Assembly: GCF_001417775.1 (NCBI RefSeq)
Contig: NZ_BBZJ01000028.1
Location: 62,001 to 126,000 of the forward strand
Source: Streptomyces sp. TP-A0356
GTDB taxonomy: Bacteria > Actinomycetota > Actinomycetes > Streptomycetales > Streptomycetaceae
Reading direction: 5' to 3'
Length of the DNA: 64,000 bases
Position numbers and translations under genes: made by a program
The notes under the pieces: model-generated
Seen by the model: only the letters and a program-made list of their open reading frames with translations
Told to the model about the DNA's origin: nothing
Databases searched by the model: none
Shown: in pieces, positions 1 to 64,000 of the stretch
How positions within the stretch are numbered: position 1 is the first letter of the stretch
Layout: each line of letters opens with the position of its first letter

Positions 1-630
1 GGCCGAGGGGTCCTGCAGGCCGAACTCCGGGGCCGCGAAACCCCGCCACAGCGCGCAGTGGACCAGCAGCCGGTCCGGCTGACGCGGCAGCCGCCGGGCC
101 CGCTCGTACGTCGCCCGCGCGCTCGGCGTGCGCAGGGCGCCCAGATACGCGCGGGCCAGCGGAACCACCAGCCGGCGGGCACGGTCCGGGCGTCCCATCA
201 CCTCGTGGCAGAACCAGCGCGTCAGCGCGTTGCGGGGCGTGAAGCCCGCCGGGTCGACCAGGACCAGCGCGGTGACCGACCCCGCGTGGCGGCCCTCGGC
301 CAGGCGGCAGGCCACATAGCCGCCGACACTGTTGCCGAGCAGGGCGAGGCGGTGCACACCGTGGTCGGACGCCAGCGCGTCCAGGACCGCCTCCGCCGCC
401 TCCACCAGCCCTTCCGGGGTGACCCCTTGGGGGTTGGGCGCCGTCGACTCGCCGTAGCCCGGCCAGTCGAGCACGAAGGTGCGGTGGCGGTCCGCGAGGG
501 CGGGCAGGACGGCGTCGTAGTCCCGGCCGTCGCCGGGGTTGGCGTGCAGGAGCAGCAGCGCGGGGGCCTCGGGGGCGCCGTACGCGCGTATTGCGATGTC
601 GCCGAATGGGGTGGGCACGGTGATCCGCAT
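1..630 (-). CDS. alpha/beta hydrolase (C-terminus outside window)
   Basis: The frame is open from an ATG at 630 to the left edge, giving 210 visible residues and no stop, so the C-terminus is missing. The product looks like a small alpha/beta-fold hydrolase. After the first strand there is an HANPGDG oxyanion-type loop, then a LDWPGYGES turn, and the nucleophile elbow LLGNSVGGY with the presumed catalytic Ser. The acid and histidine would lie at or beyond the edge. It follows gcl on the same strand, but a strong hairpin at 692-717 separates them, so it is probably its own unit. Substrate cannot be predicted. Confidence 0.85.
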   Translation of the reverse strand, partial: MRITVPTPFGDIAIRAYGAPEAPALLLLHANPGDGRDYDAVLPALADRHRTFVLDWPGYGESTAPNPQGVTPEGLVEAAEAVLDALASDHGVHRLALLGNSVGGYVACRLAEGRHAGSVTALVLVDPAGFTPRNALTRWFCHEVMGRPDRARRLVVPLARAYLGALRTPSARATYERARRLPRQPDRLLVHCALWRGFAAPEFGLQDPSA

Positions 631-691
631 GCGGGGAGCATGCCGGAGTGCGTCCACGCGCGCGAACAGCGCCCTGGGAAACGCGCGAAGA

Positions 692-717
692 GCGGCCCGT
701 CCCCCCGGACGGGCCGC
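692..717 (-). terminator. Rho-independent-type terminator after gcl
   Basis: Perfect 10-bp GC-rich inverted repeat (GCGGCCCGTC with its complement) and a 6-nt loop, 19 nt past the gcl stop and ahead of the alpha/beta hydrolase start. There is no long T-run, as usual in Streptomyces. Confidence 0.7.
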
Positions 718-735
718 CCCTGCCGAACGCGGGCG

Positions 736-2520
<1,785 letters not shown>

Positions 2521-2590
2521 TGAGTACTCCTGCTTCGGCTGTCGGACTCGCGCTCCCGTCGCGCCCCGCGGTGAGCACTTCTCTCTTTGC

Positions 2591-2626
2591 TTCCGCGATA
2601 CGGAAACTAGATTCTGCTATCTGGAA
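2591..2626. promoter_or_regulatory. Candidate paired operator upstream of gcl
   Basis: TTCCG-N5-CGGAA (2591-2605) is a perfect inverted repeat. A weaker copy, TTCTG-N5-TGGAA (2612-2626), starts 21 bp later, two helical turns. The second copy overlaps another dyad, TCTGG-AAG-CCAGA (2620-2632). The site is 71-106 bp upstream of the gcl ATG in an A/T-richer patch. TTCC/GGAA half-sites resemble those of IclR-type ureide regulators such as AllR; the regulator's identity is inference. Confidence 0.5.
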
Positions 2627-2766
2627 GCCAGAGTAGGTGGGGTGGTCGAAGGGCGTCAAGAGAGGAGGAACGGGGGTGGCACGCGATGGCCCGAGCGAAG
2701 GACAGGCGGGGGTCTGCGGGAGCACGATGGGACCGCTGTCCCCGACGTGATGGGGTGGAGGGGGTC

Positions 2767-3525
2767 ATGTCCGAGAGCGTGGCGGTGCGCTGCCCGGTCT
2801 GCCGGCGCGAACATCTCTACGCGGCGCCGTCCTACCCGTGCGTGTGCGGGGCCCCCGTCGTCCCGCCGCTGGACCGGCTGCGCGAACCCTCCGTCGTCAC
2901 CCACCGCACCTGGGACGACGCGTGGGTCACGGTGGACTGCGAGGTCTGCCGCCGCGCGTGCCAGTGGCCGCACCCGGAGCTGGGCTGCACATGCGGAACG
3001 ATCCTTCGGATCCCGGTGCAGGGGGCACCGAGCCCCCTGAGCGACGCGGCCCCGGGGGACCCGGACGACGCTCCCGACGTGCCGCCGCCGCTGCCTGTGC
3101 GCGACGAGGACCACGGCTCCCCCGGAGCCGACCGGACGTCACCGGGCACGGACTTCCAGCCCGTCACGATCCGCACCACGCGGGACGCCGTCACCGCGGC
3201 GGCTCTCTATCTGCGCCGGCTCGGCTACCACGACATACGGCGCGCCGGCCGACGGCCGCCGAACGGGATGGGGCTCGCGGCGCACGGGATCCTGGCACAG
3301 GTGGACCCGAGCGTGCGCCCGGCCTCGGTGCGGGACGTGGAGTGTCTGTGGCTCACCGCCATGTCGGAGTCCGCCCGGTCCGTCTACTTCTCGCTCGCGG
3401 GCTACGCCGACGACGCCCGCGCCGTCGCGGACCGCCTCGGCGTCCCGCTCTTCGTCCTCGATCTCACCGGCACGCCCCGGCCGGTGAACAGCCCCGCCGA
3501 CGAACTCGCCGCCGGCCTGGCCTGA
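2767..3525 (+). CDS. Cys-rich protein with restriction-endonuclease-like C-terminal domain
   Basis: This 252-residue protein begins at the ATG at 2767, 4 nt after GGAGGGG; an upstream in-frame ATG at 2686 lacks a site. The N-terminal third has two zinc-ribbon-like knuckles: CPVCRRE then PCVCG, and DCEVCRRAC then CTCG. An acidic, proline-rich linker follows. The last ~110 residues (DAVTAAALYLRRLGY, then a strand-helix pattern ending PLFVLDLTG) resemble the Mrr/PD-(D/E)XK fold. The expected Asp and Lys positions read GILAQVD, so nuclease activity is doubtful. It converges with the acyl-CoA synthetase operon. The domain call rests on pattern recognition; function is unknown. Confidence 0.7.
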   Translation: MSESVAVRCPVCRREHLYAAPSYPCVCGAPVVPPLDRLREPSVVTHRTWDDAWVTVDCEVCRRACQWPHPELGCTCGTILRIPVQGAPSPLSDAAPGDPDDAPDVPPPLPVRDEDHGSPGADRTSPGTDFQPVTIRTTRDAVTAAALYLRRLGYHDIRRAGRRPPNGMGLAAHGILAQVDPSVRPASVRDVECLWLTAMSESARSVYFSLAGYADDARAVADRLGVPLFVLDLTGTPRPVNSPADELAAGLA

Positions 3526-3538
3526 ACACCCTCTCCCC

Positions 3539-5152
3539 TCAAGCTCGTTCCGCGTACGTCTCCCGCAGCTCGATCTTCCGCACCTTTCCCGAGACGGTCA
3601 TCGGGAAGGAGTCGAGGATCCGCAGCCTGCTGGGGATCTTGTAGTGCGCGAGCCGCCCCGCGCAGAAGGCCCGCAGCTCCTCCAGCGTGAGCGGATCGGC
3701 AGGATCGAGCGGGATCACGCAGGCGAGGACCTCCTCGCCGTACCGCTCGTGGGGGATGCCGACCACCTGGACGTCGGCGATCTTCGGATGCGCGTACAGG
3801 AACTCCTCGATCTCCCGCGGGTAGATGTTCTCGCCCCCACGGATGATCATGTCCTTGATACGGCCGACGATCTCCACGTACCCGTCCTCGCGCATCATCG
3901 CCAGGTCGCCGGTGTGCATCCAGCGGCCGGGGTCGACGGCCTCGGCGGTCTTATCGGGCTCGTTCCAGTAGCCGAGCATCACGCTGTAGCCCCGGGTGCA
4001 CAGCTCGCCCGCCGAGCCGCGCGGCAGGGTCACGCCGGTCGCCGGGTCGACGACCTTGACCTCGATGTGCGGCAGCACCCGGCCGACGGTTCCGGTGCGG
4101 TGCTCCAGGTCGTCGTCCATCCGCGTCTGCAGCGAGACCGGCGAGGTCTCCGTCATGCCGTAACAGATGGACACCTCCTCCATGTGCATCTCGGCGACCA
4201 CGCGCTTCATCACCTCGACCGGGCACGGCGAGCCCGCCATGATGCCGGTCCGCAGGGAGGAGAGGTCGTACGTCGCGAAGTCGGGCAGGTTCAGCTCGGC
4301 GATGAACATCGTCGGTACGCCGTACAGGGAGGTACAGCGCTCCTGCTGCACCGCCTCCAGGGTCGCCCTCGGCTCGAAGGACGGGGCGGGGATGACGATG
4401 CAGGCGCCATGGGACGTGGCTCCCAGGTTCCCCATGACCATGCCGAAGCAGTGATAGAACGGCACGGGCAGACAGACCCGGTCCTGCTCGCTGTAGCCGA
4501 CCGTACGGCCCACCCAGTAGCCGTTGTTCAGGATGTTGTGGTGCGAGAGCGTGGCGCCCTTGGGGAACCCGGTGGTGCCGGAGGTGTACTGGATGTTGAC
4601 CGGGTCGTCGCAGCTCAGTTCGGCGGCCACGGCGGTCAGCCGCTCGGGCGGCACCGAGGCCGCCCCCGCCGTGAGCGCGTCCCAGCTCGGGTCGCCGATG
4701 TACACCGTCTCCCGCAACTCCGGGCAGCCGCCGCGAACTTGGTTCACCAGGGTGCGGTAGTCGCTCGTCCTGTGGGCGAGTGAGGCGATCAGGAGCGAGA
4801 CACCGGCCTGCTTCAGCACGTACTCCAGCTCGTGGGCGCGGTAGGCGGGGTTGATGTTCACCATGATCGCGCCGATCCGCGCGGTGGCGTACTGGGTCAG
4901 CACCCATTCGGGGCAGTTGACGGCCCAGATGCCGACCCGGTCGCCCTTGCGCACCCCCTTGGCGAGCAGGCCGAGCGCCACCTCGTCGACGGCGGCGCCG
5001 AACTCGACGTAGGTCCAGCGGCGTCCGGAGGGCACGTCCACCAGGGCGTCCCGGTCGGGGTACGCGGCGATCGCGCGGTAGAGGTTGGCGCCGATGGTGT
5101 CGCCGAGCAACGGCGTGGTGCTGGTCCCGTGCGTGTACGACAGTCCGGTCAC
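3539..5152 (-). CDS. AMP-dependent fatty acyl-CoA synthetase
   Basis: This 537-residue ANL-superfamily ligase activates a carboxylic acid as acyl-AMP and transfers it to CoA. Motifs in order are YTSGTTGFPKGAT (P-loop-like AMP binding), CYGMTETSPVS (A5), WMHTGDLAMM with RIKDMIIRGGENIYP (A7/A8 hinge), and the catalytic Lys near the end in SGKVRKIELRE. Overall it resembles medium/long-chain acyl-CoA ligases (FadD-like). The GTG start at 5152 overlaps the upstream ligase's TGA as GTGA, implying translational coupling. Exact chain length is unknown. Confidence 0.92.
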   Translation of the reverse strand: MTGLSYTHGTSTTPLLGDTIGANLYRAIAAYPDRDALVDVPSGRRWTYVEFGAAVDEVALGLLAKGVRKGDRVGIWAVNCPEWVLTQYATARIGAIMVNINPAYRAHELEYVLKQAGVSLLIASLAHRTSDYRTLVNQVRGGCPELRETVYIGDPSWDALTAGAASVPPERLTAVAAELSCDDPVNIQYTSGTTGFPKGATLSHHNILNNGYWVGRTVGYSEQDRVCLPVPFYHCFGMVMGNLGATSHGACIVIPAPSFEPRATLEAVQQERCTSLYGVPTMFIAELNLPDFATYDLSSLRTGIMAGSPCPVEVMKRVVAEMHMEEVSICYGMTETSPVSLQTRMDDDLEHRTGTVGRVLPHIEVKVVDPATGVTLPRGSAGELCTRGYSVMLGYWNEPDKTAEAVDPGRWMHTGDLAMMREDGYVEIVGRIKDMIIRGGENIYPREIEEFLYAHPKIADVQVVGIPHERYGEEVLACVIPLDPADPLTLEELRAFCAGRLAHYKIPSRLRILDSFPMTVSGKVRKIELRETYAERA

Positions 5153-6828
5153 CGGAAGTCCTCCTCGCGGTACTCGTTCTGCGAGCCCGCGGCCGTCGCC
5201 TCGCGCAGCTCGATCCGGCGGATCTTGCCGGAGACGGTCTTGGGCAGCGCGCCGAACTCCAGGCGCCGGATGCGCTTGTAGGGGGCGAGGACGTTCCGCG
5301 AGTGCTCGAAGAGGACCTTCGCGGTGTCCCGGCCCGGCTCCCAGCCCGCCGCGAGCACGATGTAGGCCTTCGGGACGGCCAGGCGTACCTCGTCCGGCGC
5401 GGGTACCACGGCGGCCTCGGCCACCGCCTCGTGTTCGAGCAGCGCGCTCTCCAGCTCGAAGGGGGAGATCTTGTAGTCGGACGCCTTGAAGACGTCGTCA
5501 GCGCGCCCGATATAGGTGACATACCCGTCTTCGTCCCGAGAGCCAATGTCCCCGGTCCGGTAGTAGCCGCCCGCCATGGCCTCCGCCGTGCGGTCGGCGT
5601 CGCCGTGGTAGCCGGTCATCACACCGACCGGCCGCGCGGACAGGTCGAGCGCGATCTCGCCCTCGCGCACACCCGGCGCCCCGCTCACCGGGTCGAGCAG
5701 TTCGACGCGGAAGCCGGGGCTGGGGCGGCCCATCGAGCCGGTCTTCAGTGGCTGGCCTGGGCTGTTGGAGACCTGCACGGCCGTCTCCGTCTGACCGAAG
5801 CCGTCCCGGATGGTCACGCCCCAGGCCCGCCGCACCTGCTCGATGACCTCGGGGTTGAGCGGTTCACCTGCGGCGACCGCCTCGCGCGGCGGAGTGCGCA
5901 GCTGGGCGAGGTCGGCCTGGATGAGCATCCGCCACACGGTCGGCGGCGCGCAGAAGGTGGTCACGCCCGCACGGTCCATCTCGGCCAGCAGCCGGGGAGC
6001 GTCGAAGCGGGTGTAGTTGTGCAGGAAGACGGTCGCCTCCGCGTTCCAGGGGGCGAACAGGTTCGACCAGGCGTGCTTGGCCCAGCCCGGCGAGGAGATG
6101 TTCAGGTGCACGTCACCGGGCTTGAGACCGATCCAGTACATCGTCGCCAGATGGCCGATCGGATACGACACGTGGGTGTGCTCGACCAGCTTGGGGCGGG
6201 CGGTGGTGCCCGAGGTGAAGTACAGCATCAACGGGTCGTCCGCATGGGTGGGCCCGTCCGGCACGAAGCCCTGGTCGGCCTCGTACGCGTCCTCGTACGT
6301 CCGCCAGCCCTCGGGCGCGCCCCCGACCGCGATCCGGGTGTAGTCGCCCGGCACCTCGCCGAACTTGGCGGTGTCCTCGGCGCGCACGACGACGTGCCGG
6401 ACCCGGCCGCGTCCGACCCGGTCGCGCAGGTCGGCGGGACCGAGCAGCGGGGTGGCCGGGATGACGACCGCGCGCAGCTTCATCGCGGCCAGCGCGGTCT
6501 CCCACAGCTCCGGCTGGTTGCCGAGCATGACCAGGATGCGGTCCTCGGCGCGTACACCCCACTCACGCAGCCGGTTGGCGACCCGATCGGAGCGCAGGGC
6601 GAGGTCGCCGAAGGACAGACGGGTCTCGCCGCCGTCCTCCTCGACGATGTGCAGCGCGGTACGGTCGTTGCCCCGCGCGATGACGTCGAACCAGTCGAGC
6701 GCCCAGTTGAAGCACGCCGGACGCGGCCAGCGGAAGCCCTCGTACGCCGTGGCGTAGTCCTCCCGGTGCTCCAGCAGGAAGTCCCGCGCGGTCCGGAACG
6801 CCTCCGTCGCGTCGATGTTCGCCGTCAT
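5149..6828 (-). CDS. Acetyl-CoA synthetase-like AMP-binding ligase
   Basis: A 559-residue ANL ligase and first gene of a two-gene operon. YFTSGTTARPKLVEH is the nucleotide-binding loop, DGFGQTETAV the A5 motif, YYRTGDIGSRDEDGYV the A7 motif, DDVFKASDYKISPFE the hinge, and SGKIRRIELRE holds the catalytic Lys. The architecture resembles Acs/medium-chain acyl-CoA synthetases. The ATG at 6828 is preceded by a near-perfect Shine-Dalgarno (AGGAGGA). Its end overlaps the next ligase, so the two are probably made together. The divergent GAF-LuxR gene is a plausible local regulator. Both ligases may act in short/medium fatty acid use; substrates are inferred only. Confidence 0.92.
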   Translation of the reverse strand: MTANIDATEAFRTARDFLLEHREDYATAYEGFRWPRPACFNWALDWFDVIARGNDRTALHIVEEDGGETRLSFGDLALRSDRVANRLREWGVRAEDRILVMLGNQPELWETALAAMKLRAVVIPATPLLGPADLRDRVGRGRVRHVVVRAEDTAKFGEVPGDYTRIAVGGAPEGWRTYEDAYEADQGFVPDGPTHADDPLMLYFTSGTTARPKLVEHTHVSYPIGHLATMYWIGLKPGDVHLNISSPGWAKHAWSNLFAPWNAEATVFLHNYTRFDAPRLLAEMDRAGVTTFCAPPTVWRMLIQADLAQLRTPPREAVAAGEPLNPEVIEQVRRAWGVTIRDGFGQTETAVQVSNSPGQPLKTGSMGRPSPGFRVELLDPVSGAPGVREGEIALDLSARPVGVMTGYHGDADRTAEAMAGGYYRTGDIGSRDEDGYVTYIGRADDVFKASDYKISPFELESALLEHEAVAEAAVVPAPDEVRLAVPKAYIVLAAGWEPGRDTAKVLFEHSRNVLAPYKRIRRLEFGALPKTVSGKIRRIELREATAAGSQNEYREEDFR

Positions 6829-6888
6829 GTGTCCTCCTCATTGCCGGACAGCCACCTAACATCGTGTAATCCGTGATGCAGGTCTCAC

Positions 6889-6906
6889 CACCCCCGAACG
6901 GGGGTG
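6889..6906. promoter_or_regulatory. Inverted repeat between ligase operon and luxR-type gene
   Basis: CACCCCCG-AA-CGGGGGTG, 8-bp perfect arms, lies 60 bp upstream of the ligase ATG and 23 bp before the GTG of the divergent regulator. It could be an operator for that regulator; no binding evidence can be read from the sequence. Confidence 0.4.
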
Positions 6907-6929
6907 CGCCGCGATGAAGGGGCGGGCAC

Positions 6930-7766
6930 GTGGCAGCTGACGCAGCCGAGGCGGTGGAGGTGCGCGGCGCACTGGTGCGGTTGCGGCGCGCCACGGGGCT
7001 GCCGGTCGCCTTCGGCGGCCTCGTGGAGTCCGGGCGGCCGCAGGTACGGATCAGCGAACTCAGCGGCAACGCGACGGCGGCCCTCAGCTCGCTCGCCGTC
7101 GTCTCCGGCAACGGCCTGGGCGGCAAGGTGGTCGCGTTGGCCCGGCCGTGCGCGGTCACCGACTACTCGGCGTCCCGGCAGATCAGCCATGAGTACGACG
7201 TGGCGGTGGCGATGGAGGGCCTGCGGTCCGTGCTGGCGGTGCCGGTCGTCGTACGCCGTCGGGTGCGCGGTGTGCTCTACGGTGCCCTGCGGACGGCCCA
7301 GCCGCTGGGCGACCGCACGCTGAACGCGGCCGTGGAGGCGGCCCGGGACGTGGAGCAGGCACTGGTCGCACGGGACGAGGCACGTGCCCTGCTGACGACC
7401 GTACGGGAGCCCGCGGCACCGTCGGGCGCGGCCTGGGAGCAGGTGCGCGAGGCGCATGGCGCGCTGCGGGCGCTGGTCCAGCGGGTCGAGGACCCGGCGC
7501 TGCGGGACGAACTCCTCCAGGTGTGCGGGCGGCTGGCGGGCGCGGCCTTGCCCGCCGACCCGGCCCGGACCTCGGATCTGTCCCCGCGGGAGGTGGACGT
7601 CCTGGCGTGCGTGGCGGTGGGCTCGACCAACGCGGCGGCGGCGGACCGGCTGGGGCTGCGCCCGGAGACCGTGAAGGGATATCTGCGGTCGGCGATGCGG
7701 AAGTTGGGCGCGCACACCAGGTGGGAGGCGGTGGTCGCGGCGCGGCGGGCCGGCGTCCTGCCGTAG
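6930..7766 (+). CDS. GAF-domain LuxR-family transcriptional regulator
   Basis: This 278-residue regulator starts at the GTG at 6930, eight nt after AAGGGG. Residues ~10-150 fit a GAF sensory domain (VSGNGLGGKVVALARPCAVTDY, then VLAVPVVVRRRVRGVLYGAL). The C-terminus is a LuxR/GerE helix-turn-helix: LSPREVDVLACVAVGSTNAAAADRLGLRPETVKGY, with the recognition helix near the end. There is no phospho-receiver domain, so it probably responds to a small ligand bound by GAF. It is divergent from the two acyl-CoA ligases, with an inverted repeat in the shared promoter, and is a likely regulator of them by context only. Confidence 0.85.
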   Translation: MAADAAEAVEVRGALVRLRRATGLPVAFGGLVESGRPQVRISELSGNATAALSSLAVVSGNGLGGKVVALARPCAVTDYSASRQISHEYDVAVAMEGLRSVLAVPVVVRRRVRGVLYGALRTAQPLGDRTLNAAVEAARDVEQALVARDEARALLTTVREPAAPSGAAWEQVREAHGALRALVQRVEDPALRDELLQVCGRLAGAALPADPARTSDLSPREVDVLACVAVGSTNAAAADRLGLRPETVKGYLRSAMRKLGAHTRWEAVVAARRAGVLP

Positions 7767-7987
7767 GTCCCGCGGGCTCGGTGGCGCCGCAGCGCACGCG
7801 GTCCGGGCGGATCAGCACCCTCGCGCCCTCTGTGCACTCCCCCTGATTGTCGCCGCTCCATTCACGCGGCACTCCGGTGAATTCCACTGTGCCGCCACCT
7901 CTTTGTTATTTCCCTCACCACCCGTCCGTCCGAATTTCAAAGACCGGATGCCTAACATTGGCCAGGACACGACACACGGAGGGAGCG

Positions 7988-10837
7988 GTGACCGTGCGAC
8001 GGGACTTCAAGGAGCCTGCGAGACCCCGCCCCGACCTGGTCATCGGCCGGGAGGAGCTGTTCGCGGGAGCGCGCGAGCAGCTCGTCGGCGGGGGAAGTGT
8101 GCTGGTGCACGGCCCGGCCGGAATAGGAAAGTCGACCGTCCTGCGCGCGCTGGCCGCTGAATACGGCGAAGCGGTGCGCACCGTGTTGCGCTGCTCGGCG
8201 ACCGAGTCCGAATCGCATCTGCCCTTCCTGGCTCTGGCCGACCTGCTCGGTCTCGTCGTGGACGAGGTCGCCGACGGGCTGCCCGCCCCGCAGCGCACCG
8301 CCCTGGAGTCCGCGCTCACCGGCCGCGGCGAGTCCACGCTCCAGCGGGACGGACTCGCGTTGCGGCTGGCAGTGCTGTCGACTCTCCGCGCGCTCGCGGC
8401 CCGCGGCCCCGTACTGATCGTCGCCGACGACCTCCAGTGGCTGGATCCGGCCAGCGCCGAACTCCTCGGCTTCGCCGCACGACGCCTCGGCGGCACCCCC
8501 GTCCAGATGCTGTGCGCGGTCCGCACCCACACCGAGCCGCAGGGCCAGGAGCACGACCGCTATCTGAGGGCGTCCCCGCCGGACACGCTCGCGGTCCGGG
8601 TCAGCCCGCTCGCGCGCGAACAGGTCGCCGAGCTCCTCGACCACCGCGGCTACACCGGCCTGCCCCGCTCCACCGTCCGCGACATCCACCGCACCAGCGG
8701 CGGCAACCCCCTGTTCGCGCTGGAACTCGGCCGTGCCCTCGCCGAGAGCACGACACCGCCGAGCCCCGGGGAGCCGCTGCCCGTGCCGACCTCGCTGCGC
8801 GCCCTGGTGCTCAACCGGCTGGAGGCACTGTCCACCGAGGCGCGCCGCACCCTGCTCGTGGCGAGCGCCGGGGCACGGCCCACGCTGGCCCTGCTGCACG
8901 CGGCCGGCCGGGAGAACGCGGACGCGGAGACCGCTCAGGCCGCCGCGCTCGGGCTGCTGGTGACGGAGCGGGACGCGCCGGGCGTACGGTTCGCGCATCC
9001 GCTGATATCGGCCGCGCTGTACGCGCAGGCCGGCGCGCAGGAGCGACGGGCCGTGCACGCCGCGCTGTCGTCGGCGGCCTCCGACCCGATCGAGCGAGCG
9101 CGGCACCTCGCGCTGGCGACCACCGGTGCGGACCCGCGGGTCGCCGCGCGGCTCGGCGAGGCCGCGGCCGTCGCCCGGGACCGGGGCGCGCCGTCGGTGG
9201 CGGCGGGACTCGGGCTGCTCGCGGCCCGGCACACCCCGGCGGACGCGGCCCCAGGTCCGCACGCACGGCGGCTGCAGGCGGCCGAGGACGCGCTGACCGC
9301 GGGGGAGACGGACTTCGCCCGGGACATCGCCCATGAGGTGCTGGCGCACGCGAGCGAGCCGGCGGAGCGGGTGCGGGCGTGGATGGTGGTGATCGACGCC
9401 GCCGGACACGCCATGGCGGAGGTCGACTCGGTCTTCCCGCAGGCGCTGGCGGACGCGGGCGACGATCCACGGCTGCTCACCCTCGTGCACTACCAGCTCG
9501 CCTGGCGGGCGCTGCTCGTGGAGGGCGACTTCGACCGGGCCCGGGAGGAGGGGGCGCTCGCCGCGGACCTCGCGGCCCGGGCGGGTGACCGGCGCAACGA
9601 GCTGCTGGCGCTGGCCTTCCAGGCCCAGGCGGAGACGCTGATGGGGCATCCGGACGCGCCCGCGACCATCAAGCGGGCGCTGAAGGAGCCGCAGGACCCG
9701 CGGGTGGCGTGCGACCACAACGGTGCGGGAGCCGTTCGGTTCCGCTGGCTGATCATGAGCGACCAGCTGACCGAGGCACGCAAGACGATCAGCGCGCTGC
9801 TGCGCGAGGTGCGACGGCGCGGGATGGTCGAGGCCGAGGTGCACTTCCTGCGCGGGCTCGCCGAGACCGAACTGCGGGCCGGGCACTGCGGGCGGGCGCT
9901 GGACCTGGCGCGCGACAGCCTCCGGCTGGCCCGGGACACCGGGATCGGAGAGGCCGCGAGCGCCATGCTCACGTCGCTCGCGGAGGCCGCGGGCGGTGAG
10001 GTGGACCAGGCGCTGACGCTGGCCCGGGAGGCCGTGGCACGCGCCGAGGAGGACGGCGACGTGCTCTATCTGTCCCGGGCGCTGGCCGCCCTGGGGCACG
10101 CCCGGCTGGTCGCCGGGGACGCCGCGGGGACGGTGGGATCGCTGCGCCGGGTACGGGAGTTGGAGGAGGGCCTCGGGATCACCGACCCGGCCCGGGGACG
10201 CTGGCAGGGCGACCTCGCCGAGGCGCTGGTGCGCATCGGGGAACCGGCCGAGGCGCAGGACGTCATAGACGCCACACGCACCAGGGCGCTCCGGCTCGGC
10301 CGGGAGAGCGTGCTGGCGGTGCTGGACCGGGCGGAGGCGCTGGTTCGGGCGACACGGGGCGAGACCGACGCCGCCGAACGGCAGTTGACGTCGGCCCAGG
10401 ACCGGCTGGCCGAACTGGGCTACGGCCTGGAGGAGGCGCGGGCGGCGTACGCGCTGGCGGGTCTGCGCGCCGGGCGGCCGGGACCGCGGTCGTACGACGA
10501 GGCGGCGGCGGGGAGGCCGGGACCGCGGTCGTACGACGAGGCGGCCCGGCTCTTCCGCCGCTGCCGCGCGATGCCGTGGCTGCGGCAGGTGGAGACGGCC
10601 ACGGTCACGGGCTTCGCGCAGCCGCCCCTGGCCACGGCGGCCCTCGACACCCTCGCCGCGACGGAGCGGCAGGTCGCCGCCCTCGTCATGGAGGGCGCGA
10701 CGAACCGGGAGATCGCCGCGCGTCTCTTCATCAGCGTGAAGACGGTGGAGGCGACGCTGACCCGGGTGTACCGCAAGCTCGGCATCCGCTCCCGTGTGGA
10801 CATCGTGCGGCTGGCGGCCGGGCACCGCTCGGCCTGA
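7988..10837 (+). CDS. LAL-type (large ATP-binding LuxR) transcriptional regulator
   Basis: The GTG at 7988, after GGAGGGAGCG, gives 949 residues, typical for the MalT/LAL family; the ATG at 7847 has no ribosome site. Walker A is GPAGIGKST near residue 38, and a Walker B-like LIVADDLQWLD follows. A long helical-repeat middle runs to the C-terminal LuxR HTH (TERQVAALVMEGATNREIAARLF, then VKTVEATLTRVYRKLG). Such proteins hydrolyse ATP while sensing an inducer. An exact 13-residue in-frame duplication (GRPGPRSYDEAAA) sits just before the HTH at 10476-10545. No obvious target operon adjoins it. Confidence 0.9.
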   Translation: MTVRRDFKEPARPRPDLVIGREELFAGAREQLVGGGSVLVHGPAGIGKSTVLRALAAEYGEAVRTVLRCSATESESHLPFLALADLLGLVVDEVADGLPAPQRTALESALTGRGESTLQRDGLALRLAVLSTLRALAARGPVLIVADDLQWLDPASAELLGFAARRLGGTPVQMLCAVRTHTEPQGQEHDRYLRASPPDTLAVRVSPLAREQVAELLDHRGYTGLPRSTVRDIHRTSGGNPLFALELGRALAESTTPPSPGEPLPVPTSLRALVLNRLEALSTEARRTLLVASAGARPTLALLHAAGRENADAETAQAAALGLLVTERDAPGVRFAHPLISAALYAQAGAQERRAVHAALSSAASDPIERARHLALATTGADPRVAARLGEAAAVARDRGAPSVAAGLGLLAARHTPADAAPGPHARRLQAAEDALTAGETDFARDIAHEVLAHASEPAERVRAWMVVIDAAGHAMAEVDSVFPQALADAGDDPRLLTLVHYQLAWRALLVEGDFDRAREEGALAADLAARAGDRRNELLALAFQAQAETLMGHPDAPATIKRALKEPQDPRVACDHNGAGAVRFRWLIMSDQLTEARKTISALLREVRRRGMVEAEVHFLRGLAETELRAGHCGRALDLARDSLRLARDTGIGEAASAMLTSLAEAAGGEVDQALTLAREAVARAEEDGDVLYLSRALAALGHARLVAGDAAGTVGSLRRVRELEEGLGITDPARGRWQGDLAEALVRIGEPAEAQDVIDATRTRALRLGRESVLAVLDRAEALVRATRGETDAAERQLTSAQDRLAELGYGLEEARAAYALAGLRAGRPGPRSYDEAAAGRPGPRSYDEAARLFRRCRAMPWLRQVETATVTGFAQPPLATAALDTLAATERQVAALVMEGATNREIAARLFISVKTVEATLTRVYRKLGIRSRVDIVRLAAGHRSA
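10476..10545 (+). repeat. 39-bp in-frame tandem duplication inside the LAL gene
   Basis: A 31-nt stretch at 10476-10506 recurs identically at 10515-10545, an offset of 39 nt or 13 codons. It duplicates GRPGPRSYDEAA in the linker before the DNA-binding domain. Identity at DNA level suggests a recent event. Confidence 0.9.
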
Positions 10838-11052
10838 TCAGGGGTGCGCGACAGCCCGGTCCGCGGGTTTACGCGCGCAGACCGAGGGTTATCCCTGCCC
10901 AACTCCCTTAGGGGGTTCCCTCATTGGGAGGGGACCGCCGCTGCTTCTAGCGTAAGGGCGTGCCGCTCGCCCGGGCACCGGGGGTCAGTCCCAGGGCCCC
11001 CGCTGCACACCCCGCCCGCGCGCCCCCCACCGGCAACCCCTTGAGGAGACTC

Positions 11053-11844
11053 ATGTTCGGGCTCGACCGCGCCAAGAAGGCCGCCGCTGCCGCCATGGCG
11101 ACGGCCGCGGCCGCCACCACCGCGCTGTTGTGCGCCCCCAGTGCCGTCGCCGCGCCCCAGCCGATCGTCGGCGGGACGACGACCACGACGACCGCGTACC
11201 CGTTCATGATGCAGATCACGGACGCCTCCGGCAGCCAGTTCTGCGGCGGCACCCTGGTCGCCGCCAAGAAGGTCGTCACCGCCGCGCACTGCATGGTCGG
11301 CGAGACCACCGGCAGCGTCCGCGTGGTCGGCGGCCGGACCTACCTCAACGGCACGAACGGCACGGTCAGCGGAGTCAGCAGGATCTGGATCGATCCCAGC
11401 TACACGGACGCCACCAACGGCGACGACGTGGCCGTGCTGACCCTGTCGACCTCGATGCCGTACACCCCGGCGTCCTACGTCTCGTCCTCCCGGACGAGCG
11501 TGTACGCGGCCGGCACCACCGCCCGGATCGTCGGCTGGGGCACCACCTCCGCGAACGGCAGCTCCTCCAACCAGCTGCGGACCGCGACCGTGCCGATCGT
11601 GTCCGACACCAGCTGCAAGAGCTCCTACGGCTCCCAATTCGTCCAGAGTGACATGGTGTGCGCCGGATACTCCTCCGGCGGCGTGGACACCTGCCAGGGC
11701 GACAGCGGCGGTCCCCTGCTCATCGGGGGCGTCCTGGCAGGCATCACTTCTTGGGGCAACGGCTGCGCCGAGGCCGGTTACCCGGGTGTCCACACCCGGC
11801 TGACCACCTTCTCCAGCCTGGTGACCGCTCAGGTCAACTCATAG
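11053..11844 (+). CDS. Secreted trypsin-like serine protease
   Basis: A 263-residue S1A (chymotrypsin-fold) protease. The ATG at 11053 follows TTGAGGAGACTC. The signal peptide has KK near its N-terminus, an alanine-rich core and a likely cut around AVAA/PQP. The mature enzyme should begin near IVGG at residue 38, so only a very short propeptide is left. The triad is His79 (VTAAHC), Asp125 (DDVAVL) and Ser218 (CQGDSGGP). Asp212, six residues before the Ser, is the S1-pocket Asp of trypsins, predicting cleavage after Arg/Lys. Six cysteines fit three disulfides. A 16-bp terminator hairpin follows directly. Confidence 0.95.
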   Translation: MFGLDRAKKAAAAAMATAAAATTALLCAPSAVAAPQPIVGGTTTTTTAYPFMMQITDASGSQFCGGTLVAAKKVVTAAHCMVGETTGSVRVVGGRTYLNGTNGTVSGVSRIWIDPSYTDATNGDDVAVLTLSTSMPYTPASYVSSSRTSVYAAGTTARIVGWGTTSANGSSSNQLRTATVPIVSDTSCKSSYGSQFVQSDMVCAGYSSGGVDTCQGDSGGPLLIGGVLAGITSWGNGCAEAGYPGVHTRLTTFSSLVTAQVNS

Positions 11845-11882
11845 CCCCGGCGAACTCCTGAGTACGCCTCAGGTAGATACCA

Positions 11883-11923
11883 GGGGGCGTTGCGGGCCTC
11901 CACGAGCGGCCCGCAACGCCCCC
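11883..11923 (+). terminator. Strong terminator after the trypsin gene
   Basis: A perfect 16-bp stem with a 9-nt loop starts 38 nt past the stop codon. The stem is GC-rich and followed by CCCTCTCC rather than a T-run. Confidence 0.85.
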
Positions 11924-12101
11924 TCTCCACTTCGCACGCGCCGCGAGCCGCTCCCCCGAACCGGCCTGGGTCCGGCGGCCCTCGGGGCCGCTCGATCGGG
12001 TGGAGTTCCTCCCCGACGGTCACGGAACAGCTCAGCTGCCGCAGTTCCATGGCCCCGACTCCAGGGTCCTGTTTCCATGGACCCCGAGGGGAGTGATGGG
12101 C

Positions 12102-12749
12102 ATGGTGTCCACGGACCGTTTCCTGGCCTTCGCCGCGATGTCGCTGCTCGTGATCGTGATCCCGGGCCCGAGCGTGCTGTTCGTCATCGGCCGTGCCCTT
12201 GCGCACGGCCGCCGCACGGCCGTGGCGACCGCGCTCGGCAATGTCTTCGGCTCGTATCTGCTGGTGGTGGCGGTCGCGGTCGGGATCGGCTCGCTGGTCG
12301 AGCGGTCGGTCACCGTCTACCTGACGGTGAAGCTGGCGGGCGCGGCGTATCTGGTCTTCCTGGGCGTACAGGCGTTCCGGCACCGGAAGGAGCTGAAGGC
12401 GTCGGCGATCAGGACGCGGCCGACGGGTCCCGCACGCGGTGACCTGCGCACGGTCCTGGACGGCGTCCTGGTCGGGTTCACCAACCCGAAGGGCGTCGTG
12501 TTCTTCGCCGCCGTGCTCCCCCAGTTCGTGGACCACTCCGCGGGCCATGTGCCGCTGCAGATGCTCCTGCTGGGCCTGGTCCCGATCTCCATCAGCCTGG
12601 TCACGGACACCGTGTGGGGGCTGACCGCGTCCGCGGCCCGCGCCTGGTTCGCCGGCTCGGACCGCCGGCTGTCGCTGATCGGTGGTGCGGGCGGCTGCAC
12701 GATGATCGGGCTGGGGGTGACGGTGGCGGTGACGGGGCGGGCCGACTGA
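12102..12749 (+). CDS. LysE/RhtB-family amino-acid exporter
   Basis: This 215-residue integral membrane protein is at the family's usual size. The signature IPGPSVLFVIGRALAHGRR near the N-terminus is the LysE/RhtB PGP loop, and GFTNPKGVVFFAAVLPQF is the second conserved segment. About six hydrophobic helices can be drawn. Family members export amino acids or homoserine lactones by proton antiport; the substrate here is unknown. I prefer the ATG at 12102, eight nt after GAGGGGAG, over the ATG at 12096, which is too close. It stands alone and converges with the AlkZ-like gene. Confidence 0.9.
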   Translation: MVSTDRFLAFAAMSLLVIVIPGPSVLFVIGRALAHGRRTAVATALGNVFGSYLLVVAVAVGIGSLVERSVTVYLTVKLAGAAYLVFLGVQAFRHRKELKASAIRTRPTGPARGDLRTVLDGVLVGFTNPKGVVFFAAVLPQFVDHSAGHVPLQMLLLGLVPISISLVTDTVWGLTASAARAWFAGSDRRLSLIGGAGGCTMIGLGVTVAVTGRAD

Positions 12750-12753
12750 GACG

Positions 12754-13890
12754 TCACCCTCGTACGACGGTCCCGAACCGGATGTCGCAGGCGGTTCCCG
12801 GATGCATGACCGCGAGCATCCGTTCTCCTTCCTCGGTCACCTCTTTGCGCCGGCCCGTGGTGAGTGTGCCGAAGGGCTCGATGACGAGCGTGCGCTCCTC
12901 CAGCGTCCACACGCCCGCCAGGAAGCCGTCGACGAGGAGCGTGCGGTAGGCCTGGTTGCCCGCCCAGCTACGGCCCTTGAGGTCGGCAGGCACCACGCGG
13001 GTGCGGTCGGCGTGCGAGAGAAGCAGGTTGTCGAACTCGGGCAGGAAGCGCGGCGGGGCGGGGGTGTCCGGGTCGGGCCGGGGCGCGTCGGGAAGGTCGA
13101 ACAGTTCGACGCCGTTCGCATCGCGGAAGGTGACGAGCCGCGGGCGCAGGCGTTCGAAGGTCGCGCGCAGACGGGTCAGACCGGCCCAGGTCTGCATGTC
13201 CTTGACGGATGCCGGCCCGAACGCGGCGAGGTAGCGCAGGACGGTGGCGTCCGGGGCGGGGGCCGGCTCCGCGGGGCGGCCGAGCCAGTGCTCGGCGGTG
13301 GTGAGCGCGACCTGGCCGCTCCTGCCCCACAGGCCGCGCGGGGTGACCTGCACGAGCGGCAGCAGGCAACGGGCGGCGAGGGCGAGTGCCTGGGGGTCGG
13401 CGCCCGGCCACTCGGCGAGCAGCGCCTCACGCAACTGCTTCATGGTGCGCGGTTCCGCCTCGACCAGTTCGCGGGCGAGCGCGGCGAGCCGGTCCAGGTC
13501 CACCCCGGCGAGCCCCTTGCGGAAGAGGCCGAGTTCGCGGTCGCGCGCGGGCTGCACCAGCGGGCGCAGGGTGAGGCAGTCCTCGGCGGTGTGGGTGTGG
13601 ATGGTGGAGCGCATGGTGACGATGCGGACCACCTCCCGGTCGGCCATGAGCCGCGAGAGATCCGTCGGCGCGAAGCCCTCCAGACGGGCGGCGAGCGCGT
13701 AGTAGGGAGGCCGGACGTTCTGGGCCTGGAGCCCGAGGAGGTGTCGGACGGCCGCCTTCGCGGACAGCGTCGAGCGGCGCAGCAGGAGCTGACGGTCGAG
13801 GGTGGCGCGATTGAGGGCGCGGGGGTTCAGGACGGGGGCCGTCGCCGTCGTCCCGGCCGGCTTCCGTGTCGCGGGGCTCGTCTTCGTCAT
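12754..13890 (-). CDS. AlkZ-like winged-helix DNA glycosylase family protein
   Basis: A 378-residue protein of the HTH_42 / winged-helix DNA-binding family that contains AlkZ. AlkZ of the azinomycin producer unhooks DNA interstrand crosslinks. The N-terminal block ALNRATLDRQLLLRR followed by LLGLQAQ aligns with that family, and Q-A-Q fits the catalytic Q-phi-Q motif. Three winged-helix modules seem present, with MRSTIHTHTAEDC conserved. The start is put at the ATG at 13890, because the upstream extension is proline/glycine-rich and without family resemblance. There is no biosynthetic cluster nearby, so it is probably a general AZL paralogue rather than a self-resistance gene. Confidence 0.8.
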   Translation of the reverse strand: MTKTSPATRKPAGTTATAPVLNPRALNRATLDRQLLLRRSTLSAKAAVRHLLGLQAQNVRPPYYALAARLEGFAPTDLSRLMADREVVRIVTMRSTIHTHTAEDCLTLRPLVQPARDRELGLFRKGLAGVDLDRLAALARELVEAEPRTMKQLREALLAEWPGADPQALALAARCLLPLVQVTPRGLWGRSGQVALTTAEHWLGRPAEPAPAPDATVLRYLAAFGPASVKDMQTWAGLTRLRATFERLRPRLVTFRDANGVELFDLPDAPRPDPDTPAPPRFLPEFDNLLLSHADRTRVVPADLKGRSWAGNQAYRTLLVDGFLAGVWTLEERTLVIEPFGTLTTGRRKEVTEEGERMLAVMHPGTACDIRFGTVVRG

Positions 13891-14160
13891 GCCGTGCACG
13901 CTAACCGGGCTTGCGGACAGCCACGGTCCGCAACTGACACCGGCACGGCCGCCGTGGCGAGACCGGCGGGCATGCCGCACGGCCTGATGGCGGGCTTGGC
14001 CGGCCCAGCGCTCGCCGGGTCCTTCGGCCTCGCGCCCGGCGACACCCTCCTCCGCTGCACCGACGGACCGGCCGAGGCCCGCACCGGGCCCTGCCCAAGG
14101 TGACCGTCCCGCAAGGACCTTCACCGTCCAGGGCAGGGCGTTCCGGGTGTTTCGGGCCGT

Positions 14161-15006
14161 TCAGTGTGTGGAGAGCATGCCTTCGCGCAGGCGCGCGAGG
14201 GTGCGGGAGAGCAGGCGGGAGACATGCATCTGGGAGATGCCGAGGCGTTCGCCGATCTGGGCCTGGGTGAGCTCCTCGACGAACCGCCAGTGGATGATCT
14301 GCCGGTCCCGCTCGTCGAGGTCGGCGATCATCGGTGCCAGGGCGTGGAAGTCCTCCACCAGCTCAAGGGCGGCGTCGTCGGTGCCGATGAAGTCGGCCAG
14401 CACGGTCTCGCCCTCCTCGCTGCTGTTGATGGCGGCGTCCAGGGACGAGGAGTTGTAGCCGTTGGAGGCCAGCCTGGCCTCGATCACCTCCTCCTCGGAC
14501 AGGCACATCAGCTCGGCCAGCTCCTTGACCGTGGGCGTACGTCCCAGGCGGCCGCCGAGCTCCTCGGTGGCGCGGGCGAGCTGCACCCGGGCTTCCTGCA
14601 GGCGCCGCGGTACATGCACGGCCCAGGAGGTGTCACGGAAGAACCGCTTGATCTCGCCGACGATGTAGGGCACGGCGAACGAGGTGAACTCCACCTCCCG
14701 TGAGAGCTCGAACCGGTCGATCGCCTTGATCAGGCCGATCATGCCGACCTGGACGATGTCCTCCATCTCCTCCGGCCCTCGGCTGCGGAACCGCGCAGCC
14801 GCGAAGCGGACCAGGGACATGTTCATCTCGATCAGCGTGTTGCGTGCGTACTGGAACTCGGGCGTGCCCTCCTCCAGCACCGTCAACCGGTCGAAGAACT
14901 GCTTCGACAGCTCTCGGGCGTCCCTCGGTGCGACCGTGGACGGATCGGCGACCTCCGGCAACTCGGTCACACCCGTGTCCACCTTCGCCATCGCCATGGC
15001 CGTCAT
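14161..15006 (-). CDS. SigB/SigF-family RNA polymerase sigma factor
   Basis: A 281-residue alternative sigma factor of group 3 (stress/sporulation type). Region 2 holds DIVQVGMIGLIKAIDRF followed by FTSFAVPYIVGEIKRFFRD. Region 3 holds VPRRLQEARVQL. Region 4 holds ERLGISQMHVSRLLSRTLARL. The start is the ATG at 15006, with GGGAGGGG seven nt upstream. Such factors are usually held by an RsbW-type anti-sigma kinase; none is adjacent, though an RsbW-like ATPase lies at 29564. Which Streptomyces paralogue it is cannot be told from sequence alone. Confidence 0.92.
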   Translation of the reverse strand: MTAMAMAKVDTGVTELPEVADPSTVAPRDARELSKQFFDRLTVLEEGTPEFQYARNTLIEMNMSLVRFAAARFRSRGPEEMEDIVQVGMIGLIKAIDRFELSREVEFTSFAVPYIVGEIKRFFRDTSWAVHVPRRLQEARVQLARATEELGGRLGRTPTVKELAELMCLSEEEVIEARLASNGYNSSSLDAAINSSEEGETVLADFIGTDDAALELVEDFHALAPMIADLDERDRQIIHWRFVEELTQAQIGERLGISQMHVSRLLSRTLARLREGMLSTH

Positions 15007-15213
15007 CGCGTTCCCCTCCCAAAAGTAGCGGGCCACCGTCTCGGCCCCTGTGGGCCGATGACGCGTCTACCCCCACTCCGGACGACCATGCGCGGGAACC
15101 CACGAGGTGGCGCTTCTCGGCCAGGGTGAGGGGTCGTCGACGCTCTCAAGGAGCGCCGGCACCGGGCAGGGCCGAGCCCGGCACCGTGTACCGGCCCTGA
15201 CACCGCACCGGGC

Positions 15214-16437
15214 TCAGCGCAGCCGCACCGGGATCTCCCGGTAGCCGTACGCGATGAACGACTGGACCTGCTCGACCGGGCCGTCGGGGCTCAGCCCGGG
15301 GAAGCGGCCGAAGAGCGCGGGCAGGGCGATCTGGGCCTCCAGGCGGGCCAGCGGGGCGCCGACGCAGTAGTGGACGCCGTGTCCGAAGGCGAGGTGTTCC
15401 TTGTCTGCACGGGTGACGTCGAAGCGGCCCGCGCTCTCGCCGTGCCGGAGCGGGTCGAGTCCGGCCGCCAGGTACGTCGCGAAGATGGCGTCGCCACGGG
15501 CGATCAGGGTCCCGTCCGGGAGCGTGATGTCCTCGACGGCGTACCGCAGCGGCAGGTTCGCGATCGAAGGGGCCCAGCGCAGGGTCTCCTCGATGACCTC
15601 GCTCCAGTCCACTTCGCCCGCGCGGACGCGGGCGAGCTGGTCGGGGTGGCCGAGCAGCGCGTGGACCGCGTTGCCGATCAGATTGACCGTGGTCTCATGA
15701 CCGGCGCCGATGACCAGCAGAAGCGTGTCGATCAGCTCGATCTCGCTCAGGCGGGAGCCCTCCTCGTCCCGAGCGGCGATGAGGGCGCTTATCATGTCGT
15801 CCCCGGGCCGCCGCCGCTTGTCGGCGACCAGTCCGGCGAGCAGCGCGTGCACCTCGTGCCAGGTGGCCATGGCCTGCTCGGGCGTCACGGTGGTGGAGAC
15901 GTTGGCCTCGATCAGACGCGCCAGGTCGGCCTGCCGGTCCTCGGGGAGCCCGAACATCTCGCAGATCAGCCGCATCGGCAGTGGATGCGCGTAGGCGGCA
16001 CGTAAGTCGGCCCGGCCGTCGGGCAGTTCGGCCATACGGTCGAGGAGCTCCGTGGCGATCTCCACGATGCGCGGCCGCAGCGCGTCCGTACGGCGTTTGG
16101 TGAACGCCGGCGCGACCAGCTTGCGCAGCCGCCGGTGGTCGCTGCCGTAGGCGGTGAACATGTTGCTCACCCCGACCCAGGAGTTGATCCAGGTATCGCG
16201 GTACTCGCCGGCGATCCAGGCCGGCCAGTGCAGTCGGGGGTTCTTGGAGACGCGTTCGTCGGCCAGGAGTTGCTTGAGGACGTCGTACCGCGTGGGTGCC
16301 CAGGCCCTGATGCCGGCGGGCAGTTCGACGAGGGCGGCGGCTCCCCGCTCGCGCAACAGGGCGGCCTCGCCGTGGAGGTCGGCGCCCGCGGGGTCGATGA
16401 CGTACGGCTTGTCCTGCACGAGAGCTCCTGTCGTCAT
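15214..16437 (-). CDS. Cytochrome P450
   Basis: A 407-residue soluble class I bacterial P450. The I-helix is LLVIGAGHETTVN, with the acid/Thr oxygen-activating pair. The ExxR of helix K is EETLRW. The haem-binding loop is FGHGVHYCVGAPLAR, with the thiolate Cys. The closest resemblance is to the CYP105/107-type Streptomyces enzymes; substrate is unknown. There is no ferredoxin or reductase gene beside it, so it must borrow electrons from elsewhere. The start ATG at 16437 follows AGGTGGTGATCC. No cluster context suggests a pathway. Confidence 0.93.
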   Translation of the reverse strand: MTTGALVQDKPYVIDPAGADLHGEAALLRERGAAALVELPAGIRAWAPTRYDVLKQLLADERVSKNPRLHWPAWIAGEYRDTWINSWVGVSNMFTAYGSDHRRLRKLVAPAFTKRRTDALRPRIVEIATELLDRMAELPDGRADLRAAYAHPLPMRLICEMFGLPEDRQADLARLIEANVSTTVTPEQAMATWHEVHALLAGLVADKRRRPGDDMISALIAARDEEGSRLSEIELIDTLLLVIGAGHETTVNLIGNAVHALLGHPDQLARVRAGEVDWSEVIEETLRWAPSIANLPLRYAVEDITLPDGTLIARGDAIFATYLAAGLDPLRHGESAGRFDVTRADKEHLAFGHGVHYCVGAPLARLEAQIALPALFGRFPGLSPDGPVEQVQSFIAYGYREIPVRLR

Positions 16438-16680
16438 GGATCACCACCTGGCTGCGGTGTGGGCGACCCCGGGGCGTCACCAGGCTAGGGCGCCGCGGTG
16501 GCGAGGGCGGTGTCGGCCGCCCGATCACCACCCCCGCGAGAGGCGGGGCGGAGCCACGAGCACCGGAGACCGAGCTGCCGGGGGACGCCGGGTTCGTCGA
16601 GGTCGCCCGGCTCGTGCGCGCGGCCGATGAGCGGGAGAACACCCCACAGGCGTGTCTCCTCGCCCGCAGGGCCGCCCGAC

Positions 16681-17832
16681 TCAGGCGACCGACCCGATCC
16701 GCCCGGCCGTGCGCGGTGTCGCGTCGTGGTGGATCGGGGTGTGGGCACCGGTGAGGGGGACGCCAGTGCCGCCACGACGGCCCGCGACGATCTCCGAGGC
16801 GATGGACAGGGCGGTCTCCTCGGGCGTACGGGCGCCGAGGTCGAGGCCGATGGGGGACCTCAGGCGCGCCAGCTCCAACTCGGTGACACCGGCTTCGCGC
16901 AGGCGCTCGTTGCGGTCCAGGTGGGTGCGGCGCGAGCCCATCGCGCCGACGTAGGCGACCGGAAGCCTGAGCGCCAGCCGCAGCAGCGGTATGTCGAACT
17001 TGGCGTCGTGGGTGAGCACGCACAGCACCGTGCGGCCGTCGACCTCCGTGCGCTCCAGGTATCGGTGCGGCCACTCCACGACGATGTCGTCGGCCTCCGG
17101 GAAGCGGGCGCGGGTGGCGAAGACGGGGCGCGCGTCACAGACCGTGACGTGGTGACCGAGGAACTTGCCGATGCGGACCAGCGCGGAGGCGAAGTCGATC
17201 GCGCCGAACACGATCATCCGCGGCGGGGGGACGGACGACTCGACCAGGACCGTGAGCGGGGCTCCGCAGCGTGAGCCCCGCTCGCCGATCTCCAGGGTGC
17301 CGGTGCGGCCCGCGTCCAGGAAGGCGCCCGCCTCGGCGGCCACCGTGCGGTCCAGTTCGGGGTGGGCGCCGAAGCCGCCCTCGTACCCGCCGTCGGGACG
17401 TACGAGCAGTGCCCGGCCCAGCAGTTCGGCCGGCCCCGTCACGATCCGTGCGACCGCCCCGGGTGACCCGGATGCCGCGGCGGCCAGCGCGGACGCGAGC
17501 ACCGGACGGGCGGGGTCGGCCGCCCGGACCGGGGTGACGAGGATGTCGATCACGCCGCCACAGGTCAGACCGACGGCGAAGGCGTCCTCGTCGCTGTACC
17601 CGAAGCGCTCCAGGACGGTTTCGCCGTCCTGGAGTGCCTGTTGGCACAGGTCGTACACGGCTCCCTCCACACAGCCGCCGGAGACCGAGCCGATCGCCGT
17701 GCCGTCGGCGTCCACCGCGAGGGCGGCGCCGGGCATGCGGGGGGCGCTGCCGCCGACCGCCACCACGGTGGCGACGGCGAAGTCGCGTCCCTGCTCGACC
17801 CACCGGTGCAGCTCGTCGGCGATGTCCAGCAT
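16681..17832 (-). CDS. xdhC: XdhC/CoxI-family molybdenum cofactor chaperone
   Basis: A 383-residue protein that, by family knowledge, binds molybdopterin cofactor, promotes its sulfuration and inserts it into xanthine dehydrogenase. The N-terminal XdhC/CoxI domain shows ATVVAVGGSAPRMPGAALAV, then SVSGGCVEGAV with the conserved Cys, and GLTCGG. The C-terminal Rossmann-like domain has MIVFGAIDFASAL, AYVGAMGSRRTH and SPIGLDLGARTPEETALSI. It starts 48 nt after the permease stop with AAGGAGA, so it closes the xdh operon. B. subtilis PucA is the analogous protein. Confidence 0.93.
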   Translation of the reverse strand: MLDIADELHRWVEQGRDFAVATVVAVGGSAPRMPGAALAVDADGTAIGSVSGGCVEGAVYDLCQQALQDGETVLERFGYSDEDAFAVGLTCGGVIDILVTPVRAADPARPVLASALAAAASGSPGAVARIVTGPAELLGRALLVRPDGGYEGGFGAHPELDRTVAAEAGAFLDAGRTGTLEIGERGSRCGAPLTVLVESSVPPPRMIVFGAIDFASALVRIGKFLGHHVTVCDARPVFATRARFPEADDIVVEWPHRYLERTEVDGRTVLCVLTHDAKFDIPLLRLALRLPVAYVGAMGSRRTHLDRNERLREAGVTELELARLRSPIGLDLGARTPEETALSIASEIVAGRRGGTGVPLTGAHTPIHHDATPRTAGRIGSVA

Positions 17833-17880
17833 CTCTCGGTCTCCTTAACGGCTGGTGCGGTCAGGACTGTCTAGGGCGCT

Positions 17881-19338
17881 CTAGTGGGCGCCCAGCCAGC
17901 TCTCGATCGGGTTGAGGGCGAAGTAGACCAGGAAGATCACCGCCAGGCCCCACATGAAGGCGCCGATCTCGCGTGCCTTGCCCTGGGCGGCCTTGATGGC
18001 GACGTACGAGACGACACCCGCGGCGACACCGGTGGTGATGGTGTACGTGAACGGCATGAGGACCACGGTCAGGAAGACCGGGATCGCGGTGGCGCGGTCG
18101 GCCCAGTCCACATGACGGGCGTTCATCAGCATCAGCGCGCCGATGACGACCAGGGCGGCCGAGGCCACCTCCTGGGGGACGATCGCCGTCAGCGGGGTGA
18201 AGAACAGGCAGGCCGCGAAGAACAGGCCGGTGACGACGGAGGCGAGCCCGGTGCGCGCGCCCTCGCCCACGCCGGTCGCCGACTCGATGAAGACGGTCTG
18301 GCCGGAGCCGCCCGCCACACCGCCGATCGCACCGCCCGCGCCGTCGATGAACAGCGCCTTGGACAGGCCGGGCATCCGGCCCTTGTCGTCGGCGAGCCCG
18401 GCCTCGGTGCCGACGCCGATGATGGTGGCCATCGCGTCGAAGAAGCCGGCGAGCACGAGCGTGAAGACGATCATGCCGACGGTCATGACGCCGACCTTGC
18501 CCCAACCGCCGAACTCGACGTGTCCGAAGAGCGAGAAGTCGGGCATCGAGACCGCGCTGCCGTGCAGTTCGGGGGCACCGCTCGCCCAGGCGCCGGCCTT
18601 GATCACCCCGGCGGCGTTGAGGACCGCGGCGACGACCGTGCCACTGACGATGCCGATCAGGATGGCGCCGGGGACGTCACGGGCCTGGAGCATGAAGATC
18701 AGCAGCAGGGTGCCGGCGAAGAGGAGGACGGGCCAGCCGGTGAGCTGTCCCGCGGGGCCGAGGCTGACCGGGGTGGCCTTGCCCTGGTGCACGAAGCCGG
18801 ACTTGTAGAAGCCGATGAGGGCGATGAACAGGCCTATGCCCATGGTGATCCCGTGCTTGAGCGCCAACGGGATCGCGTTCATGATCATCTCGCGCAGGCC
18901 GGTGACGACCAGGAGCATGATGACCACGCCGTACAGCACGCACATGCCCATGGCCTGCGGCCAGGTCATCTGCGGGGCGACCTGGGAGGACAGGACCCCG
19001 GAGACGGACAGTCCGGCGGCGAGGGCGAGCGGCACCTTGCCGACGAAACCCATCAGCAGCGTGGTGCAGGCCGCCGCGAACGCGGTGGCGGTGATCAGGG
19101 CCTTCTGGCCGAGCGTGTCCCCGGCCGCGTCCTTGCCGGACAGGATCACGGGGTTGAGCAGCAGGATGTACGCCATCGCCATGAAGGTGGTGACGCCGCC
19201 GCGCACCTCACGCGCGACCGTGGATTCCCGCTGGGATATGTGGAAGTACCGGTCGAGCCAGGACCGGCCGGCCGGGACGCGGGTTCCCGCACCCGCGTCC
19301 TCGGCGACGGATCTGGGCTCCACTGACTGCTGGGTCAT
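17881..19338 (-). CDS. NCS2-family purine permease (AzgA-like)
   Basis: This 485-residue transporter has about 12-14 hydrophobic segments. GVTTFMAMAYILLLNPVIL at the N-terminus and GLFFAACLFFTPL are typical of the AzgA branch of NCS2, whose known members carry adenine, guanine or hypoxanthine by proton symport. GSGQTVFIESATGVGEGARTG is the conserved substrate-binding region. The start is the ATG at 19338, eight nt after GGGAGA; an in-frame ATG 15 nt earlier is less well placed. Its position between xanthine dehydrogenase and XdhC supports purine uptake. Confidence 0.9.
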   Translation of the reverse strand: MTQQSVEPRSVAEDAGAGTRVPAGRSWLDRYFHISQRESTVAREVRGGVTTFMAMAYILLLNPVILSGKDAAGDTLGQKALITATAFAAACTTLLMGFVGKVPLALAAGLSVSGVLSSQVAPQMTWPQAMGMCVLYGVVIMLLVVTGLREMIMNAIPLALKHGITMGIGLFIALIGFYKSGFVHQGKATPVSLGPAGQLTGWPVLLFAGTLLLIFMLQARDVPGAILIGIVSGTVVAAVLNAAGVIKAGAWASGAPELHGSAVSMPDFSLFGHVEFGGWGKVGVMTVGMIVFTLVLAGFFDAMATIIGVGTEAGLADDKGRMPGLSKALFIDGAGGAIGGVAGGSGQTVFIESATGVGEGARTGLASVVTGLFFAACLFFTPLTAIVPQEVASAALVVIGALMLMNARHVDWADRATAIPVFLTVVLMPFTYTITTGVAAGVVSYVAIKAAQGKAREIGAFMWGLAVIFLVYFALNPIESWLGAH

Positions 19339-19447
19339 GGTGCCATCTCCCAAGGTTCATAGGGGCACCCGCGCTTTGCCTTCGGCGACTTCGCGGGATT
19401 TGGGATCTGCACGACCCGGGGGACGGCCCGAGACGAACATCGGGGGG

Positions 19448-19469
19448 TCCGGGGGACGGAGCCCCCGGA
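19448..19469 (-). terminator. Terminator-like hairpin after the xdh molybdopterin subunit
   Basis: TCCGGGGG pairs perfectly with CCCCCGGA around a 6-nt loop. It lies 28 nt past the molybdenum-subunit stop and 110 nt upstream of the permease start, so permease-xdhC may be partly or fully independent of the enzyme genes. Confidence 0.6.
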
Positions 19470-19496
19470 GTGGTTCACCTGCTCAACCCCGGAGGG

Positions 19497-21875
19497 TCAC
19501 GTGCCCGTGAGGTGTTCGGGCCGTACCGGCGTCCTGTCGAGCTCCAGGCCCGTGGCGTTGCGGATCGCCGCGAGGACGGCCGGAGTCGAGGACAGGGTGG
19601 GGGCCTCGCCGATGCCGCGCAGCCCGTACGGTGCGTGCTCGTCGGCGAGTTCGAGCACGTCGACGGGGATGGTCGGCGTGTCGAGGATGGTGGGGATCAG
19701 ATAGTCCGTGAAGGAGGGGTTCTTCACCTTCGCCGTCTTCGGGTCGACGACGATCTCCTCCATGACCGCGATGCCCAGGCCCTGGGTGGTACCGCCCTGG
19801 ATCTGGCCCACGACGGACAGCGGGTTGAGGGCCTTGCCGACGTCCTGGGCGCAGGCCAGTTCGATGACCTTGACCAGGCCCAGCTCGGTGTCGACCTCGA
19901 CGACGGCGCGGTGCGCGGCGAAGGAGTACTGGACGTGACCGTTGCCCTGGCCGGTGCGCAGGTCGAAGGGTTCGGTCGGCCGGTGCCGCCACTGCGCCTC
20001 GACCTCGACGGCCTCGTCACCGAGGACGTCCACCAGGTCGGCGAGCACCTCGCCGGCGTCGGTGACCACCTTGCCGCCCTCCAGGAGCAGCTCGGCGGTG
20101 GCCCAGGCGGGGTGGTAGGAGCCGAACGTGCGGCGCCCCACCTCCAGCACCCGCTCACGCACCAGCTCGCACGCGTTCTTCACGGCGCCGCCGGTGACGT
20201 ACGTCTGGCGCGAGGCCGAGGTCGAACCGGCGCTGCCCACCTGGGTGTCCGCCGGGTGGATCGTCACCTGGGTGACGCCCAGCTCGGTACGGGCGATCTG
20301 CGCGTGGACGGTGACACCGCCCTGGCCGACCTCCGCCATGGCCGTGTGCACGGTGGCGACGGGCTCGCCCGCGATGACCTCCATGCGCACCTTGGCGGTG
20401 GAGTAGTCGTCGAAGCCCTCGGAGAAGCCGACGTTCTTGATGCCGACGGCGTAACCCACACCCCGTACGACGCCTTCGCCGTGCGTGGTGTTGGACAGAC
20501 CGCCCGGCAGCTGCCGTACGTCCGCGCCCTCGGAGCTCTCCCACTGGCGCTCCGGCGGCATGGGCATCGCCTTGACCCGGCGCAGGAGTTCGGCGACGGG
20601 GGCCGGGGAGTCGACCGGCTGGCCGGTCGGCATGATCGTGCCCTGTTCCATGGCGTTGAGCTGCCGGAAGTCCACGGGGTCCATGCCGAGTTCCTTGGCC
20701 ACCTTGTCCATCTGCGCCTCGTAGGCGAAGCACGCCTGGACCGCGCCGAAGCCGCGCATGGCGCCGCAGGGCGGGTTGTTGGTGTAGAGGGCGATGGCCT
20801 CGATGTCGACGTCGTCCACGACGTACGGGCCGATGCCCAGCGAGGAGGCGTTGCCGACGACCGCCGGGGAGGCGGAGGCGTAGGCGCCGCCGTCCAGGAC
20901 GATACGGCACGTCACATGGGTCAACTTGCCGTCGTGCGTGGCCCCGTGCTCGTAGTACAGCTTCGCGGGGTGGCGGTGGACATGGCCGAAGAAGGACTCG
21001 AAGCGGTTGTAGACGATCTTGACCGGCTTGCCGGTGCGCAGCGCCAGCAGGCAGGCGTGGATCTGCATGGACAGGTCCTCGCGGCCGCCGAACGCGCCAC
21101 CGACGCCGGCCAGCGTCATCCGCACCTTCTCCGGCGGCAGGCCGAGGACCGGCGCGATCTGCCGCAGGTCGGAGTGGAGCCACTGGGTGGCGACGTAGAG
21201 GTCGACGCCGCCGTCCTCCGCGGGGACCGCCAGACCGGACTCCGGGCCGAGGAAGGCCTGGTCCTGCATGCCGAAGTGGTACTCGCCCCTGACGATGACG
21301 TCGGCCCGGCGGCGGGCCTCCGCCACGTCGCCGCGGACGATCGGCTGGCGATGGACGATGTTCGGGTGGGGGACGTGGCCGATGTGGTGGTCGGTGCGGT
21401 TCTCGTGGACGAGGACCGCGTCCGGGGCGGTCGCGGACGCCTCGTCGGTGACGACCGGGAGTTCCCGGTACTCGACCTTGATCTTGGCGGCGGCGCGCCG
21501 CGCGGTCTCCGGGTGGTCGGCGGCGACGATCGCGACCGGCTCGCCGTGGTGGCGCACCTTGCCGTGGGCGAGGACCGGGGTGTCCTGTATCTCCAGGCCG
21601 TAGTTCTTCACGTCGGTGGGCAGGTCGTCGTACGTCATGACGGCGTGGACGCCCGGTGTCGCGAGGGCCTCGGCGGTGTCGATGGACACGATCTCGGCGT
21701 GCGCGACCGTGGAGCGGAGGATCTGACCCCACAGCATGTCCTCGTGCCACATGTCGGACGAGTACGCGAACTCGCCGGTGACCTTGAGGGTGCCGTCCGG
21801 GCGGAGCGTGGACTCGCCGATGCCGCCCCTGGTCTGCGAGCCCTGTGTGATCTTCGTGGGAGCACCGTTGGGCAT
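19497..21875 (-). CDS. xdhA: Xanthine dehydrogenase, molybdopterin-binding subunit
   Basis: The 792-residue catalytic subunit hydroxylates hypoxanthine/xanthine to urate. GGAFGGREDLSMQ is the Moco-pocket loop. CGAMRGFGAVQACFAYE carries the substrate Arg. Near the C-terminus GLRGIGEAPTL carries the base Glu that defines the xanthine oxidase family. The start is the ATG at 21875, two nt after the iron-sulfur subunit's stop, with GAGGAGG overlapping that gene's end. The symbol follows E. coli naming; the B. subtilis equivalent is PucD. Confidence 0.95.
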   Translation of the reverse strand: MPNGAPTKITQGSQTRGGIGESTLRPDGTLKVTGEFAYSSDMWHEDMLWGQILRSTVAHAEIVSIDTAEALATPGVHAVMTYDDLPTDVKNYGLEIQDTPVLAHGKVRHHGEPVAIVAADHPETARRAAAKIKVEYRELPVVTDEASATAPDAVLVHENRTDHHIGHVPHPNIVHRQPIVRGDVAEARRRADVIVRGEYHFGMQDQAFLGPESGLAVPAEDGGVDLYVATQWLHSDLRQIAPVLGLPPEKVRMTLAGVGGAFGGREDLSMQIHACLLALRTGKPVKIVYNRFESFFGHVHRHPAKLYYEHGATHDGKLTHVTCRIVLDGGAYASASPAVVGNASSLGIGPYVVDDVDIEAIALYTNNPPCGAMRGFGAVQACFAYEAQMDKVAKELGMDPVDFRQLNAMEQGTIMPTGQPVDSPAPVAELLRRVKAMPMPPERQWESSEGADVRQLPGGLSNTTHGEGVVRGVGYAVGIKNVGFSEGFDDYSTAKVRMEVIAGEPVATVHTAMAEVGQGGVTVHAQIARTELGVTQVTIHPADTQVGSAGSTSASRQTYVTGGAVKNACELVRERVLEVGRRTFGSYHPAWATAELLLEGGKVVTDAGEVLADLVDVLGDEAVEVEAQWRHRPTEPFDLRTGQGNGHVQYSFAAHRAVVEVDTELGLVKVIELACAQDVGKALNPLSVVGQIQGGTTQGLGIAVMEEIVVDPKTAKVKNPSFTDYLIPTILDTPTIPVDVLELADEHAPYGLRGIGEAPTLSSTPAVLAAIRNATGLELDRTPVRPEHLTGT

Positions 21876-21877
21876 GC

Positions 21878-22450
21878 TCAGACCTCCTCGGACTGCCGGG
21901 CGGCCGCCAATCGGACCGCGTCCATGATCTTCTCGTAGCCGGTGCATCGGCACAGGTTGCCCGAGAGGGCCTCGCGGATGTCCGCGTCGGTCGGGTTCGG
22001 GTTGCGCTCCAGCATCTCGTCGGCCGCGACCAGCAGGCCCGGGGTGCAGAAGCCGCACTGGACGGCGCCGGCATCGATGAACGCCTGCTGGATCGGGGAG
22101 AGTTCCACGCCCTCGCCGGTCTGGGAATCGGTGCCCTCGGCCTCCCAGCGCTTGGTCCCGTCGAGGGACGTGCCGCACGCGCCGGTCCCGCAGGAGCGCT
22201 GCTTCGCGTAGTCCGCCAGGCCCTCCACGGTGACGACCTCGCGGCCCTCCACCTGGCCTGCGGCGACCAGGCAGGAGCACACCGGCACGCCGTCCAGGCG
22301 GACCGTGCAGGAGCCGCATTCGCCCTGCTCGCAGGCGTTCTTGGAGCCCGGGAGGCCCAGGCGCTCACGCAGCACGTACAGCAGGGACTCGCCCTCCCAC
22401 ACGTCGTCGGCTTCCTGGGGACGTCCGTTGACAGTGAAGTTGACGCGCAT
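21878..22450 (-). CDS. Xanthine dehydrogenase, [2Fe-2S] subunit
   Basis: A 190-residue electron-transfer subunit. The plant-type ferredoxin cluster uses Cys40, 45, 48 and 60 (ACEQGECGSCTVRLDG, then CSC). The second cluster uses Cys132, 135, 167 and 169 (QCGFCTPG and NLCRCTGY). Between the two domains, residues ~84-117 form a linker longer than usual in this family, with two extra cysteines (SCGTGACG). Its ATG overlaps the FAD-subunit stop by one base (TAATG). E. coli calls this subunit XdhC and B. subtilis PucE; no symbol is given, to avoid confusion with the chaperone. Confidence 0.95.
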   Translation of the reverse strand: MRVNFTVNGRPQEADDVWEGESLLYVLRERLGLPGSKNACEQGECGSCTVRLDGVPVCSCLVAAGQVEGREVVTVEGLADYAKQRSCGTGACGTSLDGTKRWEAEGTDSQTGEGVELSPIQQAFIDAGAVQCGFCTPGLLVAADEMLERNPNPTDADIREALSGNLCRCTGYEKIMDAVRLAAARQSEEV

Positions 22451-23340
22451 TACGCGGCTCCCTCCGAGGCGCGGTGGGCGCCGCGGTACGACTCCCAGGT
22501 CCAGGTCAGCGTGCGGCGGGCCATGACACCGACCGCGTGCCGGCGGTAGCTCGCGGTGCCCCGGACGTCGTCGATCGGGTTGCAGGCCCCGGAGCACAGG
22601 TCGGCGAACTGCTTGGCGACCGAGGGGGTGATGATCTTGCCGTTGTCCCAGAAGCCGCCCTCGTCGAGCGCCGCGTTCAGGAACTCCTCGGCGGCCTTGG
22701 CGCGGACGGGGGTGGGCGCGGCCGAGCCGATGCCGGTGCGGACCGTGCGGGTCTCGGGGTGCAGGGCGAGGCCGAAGGCGCACACGGCGATCACCATGGC
22801 GTTGCGGGTGCCGACCTTCGAGTACTGCTGGGGGCCGTCGGCCTTCTTGATGTGGACGGCCCGGATCAGCTCGTCGGGGGCGAGGGCGTTGCGCTTGACG
22901 CCGGTGTAGAACTCGTCGATCGGGATGCGGCGGGAACCGCGCACGGACTCGGCCTCGACCTCGGCGCCCGCCGCGAGGAGGGCGGGGTGGGCGTCCCCGG
23001 CCGGGGAGGCCGTGCCGAGGTTGCCCCCGACGCCGCCGCGGTTGCGGATCTGCGGGGAGGCGACCGTGTGGGAGGCGAGGGCGAGACCCGGCAGCTCGGT
23101 CCGCAGATGCTCCATGATCCCGGTGTACGGCACCGAGGCCCCGAGCCGCACGCTGTCCTCGCCGACCTCCCACTCGTAGAGCTCGCCGATGCGCCCCAGG
23201 TCCATCAGGTACTCGGGCCGCCGGTGGTCGAAGTTGATCTCGACCATCACATCGGTGCCACCCGCAATCGGCACGGCGGTGGGGTGCTCTGCCTTGGCGG
23301 CGAGCGCCTCCTCCCAGCTTGCGGGGCGAAGGAAGTCCAT
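22450..23340 (-). CDS. xdhB: Xanthine dehydrogenase, FAD-binding subunit
   Basis: A 296-residue FAD subunit of the xanthine oxidase family and first gene of the operon. AVPIAGGTDVMVEINFD is the first FAD loop, and ASPQIRNRGGVGGNLGTASPAGD the second, contacting the pyrophosphate and isoalloxazine. The start is the ATG at 23340 (MDFLRPASW), as in homologues; the in-frame extension upstream is Arg-rich and unsupported. It passes electrons from the iron-sulfur subunit to NAD+. Divergent from pucR, with a 442-bp shared control region. Confidence 0.95.
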   Translation of the reverse strand: MDFLRPASWEEALAAKAEHPTAVPIAGGTDVMVEINFDHRRPEYLMDLGRIGELYEWEVGEDSVRLGASVPYTGIMEHLRTELPGLALASHTVASPQIRNRGGVGGNLGTASPAGDAHPALLAAGAEVEAESVRGSRRIPIDEFYTGVKRNALAPDELIRAVHIKKADGPQQYSKVGTRNAMVIAVCAFGLALHPETRTVRTGIGSAAPTPVRAKAAEEFLNAALDEGGFWDNGKIITPSVAKQFADLCSGACNPIDDVRGTASYRRHAVGVMARRTLTWTWESYRGAHRASEGAA

Positions 23341-23782
23341 GACCGGCTCTCTTCTTCGTCTCGTGGGTCGTACGGATCGAGCCAGATTCTGGTGCGGCCG
23401 GCCCGGCTCGTTCATGTGCTGTTCACGCGGAGTGGAGTCAGTACACCGTCCCGCCCTCTGCCCGGGTCAGTCACCGAAACCATGAAGGAGTTGGCTGGTG
23501 AGGGCCCCCATCTTGTAGATTCATATGAACGGAGGCCATCAGTAACCTCGCCGGTTTCCTCTGGAAACACAGCACACGGCCGGGGGACACCGCGAGGTCA
23601 GCTTCCAAAGGCCCAGGACAACGCCCTGGGTCCCGCCCTCGGAGGCCGAGAACACCCTCCTGCGGACGCCGTGGGCGCGCTCCGGACGGGGGACGAACCT
23701 CCTCTCGGAGTCCGAGGACCCGGCCGCCGGGCCCTCACCCCTGACCGAACATAGATTTCTGGACAAGAACGGCGGCGACGAC
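23341..23782. promoter_or_regulatory. Divergent control region between xdhB and pucR
   Basis: 442 bp without a credible gene. It contains an A/T-rich patch with the palindrome TTCATATGAA (23520-23529) beside TTGTAGAT, which could form a promoter. The dyad GTTTCC-TCT-GGAAAC lies at 23554-23568, almost exactly midway between the two start codons (213 and 214 bp). Confidence 0.6.
23554..23568. promoter_or_regulatory. Candidate purine-regulator operator
   Basis: Perfect 6-bp inverted repeat GTTTCC/GGAAAC with spacer TCT, at the centre of the xdhB-pucR intergenic region. It could bind PucR or an IclR-type ureide regulator. The TTCC/GGAA half-sites recur with another spacing upstream of gcl. Confidence 0.45.
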
Positions 23783-25447
23783 ATGCGGCTGCGCGCACTG
23801 CTGAACACCGACGCGCTGGGGTTGCGGCTGCTCGGCGGTGAGGACGAGCTGGACCGCACCGTCCGCGGTGTGATGACCACGGACCTCAAGGACCCCAGCC
23901 GCTATCTCTCCGGTGGTGAACTGGTCCTCACGGGCCTGGCCTGGCGGCACGACGCGGCCGACTCCGAGCCCTTCGTCCGCATTCTCGCAGGGGCGGGCGT
24001 CGCCGCGCTCGCCGCGGGCGAGGCCGAGCTCGGCGACATCCCGGACGACCTCGTCGTGGCCTGCGCCCGGCACCGCCTGCCGCTGTTCGCCGTCCACGAG
24101 TCGGTGGCGTTCGCCACGATCACCGAGCACGTGGTGCGGCAGGTCTCCGGGGAGCGGGCCGGGGACCTGGCGGCCGTCGTGGACCGGCATCGGCGCATGA
24201 TGACCTCGGGCCCGGCGGGCGGCGGCCCGGACGTGGTCCTGGACCTGCTCGGGTCCGATCTGGACCTGCGCGCCTGGGTCCTCTCCCCCACCGGCCGTCC
24301 CATCGCGGGACCGGCGCCGGGACTGCCCGCGGACGTGTGCGCCGGGCTGGCCTCCGGGCATCTGGCGGCGGCGCGCACCGGCCGCCGCGGACCGCACCGG
24401 GTGACGGTCGACGCGACCACCTACTCGCTCTTCCCGATCCGCAGCAGCGGCCGTTCGGGCGGCGCCTCGCGGGACGTGCGCGAGACCGTGCTGTCCGACT
24501 GGCTGCTCGCCGTCGAGGCGGACGCCGCGGACTGGCCCGAGGAGCGCCTCGACCTGCTCCAGGGCGTCACCCAGCTGATCGCCGTGGAGCGGGACCGGCG
24601 GGACGCGGCGCGCACCGTACGGCGGCGGCTGGCCCAGGAGGTCCTGGAGCTGGTGCAGACGGGGGCCGCGCCCGCCGAGATCGCGGCCCGGCTGCGGGTC
24701 GCCGCACCCGTGCTGCTGCCCGGCCTCGGGGCGGCCCCGCACTGGCAGGTGGTCGTGGCCCGGGTCGAGTGGGACGGCGGAGAGATCGAGGGCGGCCCGG
24801 TCGCCCAGTCGCTCCTGGAGGAGATCCTCGTCGACCCCCTGGCGACCGGTCCGGAGCACTCCGACCGTATCGCCGTGGCCCATACGGGTGACGAGGCCAT
24901 CGCGCTCGTCCCGCTTCCGGCGGTCTCCTCGGAGCGCGACGGTTTCGAGTCCGGCATCCTGGCCGACGCCCTCCTGGAGGCCGTACGGGACCCGCTGTCC
25001 GCCGGGCTCGACGGCGACGGGCGCATCACGCTGGGTGTCAGCGCCGCGGTGCACTCGGCCGAAGGGCTGCGCGGCGCCCTGGAGGAGGCGCGGCACGCCC
25101 GCCGGGTCGCCGCCGCGCGCCCCGGGCGGGTCTGCGCGGCCGGCCACCAGGAACTGGCCTCCCACGTGCTGCTGCTGCCGTTCGTCCCGGACGACGTGCG
25201 CCGCGCCTTCACGGCCCGGCTCCTGGATCCGCTGCGCGACTACGACCGCAGGCACCGCGCCGAGCTGATCCCGACCCTGGAGGCGTTCCTGGAGTGCGAC
25301 GGCTCCTGGACCCGCTGCGCCACCCGGCTGCACCTGCACGTCAACACGCTGCGGTACCGCGTCGGGCGTATCGAGCAGTTGACGAGCCGGGACCTCTCGC
25401 GGCTGGAGGACAAGCTCGACTTCTTCCTGGCGTTGCGCATGAGCTGA
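23783..25447 (+). CDS. pucR: PucR-family purine catabolism regulator
   Basis: A 554-residue regulator. The N-terminal PucR-type sensory domain covers ~1-120 (GVMTTDLKDPSRYLSGGELVLTG). The middle has the CdaR GGDEF-like region (VVVARVEWDGG, then RITLGVSAAVHSAEGLRGALEEARHA). The C-terminal PucR HTH is FLECDGSWTRCATRLHLHVNTLRYRVGRIEQL. Homologues sense purine breakdown products and activate xdh/uricase genes; B. subtilis PucR responds to allantoin-type effectors. Divergent orientation from xdhB makes it the obvious regulator. The ribosome site is weak, but the start matches the family's usual N-terminus. Confidence 0.93.
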   Translation: MRLRALLNTDALGLRLLGGEDELDRTVRGVMTTDLKDPSRYLSGGELVLTGLAWRHDAADSEPFVRILAGAGVAALAAGEAELGDIPDDLVVACARHRLPLFAVHESVAFATITEHVVRQVSGERAGDLAAVVDRHRRMMTSGPAGGGPDVVLDLLGSDLDLRAWVLSPTGRPIAGPAPGLPADVCAGLASGHLAAARTGRRGPHRVTVDATTYSLFPIRSSGRSGGASRDVRETVLSDWLLAVEADAADWPEERLDLLQGVTQLIAVERDRRDAARTVRRRLAQEVLELVQTGAAPAEIAARLRVAAPVLLPGLGAAPHWQVVVARVEWDGGEIEGGPVAQSLLEEILVDPLATGPEHSDRIAVAHTGDEAIALVPLPAVSSERDGFESGILADALLEAVRDPLSAGLDGDGRITLGVSAAVHSAEGLRGALEEARHARRVAAARPGRVCAAGHQELASHVLLLPFVPDDVRRAFTARLLDPLRDYDRRHRAELIPTLEAFLECDGSWTRCATRLHLHVNTLRYRVGRIEQLTSRDLSRLEDKLDFFLALRMS

Positions 25448-25598
25448 GGTCATGGTGCCGTGGGCACGGCGGCACCACCGGCCGCCGCTGTCCCACGACT
25501 TTGTGAAATCCTTCACCCAGCCCCTTGGCCCGGTGCCGCGATTGGTGCTGGAATGCCGCCACCACTCAAAGCTCGATGGCGCGCTCGGGGAGGGCAAC

Positions 25599-26387
25599 GT
25601 GGCGCATACCGCCATGTCTGGTACCGGAACGACCGCAGGTGACGATCCACTCCAGACCGCGGTATGGCGGCTGCGCTCGCGCGCCTGCTGGACCGACGCG
25701 GCGGCTCTCCTGCAACCGGGGACCGCGCAGGCCTCGCTCCAGCGGGCCTCGCTGCTCGTCGAGCGGTGCCTGTACACGGAGCAGGGCTGGGAGGAGGCCG
25801 AGGACGCGCTGCGCACGGCCGAGGCGCAGGCCCACAGCGACGAGGAGCGGGGCGCCGCGGCCTGTGAGCGCGGGCAACTGGCGTACGCCTCCACGCTGCA
25901 CGGCGTACGGGACCGGGCGGACGAGGCACGCGCCGCGCTCGGCAGGGCCGCCGCGCTGATCCCGCCGGGCGCCGCGGGGCGGGCGCTGCTGGACTTCCGG
26001 CGGGGGCTCATCGCCGAGAACCTCGCCCGCTCCCCGCAGGCGGCCCTCGCCGCCCACCGGCGCGCCCACGCGGGCGCGTCCGCGCACGGCGACGCGCTGC
26101 TGCTCTCCTTCACCTGGCGCCACCTGGCCGGCCTGGCGCTGCGCGAGGGGGAAGTGGCCGAGGCGCGGCACGGGTTCGCCGAGTCGCTGCGGATCCGCGA
26201 GGAACTGGGCTATCTCGTCGGTACGGCTCCGGCGCTGGCGTCGCTCGCGGACACCGAGCCCGAGCCGGAGGCGTCCCGGCTGCGGGCGGAGGCGGGCCGT
26301 CTGTTCCGCCTCCTGGGCGGCGTACCGACATGGCTGGCCCGGCAGCTGGCGCCGGTGACACCCGCGCCCGGGCAGGCGGCTTCGTAA
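25599..26387 (+). CDS. Tetratricopeptide-like helical repeat protein
   Basis: A 262-residue soluble protein starting at the GTG at 25599, after GGGAGGGCAAC. It is alanine-rich with repeated helix pairs: LQRASLLVERCLYTEQGWEEAEDALRTAE, LRTAEAQAHSDEERGAAACERGQLAY, HRRAHAGASAHGDALL and ARHGFAESLRIREELGY. This matches a degenerate TPR scaffold of about five units. No enzymatic motif, signal peptide or membrane segment is visible. It may be a protein-interaction partner. It follows pucR by 151 nt on the same strand, and a functional tie is unproven. Confidence 0.7.
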   Translation: MAHTAMSGTGTTAGDDPLQTAVWRLRSRACWTDAAALLQPGTAQASLQRASLLVERCLYTEQGWEEAEDALRTAEAQAHSDEERGAAACERGQLAYASTLHGVRDRADEARAALGRAAALIPPGAAGRALLDFRRGLIAENLARSPQAALAAHRRAHAGASAHGDALLLSFTWRHLAGLALREGEVAEARHGFAESLRIREELGYLVGTAPALASLADTEPEPEASRLRAEAGRLFRLLGGVPTWLARQLAPVTPAPGQAAS

Positions 26388-26447
26388 GAGCTCCGAACAG
26401 AATGGGCGCCCGGCTCTCGGCGTATGCCCGCGGACGCGGGAGGGGGG

Positions 26448-27311
26448 TCAGACCGCCCCCGCGAAATGCTCCCGCACCAGGGACTGCACCACCGCCAGGT
26501 CCTGGGCGACCAGCGCGTCCAGCAGGGCCGTGTGTTCGGCCGCGTCGGCGACCAGGTCGGCGCGGCCGCGGGTGGCGGGGCCGCCGACGAGCGGCCACTG
26601 GGCGCGGCGGTGCAAGTCCTCCGCGAGCCGCACCAGCTGCTCGTTGCCCGCGAGGGTGAGCACCGCGCGGTGGAAGGCCCGGTCGGATTCGGTGTACGTC
26701 GCCCGGCACCCGGAGGACGCGGCCCGGACGGTCGCGTCGGCCAGCGGGCGCAGTTCCGTCCAGCGTTCGACAGGCACCGTGCGGGCGAGCCGCAGCATCA
26801 CCGGGACCTCGATCAGTGCCCGGATCTCGGCGAGTTCGGCCAGTTCGCGGGCGCCGCGCACGGCGACGCGGAAGCCCCGGTTGGGCACGACCTCGACGGC
26901 TCCCTCCAGGGCGAGCTGCTGCATGGCCTCGCGTACGGGGGTCGCGGACACCCCGAAGCGCTCGCCGAGCGCGGGTCCCGAGTAGACCTCGCCGGGCGTG
27001 AGCTCCCCCGCGACCAGGGCGGTGCGCAGGGCGTCGAGGATCTGCCGGCGGACGGAGGCCCGCTGCACGACGGGGCGCCCGCCCTCCGTGACCGCCGGCT
27101 CCCCGTCGAGCGGCTCCTGCACCGCGGGCGGGCGTGGGATCGACGGCTCACTGTGGGTGTGCTCACCACGCGTAGAGCCCGCGGCGGAGCCCCGCTCGCG
27201 CATCTCGTCCCCCGGCGGCAGCTGCGGCGGCACCCGGGGGGCCTCCGAACCGAAGTCCACGGCCGCCGTCTCGGTGCAGCCCTCAGCGCGGCGGCAACGG
27301 GCCTGCTCCAC
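26448..27311 (-). CDS. GntR/FCD-family transcriptional regulator
   Basis: A 287-residue regulator. The winged helix is RRQILDALRTALVAGELTPGE, then GERFGVSATPVREAMQQLALEGAVEVVPNRGFRV. The FCD ligand domain follows, with EIRALIEVPVMLRLA, SDRAFHRAVLTLAGN and HTALLDALVAQD, which supply the acidic/His metal-site residues. The first ~80 residues are low-complexity. The GTG at 27311 is chosen for its GGAGGAGGA site four nt upstream; an internal ATG at 27188 is possible. FCD regulators sense small organic acids. It is divergent from the fhuF-like pseudogene. Target unknown. Confidence 0.82.
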   Translation of the reverse strand: MEQARCRRAEGCTETAAVDFGSEAPRVPPQLPPGDEMRERGSAAGSTRGEHTHSEPSIPRPPAVQEPLDGEPAVTEGGRPVVQRASVRRQILDALRTALVAGELTPGEVYSGPALGERFGVSATPVREAMQQLALEGAVEVVPNRGFRVAVRGARELAELAEIRALIEVPVMLRLARTVPVERWTELRPLADATVRAASSGCRATYTESDRAFHRAVLTLAGNEQLVRLAEDLHRRAQWPLVGGPATRGRADLVADAAEHTALLDALVAQDLAVVQSLVREHFAGAV

Positions 27312-27363
27312 GGGCTCCTCCTCCGGTCCTGGCGGTACTGGGCAGTATGCGGGTCGCTCATGA

Positions 27364-27375
27364 CGGTTGTTACCG
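27364..27375. promoter_or_regulatory. Small dyad in the gntR promoter
   Basis: CGGT-TGTT-ACCG, 53 bp upstream of the gntR GTG, could be an autoregulatory site, since GntR/FCD proteins commonly bind short inverted repeats with a T/A-rich centre. Weak evidence. Confidence 0.3.
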
Positions 27376-27430
27376 CTCGTAAAGCACCTTAGGCACCTTA
27401 CGCTCCGGTTCACGCACCGATCATCTCGGC

Positions 27431-27449
27431 TAAGGCAAGCCTGCCCTAT
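27431..27449 (+). promoter_or_regulatory. Iron-box-like (DmdR/DtxR) operator
   Basis: TAAGGCAAGCCTGCCCTAT matches about 14 of 19 positions of the DtxR-family consensus TTAGGTTAGGCTAACCTAA, keeping TAAGG, AGCCT and CCTA at the right spacing. It sits 28 bp before the start of the decayed siderophore-reductase gene, where an iron repressor would act. Confidence 0.6.
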
Positions 27450-27476
27450 GAGCCATGGCTGAACGGCGGTCTCCGC

Positions 27477-28151
27477 ATGCCCCTCCCCGCCTCGCCCCCG
27501 TCCGCCGTCGCGGAAGCGTACGCCCGGCTCACCGAGGCGTTCCCGGGACCGACGGTCAGGGAACACCGGTACGCATGGCCGGCCTGTCTGCTGATCACCG
27601 TCCCGTGGTTCCTGCGGCGCGGGTGCTGCGGCTCCCCGTGGAGCACGTCGCGTTCCACCGCACCCTCGGGCGGATGGCGGTGCGGATCGCCGCGTTCACC
27701 TGCCTGCCCCCCGGGGGATCCGGCGGCCTCCCTGCCCGGCGCCCGGGTCGTGGCGGACGAGGAGGCGTTGCGGAACGAGGCGCGGGCGGCCGTGGCCGAG
27801 CACCTGGGTTCCGCTCCTCGCGGGCTTCGGGCCACGTACGCGGCGGCGCGGCCGGGCCCTGTGGGGCATGGCGACGGACGAGGCCGTCGAGGGACTGCGG
27901 TACGTCGCCCATCCGCTCGGCGAGGAGCGATGCGCGAGCCGGAGCTGCCGCTGCCGGGCGCCATGAAGCCGTACGCCGGTGCGGCGGCGTTCCGCGAACC
28001 GACCGGCCCGGGCGGCGAGTCGCCGCCCACTCGCGACCGGGCGAGCTGCTGCCTGTTCTACCCGCTGCGCCCCGAGGGCGCGTGCGCCACCTGCCCGGGC
28101 ACCTGCGACGCCGACCGACTCGCCAAGCCGACGGCGGCCACGGGCGGTTGA
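27477..28151 (+). pseudogene. Decayed FhuF-type [2Fe-2S] siderophore-iron reductase
   Basis: No single frame is intact, but family segments appear in succession. YARLTEAFPGPTV, joined directly to HRYAWPACLLITVPWF, is frame 1, and ~50 residues usually found between them are missing. LRLPVEHVAFHRTLGRMAVR is frame 2. LPGARVVADEEALRNEARAAVAEHL returns to frame 1. LLAGFGPRTRRRGRALWGMA is frame 3, followed by TDEAVEGLRYVAHPLGEE. The end returns to frame 1, with TRDRASCCLFYPL and CATCPGTC, the FhuF C-terminal [2Fe-2S] cysteines. That is four frame changes (near 27620, 27710, 27805, 27928) plus a deletion. The intact enzyme would reduce ferric siderophores; this copy should not work. Confidence 0.8.
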
Positions 28152-28464
28152 GGGGGCCTCAGGCACCCCTGCGCCCCGTCCCGCGCCGCATACCGTAAGA
28201 TCCACCCCGAACAAGGCCCCCACAGGGGTTACAGGCGTTTCACAACTTCCTCACTCGCCGCAGGAACTTTCCGTGGAACCACCCGTACGGGTAGTCTTGT
28301 TCGAACTCAACTCCCGCCCCTCAAGCGGCAGTTCGAGCAGAACGCCGCCCTGGGCATCCCCTTGCACTTCCTTGGCGGCCTCTTGCCCCGAAACCCCCTG
28401 AGGGCCGGCGGGATTGGGCCACTATGGCGGGCGTTACGCCCTATCCCAATGCAAGGGACCCCAG
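28152..28464 (+). promoter_or_regulatory. Upstream region of the DUF2637 gene
   Basis: 313 bp without a gene. It holds two close palindromes, ACCCGTACGGGT (28281-28292, perfect 12 bp) and GTTCGAAC (28299-28306), flanking TAGTCT, which could be a -10 element. This may be the promoter/operator of the membrane protein that follows. Confidence 0.4.
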
Positions 28465-29505
28465 ATGAGACTGACCGACATATCGCTGAACTGGCTGCTT
28501 CCGGGCGCCGTACTACTCCTGGGCATGCTGGTGGCGGTGGCGGTGCTCGCGCGCGGCAAGCGGTCCAGGGAGAGCACGGGTGCCGAGGACTCGTGGGAGC
28601 GCAGCGAGGAACGCCGCAGGCGCAAGGAGGCAATCTACGGCACGGCCTCCTACGCACTCCTCTTCTGCTGTGCGGCCGTGGCCGCGGCGCTCTCCTTCCA
28701 CGGCCTGGTGGGCTTCGGCGAGCAGAACCTGAACCTCACCGGCGGATGGCAGTACCTGGTCCCGTTCGGGCTCGACGGCGCGGCGATGTTCTGCTCCGTG
28801 CTCGCGGTGCGCGAGGCCAGCCACGGCGACGCGGCGCTCGGCTCCCGGATCCTGGTGTGGACGTTCTCGGCCGCCGCCGCCTGGTTCAACTGGGTGCACG
28901 CGCCCAGGGGCCTGGGCCACGCCGGGGCACCGCAGTTCTTCGCGGGCATGTCGCTGTCGGCCGCGGTCCTCTTCGACCGCGCACTCAAGCAGACCCGCCG
29001 CGCCGCACTGCGCGAGCAGGGTCTGGTGCCGCGCCCGCTGCCGCAGATCCGCGTCGTCCGCTGGCTGCGGGCGCCCCGCGAGACGTACAAGGCCTGGTCG
29101 CTGATGCTTCTGGAGGGCGTGCGCAGCCTGGACGAGGCCGTCGAGGAGGTCCGCGAGGACCGGCGTCACAAGGACCAGAACAAGGCGCGGCGCCGCGAGC
29201 AGCAGCGGGTCGAGCGGGCACAGCTCAAGGCGCTCAGCCGCGGCCACCGCTCGCTGACCGGCGGCAACGGCGGACGCCATGTCGAGGTGCAGACCGTGGA
29301 GCGCGCGTCCGCTCCGGTCTCCCAGGAGCCTGCCATACCCGCGGCGGAACTGCCCGTGCGTACCCGCCCCTCGCTCCAGCCCGTCCGGAACTCTTCCGCC
29401 GACCCGATCACGGTCGACCTCACGGCGGAGGACGACACCATGGCTCTGCCCCGGCTCGACTCCCTGGAGCGCAAGCTCAAGGATCTTGAACAGCAGTTCG
29501 GCTGA
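28465..29505 (+). CDS. DUF2637 membrane protein
   Basis: A 346-residue protein. An N-terminal membrane anchor (NWLLPGAVLLLGMLVAVAVLA) is followed by a charged stretch. Four hydrophobic segments then form the DUF2637 core: ASYALLFCCAAVAAALSFHG, WQYLVPFGLDGAAMFCSVLA, ILVWTFSAAAAWFNWVHA and PQFFAGMSLSAAVLFDRAL. A long basic, probably coiled-coil cytoplasmic tail follows (EEVREDRRHKDQNKARRREQ). DUF2637 proteins are common in Streptomyces and on actinomycete plasmids (SpdB-like, mating spread); function is unproven. The ATG at 28465 has only a weak site (GGGACCCCAG). No plasmid genes surround it. Confidence 0.8.
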   Translation: MRLTDISLNWLLPGAVLLLGMLVAVAVLARGKRSRESTGAEDSWERSEERRRRKEAIYGTASYALLFCCAAVAAALSFHGLVGFGEQNLNLTGGWQYLVPFGLDGAAMFCSVLAVREASHGDAALGSRILVWTFSAAAAWFNWVHAPRGLGHAGAPQFFAGMSLSAAVLFDRALKQTRRAALREQGLVPRPLPQIRVVRWLRAPRETYKAWSLMLLEGVRSLDEAVEEVREDRRHKDQNKARRREQQRVERAQLKALSRGHRSLTGGNGGRHVEVQTVERASAPVSQEPAIPAAELPVRTRPSLQPVRNSSADPITVDLTAEDDTMALPRLDSLERKLKDLEQQFG

Positions 29506-29518
29506 GACCGGACACCTT

Positions 29519-29561
29519 CACGGGGAGGGGGCGCGGCACGATGCCGCGCCCCCTCCCCGTG
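29519..29561. terminator. Bidirectional terminator, 19-bp stem
   Basis: Perfect 19-bp inverted repeat with loop ACGAT between convergent genes: 13 nt after the DUF2637 stop and 2 nt past the ATPase stop. It should terminate transcription from both sides. Confidence 0.9.
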
Positions 29562-29563
29562 TG

Positions 29564-30046
29564 TCAGGCCGCTTCCGCGTCCAGTTCGAACCACACCGAC
29601 TTGCCGACGCCGTGCGTCCGTACGCCCCAGGCGTCCGCGAGGGACTGAACGAGGATCAGACCCCGGCCGTGCGTGCCGTCGTCGGTGTCCGGCATCCGCA
29701 GCCTGGGCCTGCGTCCCACGAAATCCCTTACCTCCACGCGGAGCCCACCCGGTGAGACGGTAGCCGTCAGCACCGCGTCGTGGTCCGTGTGGACGAGCGC
29801 GTTGGTGACCAGCTCACTGGTGAGCAGTTCGGCTATCTCGGACCGTCCCGGCCTCCCCCAGTGCGTCAGCAGCTCCCGCAGCGCCCTGCGCGCCTCGGGC
29901 ACCGCCCGTAGATCCGCCCGTCCGAGCCTGCGCCTGAGCTGCGGGCCCCCCGGCCGGAGTGTCGTACCGTCGGTCGTTTCCTCCGCCTTCTTCACCGAGG
30001 AGGCCCCGATGACCGCGGGACCGCCTCCTCGTGCTCGCCTCTTCAT
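29564..30046 (-). CDS. RsbW-like ATP-binding regulatory protein
   Basis: A 160-residue single-domain GHKL (HATPase) protein. The N-box is LLTSELVTNALVHT, with the Mg-binding Asn; the G1/G2 boxes are VRDFVGRRP and DDGTHGRGLILVQSLADAWG. The C-terminus ends GKSVWFELDAEAA. Streptomyces carry many such anti-sigma-kinase-like proteins, acting as serine kinases on anti-anti-sigma partners or binding sigma factors. No partner gene adjoins it; the SigB-type factor at 14161 is a distant possibility. Start at 30046 is tentative; homology begins near residue 40. Confidence 0.85.
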   Translation of the reverse strand: MKRRARGGGPAVIGASSVKKAEETTDGTTLRPGGPQLRRRLGRADLRAVPEARRALRELLTHWGRPGRSEIAELLTSELVTNALVHTDHDAVLTATVSPGGLRVEVRDFVGRRPRLRMPDTDDGTHGRGLILVQSLADAWGVRTHGVGKSVWFELDAEAA

Positions 30047-30322
30047 GACCCCCGCCCGTACGTGGATGCCGAGTCCCCTCCTGCTCCGACACGTTCAGGG
30101 GAATCCATGCCCCATTGGGAGTGCGGCAGTCATGTCGAACCGTCAACCACCGAACCATGGGCCCGATCCAGCCCGAATGACGGAACGTCAGGCCACGATC
30201 GTTAGGCCAATCGAATTGTTCGTCATATTTTCAGTATGTCCGACATGACACACATCGAGATCATATGTACGTTCAATCACGCATCGGCTAACAGCCGACG
30301 TCTCTCAGACAGGAGAACTGAT

Positions 30323-30982
30323 ATGGCAACGCGTTCCACCGCTGTTACCGCCGGGCTCGCGGCGGCCGCGGCCCTGGTGGCCACGGGTATCACCTACGCC
30401 TCAGCCGCCTCCGAGCCCGCCCAGGCGAGTGCGGTCTCCCCGGCCGCCGTCGCCCCGGCGGCCGGCGGGCCCGCCGTCACCCCCCAGGGCAGCAACGGCA
30501 ACGGCAACGGCAACAACAACGGCAACAACAACGGCAACAACAACGGCAACTACAACGAGAGCAAGGGCAACGAGGGTCGGGAGCACGAAGGTCGGGAGCA
30601 CGAGGAGGAGCACCACTTCCGTCGCCACCACGAGGAGGAGGACAGAATCCACGTCAACGAGCGGGACTACGCCGCCGAACCGGGCGGCTGCATCACCGTC
30701 GTCAGCGGCCTGGGCGCCAACAGCCTGAACGTCCGCAACGACAGCCACAAGACCGTCGAGGTCTTCAACGGTGCCACCTGCGACAACGGGGCTCCCATCG
30801 CCACCGTCGGCCCGCACAGCTCCAGCAACGGGCTCTTCCCCCGCCACGTCCGTGGTGGTGTGAAGGTCAAGCACGGCGTGGTGGGCAGCTTCCGCGTGGT
30901 GCGTCACCACGAGTTCGAGGAGCACGAGGAGCACGGTGAGCGCGGTGACCGCGATGAGCGCGGTGACCGCGACCGTAAGTGA
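30323..30982 (+). CDS. Secreted Asn/Gly- and His/Glu-rich protein
   Basis: A 219-residue protein with a clear signal peptide: MATRSTAVTAGLAAAAALVA, with a probable cut after ASA near residue 30. The ATG at 30323 follows AGGAGAACTGAT. After an Ala/Pro stretch there is a GNGNGNNNGNNNGNNNGN tract, then a charged repeat EGREHEGREHEEEHHFRRHH, a compact ~90-residue region with two Cys (GGCITVVSGLGANSLNVRND and NGATCDNG, a likely disulfide), and a His/Glu/Arg-rich tail. His/Asp/Glu clusters might bind metals. No family recognised. A 276-bp AT-richer leader precedes it. Confidence 0.8.
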   Translation: MATRSTAVTAGLAAAAALVATGITYASAASEPAQASAVSPAAVAPAAGGPAVTPQGSNGNGNGNNNGNNNGNNNGNYNESKGNEGREHEGREHEEEHHFRRHHEEEDRIHVNERDYAAEPGGCITVVSGLGANSLNVRNDSHKTVEVFNGATCDNGAPIATVGPHSSSNGLFPRHVRGGVKVKHGVVGSFRVVRHHEFEEHEEHGERGDRDERGDRDRK

Positions 30983-31014
30983 TCCAGACACCCGCATGAC
31001 ACCTAGAGAACGAG

Positions 31015-31045
31015 AACCCCGGCCCGCCGGAATCGGGCCGGGGTT
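31015..31045. terminator. Bidirectional terminator between secreted protein and poxB
   Basis: Perfect 12-bp stem (AACCCCGGCCCG and its complement) with a 7-nt loop, between convergent stops, 33 and 14 nt away. The A-run/T-run flanks in both directions are short. Confidence 0.85.
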
Positions 31046-31058
31046 CCGGTCTGGGGCG

Positions 31059-32801
31059 CTAGGGCCGGGGCACGTTGCGCAGGTTGGAGCGGGCCATCTG
31101 CAGCATGCGGCCGACGCCTCCGTCCAGCACGATCTTCGAGGCGGAGAGCGCGAAGCCCGTCACCATCTCCGCGCTGATCTTGGGCGGGATGGACAGGGCG
31201 TGCGGATCGGTGACGACGTCGACCAGGGCAGGCCCCGGGTGCCGGAAGGCGTCCTTCAGGGCGCCCGCGAGCTGCTTGGGCTTCTCCACCCGGATGCCGT
31301 ACGCCCCGCACGCGCGGGCCACGGCCGCGAAGTCCGGGTTCTTGGTGGCCGTGCCGTACGAGGGCAGTCCGGCGACCATCATCTCCAGCTCCACCATGCT
31401 GAGGGAGGAGTTGTTGAACAGCACCACCTTCACCGGAAGGTCGTACTGCACCAGGGTCAGGAAGTCCCCCATCAGCATGGAGAACCCGCCGTCGCCGGAC
31501 ATCGACACGACCTGCCGTCCACGGTCGACGAACTGGGCGCCGATCGCCATCGGCAGCGCGTTCGCCATCGAGCCGTGGGAGAACGAACCGATGATGCGGC
31601 GGCGGCCGTTGGGCGAGATGTAGCGGGCGGCCCATACGTTGCACATCCCGGTGTCGACCGTGAAGACCGCGTCCTCGTCGGCGAGCTCGTCCAGGACCGA
31701 TGCCACGTACTCGGGGTGGATCGGAACGTGCTTGTCGACCTTGCGCGTGTACGCCTTCACCACGCCTTCCAGCGCGTCGGCGTGTTTCTTCAGCATCCTT
31801 TCCAGGAAGCGGCGGTTCTCCTTGGGCCGCACCCGGGGGATGAGACTGTGCAGGGTCTCCTTGACGTCGCCCCACACCGCGAGGTCCAGCTTGGAGCGGC
31901 GGCCCAGGTTCTCCGGGCGTATGTCCACCTGGGCGATCGCCACGTCGTCCGGAAGGAAGGCGTTGTACGGGAAGTCGGTGCCCAGCAGGATCAGCAGGTC
32001 GCACTCGTGGGTGGCCTCGTATGCGGCGCCGTAGCCGAGCAGGCCGCTCATGCCGACGTCGTACGGGTTGTCGTACTGGATCCACTCCTTGCCCCGCAGG
32101 GCGTGCCCCACCGGGGACTTGATCTTCCCTGCCAGCTCCATGACCTCGGCGTGGGCGCCCGCCGTGCCGCTGCCGCAGAAGAGGGTGACCTTCTCCGCCG
32201 CGTCGATCATCGCCACGAGCTTGTCGATCTCGGCGTCACCCGGGCGGACGGTGGGTCGCGAGGTGACCAGGGCGGTCTGGGCCGGCTTGTCGGGGGCGGG
32301 CTGGTCGGCGATGTCACCCGGGAGCGCGACGACGCTCACCCCGCTTCGGCCTATCGCGTTCTGGATGGCCGTCTGCAGCAGGCGGGGCATCTGCTTCGGG
32401 TTGGATATGAGCTCGCAGTAGTGGCTGCACTCGCGGAACAGCTGGTCGGGGTGGGTCTCCTGGAAGTAGCCGAGGCCGATCTCGCTGGAGGGTATGTGCG
32501 AGGCGAGGGCGAGCACCGGGGCCATCGAGCGGTGGGCGTCGTACAGGCCGTTGACGAGATGGAGGTGGCCCGGACCGCAGGAGCCCGCGCAGGCGGTCAG
32601 CCTCCCGGTTATCTGCGCCTCGGCGCCCGCGGCGAAGGCGGCGGTCTCCTCGTGCCGCACATGCACCCAGTCGATGGCGGAGTTGCGGCGGACGGCGTCC
32701 ACGATCGGGTTGAGGCTGTCGCCGACCACCCCGTAGAGGCGTTTGACTCCCGCGCGGGCAAGGATGTCGACGAACTGATCGGCGACGTTCTGCTTGGCCA
32801 T
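31059..32801 (-). CDS. poxB: Pyruvate dehydrogenase (quinone)/pyruvate oxidase
   Basis: A 580-residue ThDP- and FAD-dependent enzyme that decarboxylates pyruvate to acetate and CO2, passing electrons to the quinone pool at the membrane. VRHEETAAFAAGA carries the catalytic Glu51. GSCGPGHLHLVNGLYDAHR is the pyrimidine-domain loop. SGDGGFSMLMGDF, ending in VLFNN, is the ThDP/Mg motif. GFALSASKIVLDGG matches the C-terminal membrane/quinone-interaction region. The ATG at 32801 is preceded by AAGGGG. Monocistronic. In E. coli PoxB is a stationary-phase enzyme; regulation here is unknown. Confidence 0.93.
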   Translation of the reverse strand: MAKQNVADQFVDILARAGVKRLYGVVGDSLNPIVDAVRRNSAIDWVHVRHEETAAFAAGAEAQITGRLTACAGSCGPGHLHLVNGLYDAHRSMAPVLALASHIPSSEIGLGYFQETHPDQLFRECSHYCELISNPKQMPRLLQTAIQNAIGRSGVSVVALPGDIADQPAPDKPAQTALVTSRPTVRPGDAEIDKLVAMIDAAEKVTLFCGSGTAGAHAEVMELAGKIKSPVGHALRGKEWIQYDNPYDVGMSGLLGYGAAYEATHECDLLILLGTDFPYNAFLPDDVAIAQVDIRPENLGRRSKLDLAVWGDVKETLHSLIPRVRPKENRRFLERMLKKHADALEGVVKAYTRKVDKHVPIHPEYVASVLDELADEDAVFTVDTGMCNVWAARYISPNGRRRIIGSFSHGSMANALPMAIGAQFVDRGRQVVSMSGDGGFSMLMGDFLTLVQYDLPVKVVLFNNSSLSMVELEMMVAGLPSYGTATKNPDFAAVARACGAYGIRVEKPKQLAGALKDAFRHPGPALVDVVTDPHALSIPPKISAEMVTGFALSASKIVLDGGVGRMLQMARSNLRNVPRP

Positions 32802-32854
32802 GGATCATGCACCCCTTCGGTCTGCCTGAATCCATCAATCCACAGCCGCCGCGA

Positions 32855-34690
32855 TCACGCCTCCCAAACAGCGGCCGCCGTGCGGTCGTCGGCGTAGCCC
32901 TTCACCCTCACCAGGGTGTCCGCGAGGAAGGCGGCCAGACCCGGCGGTTCGCCCCCCGACCAGCGGGCCGTCAGGTGCTCCGCGAGCTCCGGTTCGCCCC
33001 GCAGCGGGTCGGCGAGGCCGCTGGAGCACAGCAGCAGCATGTCACCCGGGCGGGCGATGGACGTGCGGAACCGGAAGGGGTCGCGGGGCGGTTCGGGCGC
33101 CGGCTCGTAGGGGCTCGGGGGCGTCGTGATGCCCAGGTCCATGGTCAGCCGGTCGCCCTCGGGGGTCTCGGACGGCAACGACCCGAAACCGACCACCGGC
33201 TCCCCGGCCGCCTCGGCGACCTGCGGCTCGATGTCCTGCCAGTCGCCGTCCCGCAGCCGGAAGAGCCCTCCTGGGCCCACACCGAAGAAGACACGCGTAC
33301 GGCAGGCGGGGTCGGCCGGCAGCAGCAGACAGCGCAGCGAGGCGGTGTACTCCTCGGGCCCGACACCCTGCTCGGCCGCGCTGGCGCGGAGCTTGCCGAG
33401 GCTGCGGTCGGTGAGCCGGTGCAGACCCGACTTCAGGTCGCCGCGCCGGGCGGCCCGGATGTCCTCGCCGAGGCGGACGTGACTGCGCCCGACGGACCGT
33501 CCGATCCAGTGACACGCCTCCGCGGCGGCCCGGTGCGCCCCGGGCGTGGCCCGTGCGCCCGTGGCCACGACGACGAGGACGAGCGCCTGGTCGCCGGTGC
33601 CGAAGCGGGCGGTGAGCAGGGCGTCCCGGCGCGGCTCGCCCCGGTAGCGGCCCGAGTCTCCGCGCACCGAGGCCGCGCGCAGGGTGCAGGCCCCGTAGCG
33701 CGCCCCGTCCAGCACGGTGTCGGGGACCAGGTCGTCGAGGTCGTCGGGATCCGCGAGCGGGAGGGCGGTCGGCTCGGAGTGGTAGGTGGGGGGTCCGGAT
33801 CCCACATGGGCGACCGGAGGCGGGGTGCGCGGGACGGTGAGCCGGGGCGGCACGGCAGCTGAGGCTTCAGGGGCCGAGGAGGCCGGTGGTCCGTCGCCGG
33901 GCGGCGAGGGCGGGGCGTGGGGAGCGAGCCCCCGCGGGGCGGCCTCGAACGGAGGCACCGGGGGCGGCGAGGGCATCGCGGCCGGGCGGGGCGTCGGGGG
34001 ATGGGAGGCATCGGCCCCGGGGCGGTCCGTGGGGTGAGCCGGGCGGTCCGTGGGGTGAGCCGCGTCGGGCGGAGGGCGGTCGGGGAGCGGCGGCAGGTCC
34101 GCCGGAGGGCGGGGTGCGCCGGCCGGGACGGGGGGCGCGGTGGCGGGCGGGTGGACGGGTGGGAGCGGGGTGGGCGACGGGTCCGCCGCGGCGCCGCTGC
34201 GCGGCGGCTCCGCGTGGAAGCCCGGAGGCTTCGGTCCGGGCGGGAAGGTCAGGGGGCCCGACGGCCGGGTGGACGGGGGTTCCCAGGGCGCGGGCCCCCG
34301 GGGAGCTCCCTCGGGCCGCAGGTCGCCGGGCCCGGCGGCGGCCCCCGTCTCGGCGCCCGTCTCCGGCCTGAAGGCGTCCGCGTACGCCCCTCCGACCCCT
34401 CCGTCCCCTCCGGCCCCTTCGAGAGGAGCGGATCCGCTGCCCTGCGGCGCGCTGCCGACGTCCGGCTCCGCGCCCCGTTGCTCCGGGACGAGCGGCGGGG
34501 CCTCGGCGCGGGGCGGCGCCCCGGCTCCCTCCCCGGCGGTCGACCGGCCCACCGTCCCCGACGCTGAGGCGAAGCGGTCGTCGAGGGTGTCGGCCGCGGG
34601 GGCCGGACCGGTGTCCCCGGTCGAGTCGTCGTACAACTGCCCCCACCAGTCGTCCTCGTGACCGGTCGGCTTCTCCCCCTGCTGACTCAT
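32855..34690 (-). CDS. PP2C-like protein with Pro-rich N-terminus, probable pseudophosphatase
   Basis: A 611-residue protein from the ATG at 34690 (MSQQGEKPTG). The first ~345 residues are a disordered Pro/Ala/Gly/Asp-rich region with a tandem HPTDRPA repeat. The last ~260 residues follow PP2C (PF13672-like) order: RYGACTLRAASVRGDSGR, RRDALLTARF, VLVVVATGARATPGAHRAA, MLLLCSSGLADPLRG, then a terminal YADDRTAAAVW. The two metal-binding Asp-Gly motifs read ATG and SSG, so both Asp are lost and catalysis is unlikely. Only the terminal DDRT is kept. It may bind rather than dephosphorylate phosphoproteins. Confidence 0.75.
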   Translation of the reverse strand: MSQQGEKPTGHEDDWWGQLYDDSTGDTGPAPAADTLDDRFASASGTVGRSTAGEGAGAPPRAEAPPLVPEQRGAEPDVGSAPQGSGSAPLEGAGGDGGVGGAYADAFRPETGAETGAAAGPGDLRPEGAPRGPAPWEPPSTRPSGPLTFPPGPKPPGFHAEPPRSGAAADPSPTPLPPVHPPATAPPVPAGAPRPPADLPPLPDRPPPDAAHPTDRPAHPTDRPGADASHPPTPRPAAMPSPPPVPPFEAAPRGLAPHAPPSPPGDGPPASSAPEASAAVPPRLTVPRTPPPVAHVGSGPPTYHSEPTALPLADPDDLDDLVPDTVLDGARYGACTLRAASVRGDSGRYRGEPRRDALLTARFGTGDQALVLVVVATGARATPGAHRAAAEACHWIGRSVGRSHVRLGEDIRAARRGDLKSGLHRLTDRSLGKLRASAAEQGVGPEEYTASLRCLLLPADPACRTRVFFGVGPGGLFRLRDGDWQDIEPQVAEAAGEPVVGFGSLPSETPEGDRLTMDLGITTPPSPYEPAPEPPRDPFRFRTSIARPGDMLLLCSSGLADPLRGEPELAEHLTARWSGGEPPGLAAFLADTLVRVKGYADDRTAAAVWEA

Positions 34691-35123
34691 GCCCCCAATT
34701 GTCCACCGCGCGGGGCGTATCGAAACGGGGCATCCGGAAATTCCGGCCAGCCGACCGGCTGCCCGACGGCGTGTCGGACGCCACCTCGAACGGCGATACG
34801 AAACCGGCCACGGCGAGGCGGACCGCCGGACGATCCCACCCCCCACAGGGGAACCGCCCGGCGGTGCCGAGGTGACGGAGCCCGGCACGCCTCCGGCGCT
34901 CCGTCACGTTCTTATGGGCCGCGTCGGCCCCGACGTCCGCATCCGCGCAGGCCGATCGGGCCCCGGACGGGCATTCCCGGACAGCGTGTGGTGCCTCGGT
35001 GGCGTCACCTTGGCAGAGAGACGAGGGGTACGGCGATGATGTGCCGAGGCGGGTTTGCGCCGTGGCCGTTTCCCGCCACGGCCCGCACCATGAGGTCTTG
35101 TCTTCGGGGAGGGACAACGGCTG
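34691..35123. other. 433-bp gap with one strong hairpin
   Basis: No coding sequence of normal codon use is seen between these divergent genes. A 10-bp perfect inverted repeat (GTGACGGAGC and complement; 34872-34881 with 34898-34907, 16-nt loop) is followed by GTTCTTAT. It may be a terminator of a lost gene or a structured leader. GGGAGGG at 35109 is the ribosome site of the next gene. Confidence 0.5.
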
Positions 35124-36104
35124 ATGCTGGCAGCGATAGGGCTGGACGAGACGCACGAGTCGGCATACCGGGCACTGGTGTCCGTGGGCGCCGCCGACGT
35201 GCCCGATCTCGCGCGGCGGCTGACACTCGGCGAGCACGCCACCGAGCGCGCCCTGCGCCGGCTGGAGCGGCACGGACTCGCGGCCCAGTCGTCGGCACGG
35301 CCCGGCCGCTGGGTCGCGGCACCGCCCGGGGTGGCGCTCGGCGCGCTGCTCGCCCAGCAGCGGCACGAGTTGGAGAAGGCCGAGCTGGCGGCCGCCCTGC
35401 TCGCCGAGGAGTACCGGGCGGCGGCCGCCGAACCCGCGGTGCACGACCTTGTCGAGGTGGTCACCGGCGCGGACGCGGTCACCCAGCGCTTCCTGCAGCT
35501 CCAGCTCGGAGCGACCGAGGAGGTGTGCGCCCTGGTCACCGGCCATCCGGTCGTCGTGACCGGCATGGAGAACGACGCGGAGGAACAGGCGGCCAGCCGC
35601 GGCGTCCGCTACCGGGTGGTGGTCGAACGGGCGGTGCTCGACCGGCCCGACGGCATCACCGAGCTGACCGCCGCGCTCGACCGCGACGAACAGGTGCGGG
35701 TCGCGGACACGGTGCCGACCAAGCTGGTGGTCGCCGACCGGTCGCTCGCCATGGTGCCGCTCACCTCGCACACCGCGGAGCCGGCCGCGCTCGTCGTGCA
35801 CGCGAGCGGACTCCTGCAGCTGCTGTCCGGTCTCTTCGAGTCGGTGTGGCGGGACGCTCTGCCCCTGCGGCTCGGGGCGTCCGGCGTCATCGAGCAGGGA
35901 CCCGACGGTCCCGACAGCACCGATCTGGAAGTCCTGTCCCTGTTGCTCGCCGGGCTGACCGACGCGAGCGTCGCCAAACAGCTGGACCTGGGCCTGAGGA
36001 CCGTACAGCGCCGGGTGAAGCGGCTGATGGAGCTGACCGGTGTGACGACCCGCCTGCAGCTGGGCTGGCACGCGTACGAACGGGGCTGGGTGGCGCGGCA
36101 CTGA
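35124..36104 (+). CDS. TrmB-like/LuxR-type transcriptional regulator
   Basis: A 326-residue regulator with two DNA-binding modules. The N-terminal winged helix (ESAYRALVSVGAADVPDLARRLTLGEHATERALRRLERHGL) resembles TrmB/MarR. The C-terminal HTH (LSLLLAGLTDASVAKQLDLGLRTVQRRVKRLMELTG) is LuxR-type. Between them is a ~170-residue PLD-like TrmB effector domain. The start at 35124 follows GGGAGGG, eight nt away. Actinomycetes have many paralogues of this class, mostly orphan. It is divergent from the PP2C-like gene. Confidence 0.82.
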   Translation: MLAAIGLDETHESAYRALVSVGAADVPDLARRLTLGEHATERALRRLERHGLAAQSSARPGRWVAAPPGVALGALLAQQRHELEKAELAAALLAEEYRAAAAEPAVHDLVEVVTGADAVTQRFLQLQLGATEEVCALVTGHPVVVTGMENDAEEQAASRGVRYRVVVERAVLDRPDGITELTAALDRDEQVRVADTVPTKLVVADRSLAMVPLTSHTAEPAALVVHASGLLQLLSGLFESVWRDALPLRLGASGVIEQGPDGPDSTDLEVLSLLLAGLTDASVAKQLDLGLRTVQRRVKRLMELTGVTTRLQLGWHAYERGWVARH

Positions 36105-36228
36105 CCTGCGCCGCGGCGCCCTGGGTCGGGCGGCTCCGGCGTGCCCGCGGAGCTGTTCACCTGTCTGCCGATCGCCGGGGCGTGGCCGGGCGCGGTGATG
36201 TGGGCCCGACGGGTCCGCCAGGCGCCCG

Positions 36229-37458
36229 TCAGCCGGTGAGTTCCTCCAGGTCGATGGTGTCGGCGAGCGCCTTCATGCCCGCGTCGTTGAAGTGGAGGTG
36301 GTCGCCCGGGTCATAGGCCGGCTGAATGCGGTCGGGCCGGCCCGGGTCGCGCACGGCCGCGTCGAAGTCCGCGACCCCGTCGAAGAGTCCACTGCGGATG
36401 AGACCGTTGACCTCGTGCCGCAGTCCCTCGCGGGCCGGAGTCCAGCTCGGATGACCGCCGAACGGGGTGAGGGTGGCGCCGATGACGCGGACGCCGTGGG
36501 CATGGGCGCGGGCCACGATCAGGCGGTACGCGCGCACGAGGGCGCCCGGGTCGGTCTGCGGTGGAGAGCCCTTCAGGTCGTTGACGCCCTCCAGGACGAT
36601 CGCCGTGCGTACTCCGGCACGGGAGAGGACGTCGGCGTCGAGGCGGGCCAGGGCGCTCGGGCCCACGCCGTCGCGCAGCAGCCGGTTGCCGGAGATCCCG
36701 GCGTTCAGGATGCCGGGCCGCCGGTCCGGGGACAGGGCGCGCAGGCGCAGCGAAAGGAGGTCGGGCCAGCGGCGGTTGGCGCCGTACGAGGATCCGGTGC
36801 CGTCGGTGAGGGAGTCGCCGAGCGCGACGACACTGCCCGCGACGGCCTGCCGCAGCACGTCGACACCGGTGACGTAGAACCAGTGGGAGACCCTGGTCGA
36901 GTAGGCGGCTCCGCCGGTGTCGGCGGCGCGGTTGCCGTGACTGGCCAGGAAGTTGGCCCCCAGGGCATCACGGTGGTAGGTCGCCGGGCCGGAGTCGGTG
37001 GGGGTGTGCACGGTCACGAGGAGGTTGGCGTCGGCCGGGACCCGGAGGCGGACGGGGTCGGTGACGCGGTCCTGCCCCACCGGGACGGTCACGGAGGTCG
37101 CACCGGAGAAGGTGGCGGTCCGCAGGGAGCCCGGCACGGCGTCGGGGCCGGGCGCGTTCGGGCGCTGCAACGCCACGGTGACGGCGTCCAGCCGGAGCGG
37201 GGCGGTGCCGAGGCGGTTGGAGACGCGGATACGGGCCGCGCCGCCGCCGACGCTGGTGTGCACGACGTTGCGGATCGAGGCACCGGGCAGGGCGGGGGCG
37301 GTTCCGGAAGGGGCGGCCTCCCAGGTGCCGGTCCAGTGCGGGGCCGTCTCGGGCCAGGTGGAGGCGCCCGGGAAGGTGGCCGCGGTCGACGCGACGGTGA
37401 GCACCAGGACGGCGAGGCAGCGGCGCCGTGCTCCGGTCGCGCGGGCCAGTTGGATCAT
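36229..37458 (-). CDS. Secreted SGNH/GDSL hydrolase
   Basis: A 409-residue protein. The start is the ATG at 37458, giving a signal peptide (RRRCLAVLVLTVASTAATF). A beta-rich ~150-residue N-terminal module (WTGTWEAAPSG, then IRVSNRLGTAPL) precedes the catalytic SGNH domain. Block I is ALGDSLTDGTG, with the nucleophile Ser; block II is LNAGISGNRLL; block III is EGVNDLKG; block V is DHLHFND, with the catalytic Asp/His. This layout is common in Streptomyces secreted esterases/lipases of the GDSL type. Substrate unknown; no neighbour gives a clue. Confidence 0.9.
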   Translation of the reverse strand: MIQLARATGARRRCLAVLVLTVASTAATFPGASTWPETAPHWTGTWEAAPSGTAPALPGASIRNVVHTSVGGGAARIRVSNRLGTAPLRLDAVTVALQRPNAPGPDAVPGSLRTATFSGATSVTVPVGQDRVTDPVRLRVPADANLLVTVHTPTDSGPATYHRDALGANFLASHGNRAADTGGAAYSTRVSHWFYVTGVDVLRQAVAGSVVALGDSLTDGTGSSYGANRRWPDLLSLRLRALSPDRRPGILNAGISGNRLLRDGVGPSALARLDADVLSRAGVRTAIVLEGVNDLKGSPPQTDPGALVRAYRLIVARAHAHGVRVIGATLTPFGGHPSWTPAREGLRHEVNGLIRSGLFDGVADFDAAVRDPGRPDRIQPAYDPGDHLHFNDAGMKALADTIDLEELTG

Positions 37459-37706
37459 ACGGACGCGCCCTTTCCTCGCCGACGGCCCCGGGCGCGGGGC
37501 CGGGAAGCGCTCGATGTCTTCCCGGGACACGCCGACCGCTTAACACCCCGTCACACCGTTGGACGCACGGTGAGCGCCCGGCCGTCGGAGAACGTCCCGG
37601 GCCGTCGCGGCCCGGCCGGGCGGGCCAGGCGAGCCGACGGCCCGGGGCCCCGACCTGGTGCGAGGAACCCCTGCGACGCGGGCCCCGGGGGTGCTTGGCT
37701 GCCGTC

Positions 37707-38087
37707 ATGACCGAATTCAGCGAGGCCGAGCGCGTGTATCTGCGCTCGCAGCGACTCGGACGACTGGCCACCGTCGATCCGCACGGACAGCCCCAGGCCA
37801 ACCCGGTCGGCTTCTTCCTCCAGGAGGACGGGACGATCCTGATCGGCGGACTGGCCATGGGCTCCACCAAGAAATGGCGGAACCTGCAGAAGAACCCGAA
37901 AGTGGCGCTCGTCGTCGACGACATCGTGAGCCTGAGCCCCTGGCGGGTGCGCGGTGTCGACATCCGCGGGGAGGCCGAACTCCTCACCGGGCCCCATGGG
38001 TTGGGCGCACACTTCAGCGAGGAGGTGATCCGCGTCCGGCCGCGGCGGATCCACAGTTGGGGTCTGACCGGTGAGCGAGCGCCCTAG
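37707..38087 (+). CDS. PPOX-class (F420/flavin) split-barrel oxidoreductase
   Basis: A 126-residue protein of the pyridoxamine-phosphate-oxidase-like split-barrel fold. The pattern is YLRSQRLGRLATVDPHGQPQ, then GFFLQEDGTILIGGLAMGSTKKWRNLQKNPKVALVVDD, ending RPRRIHSWG. Most actinobacterial proteins of this subfamily bind F420, some FMN or haem breakdown products; which is not decidable here. The ATG at 37707 lacks a strong Shine-Dalgarno. Its stop TAG overlaps the stop of the opposing ogt gene within the palindrome CTAG. Confidence 0.85.
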   Translation: MTEFSEAERVYLRSQRLGRLATVDPHGQPQANPVGFFLQEDGTILIGGLAMGSTKKWRNLQKNPKVALVVDDIVSLSPWRVRGVDIRGEAELLTGPHGLGAHFSEEVIRVRPRRIHSWGLTGERAP

Positions 38088-38578
38088 AGCGCACCCTCCA
38101 TCGTGAGCAGCCGCAGCTTGCGGTCGAGGCCGCCCGCGTAACCGGTGAGGGTGCCGTTCGCGCCGATCACGCGGTGGCAGGGACGGACGATGAGCAGCGG
38201 ATTGGCGCCGATCGCTCCGCCGATGGCGCGGACGGCGACCCGGGGCGCACCGATCAGTCCCGCGATCGCGCCGTACGTCGTGGTCGCGCCGTACGGCACG
38301 GAGTCGAGCGCGGCCCAGACCCGCTCGCGGAACTCGGAGCCGTCCGTGCGCAACTCCAGCCGGAACTCCTTGAGTTCACCGGCGAAGTACGCGACGAGCT
38401 GCCGCTCGGCCTCGCGGAAGAGGGTGGGCGTGTGCCGCCACTCCGGCCGGAGGGTGCGTCCGCCCTTCTGGCCGGGCACGGACAGCGAGGTGAGGGCGCC
38501 GGACGCGTCGGCGGTGAGCAGAAGCGGGCCGACGGGGCTGTCGAGGGTGGTGTAGTGGACACCGTCGTACTGGGCCAT
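38084..38578 (-). CDS. ogt: Methylated-DNA-protein cysteine methyltransferase
   Basis: A 164-residue suicidal repair protein that moves O6-methyl groups from guanine to its own Cys. The acceptor is the Cys in VRPCHRVIGANG, preceded by the helix-turn-helix region YGAIAGLIGAPRVAVRAIGGAIGANP. The N-terminal domain is the usual ribonuclease-like fold. The ATG lies two nt after the stop of the upstream Ada-AlkA gene, so they form an alkylation-damage operon. Confidence 0.95.
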   Translation of the reverse strand: MAQYDGVHYTTLDSPVGPLLLTADASGALTSLSVPGQKGGRTLRPEWRHTPTLFREAERQLVAYFAGELKEFRLELRTDGSEFRERVWAALDSVPYGATTTYGAIAGLIGAPRVAVRAIGGAIGANPLLIVRPCHRVIGANGTLTGYAGGLDRKLRLLTMEGAL

Positions 38579-38580
38579 GG

Positions 38581-40029
38581 TCAGTGGTGTTCCTGTTCTT
38601 CCGGAATCGGTTCGCCCGCGGTCCGCAGGTGCTGGAGGGCGTACGAGCGCCACGGGCGCCAGGTGTCGGGGACGTCCGCGCCCGGCGGCGCCACGTCGGG
38701 GTCCCCGAGGGCGCGGGTGCGGATGGCGGCGACGGTGCACGGGTCCATGCCCGGCAGGGCGAGCAGCATGTGCTGGACGGCATCACGGTCGGCGCCGGCG
38801 TCCAGGCGGAGGGTGCCGTCGGCGAGCGCGCAGGTGAGGGCGGCGAGCGTGGTGTGGGGTCCGGTCTCCTCCGCCGCGGCGAGCGCGGCCGGTTCGGGGA
38901 AGAGATGGGTGAGGGTGCCGCACGGGGAGTCGAGTGCCTTCCCGTACCGCTGGACGAGTTCCCCGGCTCGTCCTCGCCCGGCCAGTGCGCGCACGGCGAA
39001 CTCCTCCGGGTCGGCCGCGCCCGGCGAGCGCAGGCCGGGGCGGGCGGCGACCAGCGGGGCGAGCCGGGGGTCGGCGCCGAGCCGCTCGTCGACGGCGTAG
39101 GGATCGGCGTCGAGGTCGAACAGCCGCCGCAGCCGCTGGACGGCGGTGGTCAGGTCGCGGGGGTCGGTGAGACGGAGCCGGGCGTCGAGCCAGCCGCCGG
39201 GATGGGCGGCCCGGTGCGAGCGGGCCGGGCCGCGAGGTGCCGGGCCGCCGTGCCGTTCGTCGACGGCGACGACGGCGGTGCCGTAGGGCAGCCGGAGCGT
39301 ACGGCGGTAGGTACGGCGCCCTCGGGGGCCGTCCACCTCCTCGATGCCGGGGATCGCCTCATGGGCGAGCAGGTCGAAGACGGCGGTGGACTGGTACGGG
39401 CCGCGGTGGGCGAGCCGCAGCGGTATCCCGGCGGACGGGGCGGCCACCCGGCGGACGGCCCGTCCGTCGTGGGATCCCGCGGCGCGCAGCTCGCTCGGCG
39501 TCGCGGCGTACACCGCCCTGACCGTGTCGTTGAACTGGCGCACGCTGGCGAAGCCGGCCGAGAAGGCGATCTCCGTGACCGGGAGCGCTGTGGTCTGCAG
39601 CAGGACGCGCGCGGTGTGGGCGCGCTGGGCGCGGGCGAGCGCGACGGGTCCGGCGCCCACCTCCGCGGTGAGCTGCCGCTGCACCTGGCGGGCGCTGTAC
39701 CCGAGGCGCAGGGCGAGACCGCCGACGCCCTCGCGGTCGACGACGCCGTCCTTGATCAGACGCATGGCACGCCCCACGACGTCGGCGCGCACGTTCCACT
39801 CCGCGGAGCCGGGCACCGCGTCCGGACGGCACCGCCGGCAGGCCCGAAATCCGGCGCTCTGCGCGGCGGCGGCCGTCGGGTAGAACCGAACGTTCCGCCG
39901 CTTCGGCGTCACGGCGGGGCAGCTGGGGCGGCAGTAGATCCCGGTGGTCTCGACGGCGAAGAAGAACTCCCCGTCGAACCGGGCGTCCCGGCTGCACACC
40001 GCCTGGTACCTGCTGTCCTCGTAGATCAC
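38581..40029 (-). CDS. alkA: Ada-type regulator fused to a damaged AlkA glycosylase domain
   Basis: A 482-residue fusion. The N-terminal Ada zinc domain has Cys33, 37, 64 and 67 (GIYCRPSC, CRRC), with Cys33 as methyl-phosphotriester acceptor. An AraC-type HTH follows (LALRLGYSARQVQRQL; EIAFSAGFASVRQFNDTV), then AlkA-like N and HhH-GPD domains. The hairpin reads LPGMDPCTVAA where LPGIGPWT is usual. After ALGDPDVAPPGAD the protein jumps straight to TWRPWRSYA, losing the ~25-residue helix around the catalytic Asp. The GTG at 40029 matches the family N-terminus; an ATG at 40080 would add 17 residues. Methyl sensing looks intact; base excision is doubtful. Confidence 0.88.
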   Translation of the reverse strand: MIYEDSRYQAVCSRDARFDGEFFFAVETTGIYCRPSCPAVTPKRRNVRFYPTAAAAQSAGFRACRRCRPDAVPGSAEWNVRADVVGRAMRLIKDGVVDREGVGGLALRLGYSARQVQRQLTAEVGAGPVALARAQRAHTARVLLQTTALPVTEIAFSAGFASVRQFNDTVRAVYAATPSELRAAGSHDGRAVRRVAAPSAGIPLRLAHRGPYQSTAVFDLLAHEAIPGIEEVDGPRGRRTYRRTLRLPYGTAVVAVDERHGGPAPRGPARSHRAAHPGGWLDARLRLTDPRDLTTAVQRLRRLFDLDADPYAVDERLGADPRLAPLVAARPGLRSPGAADPEEFAVRALAGRGRAGELVQRYGKALDSPCGTLTHLFPEPAALAAAEETGPHTTLAALTCALADGTLRLDAGADRDAVQHMLLALPGMDPCTVAAIRTRALGDPDVAPPGADVPDTWRPWRSYALQHLRTAGEPIPEEQEHH

Positions 40030-40114
40030 GCCTTCCAGTCTCCGCCGCTCCCGGGGGTGGGGCTGGCGGATTTCGGACATGACGTTGAGCACTCCCGCCG
40101 ACGGCCCACCACCG

Positions 40115-41209
40115 TCACCGGCCCCGCTTCGCCTCCATCGCCGCCTTCCCCTGCGCCCCCTTCCGCTTCCACTCCCGTCGCAGCTCCGCCCGCGCCCGTG
40201 CATCGGACTTGGCGACGATCCACTGGTTCTCCCTGATCAGCTTCCGGTAGCTGTCCAGGCGTCGCTCGGTCAGCTCGCCTCCCGCGACCGCCCTGAGCAC
40301 CGCGCACCCCGGTTCCGTGAGGTGTGCGCAGTCGTGGAAACGACAGTGGGCGGCCAGTTCCTCGATCTCGGGGAACGCCTGGCCCACCCCGCTCTCGGCA
40401 TCCCAGAGCCCGACCCCGCGCAGCCCGGGTGTGTCGATGAGGACACCGCCGTCCGGCATGGCGAGCAGATTGCGCGTGGTCGTGGTGTGCCGGCCCTTGC
40501 CGTCCATGTCGCGCGTGGCCTGCACGGTCATGACGTCCTCGCCGAGCAGCGCGTTCGCGAGAGTGGACTTCCCCGCGCCGGACTGCCCGAGCAGCACGGA
40601 CGTCCCGCCGGACAGGACCGCGGCCAGGACGTCGAGGCCCGCTCCCCGCTGTGAGCTGACCGGCAGCACCGGCACCCCTGGCGCGGTCGTCTCCACGTCC
40701 TGGACGAGGTGGGCGAGCGTCACCGGGTCCGGCACCAGGTCGGCCTTGGTGAGCACCACGACCGGCTGCGCCCCGGACTCCCAGGCCAGCGCGAGGAAGC
40801 GTTCGACGCGGCCGAGGTCCAGCTCCACGGCGAGGGAGACGGCGACGACGGCGTGGTCGACGTTGGCCGCGAGGATCTGCCCCTGGGACCGCTTGGAGGA
40901 GGTGGAACGGACGAAAGCGGTACGGCGTGGCAGATACGTCCGTACGTAGCGGGGGTGGCCCGCGGGTTCGACGGCGACCCAGTCGCCGGTGCACACGACG
41001 TGCAGCGGGTCGTGCGGGGTGACGAAGGCGGTGTCGGCGCGCAGCAGCCCGTCGGCGGTGACCACGTCGCACTGGCCGCGGTCGACCCGTACGACCCGGC
41101 CGGCGACCAGTCCTTCGGCCTCGTACGGGGCGAACGCGTCCGCCCATGCGTCGTCCCAGCCGTAGGGGACGAGGGCGGAGGAAGCAGGGTACGCGGAGGT
41201 GGAAGTCAA
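40115..41209 (-). CDS. rsgA: Ribosome small-subunit-dependent GTPase A
   Basis: A 364-residue circularly permuted GTPase that assists late 30S assembly. An OB-fold comes first. The G motifs then occur in permuted order: VVLTKADLVPD (G4), LGQSGAGKSTLANALLG (G1), GRHTTTTRNL (G2), IDTPGLRGVGLW (G3). The C-terminal zinc site is AAHCRFHDCAHLTEPGCAV. I favour the TTG at 41209 (MTSTSAYP), seven nt after AAGGG; a GTG at 41248 would add 13 Arg-rich residues. Streptomyces often carry two rsgA-like genes. A short upstream ORF (41270-41341) may be in its leader. Confidence 0.92.
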   Translation of the reverse strand: MTSTSAYPASSALVPYGWDDAWADAFAPYEAEGLVAGRVVRVDRGQCDVVTADGLLRADTAFVTPHDPLHVVCTGDWVAVEPAGHPRYVRTYLPRRTAFVRSTSSKRSQGQILAANVDHAVVAVSLAVELDLGRVERFLALAWESGAQPVVVLTKADLVPDPVTLAHLVQDVETTAPGVPVLPVSSQRGAGLDVLAAVLSGGTSVLLGQSGAGKSTLANALLGEDVMTVQATRDMDGKGRHTTTTRNLLAMPDGGVLIDTPGLRGVGLWDAESGVGQAFPEIEELAAHCRFHDCAHLTEPGCAVLRAVAGGELTERRLDSYRKLIRENQWIVAKSDARARAELRREWKRKGAQGKAAMEAKRGR

Positions 41210-41269
41210 GGGAGACCCTTCACAAGGGCGGTCCCGGCGGGCGCGCACGGCGCGTCTTCGGATGAGGTG

Positions 41270-41341
41270 TCAGCCGGTGACCACGGAGGTGGATGTGATG
41301 AATTCCTGAATGCGGGCAGCGCCCGTCGCAAGGACAGCCAT
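41270..41341 (-). CDS. Possible 23-codon leader peptide upstream of rsgA
   Basis: ATG at 41341 with GGGAGG seven nt upstream, ending TGA at 41270; product MAVLATGAARIQEFITSTSV plus VTG. The ribosome site is better than that of rsgA itself, 60 nt downstream. Codon use is only moderately G/C-ending. Its location suggests a translated leader or small peptide. No similarity recognised. Confidence 0.35.
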   Translation of the reverse strand: MAVLATGAARIQEFITSTSVVTG

Positions 41342-41533
41342 CGGTCACACCTCCCGTTCTCCACTCGGCACACGGCGGCAGCAGAGAGCCACCGCGAGAA
41401 GCACGCCTCACCTTAGAGACACCCCTGTCCGGACGCCACCGGATTTACCGTCAGCGTGGGGTGTCTCTGCGGAGGATCTGGTCGAGGCCGACCGCGACGA
41501 CGACGAGGGACCCGGTCTCGACTCTCCCCCGCT

Positions 41534-43036
41534 TCAGCCCGCCGTCGAGCAGCCGGCTCCGTTCACCGTGAAGGCGCGCGGTCGCGAGTTGCCACCGTGC
41601 CAGGAGGCGATGAAGCCGACGGCGAAGGTGCCGTTCGCGGCGACCTTCTTGTTGTAGTCGGCGGCCCTCGCGGTGACCTTGGGGCCGTCCTGGACGTAGG
41701 TGCCGTCCCACATCTGGGTGATGTGCTGGCCGTCCTGGAAGGTCCAGCCGATGCGCCAGTCGTCGAGCGCCCTGGTCGAGGTGACGGTGACCGTGGCCTG
41801 GAAGCCCTCCGGCCACTCGTCGACCACGTGGTACTTCACTCGGCAGGTCGACGGCCTGTCCTCGGCGGAGTGGGAGGCGGTCGGCGAGTCCTCCACCGGG
41901 CTGGTCGACTTGCCCTGCGGTTCCGTGTCGGAGTCCCCCCTGCTCGTCGCGGTCGGGCTTCCCGACCCGGCCGGGCGCGAGGTCGAGGAGGCGCCGTTGG
42001 CGCCGTTGGCCGAGGACGAACCGACGTACGTCACGGACGGTGCCGGGGCGACGACCGACCGGCGGTCGGCCGAGTCGGCGCCCGCGGTCTTCTGTCCGCC
42101 GGAGTCGCCGAGCTGCATCAGTGGGACCGTCAGCGCCAGCGCGGAGACGACGACGGCCGCGGCGAGGATCCCGGCGCGGCCGATCCGGGGCCGAGTCGCG
42201 GCGCCCGCGGCGATGCCCCGGTCCGTGCCCGCGTCCGCACGCCCGCCGGTCAGCCCGGCTTCGGCCGCCCGGCGCCGGCGCTCCAGATAGGCGAGCCCAC
42301 CCCAGCCGATCACCCCGCTCGCCAGCGCGGCGGGCGTCCCGCCGCCGTGCAGCCGCAGGCACGCCGCGGCCTCCGCGCACTCCATGCAGGTGGCGAGGTG
42401 TCGCGAGAGGTCCTCCGGAGTCTCGGCGCCGGGCGAGCGGGTGACCGCGTCGAGGAGCCGGGCGTATCGGCGGCAGACCGCGTCCATGGGCGTGTCGAGG
42501 TGGTTGCGCTGGCAAAGGCCCCGGAACAGCGCGCGCACCTGGGCGAGTTCCTCCGCGGCGGCCGTGGGGTCCAGACCGAGTCGGCGGGCCACGTCGGGCA
42601 GGGGCAGCGCCTCCACCTCCGCCAGCCACAGCAGCGCCGCGTCCGGCTCCTGCATGTCCTTCAGACCGCGCAGGGCAAGCGGCCGCTGCAGGGGCGGTCC
42701 GGTGTACCGTGCGGCCTTGCCGGAGCTGAGCCACAGCCGCAGCTCGGGGGCGAGCCGATGCCCCTTGCCCTCGGCCTCCCACGCCTCGGCGGTGGTGCGG
42801 ACGGCGGTCAGCAGCAGGGGGATCCGGGGCAGCCGCGGAGTGCGGCGGCCGGTGGCCTTCGCCCGGGCGTCGGCGGCGCGGGCCTCCTGGATGCCGTGGG
42901 TGAAGGCCTCGGCGGCCAGTTGCCTGCCGTCGGCCGAACCGGTGGTGCACAGATCGGCGTACGACAGAACCGCGTCCCAGCACTCCGAGAACAGCGCGGC
43001 CTCGGCGGCGTCCTGAGGGGTCGGCAGGTCGGGCAT
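41534..43036 (-). CDS. ECF-sigma-like / zf-HC2 / transmembrane / CBM2 fusion protein
   Basis: 500 residues from the ATG at 43036 (CAGGAG six nt upstream). Residues ~10-185 resemble a divergent ECF sigma factor: a region 2-like helix block (ALFSECWDAVLSYADLCTTG), then region 4-like LLWLAEVEALPLPDVARRLG followed by LDPTAAAEELAQVRALFRGL. His213, Cys217 and Cys220 (RHLATCMEC) are the zf-HC2 anti-sigma signature. Residues ~287-308 form one membrane helix. A Ser/Thr-rich stalk (~310-395) follows. Residues 398-496 are a family 2 carbohydrate-binding module (FQATVTVTS, WRIGWTFQDGQHITQMWDG, SWHGGNSRPRAFTVNG) with Cys398/Cys496 as the expected disulfide. Predicted topology: regulatory part inside, cellulose/chitin-type binding module outside. 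Confidence 0.82.
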   Translation of the reverse strand: MPDLPTPQDAAEAALFSECWDAVLSYADLCTTGSADGRQLAAEAFTHGIQEARAADARAKATGRRTPRLPRIPLLLTAVRTTAEAWEAEGKGHRLAPELRLWLSSGKAARYTGPPLQRPLALRGLKDMQEPDAALLWLAEVEALPLPDVARRLGLDPTAAAEELAQVRALFRGLCQRNHLDTPMDAVCRRYARLLDAVTRSPGAETPEDLSRHLATCMECAEAAACLRLHGGGTPAALASGVIGWGGLAYLERRRRAAEAGLTGGRADAGTDRGIAAGAATRPRIGRAGILAAAVVVSALALTVPLMQLGDSGGQKTAGADSADRRSVVAPAPSVTYVGSSSANGANGASSTSRPAGSGSPTATSRGDSDTEPQGKSTSPVEDSPTASHSAEDRPSTCRVKYHVVDEWPEGFQATVTVTSTRALDDWRIGWTFQDGQHITQMWDGTYVQDGPKVTARAADYNKKVAANGTFAVGFIASWHGGNSRPRAFTVNGAGCSTAG

Positions 43037-43252
43037 CGGGGGCTCCTGCATCAACTGCTTCCGCAAGCAAAGCCAACTCACCTGAGATACAGGGCAGTTG
43101 GGGGTCATCTCACGACTGGCCCAGAGCCTTTCACGGTTCCCACACAACTGACAAGCGGCGTATTCAATTGCCGTGACGAGTGGTTGCGCTCTGTTGAGTT
43201 GTACGGATCGCGGCCCCACTCCGTCTCACGGCTGGGGCACACGATTTCCCCG

Positions 43253-46029
<2,777 letters not shown>

Positions 46030-46130
46030 ACCCCCTTTCCTAAGCCCTTGTAGAAACCCCGTCCAGGCCATAGGCTCACGCCGCGCCGGGGCCGCCAGGC
46101 CTCGCCATGGCCTGGGAGGACAGAGGCACC

Positions 46131-47417
46131 GTGCCGGTGAAGCGCACGTCACGCGACATTCGCACCGCGAACCGTTACGAGGTGCTGCGCCAGATCATCG
46201 CCCGCTCGCCCACGTCCCGGCAGGAACTGGCGGCCGCGACCGGGCTGAGCCTGGCCACCGTCGCCACGCTCGTCGGCGAGCTGCTCGACCTCGGCATGCT
46301 GACCGAGGTCGGCTTCGAGGACTCGGCCGGCGGCCGGCCCCGCGGTCTGGTCGCCGTCAACGCGTCGGGGGGCGCGTTGATCGGCGTCGACATCGCGGAG
46401 ACGTACGTCCGTGTCGAGCTGTTCGACCTCGCGCTGAACATGCTCTCCCGCGCCGACGAGGACATGCGCCCCGGCGAGAACCGCCCCGAACAGGTCGTCG
46501 CCCATGTGGCCGCGGCCGTCGGCTCGGTGGTCACCCAGGCCGGCGTGGAGGGCGCCCGGGTCATGGGCGTCGGGGTCAGCGTGCCCGGCCAGGTCGACCG
46601 CGACCGGGGTGTCTCGGAGTACGCCCCGAACTGGGACTGGCACGACGTGCCGCTGCTCGACCTGCTCGCCGAGCACATCGCCTACCCCCTGCACCTGGAC
46701 AACCCGCTGCGCGCCTGCGCGGTCGCCGAGCTGTGGTTCGGCGCGGCCCGCGGGCGCGGGGACGCCGTGGTCGTCAATCTGGGCACGGGGGTCGGAGCCG
46801 GGCTCGCACTGGGCGGCGGGCTGCACCGCGGTGTCAGCAACAGCGCCGGTGAATGGGGCCATACGACGCTGGTGCTGGACGGGCGGCTGTGCCACTGCGG
46901 CAACCACGGCTGTGTGGAGACATACGTCGGGGCGCCCGGCATCATGCTCAATCTGCGGGAGCTCAGCCCGCGCAGCACCCTGCTGCACCCGGAGGACCAG
47001 ACCGCCACGATCAACGCCCTCGCCCGCGGGGTCGCCGCGCAGGACCCGGTCGCGCTCAAGGTCGTCCAGGACACCGCACGTTACCTCGGCGCCGCGATCG
47101 CGGACCTGGTCAACCTGCTCAACCCCGAAGTGGTCGTACTCAGCAGCTGGGTCGCGGCCACGCTCGGCGAGGCGCTGCTGGGCGAGGTGCGCGAGGCCGT
47201 CGGCCGGCACGCGCTGAGGCGGCCGTTCGCCGCCACCGAGATCGTCCTGTCCCCCATTCCCACCGACCCGGTGTGCCTCGGAGCCGCGACCTTCGCCCTG
47301 GAGGGCGCGCTCCAGTCGGTCAACCACCGGGGCGCGCCGGAGGCGCCCCGCGGAGGACAAGCACAGCCCGCCAAACGCACCACCCCCGCAAGGAGCCGTA
47401 CCGCACCGCCTTCATGA
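46131..47417 (+). CDS. ROK-family transcriptional regulator
   Basis: A 428-residue sugar-responsive repressor. The winged helix is TSRQELAAATGLSLATVATLVGELLDLGML. The ROK sugar-kinase-like domain has VNLGTGVGAGLALGG and the zinc signature GEWGHTTL, then CHCGNHGCVETY. The GTG at 46131 follows AGAGGCACC. The last ~30 residues (HRGAPEAPRGGQAQPAKR onward) are atypical and run into a truncated permease gene, as if the native end had been fused to a deletion junction. Context (permease remnant, beta-galactosidase) suggests it controlled a galactoside uptake operon. Confidence 0.9.
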   Translation: MPVKRTSRDIRTANRYEVLRQIIARSPTSRQELAAATGLSLATVATLVGELLDLGMLTEVGFEDSAGGRPRGLVAVNASGGALIGVDIAETYVRVELFDLALNMLSRADEDMRPGENRPEQVVAHVAAAVGSVVTQAGVEGARVMGVGVSVPGQVDRDRGVSEYAPNWDWHDVPLLDLLAEHIAYPLHLDNPLRACAVAELWFGAARGRGDAVVVNLGTGVGAGLALGGGLHRGVSNSAGEWGHTTLVLDGRLCHCGNHGCVETYVGAPGIMLNLRELSPRSTLLHPEDQTATINALARGVAAQDPVALKVVQDTARYLGAAIADLVNLLNPEVVVLSSWVAATLGEALLGEVREAVGRHALRRPFAATEIVLSPIPTDPVCLGAATFALEGALQSVNHRGAPEAPRGGQAQPAKRTTPARSRTAPPS

Positions 47418-47689
47418 CGGGGCCCTGTTCGCTGAACTTCTTCGCCGCCATCGCCACGATCACCTTCATCAGCGGCTGGAACGCCTTCCTGTGGCCACTC
47501 GTCATCGGCCAGGACCCCGGCGCCTGGACCGTCCAGGTGGCGCTGTCCTCGTACATGACCGACCAGACCGTCAACTACCACCTGATCTTCATGGCCACCG
47601 CCATCTCGATCCTGCCCCTGGTCCTCGTGTTCCTCTTCCTCCAGCGGTGGCTGGTGCAGGGGGTCGCACAGACCGGCATCAAGGGCTGA
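47414..47689 (+). pseudogene. Truncated sugar ABC transporter permease (MalG type), C-terminal remnant
   Basis: 91 codons match only the C-terminal end of a MalG-type inner-membrane permease: FFAAIATITFISGWNAFLWP, DPGAWTVQVALSSYM and LPLVLVFLFLQRWLVQG, ending TGIKG. Such proteins are ~280 residues, with several helices and the EAA loop before this point; none is present, nor are the companion permease and sugar-binding protein. The ROK stop overlaps the first codon. A deletion joining the ROK end to the permease end explains this. Confidence 0.88.
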
Positions 47690-50572
<2,883 letters not shown>

Positions 50573-50732
50573 CCGGCTGACCTACACGGTGAGATCGCCC
50601 GCCGCCGGCCGACACGGGGGCCGCAAGACGGCGTGCGAGAACTGTCGGCGCCGGGCAGGGCCGAGGGCCTCGATCCGAACGCGTGGCACCGTCCCGCACC
50701 CCCGACCACTTGCCTACATGGGCTAGGCTCCC

Positions 50733-50749
50733 ACCTTGGATTCCAAGGT
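50733..50749. promoter_or_regulatory. Likely autoregulatory operator of the TetR gene
   Basis: ACCTTGG-ATT-CCAAGGT, perfect 7-bp arms, ends 12 bp before the ATG. It overlaps the expected transcription start downstream of a TAGGCT -10-like hexamer (50724), the classic TetR self-repression arrangement. Confidence 0.65.
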
Positions 50750-50761
50750 AGGGAGCGCCCC

Positions 50762-51334
50762 ATGGCCCGTGCCGGACTCACCGTCGAGCGGGTCGTCGCG
50801 ACGGCGGCCGATCTCGCGGACGAGGTCGGCTTCGAGCACGTCACCGTCTCCGCCCTGGCCCGTCGCTTCGGTGTGAAGGACGCCAGCCTGTACTCGCACG
50901 TCAAGAACCTGCGGGAACTGCGCACCCGGATCGCCCTGCTGGCGGGCGAGGAGATGATCGAGCACATCGCGGCGGCGGTTGCCGGGCGGGCCGGCAAGGA
51001 CGCGCTGGTCGCGTTCGCGGGCGCCTACCGGGAGTACGCGCTGCGGCATCCTGGGCGCTACGCGGCGACCCAGATCCGGCTCGACCAGCCCCTCGTCGCC
51101 GAGTCCCGCGCCCTGCGCCGCACCGCCGAGATCACCTACGGCATGCTCCGCGCCTACGGCCTGGAGGAACCCGACCTCACCGATGCCGTCCGTCTGCTGC
51201 GCAGCACGTTCCACGGCTACTGCGCCCTGGAGGCCGTCGGCGGCTTCGGCGCGCCCCGGGACGTACAGGCGTCCTGGGACAAGGCCGTCGACGCCCTGCA
51301 TGTGGCTCTTGGGCACTGGCCCCGGGGGCAGTGA
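50762..51334 (+). CDS. TetR/AcrR-family transcriptional regulator
   Basis: A 190-residue repressor. The N-terminal HTH is ADEVGFEHVTVSALARRFGVKDASLYSHVKNLRELRTRI. The C-terminal domain (HPGRYAATQIRLD, then LRSTFHGYCALEAVGGFG) fits the TetR_C subgroup whose last helix has FHG. The start at 50762 follows AGGGAG, six nt away. The perfect operator dyad just upstream suggests autoregulation. No divergent target gene is adjacent (lacZ lies upstream on the same strand), so other targets are unknown. Confidence 0.9.
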   Translation: MARAGLTVERVVATAADLADEVGFEHVTVSALARRFGVKDASLYSHVKNLRELRTRIALLAGEEMIEHIAAAVAGRAGKDALVAFAGAYREYALRHPGRYAATQIRLDQPLVAESRALRRTAEITYGMLRAYGLEEPDLTDAVRLLRSTFHGYCALEAVGGFGAPRDVQASWDKAVDALHVALGHWPRGQ

Positions 51335-51360
51335 GGGTGATGAGTCGGCGTACGACACGC

Positions 51361-51393
51361 GAGCCCCACCCCGCACGAGGCGGAGTGGGGCTC
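51361..51393 (+). terminator. Terminator after the TetR gene
   Basis: GAGCCCCAC and GTGGGGCTC form a perfect 9-bp stem with a 15-nt loop, 26 nt past the stop. Confidence 0.7.
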
Positions 51394-51770
51394 ATGTCCG
51401 AGCGCCGGGCAGGCCTTGCACCTGCATCTTCCCGCAGGAAGCGGGACGTCTTTCCTTGGACCACCAACGCACAGCCAGGTGCCGGGAGTTCCGGCGACCA
51501 GCTCGTGATCAAGCATAGCGCACTCCCGGCACCGGAATCGAACGTCGGTCGGCCCCTGATCAGTTGACGCAGGGCACCCCTCCGGCTTTCACCGCCACGG
51601 TCTCCCCGACCGGCACGGATTCACCGACACGTCATGTCCATGTTCTGAGCACGTCGAACGGATTCCGTCGCGCTCCCTGAGGATCGCCGCGGTACCGCCG
51701 TTCCGCCCAGGTCAACGTCCGCCACGACAGTGGCCGATGTTGCGCGCCACGTCGCTCACGGGAGACACGC
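51394..51770. other. Non-coding gap with nested hairpins
   Basis: 377 bp of lower GC and unusual codon-like composition. It contains a hairpin at 51430-51446 (TCCCGC/GCGGGA) and a 12-bp inverted repeat GGTGCCGGGAGT/ACTCCCGGCACC (51478-51489 with 51522-51533). A minus-strand open frame from the ATG at 51516 (product starting MLDHELVAGTPGTWLCVGG, with CRCKAC) begins inside that hairpin, but its codon use is atypical, so it is not called as a gene. CGGGAGACACGC at its right end is the ribosome site of the next gene. Confidence 0.5.
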
Positions 51771-52766
51771 ATGCTCCGTACCGTCGCTCGCCGCGCCGCG
51801 CTCGCCTTCGTGGCCTGCGCCACCGCGTCCGTCACCGTCCTGGCCGCCGGGCCCGCGCAGGGGGCGGGCAACTACTCGCTGCTGGTCTTCCCCGACCAGG
51901 GCCACACCGCGGTCTACGACTTCATCAACTCCGCCACGCGCTCGGTCGACGTCACCCTGTACGAACTGCGCGACACCACCGCCGTCAACGACCTCGTCAA
52001 CCGCAAGAAGGCCGGCGTCGCCGTCCGGGTCATCCTCGACGCGGCCCACACCTCGGTGAACGGCTCCGCATACAACACCCTCAAGGCGGCCGGGGTCGGC
52101 GTCACCTACTCCTCGTCGGCCTTCGTCTACACACACCAGAAGTCGATCACGGTCGACGGCGCCAAGTCCCTCATCATGACCGGGAACCTGGACTCCACGT
52201 ATTACACCAACGACCGCGACTACGGGGTCTTCGACGCCGACGCCGCCGATGTCGCGGCGATCGAGCAGGTCTTCAACGCCGACTACGCCAAGACCTCGAT
52301 CACCCCTTCCGACGGGGACAACCTGGTCTGGTCCCCCACGGACGCCCAGAACCGGCTGCTCGCCCTGATCAACGGCGCCCAGCACACCCTGGACGTCGAG
52401 CAGTTGGAGTTCGGTGACACCGCTCTGGTCAACGCCGTCGTCGCCGCCGCGAAGCGCGGTGTGGCCGTGCGGGTCGTCGGCATGAACCCGAGCAGCTACC
52501 AGAGCCAGTTCAGGTCGGTGGTCTCCGCCGGCGGCAAGGTGGTCACCTACAACGGCCAGACCGGCCTGTACGTGCACGCCAAGGCGATCGTCGCCGACTA
52601 CGGCACCGCGACGGCGAAGGTCTTCGCCGGGTCGGAGAACTTCTCGGACAACTCCCTGAACCACAACCGCGAGCTGGGCCTGATCGTCAACGATGTCGAT
52701 GTCCTGAACGGCATCGAGAAGACCTTCGCCTCCGACTTCGCCGGAGGCACGGTGTTCAGCGGCTGA
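51771..52766 (+). CDS. Secreted phospholipase D-like protein
   Basis: A 331-residue PLD-superfamily protein. The signal peptide (RRAALAFVACATASVTVLAA) is likely cleaved after QGA near residue 32. Two HKD motifs complete an active site: His122-Lys124-Asp129 (THQKSITVD) and His269-Lys271-Asp276 (VHAKAIVAD), the second followed by SENFSDNS. Each half also has the VTLYELRD-type strand. The size is smaller than classical Streptomyces PLD (~500 residues) and nearer to nuclease/transphosphatidylase-like members, so the substrate may be lipid or nucleic acid. The ATG follows GGGAGACACGC. Monocistronic. Confidence 0.9.
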   Translation: MLRTVARRAALAFVACATASVTVLAAGPAQGAGNYSLLVFPDQGHTAVYDFINSATRSVDVTLYELRDTTAVNDLVNRKKAGVAVRVILDAAHTSVNGSAYNTLKAAGVGVTYSSSAFVYTHQKSITVDGAKSLIMTGNLDSTYYTNDRDYGVFDADAADVAAIEQVFNADYAKTSITPSDGDNLVWSPTDAQNRLLALINGAQHTLDVEQLEFGDTALVNAVVAAAKRGVAVRVVGMNPSSYQSQFRSVVSAGGKVVTYNGQTGLYVHAKAIVADYGTATAKVFAGSENFSDNSLNHNRELGLIVNDVDVLNGIEKTFASDFAGGTVFSG

Positions 52767-52794
52767 CCCCCGGTCCGGTGGCGGACGGCACAGG

Positions 52795-52830
52795 CCTGGG
52801 GCGCCCCGGTTCCGGTCGGGACGCCCCAGG
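52795..52830. terminator. Terminator after the PLD-like gene
   Basis: CCTGGGGCG/CGCCCCAGG, 9-bp perfect stem with a GC-rich 18-nt loop, 29 nt past the stop. It also faces the decayed arabinosidase locus on the other strand. Confidence 0.65.
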
Positions 52831-52888
52831 GGCTTGTGAGCCGGGGGTGCGCCCCGGTGTGCTCACCCCGCGCGGGAGGGGTCCGTGG

Positions 52889-53053
52889 TCAACGTGAAGG
52901 ACCCTCCGGTATCAGATCTTCCGCCACCGGGGCGTCGCGCACCAGACCCGCGTACGCCGTCGCGCCATGGACGGACGTATGGGGACCGGCGATGGCGAGG
53001 GCGCCGCACAGGGCCCGGCACAGGGCGAGGAGGATCGCGTACGCGCGTCTCAT
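52889..53053 (-). pseudogene. Truncated secreted protein (signal peptide fragment)
   Basis: A 54-codon frame starts one nt after the GH43 remnant's stop (TGA C ATG). It begins MRRAYAILLALCRALCGALA, a typical signal peptide, and stops soon after (LVRDAPVAEDLIPEGPSR). Only the N-terminal export signal remains of what was probably a second secreted sugar-degrading enzyme in the same operon. Too short and featureless to be a confident functional protein. Confidence 0.5.
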
Positions 53054-53054
53054 G

Positions 53055-53627
53055 TCACGCCCCTTCGGTCACGGTGTCGGCGACCGGGACGCCGAAGTCC
53101 GGGGTGCCGTCCGGCTTCCAGCCGAACTTCTGGATGCGGGTGTGGCGGTTGGGGTCGTTCAGGGGGTCGCCGGTGATCTGCTTGTACTGGCGGGCGTGAT
53201 AGACGAGTACGTCGGTGCGGCCGTCCTCGGCGACGGTGAAGCAGTTGTGGCCGGGGCCGTACTGGTGTGTGGTGTCGCTGCTGGTGAAGACGGGCGTCGG
53301 GGACTTGGACCAGTTCGCGGGGTCCATGAGGTCGCCGTTCGCGTCGGCGGTCTGTGCGCACCCATGGCGCCGGTCGCGTGCTTGGTCCAGATCACCGATT
53401 CGGCGGCCGTGGCGAGGCCGCCGAGGGTGCGCGAGCGACGCAGGATGATCCGGTCGTACTCGGGGACGGTGGCCGTGAAGTAGTGGAAGCCGTCGGTGTG
53501 ACGGTGGATGTGCGGGTCTGCGCGCTGACGGACGAGCGGGTTCGCATACGGGGGTGCCCGCGGCAAGGGCGCCCTTCGGCATCAGTCTGCGGCTGGGGAC
53601 CAGGGGCAGGTCGTCGTCACGGCTCAT
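53055..53627 (-). pseudogene. Decayed GH43 exo-arabinofuranosidase
   Basis: Family segments occur in two frames. From the ATG at 53627, MSRDDDLPLVPSRRLMPKGA is in frame 1. ANPLVRQRADPHIHRHTDGF, leading into HYFTATVPEYDRIILRR, and SVIWTKHATGAMG are in frame 2. DANGDLMDPANWSKSPTPVF, HQYGPGHNCFTVAEDGRTDV and TRIQKFGWKPDGTPDFGVP are in frame 1 again. About 150 residues usually found after ATGAMGAH, including the general-acid Glu region (HRVNEGP), are missing. The intact enzyme would release arabinose from arabinan oligosaccharides. With a frameshift near 53545 and the internal deletion near 53368 it cannot be active. Confidence 0.88.
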
Positions 53628-54069
53628 GCGGACTGCCTCTCGGGAGTGGGGACCACCGGGGAGCGTTCGATATTTCGTACGACATCTGTCATTACGAACA
53701 TCGAGAAGGTAAGGGCCCGCCTCCGGGAGGTCAACGGGTCGGACGAGGCAAGACGGAAGCCGCTCACGGAGGCGGACACGACCGCTCGGGACCAGGAGCC
53801 GTCGGGGTGGGGCGAGTTCGGTGCGAACCCCGCTCCGCACCACGCGTGCACGTCGGCAGGCACCCCCGCATCCGCCGGCCAGGGGAGCCATGATCGTTGC
53901 GCGACGCTTTGGTTGTCACACGACAACTGAGTTAGTCTGCGACGTATTTTCTCATCCGGCAGATACGTGAACTGCGGAAATGAGGGGAAATGGGCGGCGC
54001 TGTCAACCGGCCCGGCGCGGTTCCGAGTGCTCGGCGCGGGGACTCCTGGGGAGCGGAACGAGGATGCGC
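53628..54069. promoter_or_regulatory. Control region between the GH43 remnant and the histidine kinase gene
   Basis: 442 bp without a gene. It holds an imperfect dyad built on TTCGT...GACA-TC-TGTC...ACGAA (53674-53698), 47 bp upstream of the GH43 start. This is probably the old sugar-regulator operator of the arabinan locus. The right half is A/T-richer (TTGTCACACGACAACTGAGT near 53920) and is the likely promoter of the kinase gene. Confidence 0.5.
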
Positions 54070-57000
54070 ATGACCAGCAAGACGACCGAGACCGCCGAGC
54101 GGGCTCCGGGCGAGCAGGAGCTGCTTCAGCTGCTCGCCGGGCTGACCGCCGTGCGGGACGGCGACTTCGGCACCCGGCTGCCGGCCGATGGGGAGGGCCT
54201 GCTCGGCGACATCGCCACCGTCTTCAACGGCATGGTGGACCAACTGTCCGTCTTCACCTCCGAGGTGACGCGCGTGGCGCGTGAGGTGGGCACCGAGGGC
54301 ACGCTGGGGGGTCAGGCGGAGGTACCGGGGGTCTCCGGCACCTGGGCCGATCTGACCGATTCGGTCAACGCCATGGCGGGCAATCTGACCACCCAGGTCC
54401 GCGACATCGCCCAGGTGGCGACGGCGGTGGCCAAGGGCGATCTGTCGCAGAAGATCGACGTGCCCGCGCGCGGCGAGATCCTGCAGCTCAAGGAGACCGT
54501 CAATACGATGGTCGACCAGCTCTCCGCCTTCGCCGACGAGGTCACCCGCGTCGCCCGCGAGGTCGGCAGTGAGGGGCGGCTCGGCGGCCAGGCCCAGGTG
54601 CCCGGTGTCGGCGGCGTATGGCGCGACCTCACCGACTCCGTCAACTTCATGGCGGGCAACCTCACCGCACAGGTCCGCAACGTCGCCCAGGTGACGACCG
54701 CGGTGGCCCAGGGCGACCTCTCCCAGAAGATCACCGTCGACGCCCGGGGCGAGATCCTCGAACTCAAGAACACCATCAACACGATGGTCGACCAGCTCTC
54801 CGCCTTCGCCGACGAGGTCACCCGCGTCGCCCGCGAGGTCGGCACCGAAGGGCGGCTCGGCGGCCAGGCGGACGTCAAGGGTGTGAAGGGCACCTGGCGC
54901 GACCTCACCGACTCCGTCAACTTCATGGGGGGCAACCTCACCGCACAGGTCCGCAACGTCGCCCAGGTGGCCACCGCGGTGGCCCAGGGCGACCTCTCCC
55001 AGAAGATCACCGTCGACGCCCGGGGCGAGATCCTCGAACTCAAGAACACCATCAACACGATGGTCGACCAGCTCTCCGCCTTCGCCGACGAGGTCACCCG
55101 CGTGGCGCGGGAGGTCGGCACCGAGGGCAATCTCGGCGGCCAGGCCATCGTCCGGGGCGTCTCGGGGACCTGGAAGGACCTGACGGACAACGTCAATGTG
55201 ATGGCGTCGAACCTGACCGGCCAGGTCCGCTCGATCGCCCAGGTCGCCACGGCGGTGGCACGCGGTGACCTGTCCCAGAAGATCACGATCGAGGCGAGGG
55301 GCGAGGTCGCGGCCCTGGCGGACGTCATCAACACGATGGTCGACACGCTGTCCGCCTTCGCCGACGAGGTCACCCGCGTCGCCCGCGAGGTCGGCACCGA
55401 GGGGCGGCTCGGCGGCCAGGCGCACGTGCCGAACGTGGCGGGTACATGGAAGGACCTCACGGACAACGTCAACTCGATGGCCAACAACCTCACCGGCCAG
55501 GTGCGCAACATCGCGCTGGTGACGACCGCGGTGGCCAACGGTGACCTGTCGAAGAAGATCGACGTCGACGCCCGCGGCGAGATCCTGGAACTCAAGACCA
55601 CCATCAACACGATGGTCGACCAGCTCTCGTCGTTCGCCGCCGAGGTCACCCGCGTGGCGCGGGAGGTCGGCAGCGAGGGACGGCTCGGCGGCCAGGCCGA
55701 GGTGGAGGGCGTCTCCGGCACCTGGAAGCGGCTGACGGAGAACGTCAACGAACTGGCCGGGAACCTCACCCGGCAGGTCCGCGCGATCGCCGAGGTCGCG
55801 AGCGCCGTCGCCGAGGGCGACCTGACCCGCTCGATCACCGTGGAGGCGTCGGGCGAGGTCGCCGAGCTCAAGGACAACATCAACTCCATGGTCGAGTCCC
55901 TGCGCGAGACCACGCGGGCCAACCAGGAGCAGGACTGGCTGAAGACCAACCTCGCCCGGATCTCCAGCCTGATGCAGGGCCACCGAGACCTGCCCGTCGT
56001 GGCCGAGCTGATCATGGACGAGCTCGCGCCCCTGGTGTCGGCCCAGTACGGCGCCTTCTATCTCGCGGAGGACACCGAGCGCGGGCCCGAGCTGCGGCTG
56101 GTGGGCTCGTACGGATACCCCGACGACGACGAGCGGCCCACCCGCATCCCCGTCGGCCGCTCGCTGGTCGGCCAGGCCGCGCGCAACCGCCGCGTCATCA
56201 GCGTGGAGGAGCTGCCGCCGGGCTACGTGACGATCTCCTCGGGGCTCGGCCACATGGTGCCGAGCGCCCTGACCGTGCTGCCCATCGTGGTCGAGGACCA
56301 GGTCCTCGGCGTCATCGAGCTGGGCTCCGTCACCCGCTTCACCCAGATCCACCAGGACTTCCTGGGCCAGCTGATGCCGACCATCGGCGTCAACCTCAAC
56401 ACCATCGTGGCCAACGCCCGTACGGACGAGCTGCTGGAGGAGTCCCAGCGGCTGACGGCCGAACTGCAGGAGCGCTCCGCCGAGTTGCAGGTCCAGCAGG
56501 ACGAACTGCAGCGCTCCAACGCCGAGCTGGAGGACAAGGCCTCCCTGCTCGCCTCGCAGAACCGCGACATCGAGGCCAAGAACCTGCAGATCGAGCAGGC
56601 GCGGCAGGAACTGGAGACCCGTGCCCAGGAGCTGGCGCTGGCCTCCAAGTACAAGTCCGAGTTCCTGGCGAACATGAGCCACGAGCTGCGCACTCCGCTG
56701 AACAGCCTGCTGATCCTGGCCCAGCTCCTGGCGCAGAACCCGTCGCGCAATCTCACCCCGAAGCAGGTCGAGTACGCGGGGATCATCCACTCCGCGGGCT
56801 CGGACCTGCTCCAGCTGATCAACGACATCCTCGATCTGTCGAAGGTCGAGGCGGGCAAGATGGACGTCAGCCCCGAGCGGGTCCCGCTGCGGCAGCTGCT
56901 GGAGTACGTCGAGGCGACGTTCCGGCCGATGACGACGCAGAAGAGCCTGGAATTCACGGTGACCACGGCCCCGGGCGCCCCGGCCGACCTGCTCACCGAC

Positions 57001-58350
57001 GACTCCCGGCTGCGTCAGATCCTGCGCAACCTGCTGTCGAACGCGGTCAAGTTCACCGAGCAGGGAAGCGTCGAGCTGCGCATCGAACCGGCCGCCGACC
57101 GGGAGGCGCCCGAGGGGGTCGTGCGCGGCGGCACCGTCGTGGCCTTCCGCGTGAAGGACACCGGCATCGGCATCCCGCAGCAGCAGCTGGAGACGATCTT
57201 CGGCGCGTTCCAGCAGGCGGACGGGACGACGAGCCGCAAGTACGGCGGCACCGGCCTCGGTCTGTCGATCACCCGGGAGATCGCCCATCTGCTCGGCGGC
57301 GCCGTCACGGTCGAGAGCACGCCCGGTCAGGGCAGCACGTTCACGCTCTACCTGCCTGTGGCGCGCCCGGACTTCGAGGAGTCGCTGGACGGCGGCGGCC
57401 GGCCGGCGGAGCAGCCTCCGGCCGTGATCCGCTCCGAGGTCGTACCGGCACCGCGTGCGGATTCCGTGCCCCTGGCGCTGCCCGGGCAGCGCAGGCGCAG
57501 ACTGCTGGTCGTCGAGGAGCGCCCGCGTGGTCTGCTGACCCTCGTCGCGGAGAGCGCGGTCGCGGACATCGCGCACGACCACGACGGCGGCGATCCGCGC
57601 GGGGCGATCGACATCGTCACCGCCGTCGGGGCGCAGGAGGCGGCGAGCGCGCTGGCCGCCGAACCCTGCCACTGCGTCGTCCTGGATCTCGGCATGCCCG
57701 AGGACGAGGCGTCGCGCTTCCTGGGGGCCATGCAGGGCGACTCCGCGCTGGCGAGCGTTCCCGTGCTCGTCCACAGCGGACATCGCGTGGATCTGGCGCA
57801 GGAGCAGGACCTGCGGGCCCGCTCGGGAGGCCGGCCGCTGGACTTCCTGTCCAGCCTGGACGAGCTGCGCGAGCACATCGCCCTGCACCTGTCCGCCGAG
57901 GAGCCCGGTGACGTGCTGTCCCTGGTGCGCGTGGAGGAGTCGCAGCACTCGGCCGCGCAGCCCGTCGACGACACCTTCCTCGGCCGTACCGTGCTCGTCG
58001 TGGACGACGACGCGCGCAACCTCTTCGCGCTCAGCGGGATCCTGGAGCTGCACGGCTTCCGAGTGCTGCACGCGGACAACGGCCGCAAGGGCATCGAGAC
58101 GCTGCTCGGCCATCCCGACGTCGCGGTGGTCCTGATGGACGTGATGATGCCGGAGATGGACGGCTACACGGCCACGGCCGAGATCCGCAAGATGCCCCAG
58201 TACGCGGATCTGCCCATCATCGCCGTCACCGCGAAGGCGATGCCGGGAGACCAGGAGAAGAGCCTCGCGTCGGGTGCGAACGACTATGTCACCAAGCCCG
58301 TCGACACCAACGATCTGATCGCCTGCGTCCGACGCTGGCTGCCCGCCTGA
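54070..58350 (+). CDS. Multi-HAMP hybrid sensor histidine kinase
   Basis: 1,426 residues. Six full 92-residue HAMP-type units and a partial seventh occupy ~31-610 (signature [45 protein letters not shown]). A GAF domain (~640-790) and a coiled coil ([20 protein letters not shown]) follow. The HisKA phosphoacceptor is His871 ([14 protein letters not shown]). HATPase boxes are [20 protein letters not shown] and [10 protein letters not shown] degenerate receiver has Asp1206 (VLDLGMPED). A full C-terminal receiver has Asp1357 ([13 protein letters not shown]) and Lys in YVTKPVD. There is no membrane segment, so it is a cytosolic group III-type kinase. The ATG at 54070 has GAGG 7 nt upstream. The SpoIIE phosphatase downstream is a likely partner. 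Confidence 0.93.
54160..55900 (+). repeat. 276-bp direct repeats encoding the HAMP array
   Basis: Units start at 54160, 54436, 54712, 54988, 55264, 55540 and 55816 with exact 276-bp period (92 codons). Units 3 and 4 (from 54712 and 54988) are almost identical at DNA level, suggesting recent duplication or gene conversion. Confidence 0.93.
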
Positions 58351-58447
58351 GGGGTGGGACACCCGCCGTGCGCACCAGTCGAACCGGCGCCGACCGGCGC
58401 CCTCCGTGTGGCGTCCCCGGACGTCCCAGCCGAGGAACAGGCCAACC

Positions 58448-61252
58448 GTGAGCAACCGCAAGCAACCGCCCGAGCAGCTCGGCGCCGGCGCGACGGGCGC
58501 CGAGCGGACCGGCGCGGACCCGGCAGCCACCGAGCCGGTCGGCGTGAATCCGACGGCCGCCGATCCGGACTCCGCGGACCCGGCAGCCGCCGACCCGGAC
58601 TCCATGGACCCGACGGCCCCCGATCCGGGCTCCATGCATCCGACGGCCCCCGACCCGGACCCCATGGACCCGACGGCCCCCGACCCGGATCCCATGGACC
58701 CGACGGCCCCCGACCCGGGCTCCATGCACCCGGCGGCCCCCGACCCGGGCTCCATGCACCCGGCGGCCCCCGACCCGGGCTCCATGCACCCGACGGCCCC
58801 CGACCCGGGCTCCATGCACCCGACGGCCCCCGATCCCGGCTCCGTGGACCCGGCGGGCGCCGAGGTCGCCGGTGGTGCGGCGCATCCGACGGCGTCTCGT
58901 GTCGGCAGGCTGGCGGCGACCGTGGAGCGGCTGCGCCGCGAGGTGCGGGCGGCCCAGGCCGAGGCGGACGGGCGCGCCCTGATCGAACTCGCCAAGGGCA
59001 TCCTGGTCGAGCGGCTGAGGTGTGGGCCGGCACAGGCGGCCCGGCAGCTCGCCGAGCTGACCGAGCAGGCAGGCGCGACACCGCTCGAATTCGCCGTCGA
59101 GGTGATCAACCAGGCCTCGCGTGACCGGCTCTCGGAGGTGACCACCGCCTTCCTGAACCTCGCGGTGGCTCCCGACGAGAAGGAGGACTCCCCCTCGCCG
59201 GCCGGTCCGCCCGACCGCCACTCCTGCGCCGTACGGCTGCGGGCCGCCGAGAGCGGAGCGCTCGCCGCCGACGACACACAGGCCGTCGCCGACTCCCTGC
59301 TGGAGCACGCGCTGACCCCGCTCGGCGCGGTCGCCGTGGCCATCTGGGCCGCGGGATCCGACGGCTCCCTCACGCTGGCGGGCAGTGCCGGGTTCTCGTC
59401 GGCGGAGGCCGGACGCTGGCGGTACGTCCCCCCGGGCGTGGCGACCGTGGCGCGCCGCGGTCTCGCCGAACGCGCGGGGCAATGGATCGGCTCCCTGTCC
59501 GAGACCGGTCTGCCCACCATCGGCCAGCACCACCACCCGGACGGCGGCAGGGTCGCCCTGCCGGCCGGTACCGGCGGGCGCATCCACGGAGTTCTGGAGA
59601 TCGCCTGGCCGACGCCGCTGGATCCGCAGCCGCCACAGATCGTCCGCCAGGTCGAGGCCCTGGCCGAGCTGTGCGCCCACACACTGGAGACCGACGCGCT
59701 CCTGCGCCCCGACGGTGACCATCGGCCCCGGGTCCTTCCGGACGTCGCGGAGCTGATGGACCTGGCCGACGGGCTGCACGACCCGGCCCTGGTGCTCGTA
59801 CCGCACCTGGACGGCAACGGCGACCTGGTCGACTTCCGCATCCACCACGTCAACAGCCGCTTCCTCGACCCGGCCGGCCGGCCGCGAGGCGTCGTCAACG
59901 GCTCCCTGCTGCTGGAGGCGTACCCGATGGCCGCCGCCGAGAGCGAGCTGTTCGACCGGATAGAGCGCGTCTACGCCACGGGCGAACCCTTCCGTGCCCA
60001 CCGTATGAGGCTCACCGCCCTGGTGGACGACGTACCACTGGCCGCGGTGGCCGACATCAACGTCAGCAGGCACGCCAACAGCCTGCTGCTCATCTGGCGC
60101 ATCGAGGACGAGACGGCCCGCCTCGCCAGCCTGCTGCAGCACGCCCAGCGCCTCGGCCGCATCGGCGGCTTCGAGGAGAACCTGCTCACCGGCGAGATCA
60201 CCTGGAACGGCCAGCTGTTCAGCCTCTACGGCAAGCCGCCGTCGAGCACCCCGGTACCGCTGGAGGAGCTGCCCGCCCACGCCCACCCGGACGACGCCGT
60301 CGCCATCGGCAGGTTCCTGCGCACCCTGCTCCACCACCGGCGGCCCGCGTCCACGGCCTTCCGGCTGCAGCGCCCCGACGGGGTGACCCGTCACATCCGC
60401 GTGGCGGCCGAACCCGTGCTCGACGCCGGTGGCCGGCTGTTCGTCGTACGCGGCGCCTACCAGGACATCTCCGCCCAGCACTGGACGGAGGTCGCGCTCG
60501 CCGCCACCCGTGACCAGCTGGCCCACACCGAGCAGCAGGCCACCGAACGCAACCGGCTCACCCTCCAGCTGCAGCACGCCATCATGCCCCCGGCGCAGGC
60601 CCCGTTGGAGGCTCCCGGCCTGCAGGTGGCGGTGCGCTACCGGCCCGCGGAGACCGAACAGCTGGTCGGCGGCGACTGGTACGACGCGGTCGTCCTGCCG
60701 TCCCGGCTGGTACTGCTGTGCGTGGGCGACGTCGCGGGGCACGGTATCGAGGCGGCCACCAGCATGGTCGTCCTGCGCAACGCGCTGCGGGGACTCGCCG
60801 TGACGGGCGCGGGGCCCGGCCAGTTGCTGTCGTGGCTCAACATGGTGGCGCACCATCTGACCGGCTCCGTCACCGCCACCGCGGTCTGCGGCCTGTACGA
60901 CCCGCGCCACCACACCCTGCGCTGGGCGAGGGCGGGCCATCTGCCGCCCGTCCTGGTGCGGGGCGACGAGGCCGCGCCGCTGCCCCTGGCCAAGGGGATG
61001 CTGCTGGGCGCCGTGCCCGAGGCGACGTACGAGGAGCACGAGCTCCAACTCGCCGTGGACGACACGCTGCTGATGTACACGGACGGCCTGATCGAGCGCC
61101 GTGACCGTTCCCTGGAGGAGTCCCTCGCCCATCTGCTGACCACCGCGCGCACGGTGCCTCCGACCCTGGACCAGCAGTTGGACCGGCTGCTCACCTACAG
61201 CAGGTCGGACACGGACGACGACACCTGCATCGTCGGCATCCGTGTCGCCTAG
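58448..61252 (+). CDS. ANTAR-GAF-PAS-SpoIIE protein phosphatase
   Basis: 934 residues from the GTG at 58448 (GAGGAA upstream). An acidic linker made of ten 10-residue repeats (DPTAPDPGSM type, residues ~34-133) opens the protein. An ANTAR-like helical region follows (ADGRALIELAKGILVERL; ARQLAELTEQAG), then GAF-like (~270-420), a PAS-like segment, and a PAS/PAC (HAQRLGRIGGFEENLLTGEI). The C-terminal PP2C/SpoIIE domain keeps its metal residues: VGGDWYDAV, CVGDVAGHGIEAA, ARAGHLPPVLV, MYTDGLIERR and DDDTCIVGIRV. It is thus an active-looking serine phosphatase, normally acting on anti-anti-sigma proteins. It follows the hybrid kinase by 97 nt. Confidence 0.92.
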   Translation: MSNRKQPPEQLGAGATGAERTGADPAATEPVGVNPTAADPDSADPAAADPDSMDPTAPDPGSMHPTAPDPDPMDPTAPDPDPMDPTAPDPGSMHPAAPDPGSMHPAAPDPGSMHPTAPDPGSMHPTAPDPGSVDPAGAEVAGGAAHPTASRVGRLAATVERLRREVRAAQAEADGRALIELAKGILVERLRCGPAQAARQLAELTEQAGATPLEFAVEVINQASRDRLSEVTTAFLNLAVAPDEKEDSPSPAGPPDRHSCAVRLRAAESGALAADDTQAVADSLLEHALTPLGAVAVAIWAAGSDGSLTLAGSAGFSSAEAGRWRYVPPGVATVARRGLAERAGQWIGSLSETGLPTIGQHHHPDGGRVALPAGTGGRIHGVLEIAWPTPLDPQPPQIVRQVEALAELCAHTLETDALLRPDGDHRPRVLPDVAELMDLADGLHDPALVLVPHLDGNGDLVDFRIHHVNSRFLDPAGRPRGVVNGSLLLEAYPMAAAESELFDRIERVYATGEPFRAHRMRLTALVDDVPLAAVADINVSRHANSLLLIWRIEDETARLASLLQHAQRLGRIGGFEENLLTGEITWNGQLFSLYGKPPSSTPVPLEELPAHAHPDDAVAIGRFLRTLLHHRRPASTAFRLQRPDGVTRHIRVAAEPVLDAGGRLFVVRGAYQDISAQHWTEVALAATRDQLAHTEQQATERNRLTLQLQHAIMPPAQAPLEAPGLQVAVRYRPAETEQLVGGDWYDAVVLPSRLVLLCVGDVAGHGIEAATSMVVLRNALRGLAVTGAGPGQLLSWLNMVAHHLTGSVTATAVCGLYDPRHHTLRWARAGHLPPVLVRGDEAAPLPLAKGMLLGAVPEATYEEHELQLAVDDTLLMYTDGLIERRDRSLEESLAHLLTTARTVPPTLDQQLDRLLTYSRSDTDDDTCIVGIRVA
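58547..58846 (+). repeat. 30-bp tandem repeats (10 units) in the phosphatase N-terminus
   Basis: Ten 30-bp units encode DPxxPDPxSM/HP-type decapeptides rich in Asp, Pro and Met/His. Central units are nearly identical, so copy number probably varies between strains. Confidence 0.93.
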
Positions 61253-61278
61253 GGCCCTTCCGACGGCCGGGCACCTGC

Positions 61279-61314
61279 CCAGGTACTGGACGTCCTCGGG
61301 CGTCCAGTACCTGG
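61279..61314. terminator. 14-bp hairpin between phosphatase gene and mmuM
   Basis: CCAGGTACTGGACG and its exact complement flank the loop TCCTCGGG. It starts 27 nt past the phosphatase stop and ends 18 nt before the mmuM ATG. It is likely a terminator, but its closeness to a gene without Shine-Dalgarno means an operator role is also possible. Confidence 0.65.
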
Positions 61315-61332
61315 TTCGACTAGCGTCGTGAC

Positions 61333-62271
61333 ATGACCAGCGACACCACTCCCACCCTCGCCGAGGCGCTCGCCGAAGGAACCGTCGTGCTCGACGGCGG
61401 TATGTCGAACCAGCTGGAGGCGGCCGGGCACGACCTGAGCGACGAGCTGTGGTCGGCGCGGCTGCTCGCGGAGCGTCCGGAGGCGATCATCGAGGCGCAC
61501 CTCGCGTACTTCGAGGCGGGCGCCGACGTGGCGATCACGTCCAGCTACCAGGCGACGTTCGAGGGCTTCGCCAAGCGGGGCACGGGTCATGAGCGGGCCG
61601 CGCGGCTCCTGGCCCTGAGCGTCGAGCTGGCCCGTGCGGCGGCGACGCGGGCGCGGGCCAGGGGAGTCACGCGGCCCCTGTGGGTGGCCGCGTCCGTCGG
61701 TCCCTACGGGGCGATGCTCGCGGACGGTTCGGAGTACCGGGGCCGTTACGGCCTCACGGTCGCCGAGCTGGAGGCCTTCCACCGCCCGCGCCTTGAGGTG
61801 CTGGCGGCGGCCGGCCCCGATGTGCTGGCCCTGGAGACGGTGCCCGACGCGGACGAGGCCCAGGCCCTGCTGCGGGCGGTGCGAGGGCTCGGTGTGCCCG
61901 CCTGGCTGTCGTACACGGTCTCCGGTGACCGCACGCGCGCCGGGCAGCCGCTGGAGGAGGCGTTCGCGCCGGCCGCCGACGCGGACGAGGTGATCGCGGT
62001 GGGCGTGAACTGCTGCGCGCCGGAGGATGTGGACGGCGCGGTCGAGGCCGCCGCCCGGGTGACGGGCAAGCCGGTGGTGGTCTACCCGAACAGCGGCGAG
62101 ACCTGGGATGCCCGGGCCCGCGCCTGGGACGGCCGCACCACGTTCACCACGGCCCGGGTGAACGGCTGGCGCGACGCCGGGGCACGGCTGATCGGGGGCT
62201 GCTGCCGAGTGGGTCCGGCGGCGATCGCATCGATCGCCGGCACGCTGGGGGCGCCTGCGGCATCCGTCTGA
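61333..62271 (+). CDS. mmuM: Homocysteine S-methyltransferase
   Basis: A 312-residue zinc enzyme moving a methyl group from S-methylmethionine (or SAM) to homocysteine. VVLDGGMSNQLEAAGHDL opens the barrel, ADVAITSSYQATFEGF follows, and the zinc ligands are Cys in GVNCCAPEDV and the Cys pair in IGGCCRVGP. The length matches MmuM/YagD-type enzymes rather than MetH. The ATG at 61333 has no Shine-Dalgarno (TAGCGTCGTGAC precedes it), so the mRNA may be leaderless. Stand-alone gene between the phosphatase and the esterase. Confidence 0.93.
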   Translation: MTSDTTPTLAEALAEGTVVLDGGMSNQLEAAGHDLSDELWSARLLAERPEAIIEAHLAYFEAGADVAITSSYQATFEGFAKRGTGHERAARLLALSVELARAAATRARARGVTRPLWVAASVGPYGAMLADGSEYRGRYGLTVAELEAFHRPRLEVLAAAGPDVLALETVPDADEAQALLRAVRGLGVPAWLSYTVSGDRTRAGQPLEEAFAPAADADEVIAVGVNCCAPEDVDGAVEAAARVTGKPVVVYPNSGETWDARARAWDGRTTFTTARVNGWRDAGARLIGGCCRVGPAAIASIAGTLGAPAASV

Positions 62272-62381
62272 ACGGTCGGGCCGGTGCACGGGAGCGTCCG
62301 CCCGGGCAGTGTGACCGGAGCCCGGCATCCGCCCGCACACGGGAGCCGATGCTCCGCGGTCCGACGGGGCGCCAGGTGGCT

Positions 62382-63977
62382 TCACCCCGTGTCGGTGCGG
62401 CGGGTGCCTCCGGGGCGCCGCAGGCGTCGTACCGCCGACTGTGACAACGCACCGCGCAGGAGGGAGCCGTTCCCGGCGGCCGGTGCGTGGGCCGGCTCGG
62501 GCGGGACGGACGCGGCCTCCCACAGCGCCATCTCCGTGTCGCGGGGGCCGTGCACCACCGGGTCCCCGTCGCCGCCGAAGACGCGTACCGGATGCGTGGC
62601 GTCCCAGACGGGCCAGCCGGGGTCGCCGTCCACCGCGAAGCGCACCCATGCCGTGTGCATGTCGCGGGCGAGTGCGCGGGGCGCGTCGGGGCCGGCCAGT
62701 TTCGCCGACTCCGGCACTCCGGCGCTGTCGAAGACGAAGCCCAGTTCCAGGGCATGGCAGGCACCGAGGCCGGGAACGCCGGAGCGCCAGGCGAACTCGT
62801 AGACGTACGAGGGCGCTTGGCCCACGCGGGAGTCGGCGAGCCGGTGCAGCGGATACCGGAGCAGGTGGTCCGTGACCATCTGGCCCACCAGGTCGGAGAC
62901 GGGGGCGTCCGGGTGGGCCGTCCGGTAGCCGCGGGGCACTTCGGGGCCGCAGTGGCAGCGTGCCATCGCCCCGGCCAGGGCGACCGCGCCCAGCCTGTCG
63001 ATGCGCTCGACGAGCCCGGTGGGCACGAGCCACAGCCGGTACTCCTCGCTGGTCCACCCCATCAGCAGGGGTACGTCCCGGGCGGCGCCGTCGAGCAGGG
63101 CCTCCAGCGGGTCGAGCGGCACGAGGTCGCCGTCGACGACGATCCCGAACGCGGGCCCGCCGAGGATCGGGCTGGCCCGGCGGCCCACCTCCGCCTGGAT
63201 CTCGGCCAGGAGCGTGCGGTCCACCGCGGCGAACGCGGCCGCCGTCGCCGGCACCTTCAGCCGGGTCGCCATGCGCCGCACCAGGCGCCGCACCCTGTCC
63301 CGTTCCGTGGACTCGGGCGGGCCGCTCTGCAGCACCGCCCGGTGGAACAGCCCCCGGGCGCGCGGACTCGCCAGCAGGGCGCCGATGCTGATCGCCCCCG
63401 CGGACTCACCGAAGACGGTCACCCGGTCCGGGTCGCCCCCGAACGCGGCGATGGCCTCGTGCACCCACTCCAGCGCGGCGAGCTGGTCACGCAGCCCGGG
63501 GTTGGGCGGGGCGTCCGGGAAGAGGCCGTATCCCTCCACGCCCAGGCGGTAGTTGAAGGAGACGAGGAGGACGCCGTCGCGGGCGAAGGAGCTGCCGTCG
63601 TAGACGGGCACGGCGGAGGAGCCGCGGGTCAGGGCACCACCGTGGATCCACACCAGGACCGGGAGCCGGGCGCCGGCACCGAGCTCGGGCGTCCACAGGT
63701 TGAGGTTGAGGCAGTCCTCCCCGCCCACCACCGGGTCGGAGAGATAGCGGGCGAAGGCCTCCGAGTACGGCGGCTTGGGCGGAGTCGGCCCGAAGGCGCC
63801 CGCGTCCCGCACCCCGTCCCAGGGTTCGGGCGGGACGGGCGGGCGGAAGCGGTGCGGGCCGAACGGCGGGGCGGCGAAGGGGATGCCGCGGAAGACGGCG
63901 ACCCCTCGCTCGTAGCGTCCGCGCACGGCTCCGTAGGGGGTGCGGACCACGGGGTCCGACGCGTCGGCGGGTTTCAC
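62382..63977 (-). CDS. Type-B carboxylesterase/lipase
   Basis: 531 residues of the carboxylesterase (cholinesterase-like) family. FRGIPFAAPPFGPHRF and GGEDCLNLNLWTP are family signatures. The oxyanion loop is WIHGGALTRGS. The nucleophile is Ser192 in VFGESAGAISIG, the acid is Glu in GWTSEEYRLW, and the base is His in GACHALELGFVF. There is no signal peptide, so it is cytoplasmic. The start is a GTG at 63977 with GAGGCGAGC upstream; an extension past the right edge cannot be excluded. Broad ester specificity is usual; substrate unknown. Confidence 0.92.
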   Translation of the reverse strand: MKPADASDPVVRTPYGAVRGRYERGVAVFRGIPFAAPPFGPHRFRPPVPPEPWDGVRDAGAFGPTPPKPPYSEAFARYLSDPVVGGEDCLNLNLWTPELGAGARLPVLVWIHGGALTRGSSAVPVYDGSSFARDGVLLVSFNYRLGVEGYGLFPDAPPNPGLRDQLAALEWVHEAIAAFGGDPDRVTVFGESAGAISIGALLASPRARGLFHRAVLQSGPPESTERDRVRRLVRRMATRLKVPATAAAFAAVDRTLLAEIQAEVGRRASPILGGPAFGIVVDGDLVPLDPLEALLDGAARDVPLLMGWTSEEYRLWLVPTGLVERIDRLGAVALAGAMARCHCGPEVPRGYRTAHPDAPVSDLVGQMVTDHLLRYPLHRLADSRVGQAPSYVYEFAWRSGVPGLGACHALELGFVFDSAGVPESAKLAGPDAPRALARDMHTAWVRFAVDGDPGWPVWDATHPVRVFGGDGDPVVHGPRDTEMALWEAASVPPEPAHAPAAGNGSLLRGALSQSAVRRLRRPGGTRRTDTG

Positions 63978-64000
63978 GCTCGCCTCGTCCGCACGGTCCA

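What the first reader, a model, noticed from the sequence alone, without database searches (positions are those of the whole stretch)
41534..43036. Single-polypeptide sigma-like/anti-sigma-like/CBM2 transmembrane protein: candidate one-protein polysaccharide sensor
Seen: an ECF-sigma-like N-terminus, an HxxxCxxC zinc finger (His213, Cys217, Cys220), one membrane helix, a Ser/Thr stalk and a complete CBM2 with its paired Cys. Known: in Clostridium, separate SigI and RsgI proteins use an extracellular carbohydrate-binding module on the anti-sigma factor to sense plant polysaccharides. Inference: here sensor, anti-sigma and sigma-like parts are fused, so the protein could release its N-terminus by proteolysis or act as a decoy. 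This is the best candidate in the window for an undescribed system.
Basis: partly seen in the sequence, partly recalled or inferred. Interest (0 to 1): 0.75.

Follow-up and report, generated by a model that had tools for sequence, protein, structure and literature searches.

The report
Cellulose-binding membrane sensor, altered sigma domain
A Streptomyces membrane protein joins a cellulose-binding module outside the cell to a sigma-factor-like and zinc anti-sigma domain inside; the layout is already known from the ECF52 group, but here the sigma part seems to have lost DNA- and polymerase-contact residues, so it may signal by imitating a sigma factor.

Summary
Of the 80 best orthologs fetched, 75 are full length, 4 run off contig ends, 1 ends early.

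The architecture is not undescribed. ECF52 (SCO4117) already joins sigma factor, zinc finger, membrane helix and carbohydrate-binding domain, and proteolytic release has been proposed. A profile of the window family matches SCO4117-type proteins at E 1e-32 to 3e-35.

What differs is the sigma half. No sigma model is significant for any of 58 members scanned. The acidic pair of region 2.2, a basic residue of region 2.4 and the charge of the sigma4 recognition segment are lost in the CBM2 group and its ricin-lectin paralogs, yet selection keeps the domain and all four zinc ligands are invariant in the 124 rows aligned. CBM2 and ricin proteins form one supported clade related to ECF52.

I favour a polysaccharide-responsive sigma mimic or anti-sigma protein (PhyR-like logic) over a working sigma factor; this is inference. 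An upstream footprint is conserved in orthologs and occurs once in this genome.

The parts
41534..43036 (-). Whole gene, 500 aa plus stop
   Evidence: orthologs share start and length
42761..43009 (-). sigma2-like region, residues 10-92 (helices 10-30, 34-62, 71-88)
   Evidence: model, Foldseek/VIA, profile match to SigE over residues 14-176, alignment with ECF52
42491..42682 (-). sigma4-like region, residues 119-182, with helix-turn-helix
   Evidence: VIA Z 9.7, rmsd 1.9 over 63 aa to a SigW entry; Z 9.3, rmsd 1.3 over 57 aa to a SigF entry
42347..42490 (-). Zinc anti-sigma (ZAS/ASDI)-like domain, residues 183-230; zinc ligands C188, H213, C217, C220 (metal binding inferred)
   Evidence: all four invariant in 81/81 CBM2, 21/21 ricin, 6/6 ECF52, 16/16 other family rows; spacing close to RsrA Cys11/His37/Cys41/Cys44
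42251..42346 (-). Most conserved stretch, residues 231-262 (...GVIGWGGLAYLERRRR...), candidate ASDI helix 4 / juxtamembrane segment (assignment inferred)
   Evidence: 91% mean pairwise identity, lowest dN/dS 0.106
42104..42178 (-). Membrane helix, residues 287-311
   Evidence: single hydropathy peak; net charge +5 in 252-288 and 0 in 308-335
41858..42103 (-). Low-complexity Ser/Ala/Gly/Thr stalk, residues 312-393
   Evidence: 32% identity among orthologs, dN/dS 1.07
41549..41845 (-). CBM2, residues 398-496; C398/C496 pair; aromatics W408, W443, Y461
   Evidence: Pfam E 1e-25; W408, W443, Y461 in 76 of 76
43129..43154 (-). Conserved upstream element TTGTCAGTTGTG-N7-CGTGAAA, function unknown (promoter or operator candidate)
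   Evidence: exact core with 7-nt gap in 77 of 81 upstream regions; one match at <=3 mismatches in the 8.4-Mb genome, reversed control 0
43073..43102 (-). Inverted repeat CCCAACT...GAGTTGG between element and start codon; function not tested
   Evidence: seen in the sequence, largely conserved in the upstream alignments; no Rfam match

Best explanation
A one-polypeptide surface sensor of Streptomyces, sharing ancestry with the ECF52-type fused sigma/anti-sigma membrane proteins. SHOWN by sequence and model: cytoplasmic sigma2-sigma4-like domain, ZAS-like domain with four candidate zinc ligands, one membrane helix, stalk, CBM2. SHOWN by comparison: within the clade of CBM2 and ricin-lectin proteins the sigma half has lost several residues that relatives keep in the RNA polymerase- and promoter-contact regions, while the fold and the ZAS half are conserved. 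INFERRED: at rest the ZAS domain packs on the sigma-like domain of the same chain; binding of cellulose, chitin or a similar polymer by the CBM2 changes or cleaves the protein, and the freed sigma-like/ZAS part acts by protein contact (as a sigma mimic that titrates an anti-sigma factor, or as an anti-sigma factor for another sigma) rather than as a promoter-binding sigma factor itself. The logic would resemble PhyR, with a polysaccharide-binding ectodomain as input.
For: Sigma ancestry: 7 of 7 PDB sequences hit at E<=10 are sigma factors; Foldseek/VIA; a profile from CBM2 orthologs alone finds 40 of 41 family proteins (themselves picked with the wider profile A1), the six ECF52 ones at 1e-14 to 4e-17, and 0 of 41 shuffled controls. 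Sigma models: Sigma70_r2 over its cut-off in 6 of 6 ECF52 proteins; no sigma family at E<=0.001 in 21 of 21 ricin proteins; none significant in the window protein. Contact residues: acid at 38 in 0/81 CBM2 and 0/21 ricin against 6/6 ECF52, 13/16 other family, 12/14 own-genome ECFs; acid at 39 14/81 and 0/21 against 6/6, 16/16, 14/14; basic at 88 3/81 and 2/21 against 6/6, 14/16, 13/14; acid at 163 in the recognition segment 81/81 CBM2 and 8/21 ricin against 0/6, 0/16, 0/14. Mean net charge of 70-92: +0.17 CBM2 and +1.52 ricin against +5.67 ECF52, +4.0, +4.21; of 155-176: -1.25 and -1.52 against +2, +2.06, +3.14. CBM2+ricin clade supported 100/99. Selection: median dN/dS 0.30 (sigma2), 0.30 (sigma4), 0.25 (ZAS) against 1.07 in the stalk. 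Zinc ligands invariant in all 124 family rows aligned. Precedent: PhyR's sigma-like domain has correct ECF structure but degenerate promoter and core contacts and titrates NepR (PMC8103513 passage); one of 58 members touches the PhyR model at E 0.022, not significant.
Against: No partner sigma or anti-sigma among the four neighbours examined: rsgA, a radical SAM gene, a FAD oxidoreductase and an Ada/AlkA-like gene. The charge shift is not confined to contact surfaces: sigma2 helix 1 (12-32) is acidified too (-4 against +3.5 ECF52), the ZAS control differs from ECF52 as well (-1.37 against +2.67, though little from other family, -0.69), and over the longer helix-turn-helix window 143-176 CBM2 (+0.75) is not lower than ECF52 (-0.67); ranges of single sequences overlap for 70-92 (CBM2 -3 to 3, own ECFs 1 to 7). 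Some single positions are poor guides: basic at 92 is kept in only 4/14 own ECFs, basic at 161 and 163 in 0/16 other family, basic at 91 is kept in 18/21 ricin. R168 and R172 of sigma4 (80/81, 81/81) and an acid at 43 of region 2.2 (81/81) are kept in CBM2. The structure model is only moderately confident. No experiment.
Confidence: 0.5

Rival explanations
1. A working membrane-tethered ECF52-type sigma factor: CBM2 binding triggers proteolysis, the ZAS part is removed, and the sigma domain transcribes its own regulon with a diverged promoter preference.
For: Same layout as SCO4117, where a strain making only the sigma domain is less affected than the full deletion (PMC5826349 discussion); fold and several residues kept; sigma half under purifying selection; a conserved element upstream of its own gene could be an autoregulated promoter.
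Against: Loss of the region 2.2 acidic pair, of basic residue 88 and of positive charge in 70-92 and 155-176; no significant sigma match in 58 members; the upstream element occurs once in the genome, so it defines no regulon beyond this gene.
Confidence: 0.3
2. Mainly a surface anchor or adhesin: the CBM2 holds hyphae to cellulose or chitin, and the cytoplasmic part is a vestigial membrane-insertion or scaffold domain.
For: CBM2 with conserved aromatic residues; no polysaccharide gene among the four neighbours examined; sigma contacts changed.
Against: Apart from the spacer 263-286 (34%), the cytoplasmic regions are the best conserved part (75-91% mean pairwise identity against 62% for CBM2), and all four zinc ligands are kept.
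Confidence: 0.12
3. The N-terminal helices are not sigma-derived; an all-helical domain only resembles sigma factors by chance.
For: Weak Pfam hits spread over several HTH families; no Foldseek E below 0.001; middling Z is common for helical models.
Against: Continuous sequence family up to members with Pfam-detectable sigma regions 2 and 4 and zf-HC2; tree joins them.
Confidence: 0.03

Closest known systems
ECF52 sigma factors (SCO4117 of S. coelicolor)
   Same: Fused sigma + zinc finger + membrane helix + extracellular carbohydrate-binding domain in Actinobacteria; detectable sequence homology
   Different: SCO4117-type proteins have a sigma region 2 over Pfam's cut-off (6 of 6), a Pro-rich extension and an NPCBM; the window protein has a sigma part below all cut-offs with altered contact residues, a Ser/Ala/Gly/Thr stalk and CBM2
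ECF48 / ECF53 groups
   Same: C-terminal fusion of anti-sigma-like and membrane parts; for ECF52/ECF53 also carbohydrate-related domains (PMC8999054 and PMC10766802 passages)
   Different: No member sequence could be compared here
PhyR (alphaproteobacterial anti-anti-sigma factor)
   Same: Sigma-like domain with correct fold and degenerate promoter/core contacts (PMC8103513 passage)
   Different: PhyR has a receiver domain; here ZAS, membrane helix and CBM2
SigI/RsgI of Clostridium
   Same: Substrate sensing by a membrane anti-sigma protein; carbohydrate-binding ectodomain (listing and starts of abstracts; details recalled)
   Different: Sigma and anti-sigma are separate proteins there (recalled); fused here
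Class I zinc anti-sigma domains (RsrA, ASDI)
   Same: Hx3Cx2C across helices 2-3 plus an upstream Cys ligand
   Different: No Pfam zf-HC2 match for the window protein; covalently joined to its sigma-like partner

Membership tests
ECF52 | ECF sigma domain recognised by standard models (TIGR02937) | tested here: not met
   No TIGR02937 hit at E<=10 for the window protein; 3 of 58 members hit at E<=1, best 0.099
ECF52 | Homology to SCO4117 over sigma and zinc-finger region | tested here: met
   Family profile A1 matches the six SCO4117-type proteins over about residues 9-250 at 1e-32 to 3e-35; all six have NPCBM and Sigma70_r2; for L192 the TetR and NAD(P) oxidoreductase neighbours were recognised by eye, fitting the described atrA synteny
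ECF52 | Zinc finger | tested here: met
   C188/H213/C217/C220 invariant, though Pfam zf-HC2 not hit
ECF52 | Transmembrane helix | tested here: met
ECF52 | Proline-rich extension | tested here: inconclusive
   7 Pro in 82 stalk residues; Ser/Ala/Gly dominate
ECF52 | Carbohydrate-binding domain at the C-terminus | tested here: met
   CBM2, not NPCBM
ECF52 | Transcription initiation activity | not testable with these tools
   needs biochemistry
Class I anti-sigma domain (ASDI/ZAS) | Hx3Cx2C over helices 2 and 3 | tested here: met
   H213-C217-C220 lie across model helices 208-216 and 218-227; definition from PMC7406223 passages
Class I anti-sigma domain (ASDI/ZAS) | Binds and inhibits a sigma factor | not testable with these tools
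   no experiment
PhyR | Sigma-like domain with degenerate promoter and core contacts | tested here: inconclusive
   Several contact-region residues and charges lost, some kept; sequence level only
PhyR | Receiver domain | tested here: not met
   No receiver match in the Pfam scan
SigI/RsgI | Separate sigma and anti-sigma proteins | tested here: not met
   One ORF; no sigma gene among the four neighbours examined

The most novel reading that the evidence does not exclude
A clade of Streptomyces membrane proteins in which a sigma factor fused to its own anti-sigma domain was turned into a 'pseudo-sigma' signalling device, a sigma mimic under the control of extracellular cellulose-binding or ricin-type lectin domains: PhyR-like partner switching driven directly by polysaccharide, in one polypeptide.
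Probability: 0.33. Interest if true: 0.75.

Novelty: new variant of a known kind. Interest (0 to 1): 0.5.

Why it matters
If true, it shows a sigma factor losing its job while its fold stays under selection as a signalling part (comparable with pseudokinases), and gives a direct route from polymer contact at the hypha surface to gene control in Streptomyces. It also suggests that ECF catalogues built on standard sigma models would miss this clade: no significant sigma match in 58 CBM2 members scanned or in 21 ricin paralogs.

Tried and rejected
Gene-neighbour clue to function: the radical SAM gene is found in 80 of 80 loci and rsgA in 47 of 80 (16 of the 80 loci have shortened flanks), but these say nothing about polysaccharides. 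Rfam on the upstream region: no match. Sigma70-type promoter scan: none found. Regulon search with the upstream element: only its own site. SCO4117 ortholog in the window's own genome: the NPCBM search found one hit, an alpha-galactosidase; the family profile at E<=10 gave the four known members and one noise hit; an assembly gap is possible. Papers: searches listed no description of a CBM2 or ricin clade with degenerate sigma domains in the open-access library; the ECF re-classification paper is not held and the 2015 actinobacterial survey was not seen, so prior mention there cannot be excluded. A full-length structure prediction was not run.

Domain identity and aromatic counts used 76 sequences (window plus 75 of 80 over 480 aa; dropped L100, L114, L117, L128 at contig ends and L111, which ends at 412 aa). 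Alignment A2 holds the window and 57 of the 80 loci. The tree used 10 of 81 CBM2 rows, all 21 ricin, 6 ECF52 and 16 other family rows; L195_418 was left out. The 14 own-genome ECFs are those of loci L061-L074, 14 of the 30 fetched.

Full report
What is there. The ORF window:41534-43036 on the minus strand is a 500-aa protein in an 8.4-Mb genome of 62 contigs; Streptomyces is inferred from highly similar loci in named Streptomyces. Pfam sees only CBM_2 at a significant level, residues 398-496, E 1e-25. Hydropathy gives one membrane helix at 289-307, and one peak only (threshold 1.6) in 75 of 75 orthologs over 480 aa. All four are invariant in 81 CBM2, 21 ricin, 6 ECF52 and 16 other family rows.

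Sigma fold. No sigma model is significant for the window protein or for any of the 58 aligned members; 16 of 58 touch Sigma70_r4_2 at E<=1 (best 0.007) and as many touch MarR_2. A profile of 17 sequences against PDB sequences finds 7 distinct sequences at E<=10, all sigma factors, best E 0.026, the top three aligned over sigma2 and sigma4. The AlphaFold2 model of 1-265 has mean pLDDT 64.8 and pTM 0.47, so domain packing is uncertain; its helices fall in the order expected for sigma2, sigma4 and ZAS. The top 26 Foldseek rows are all entries of sigma factors or their complexes, but none is below E 0.001. VIA gives sigma4 alone rmsd 1.9 over 63 residues to a SigW entry (Z 9.7) and 1.3 over 57 to a SigF entry (Z 9.3); the tool warns that Z below about 13 can be uninformative for helical models. 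The stronger argument is sequence continuity: a profile of CBM2 orthologs alone matches 40 of 41 family proteins (these had been picked with the wider profile A1) and 0 of 41 shuffled copies. Of ten more distant members scanned, nine have Sigma70_r2 over its cut-off, the same nine also match Sigma70_r4_2 (five of them below cut-off), and nine match zf-HC2 (two of them below cut-off).

Family and distribution. In 121 genomes of the genus, the window's own included, 40 hold a near full-length ortholog (at least 53% identity over 485 or more of 500 residues; one of these, G079, with a TGA inside the match) and 4 more match with N-terminal and CBM2 pieces in one frame; one (G003) has such pieces with a TAG inside the CBM2 match (my count). 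From named genomes the best 80 of 553 confirmed loci were kept, S. scabiei 87.22 among them; 75 of 80 are full length. The family profile hits 107 of 296 genomes of the class in 30 of 114 genera at E<=1e-5. The window's genome has three paralogs with ricin-B lectin in place of CBM2. Other members carry NPCBM, immunoglobulin-like plus ricin domains, or weak DUF11/DUF3344 matches below cut-off.

Known relative. One subgroup in other Streptomyces is the SCO4117 type: Sigma70_r2 over cut-off and NPCBM in 6 of 6; beside L192 stand a TetR-type and an NAD(P) oxidoreductase-type gene, recognised by eye, matching the described synteny with atrA. SCO4117 is the first characterised ECF52 member.

What is different. 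On a joint alignment and residue counts, the CBM2 group and the ricin paralogs lack the region 2.2 acidic pair (position 38: 0/81, 0/21; position 39: 14/81, 0/21) that ECF52 (6/6, 6/6), other family (13/16, 16/16) and own-genome ECFs (12/14, 14/14) keep; they lack basic residue 88 (3/81, 2/21 against 6/6, 14/16, 13/14); and residues 70-92 and 155-176 have lost positive charge (means +0.17 and -1.25 in CBM2 against +5.67 and +2 in ECF52). According to PMC7406223 (passages), regions 2.1-2.2 bind the RNA polymerase clamp helices. By Pfam, 21 of 21 ricin proteins show the lectin and no sigma family at E<=0.001. Results against a purely contact-directed loss: helix 12-32 is acidified too, the ZAS control is also less basic than in ECF52, the longer window 143-176 shows no loss relative to ECF52, single-sequence charge ranges overlap for 70-92, and R168, R172 and, in CBM2, an acid at 43 are kept; positions 91, 92, 161 and 163 are not clean markers. 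The tree joins the CBM2 and ricin rows in one clade (100/99) on a long branch, next to a Streptomyces ricin protein with an ordinary sigma region (L195, 96/82), then L194, then ECF52; the order inside the clade is unsure (82/40) and the program warns of long branches meeting there.

Selection. Mean pairwise identity among 76 sequences is 0.75 (sigma2), 0.79 (sigma4), 0.84 (ZAS), 0.91 (231-262), 0.34 (spacer 263-286), 0.66 (membrane helix), 0.32 (stalk) and 0.62 (CBM2). Median dN/dS over 2,814-2,815 pairs is 0.30 (sigma2), 0.30 (sigma4), 0.25 (ZAS), 0.106 (231-262), 1.07 (stalk) and 0.75 (CBM2). The sigma half is therefore changed but not decaying. The CBM2 keeps W408, W443 and Y461 in 76 of 76; that these are the usual binding-face positions is recalled, not tested.

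Mechanism. I favour signalling through a sigma-like fold that no longer starts transcription. PhyR is the precedent: correct ECF structure, degenerate promoter and core contacts, titration of an anti-sigma factor (PMC8103513 passage). Self-inhibition by the ZAS part, the polymer signal and any proteolysis are inference. An active but diverged sigma factor stays a serious rival.

Upstream element. TTGTCA[GT]TTGTG-N7-CGTGAAA begins 105-147 nt before the start codon in 77 of 81 upstream regions, always with a 7-nt gap; the other 4 have one or two changes. In the whole genome it occurs once at <=3 mismatches, and its reversed control not at all. It is not sigma70-like by the simple scan and has no Rfam match. 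It could be the gene's own promoter or an operator.

Noticed in passing
window 43129-43154 (-): A conserved element upstream of the gene, unique in the genome, with an inverted repeat CCCAACT...GAGTTGG closer to the start codon; promoter, operator or RNA element not decided.
   Followed up: partly
L007 2992-4824 and 11786-13987 (own genome, contig C15): Two ricin-lectin paralogs with degenerate sigma domains lie about 9 kb apart.
   Followed up: partly
L155 760-2559 (-), own genome contig C18: A further protein with weak sigma region 4 and zinc-finger matches and a BACON_2 match, a hydrophobic segment seen by eye, next to what looks like radA (by eye); possibly another fused sigma/anti-sigma membrane protein.
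   Followed up: no
L206 1200-4124 (-) and L208 1959-4670 (+): Family members in another actinobacterial family with Pro/acid-rich stalks, several immunoglobulin-like domains and a ricin-B domain behind ordinary sigma and zinc-finger matches.
   Followed up: partly
L195 418-1803 (-): A second family-like ORF directly beside L195_1641 in one Streptomyces, with no Pfam match at E<=0.001 and little ectodomain; the only one of 41 family proteins missed by the CBM2-only profile.
   Followed up: partly
own genome (G000): No SCO4117-type ECF52 protein was found although several other Streptomyces have one; gene loss or an assembly gap.
   Followed up: partly
window 14161-15036 (-): An ordinary sigma factor of the SigB/SigF/WhiG kind (name from recall; TIGR02937 match E 1.1e-32).
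   Followed up: no
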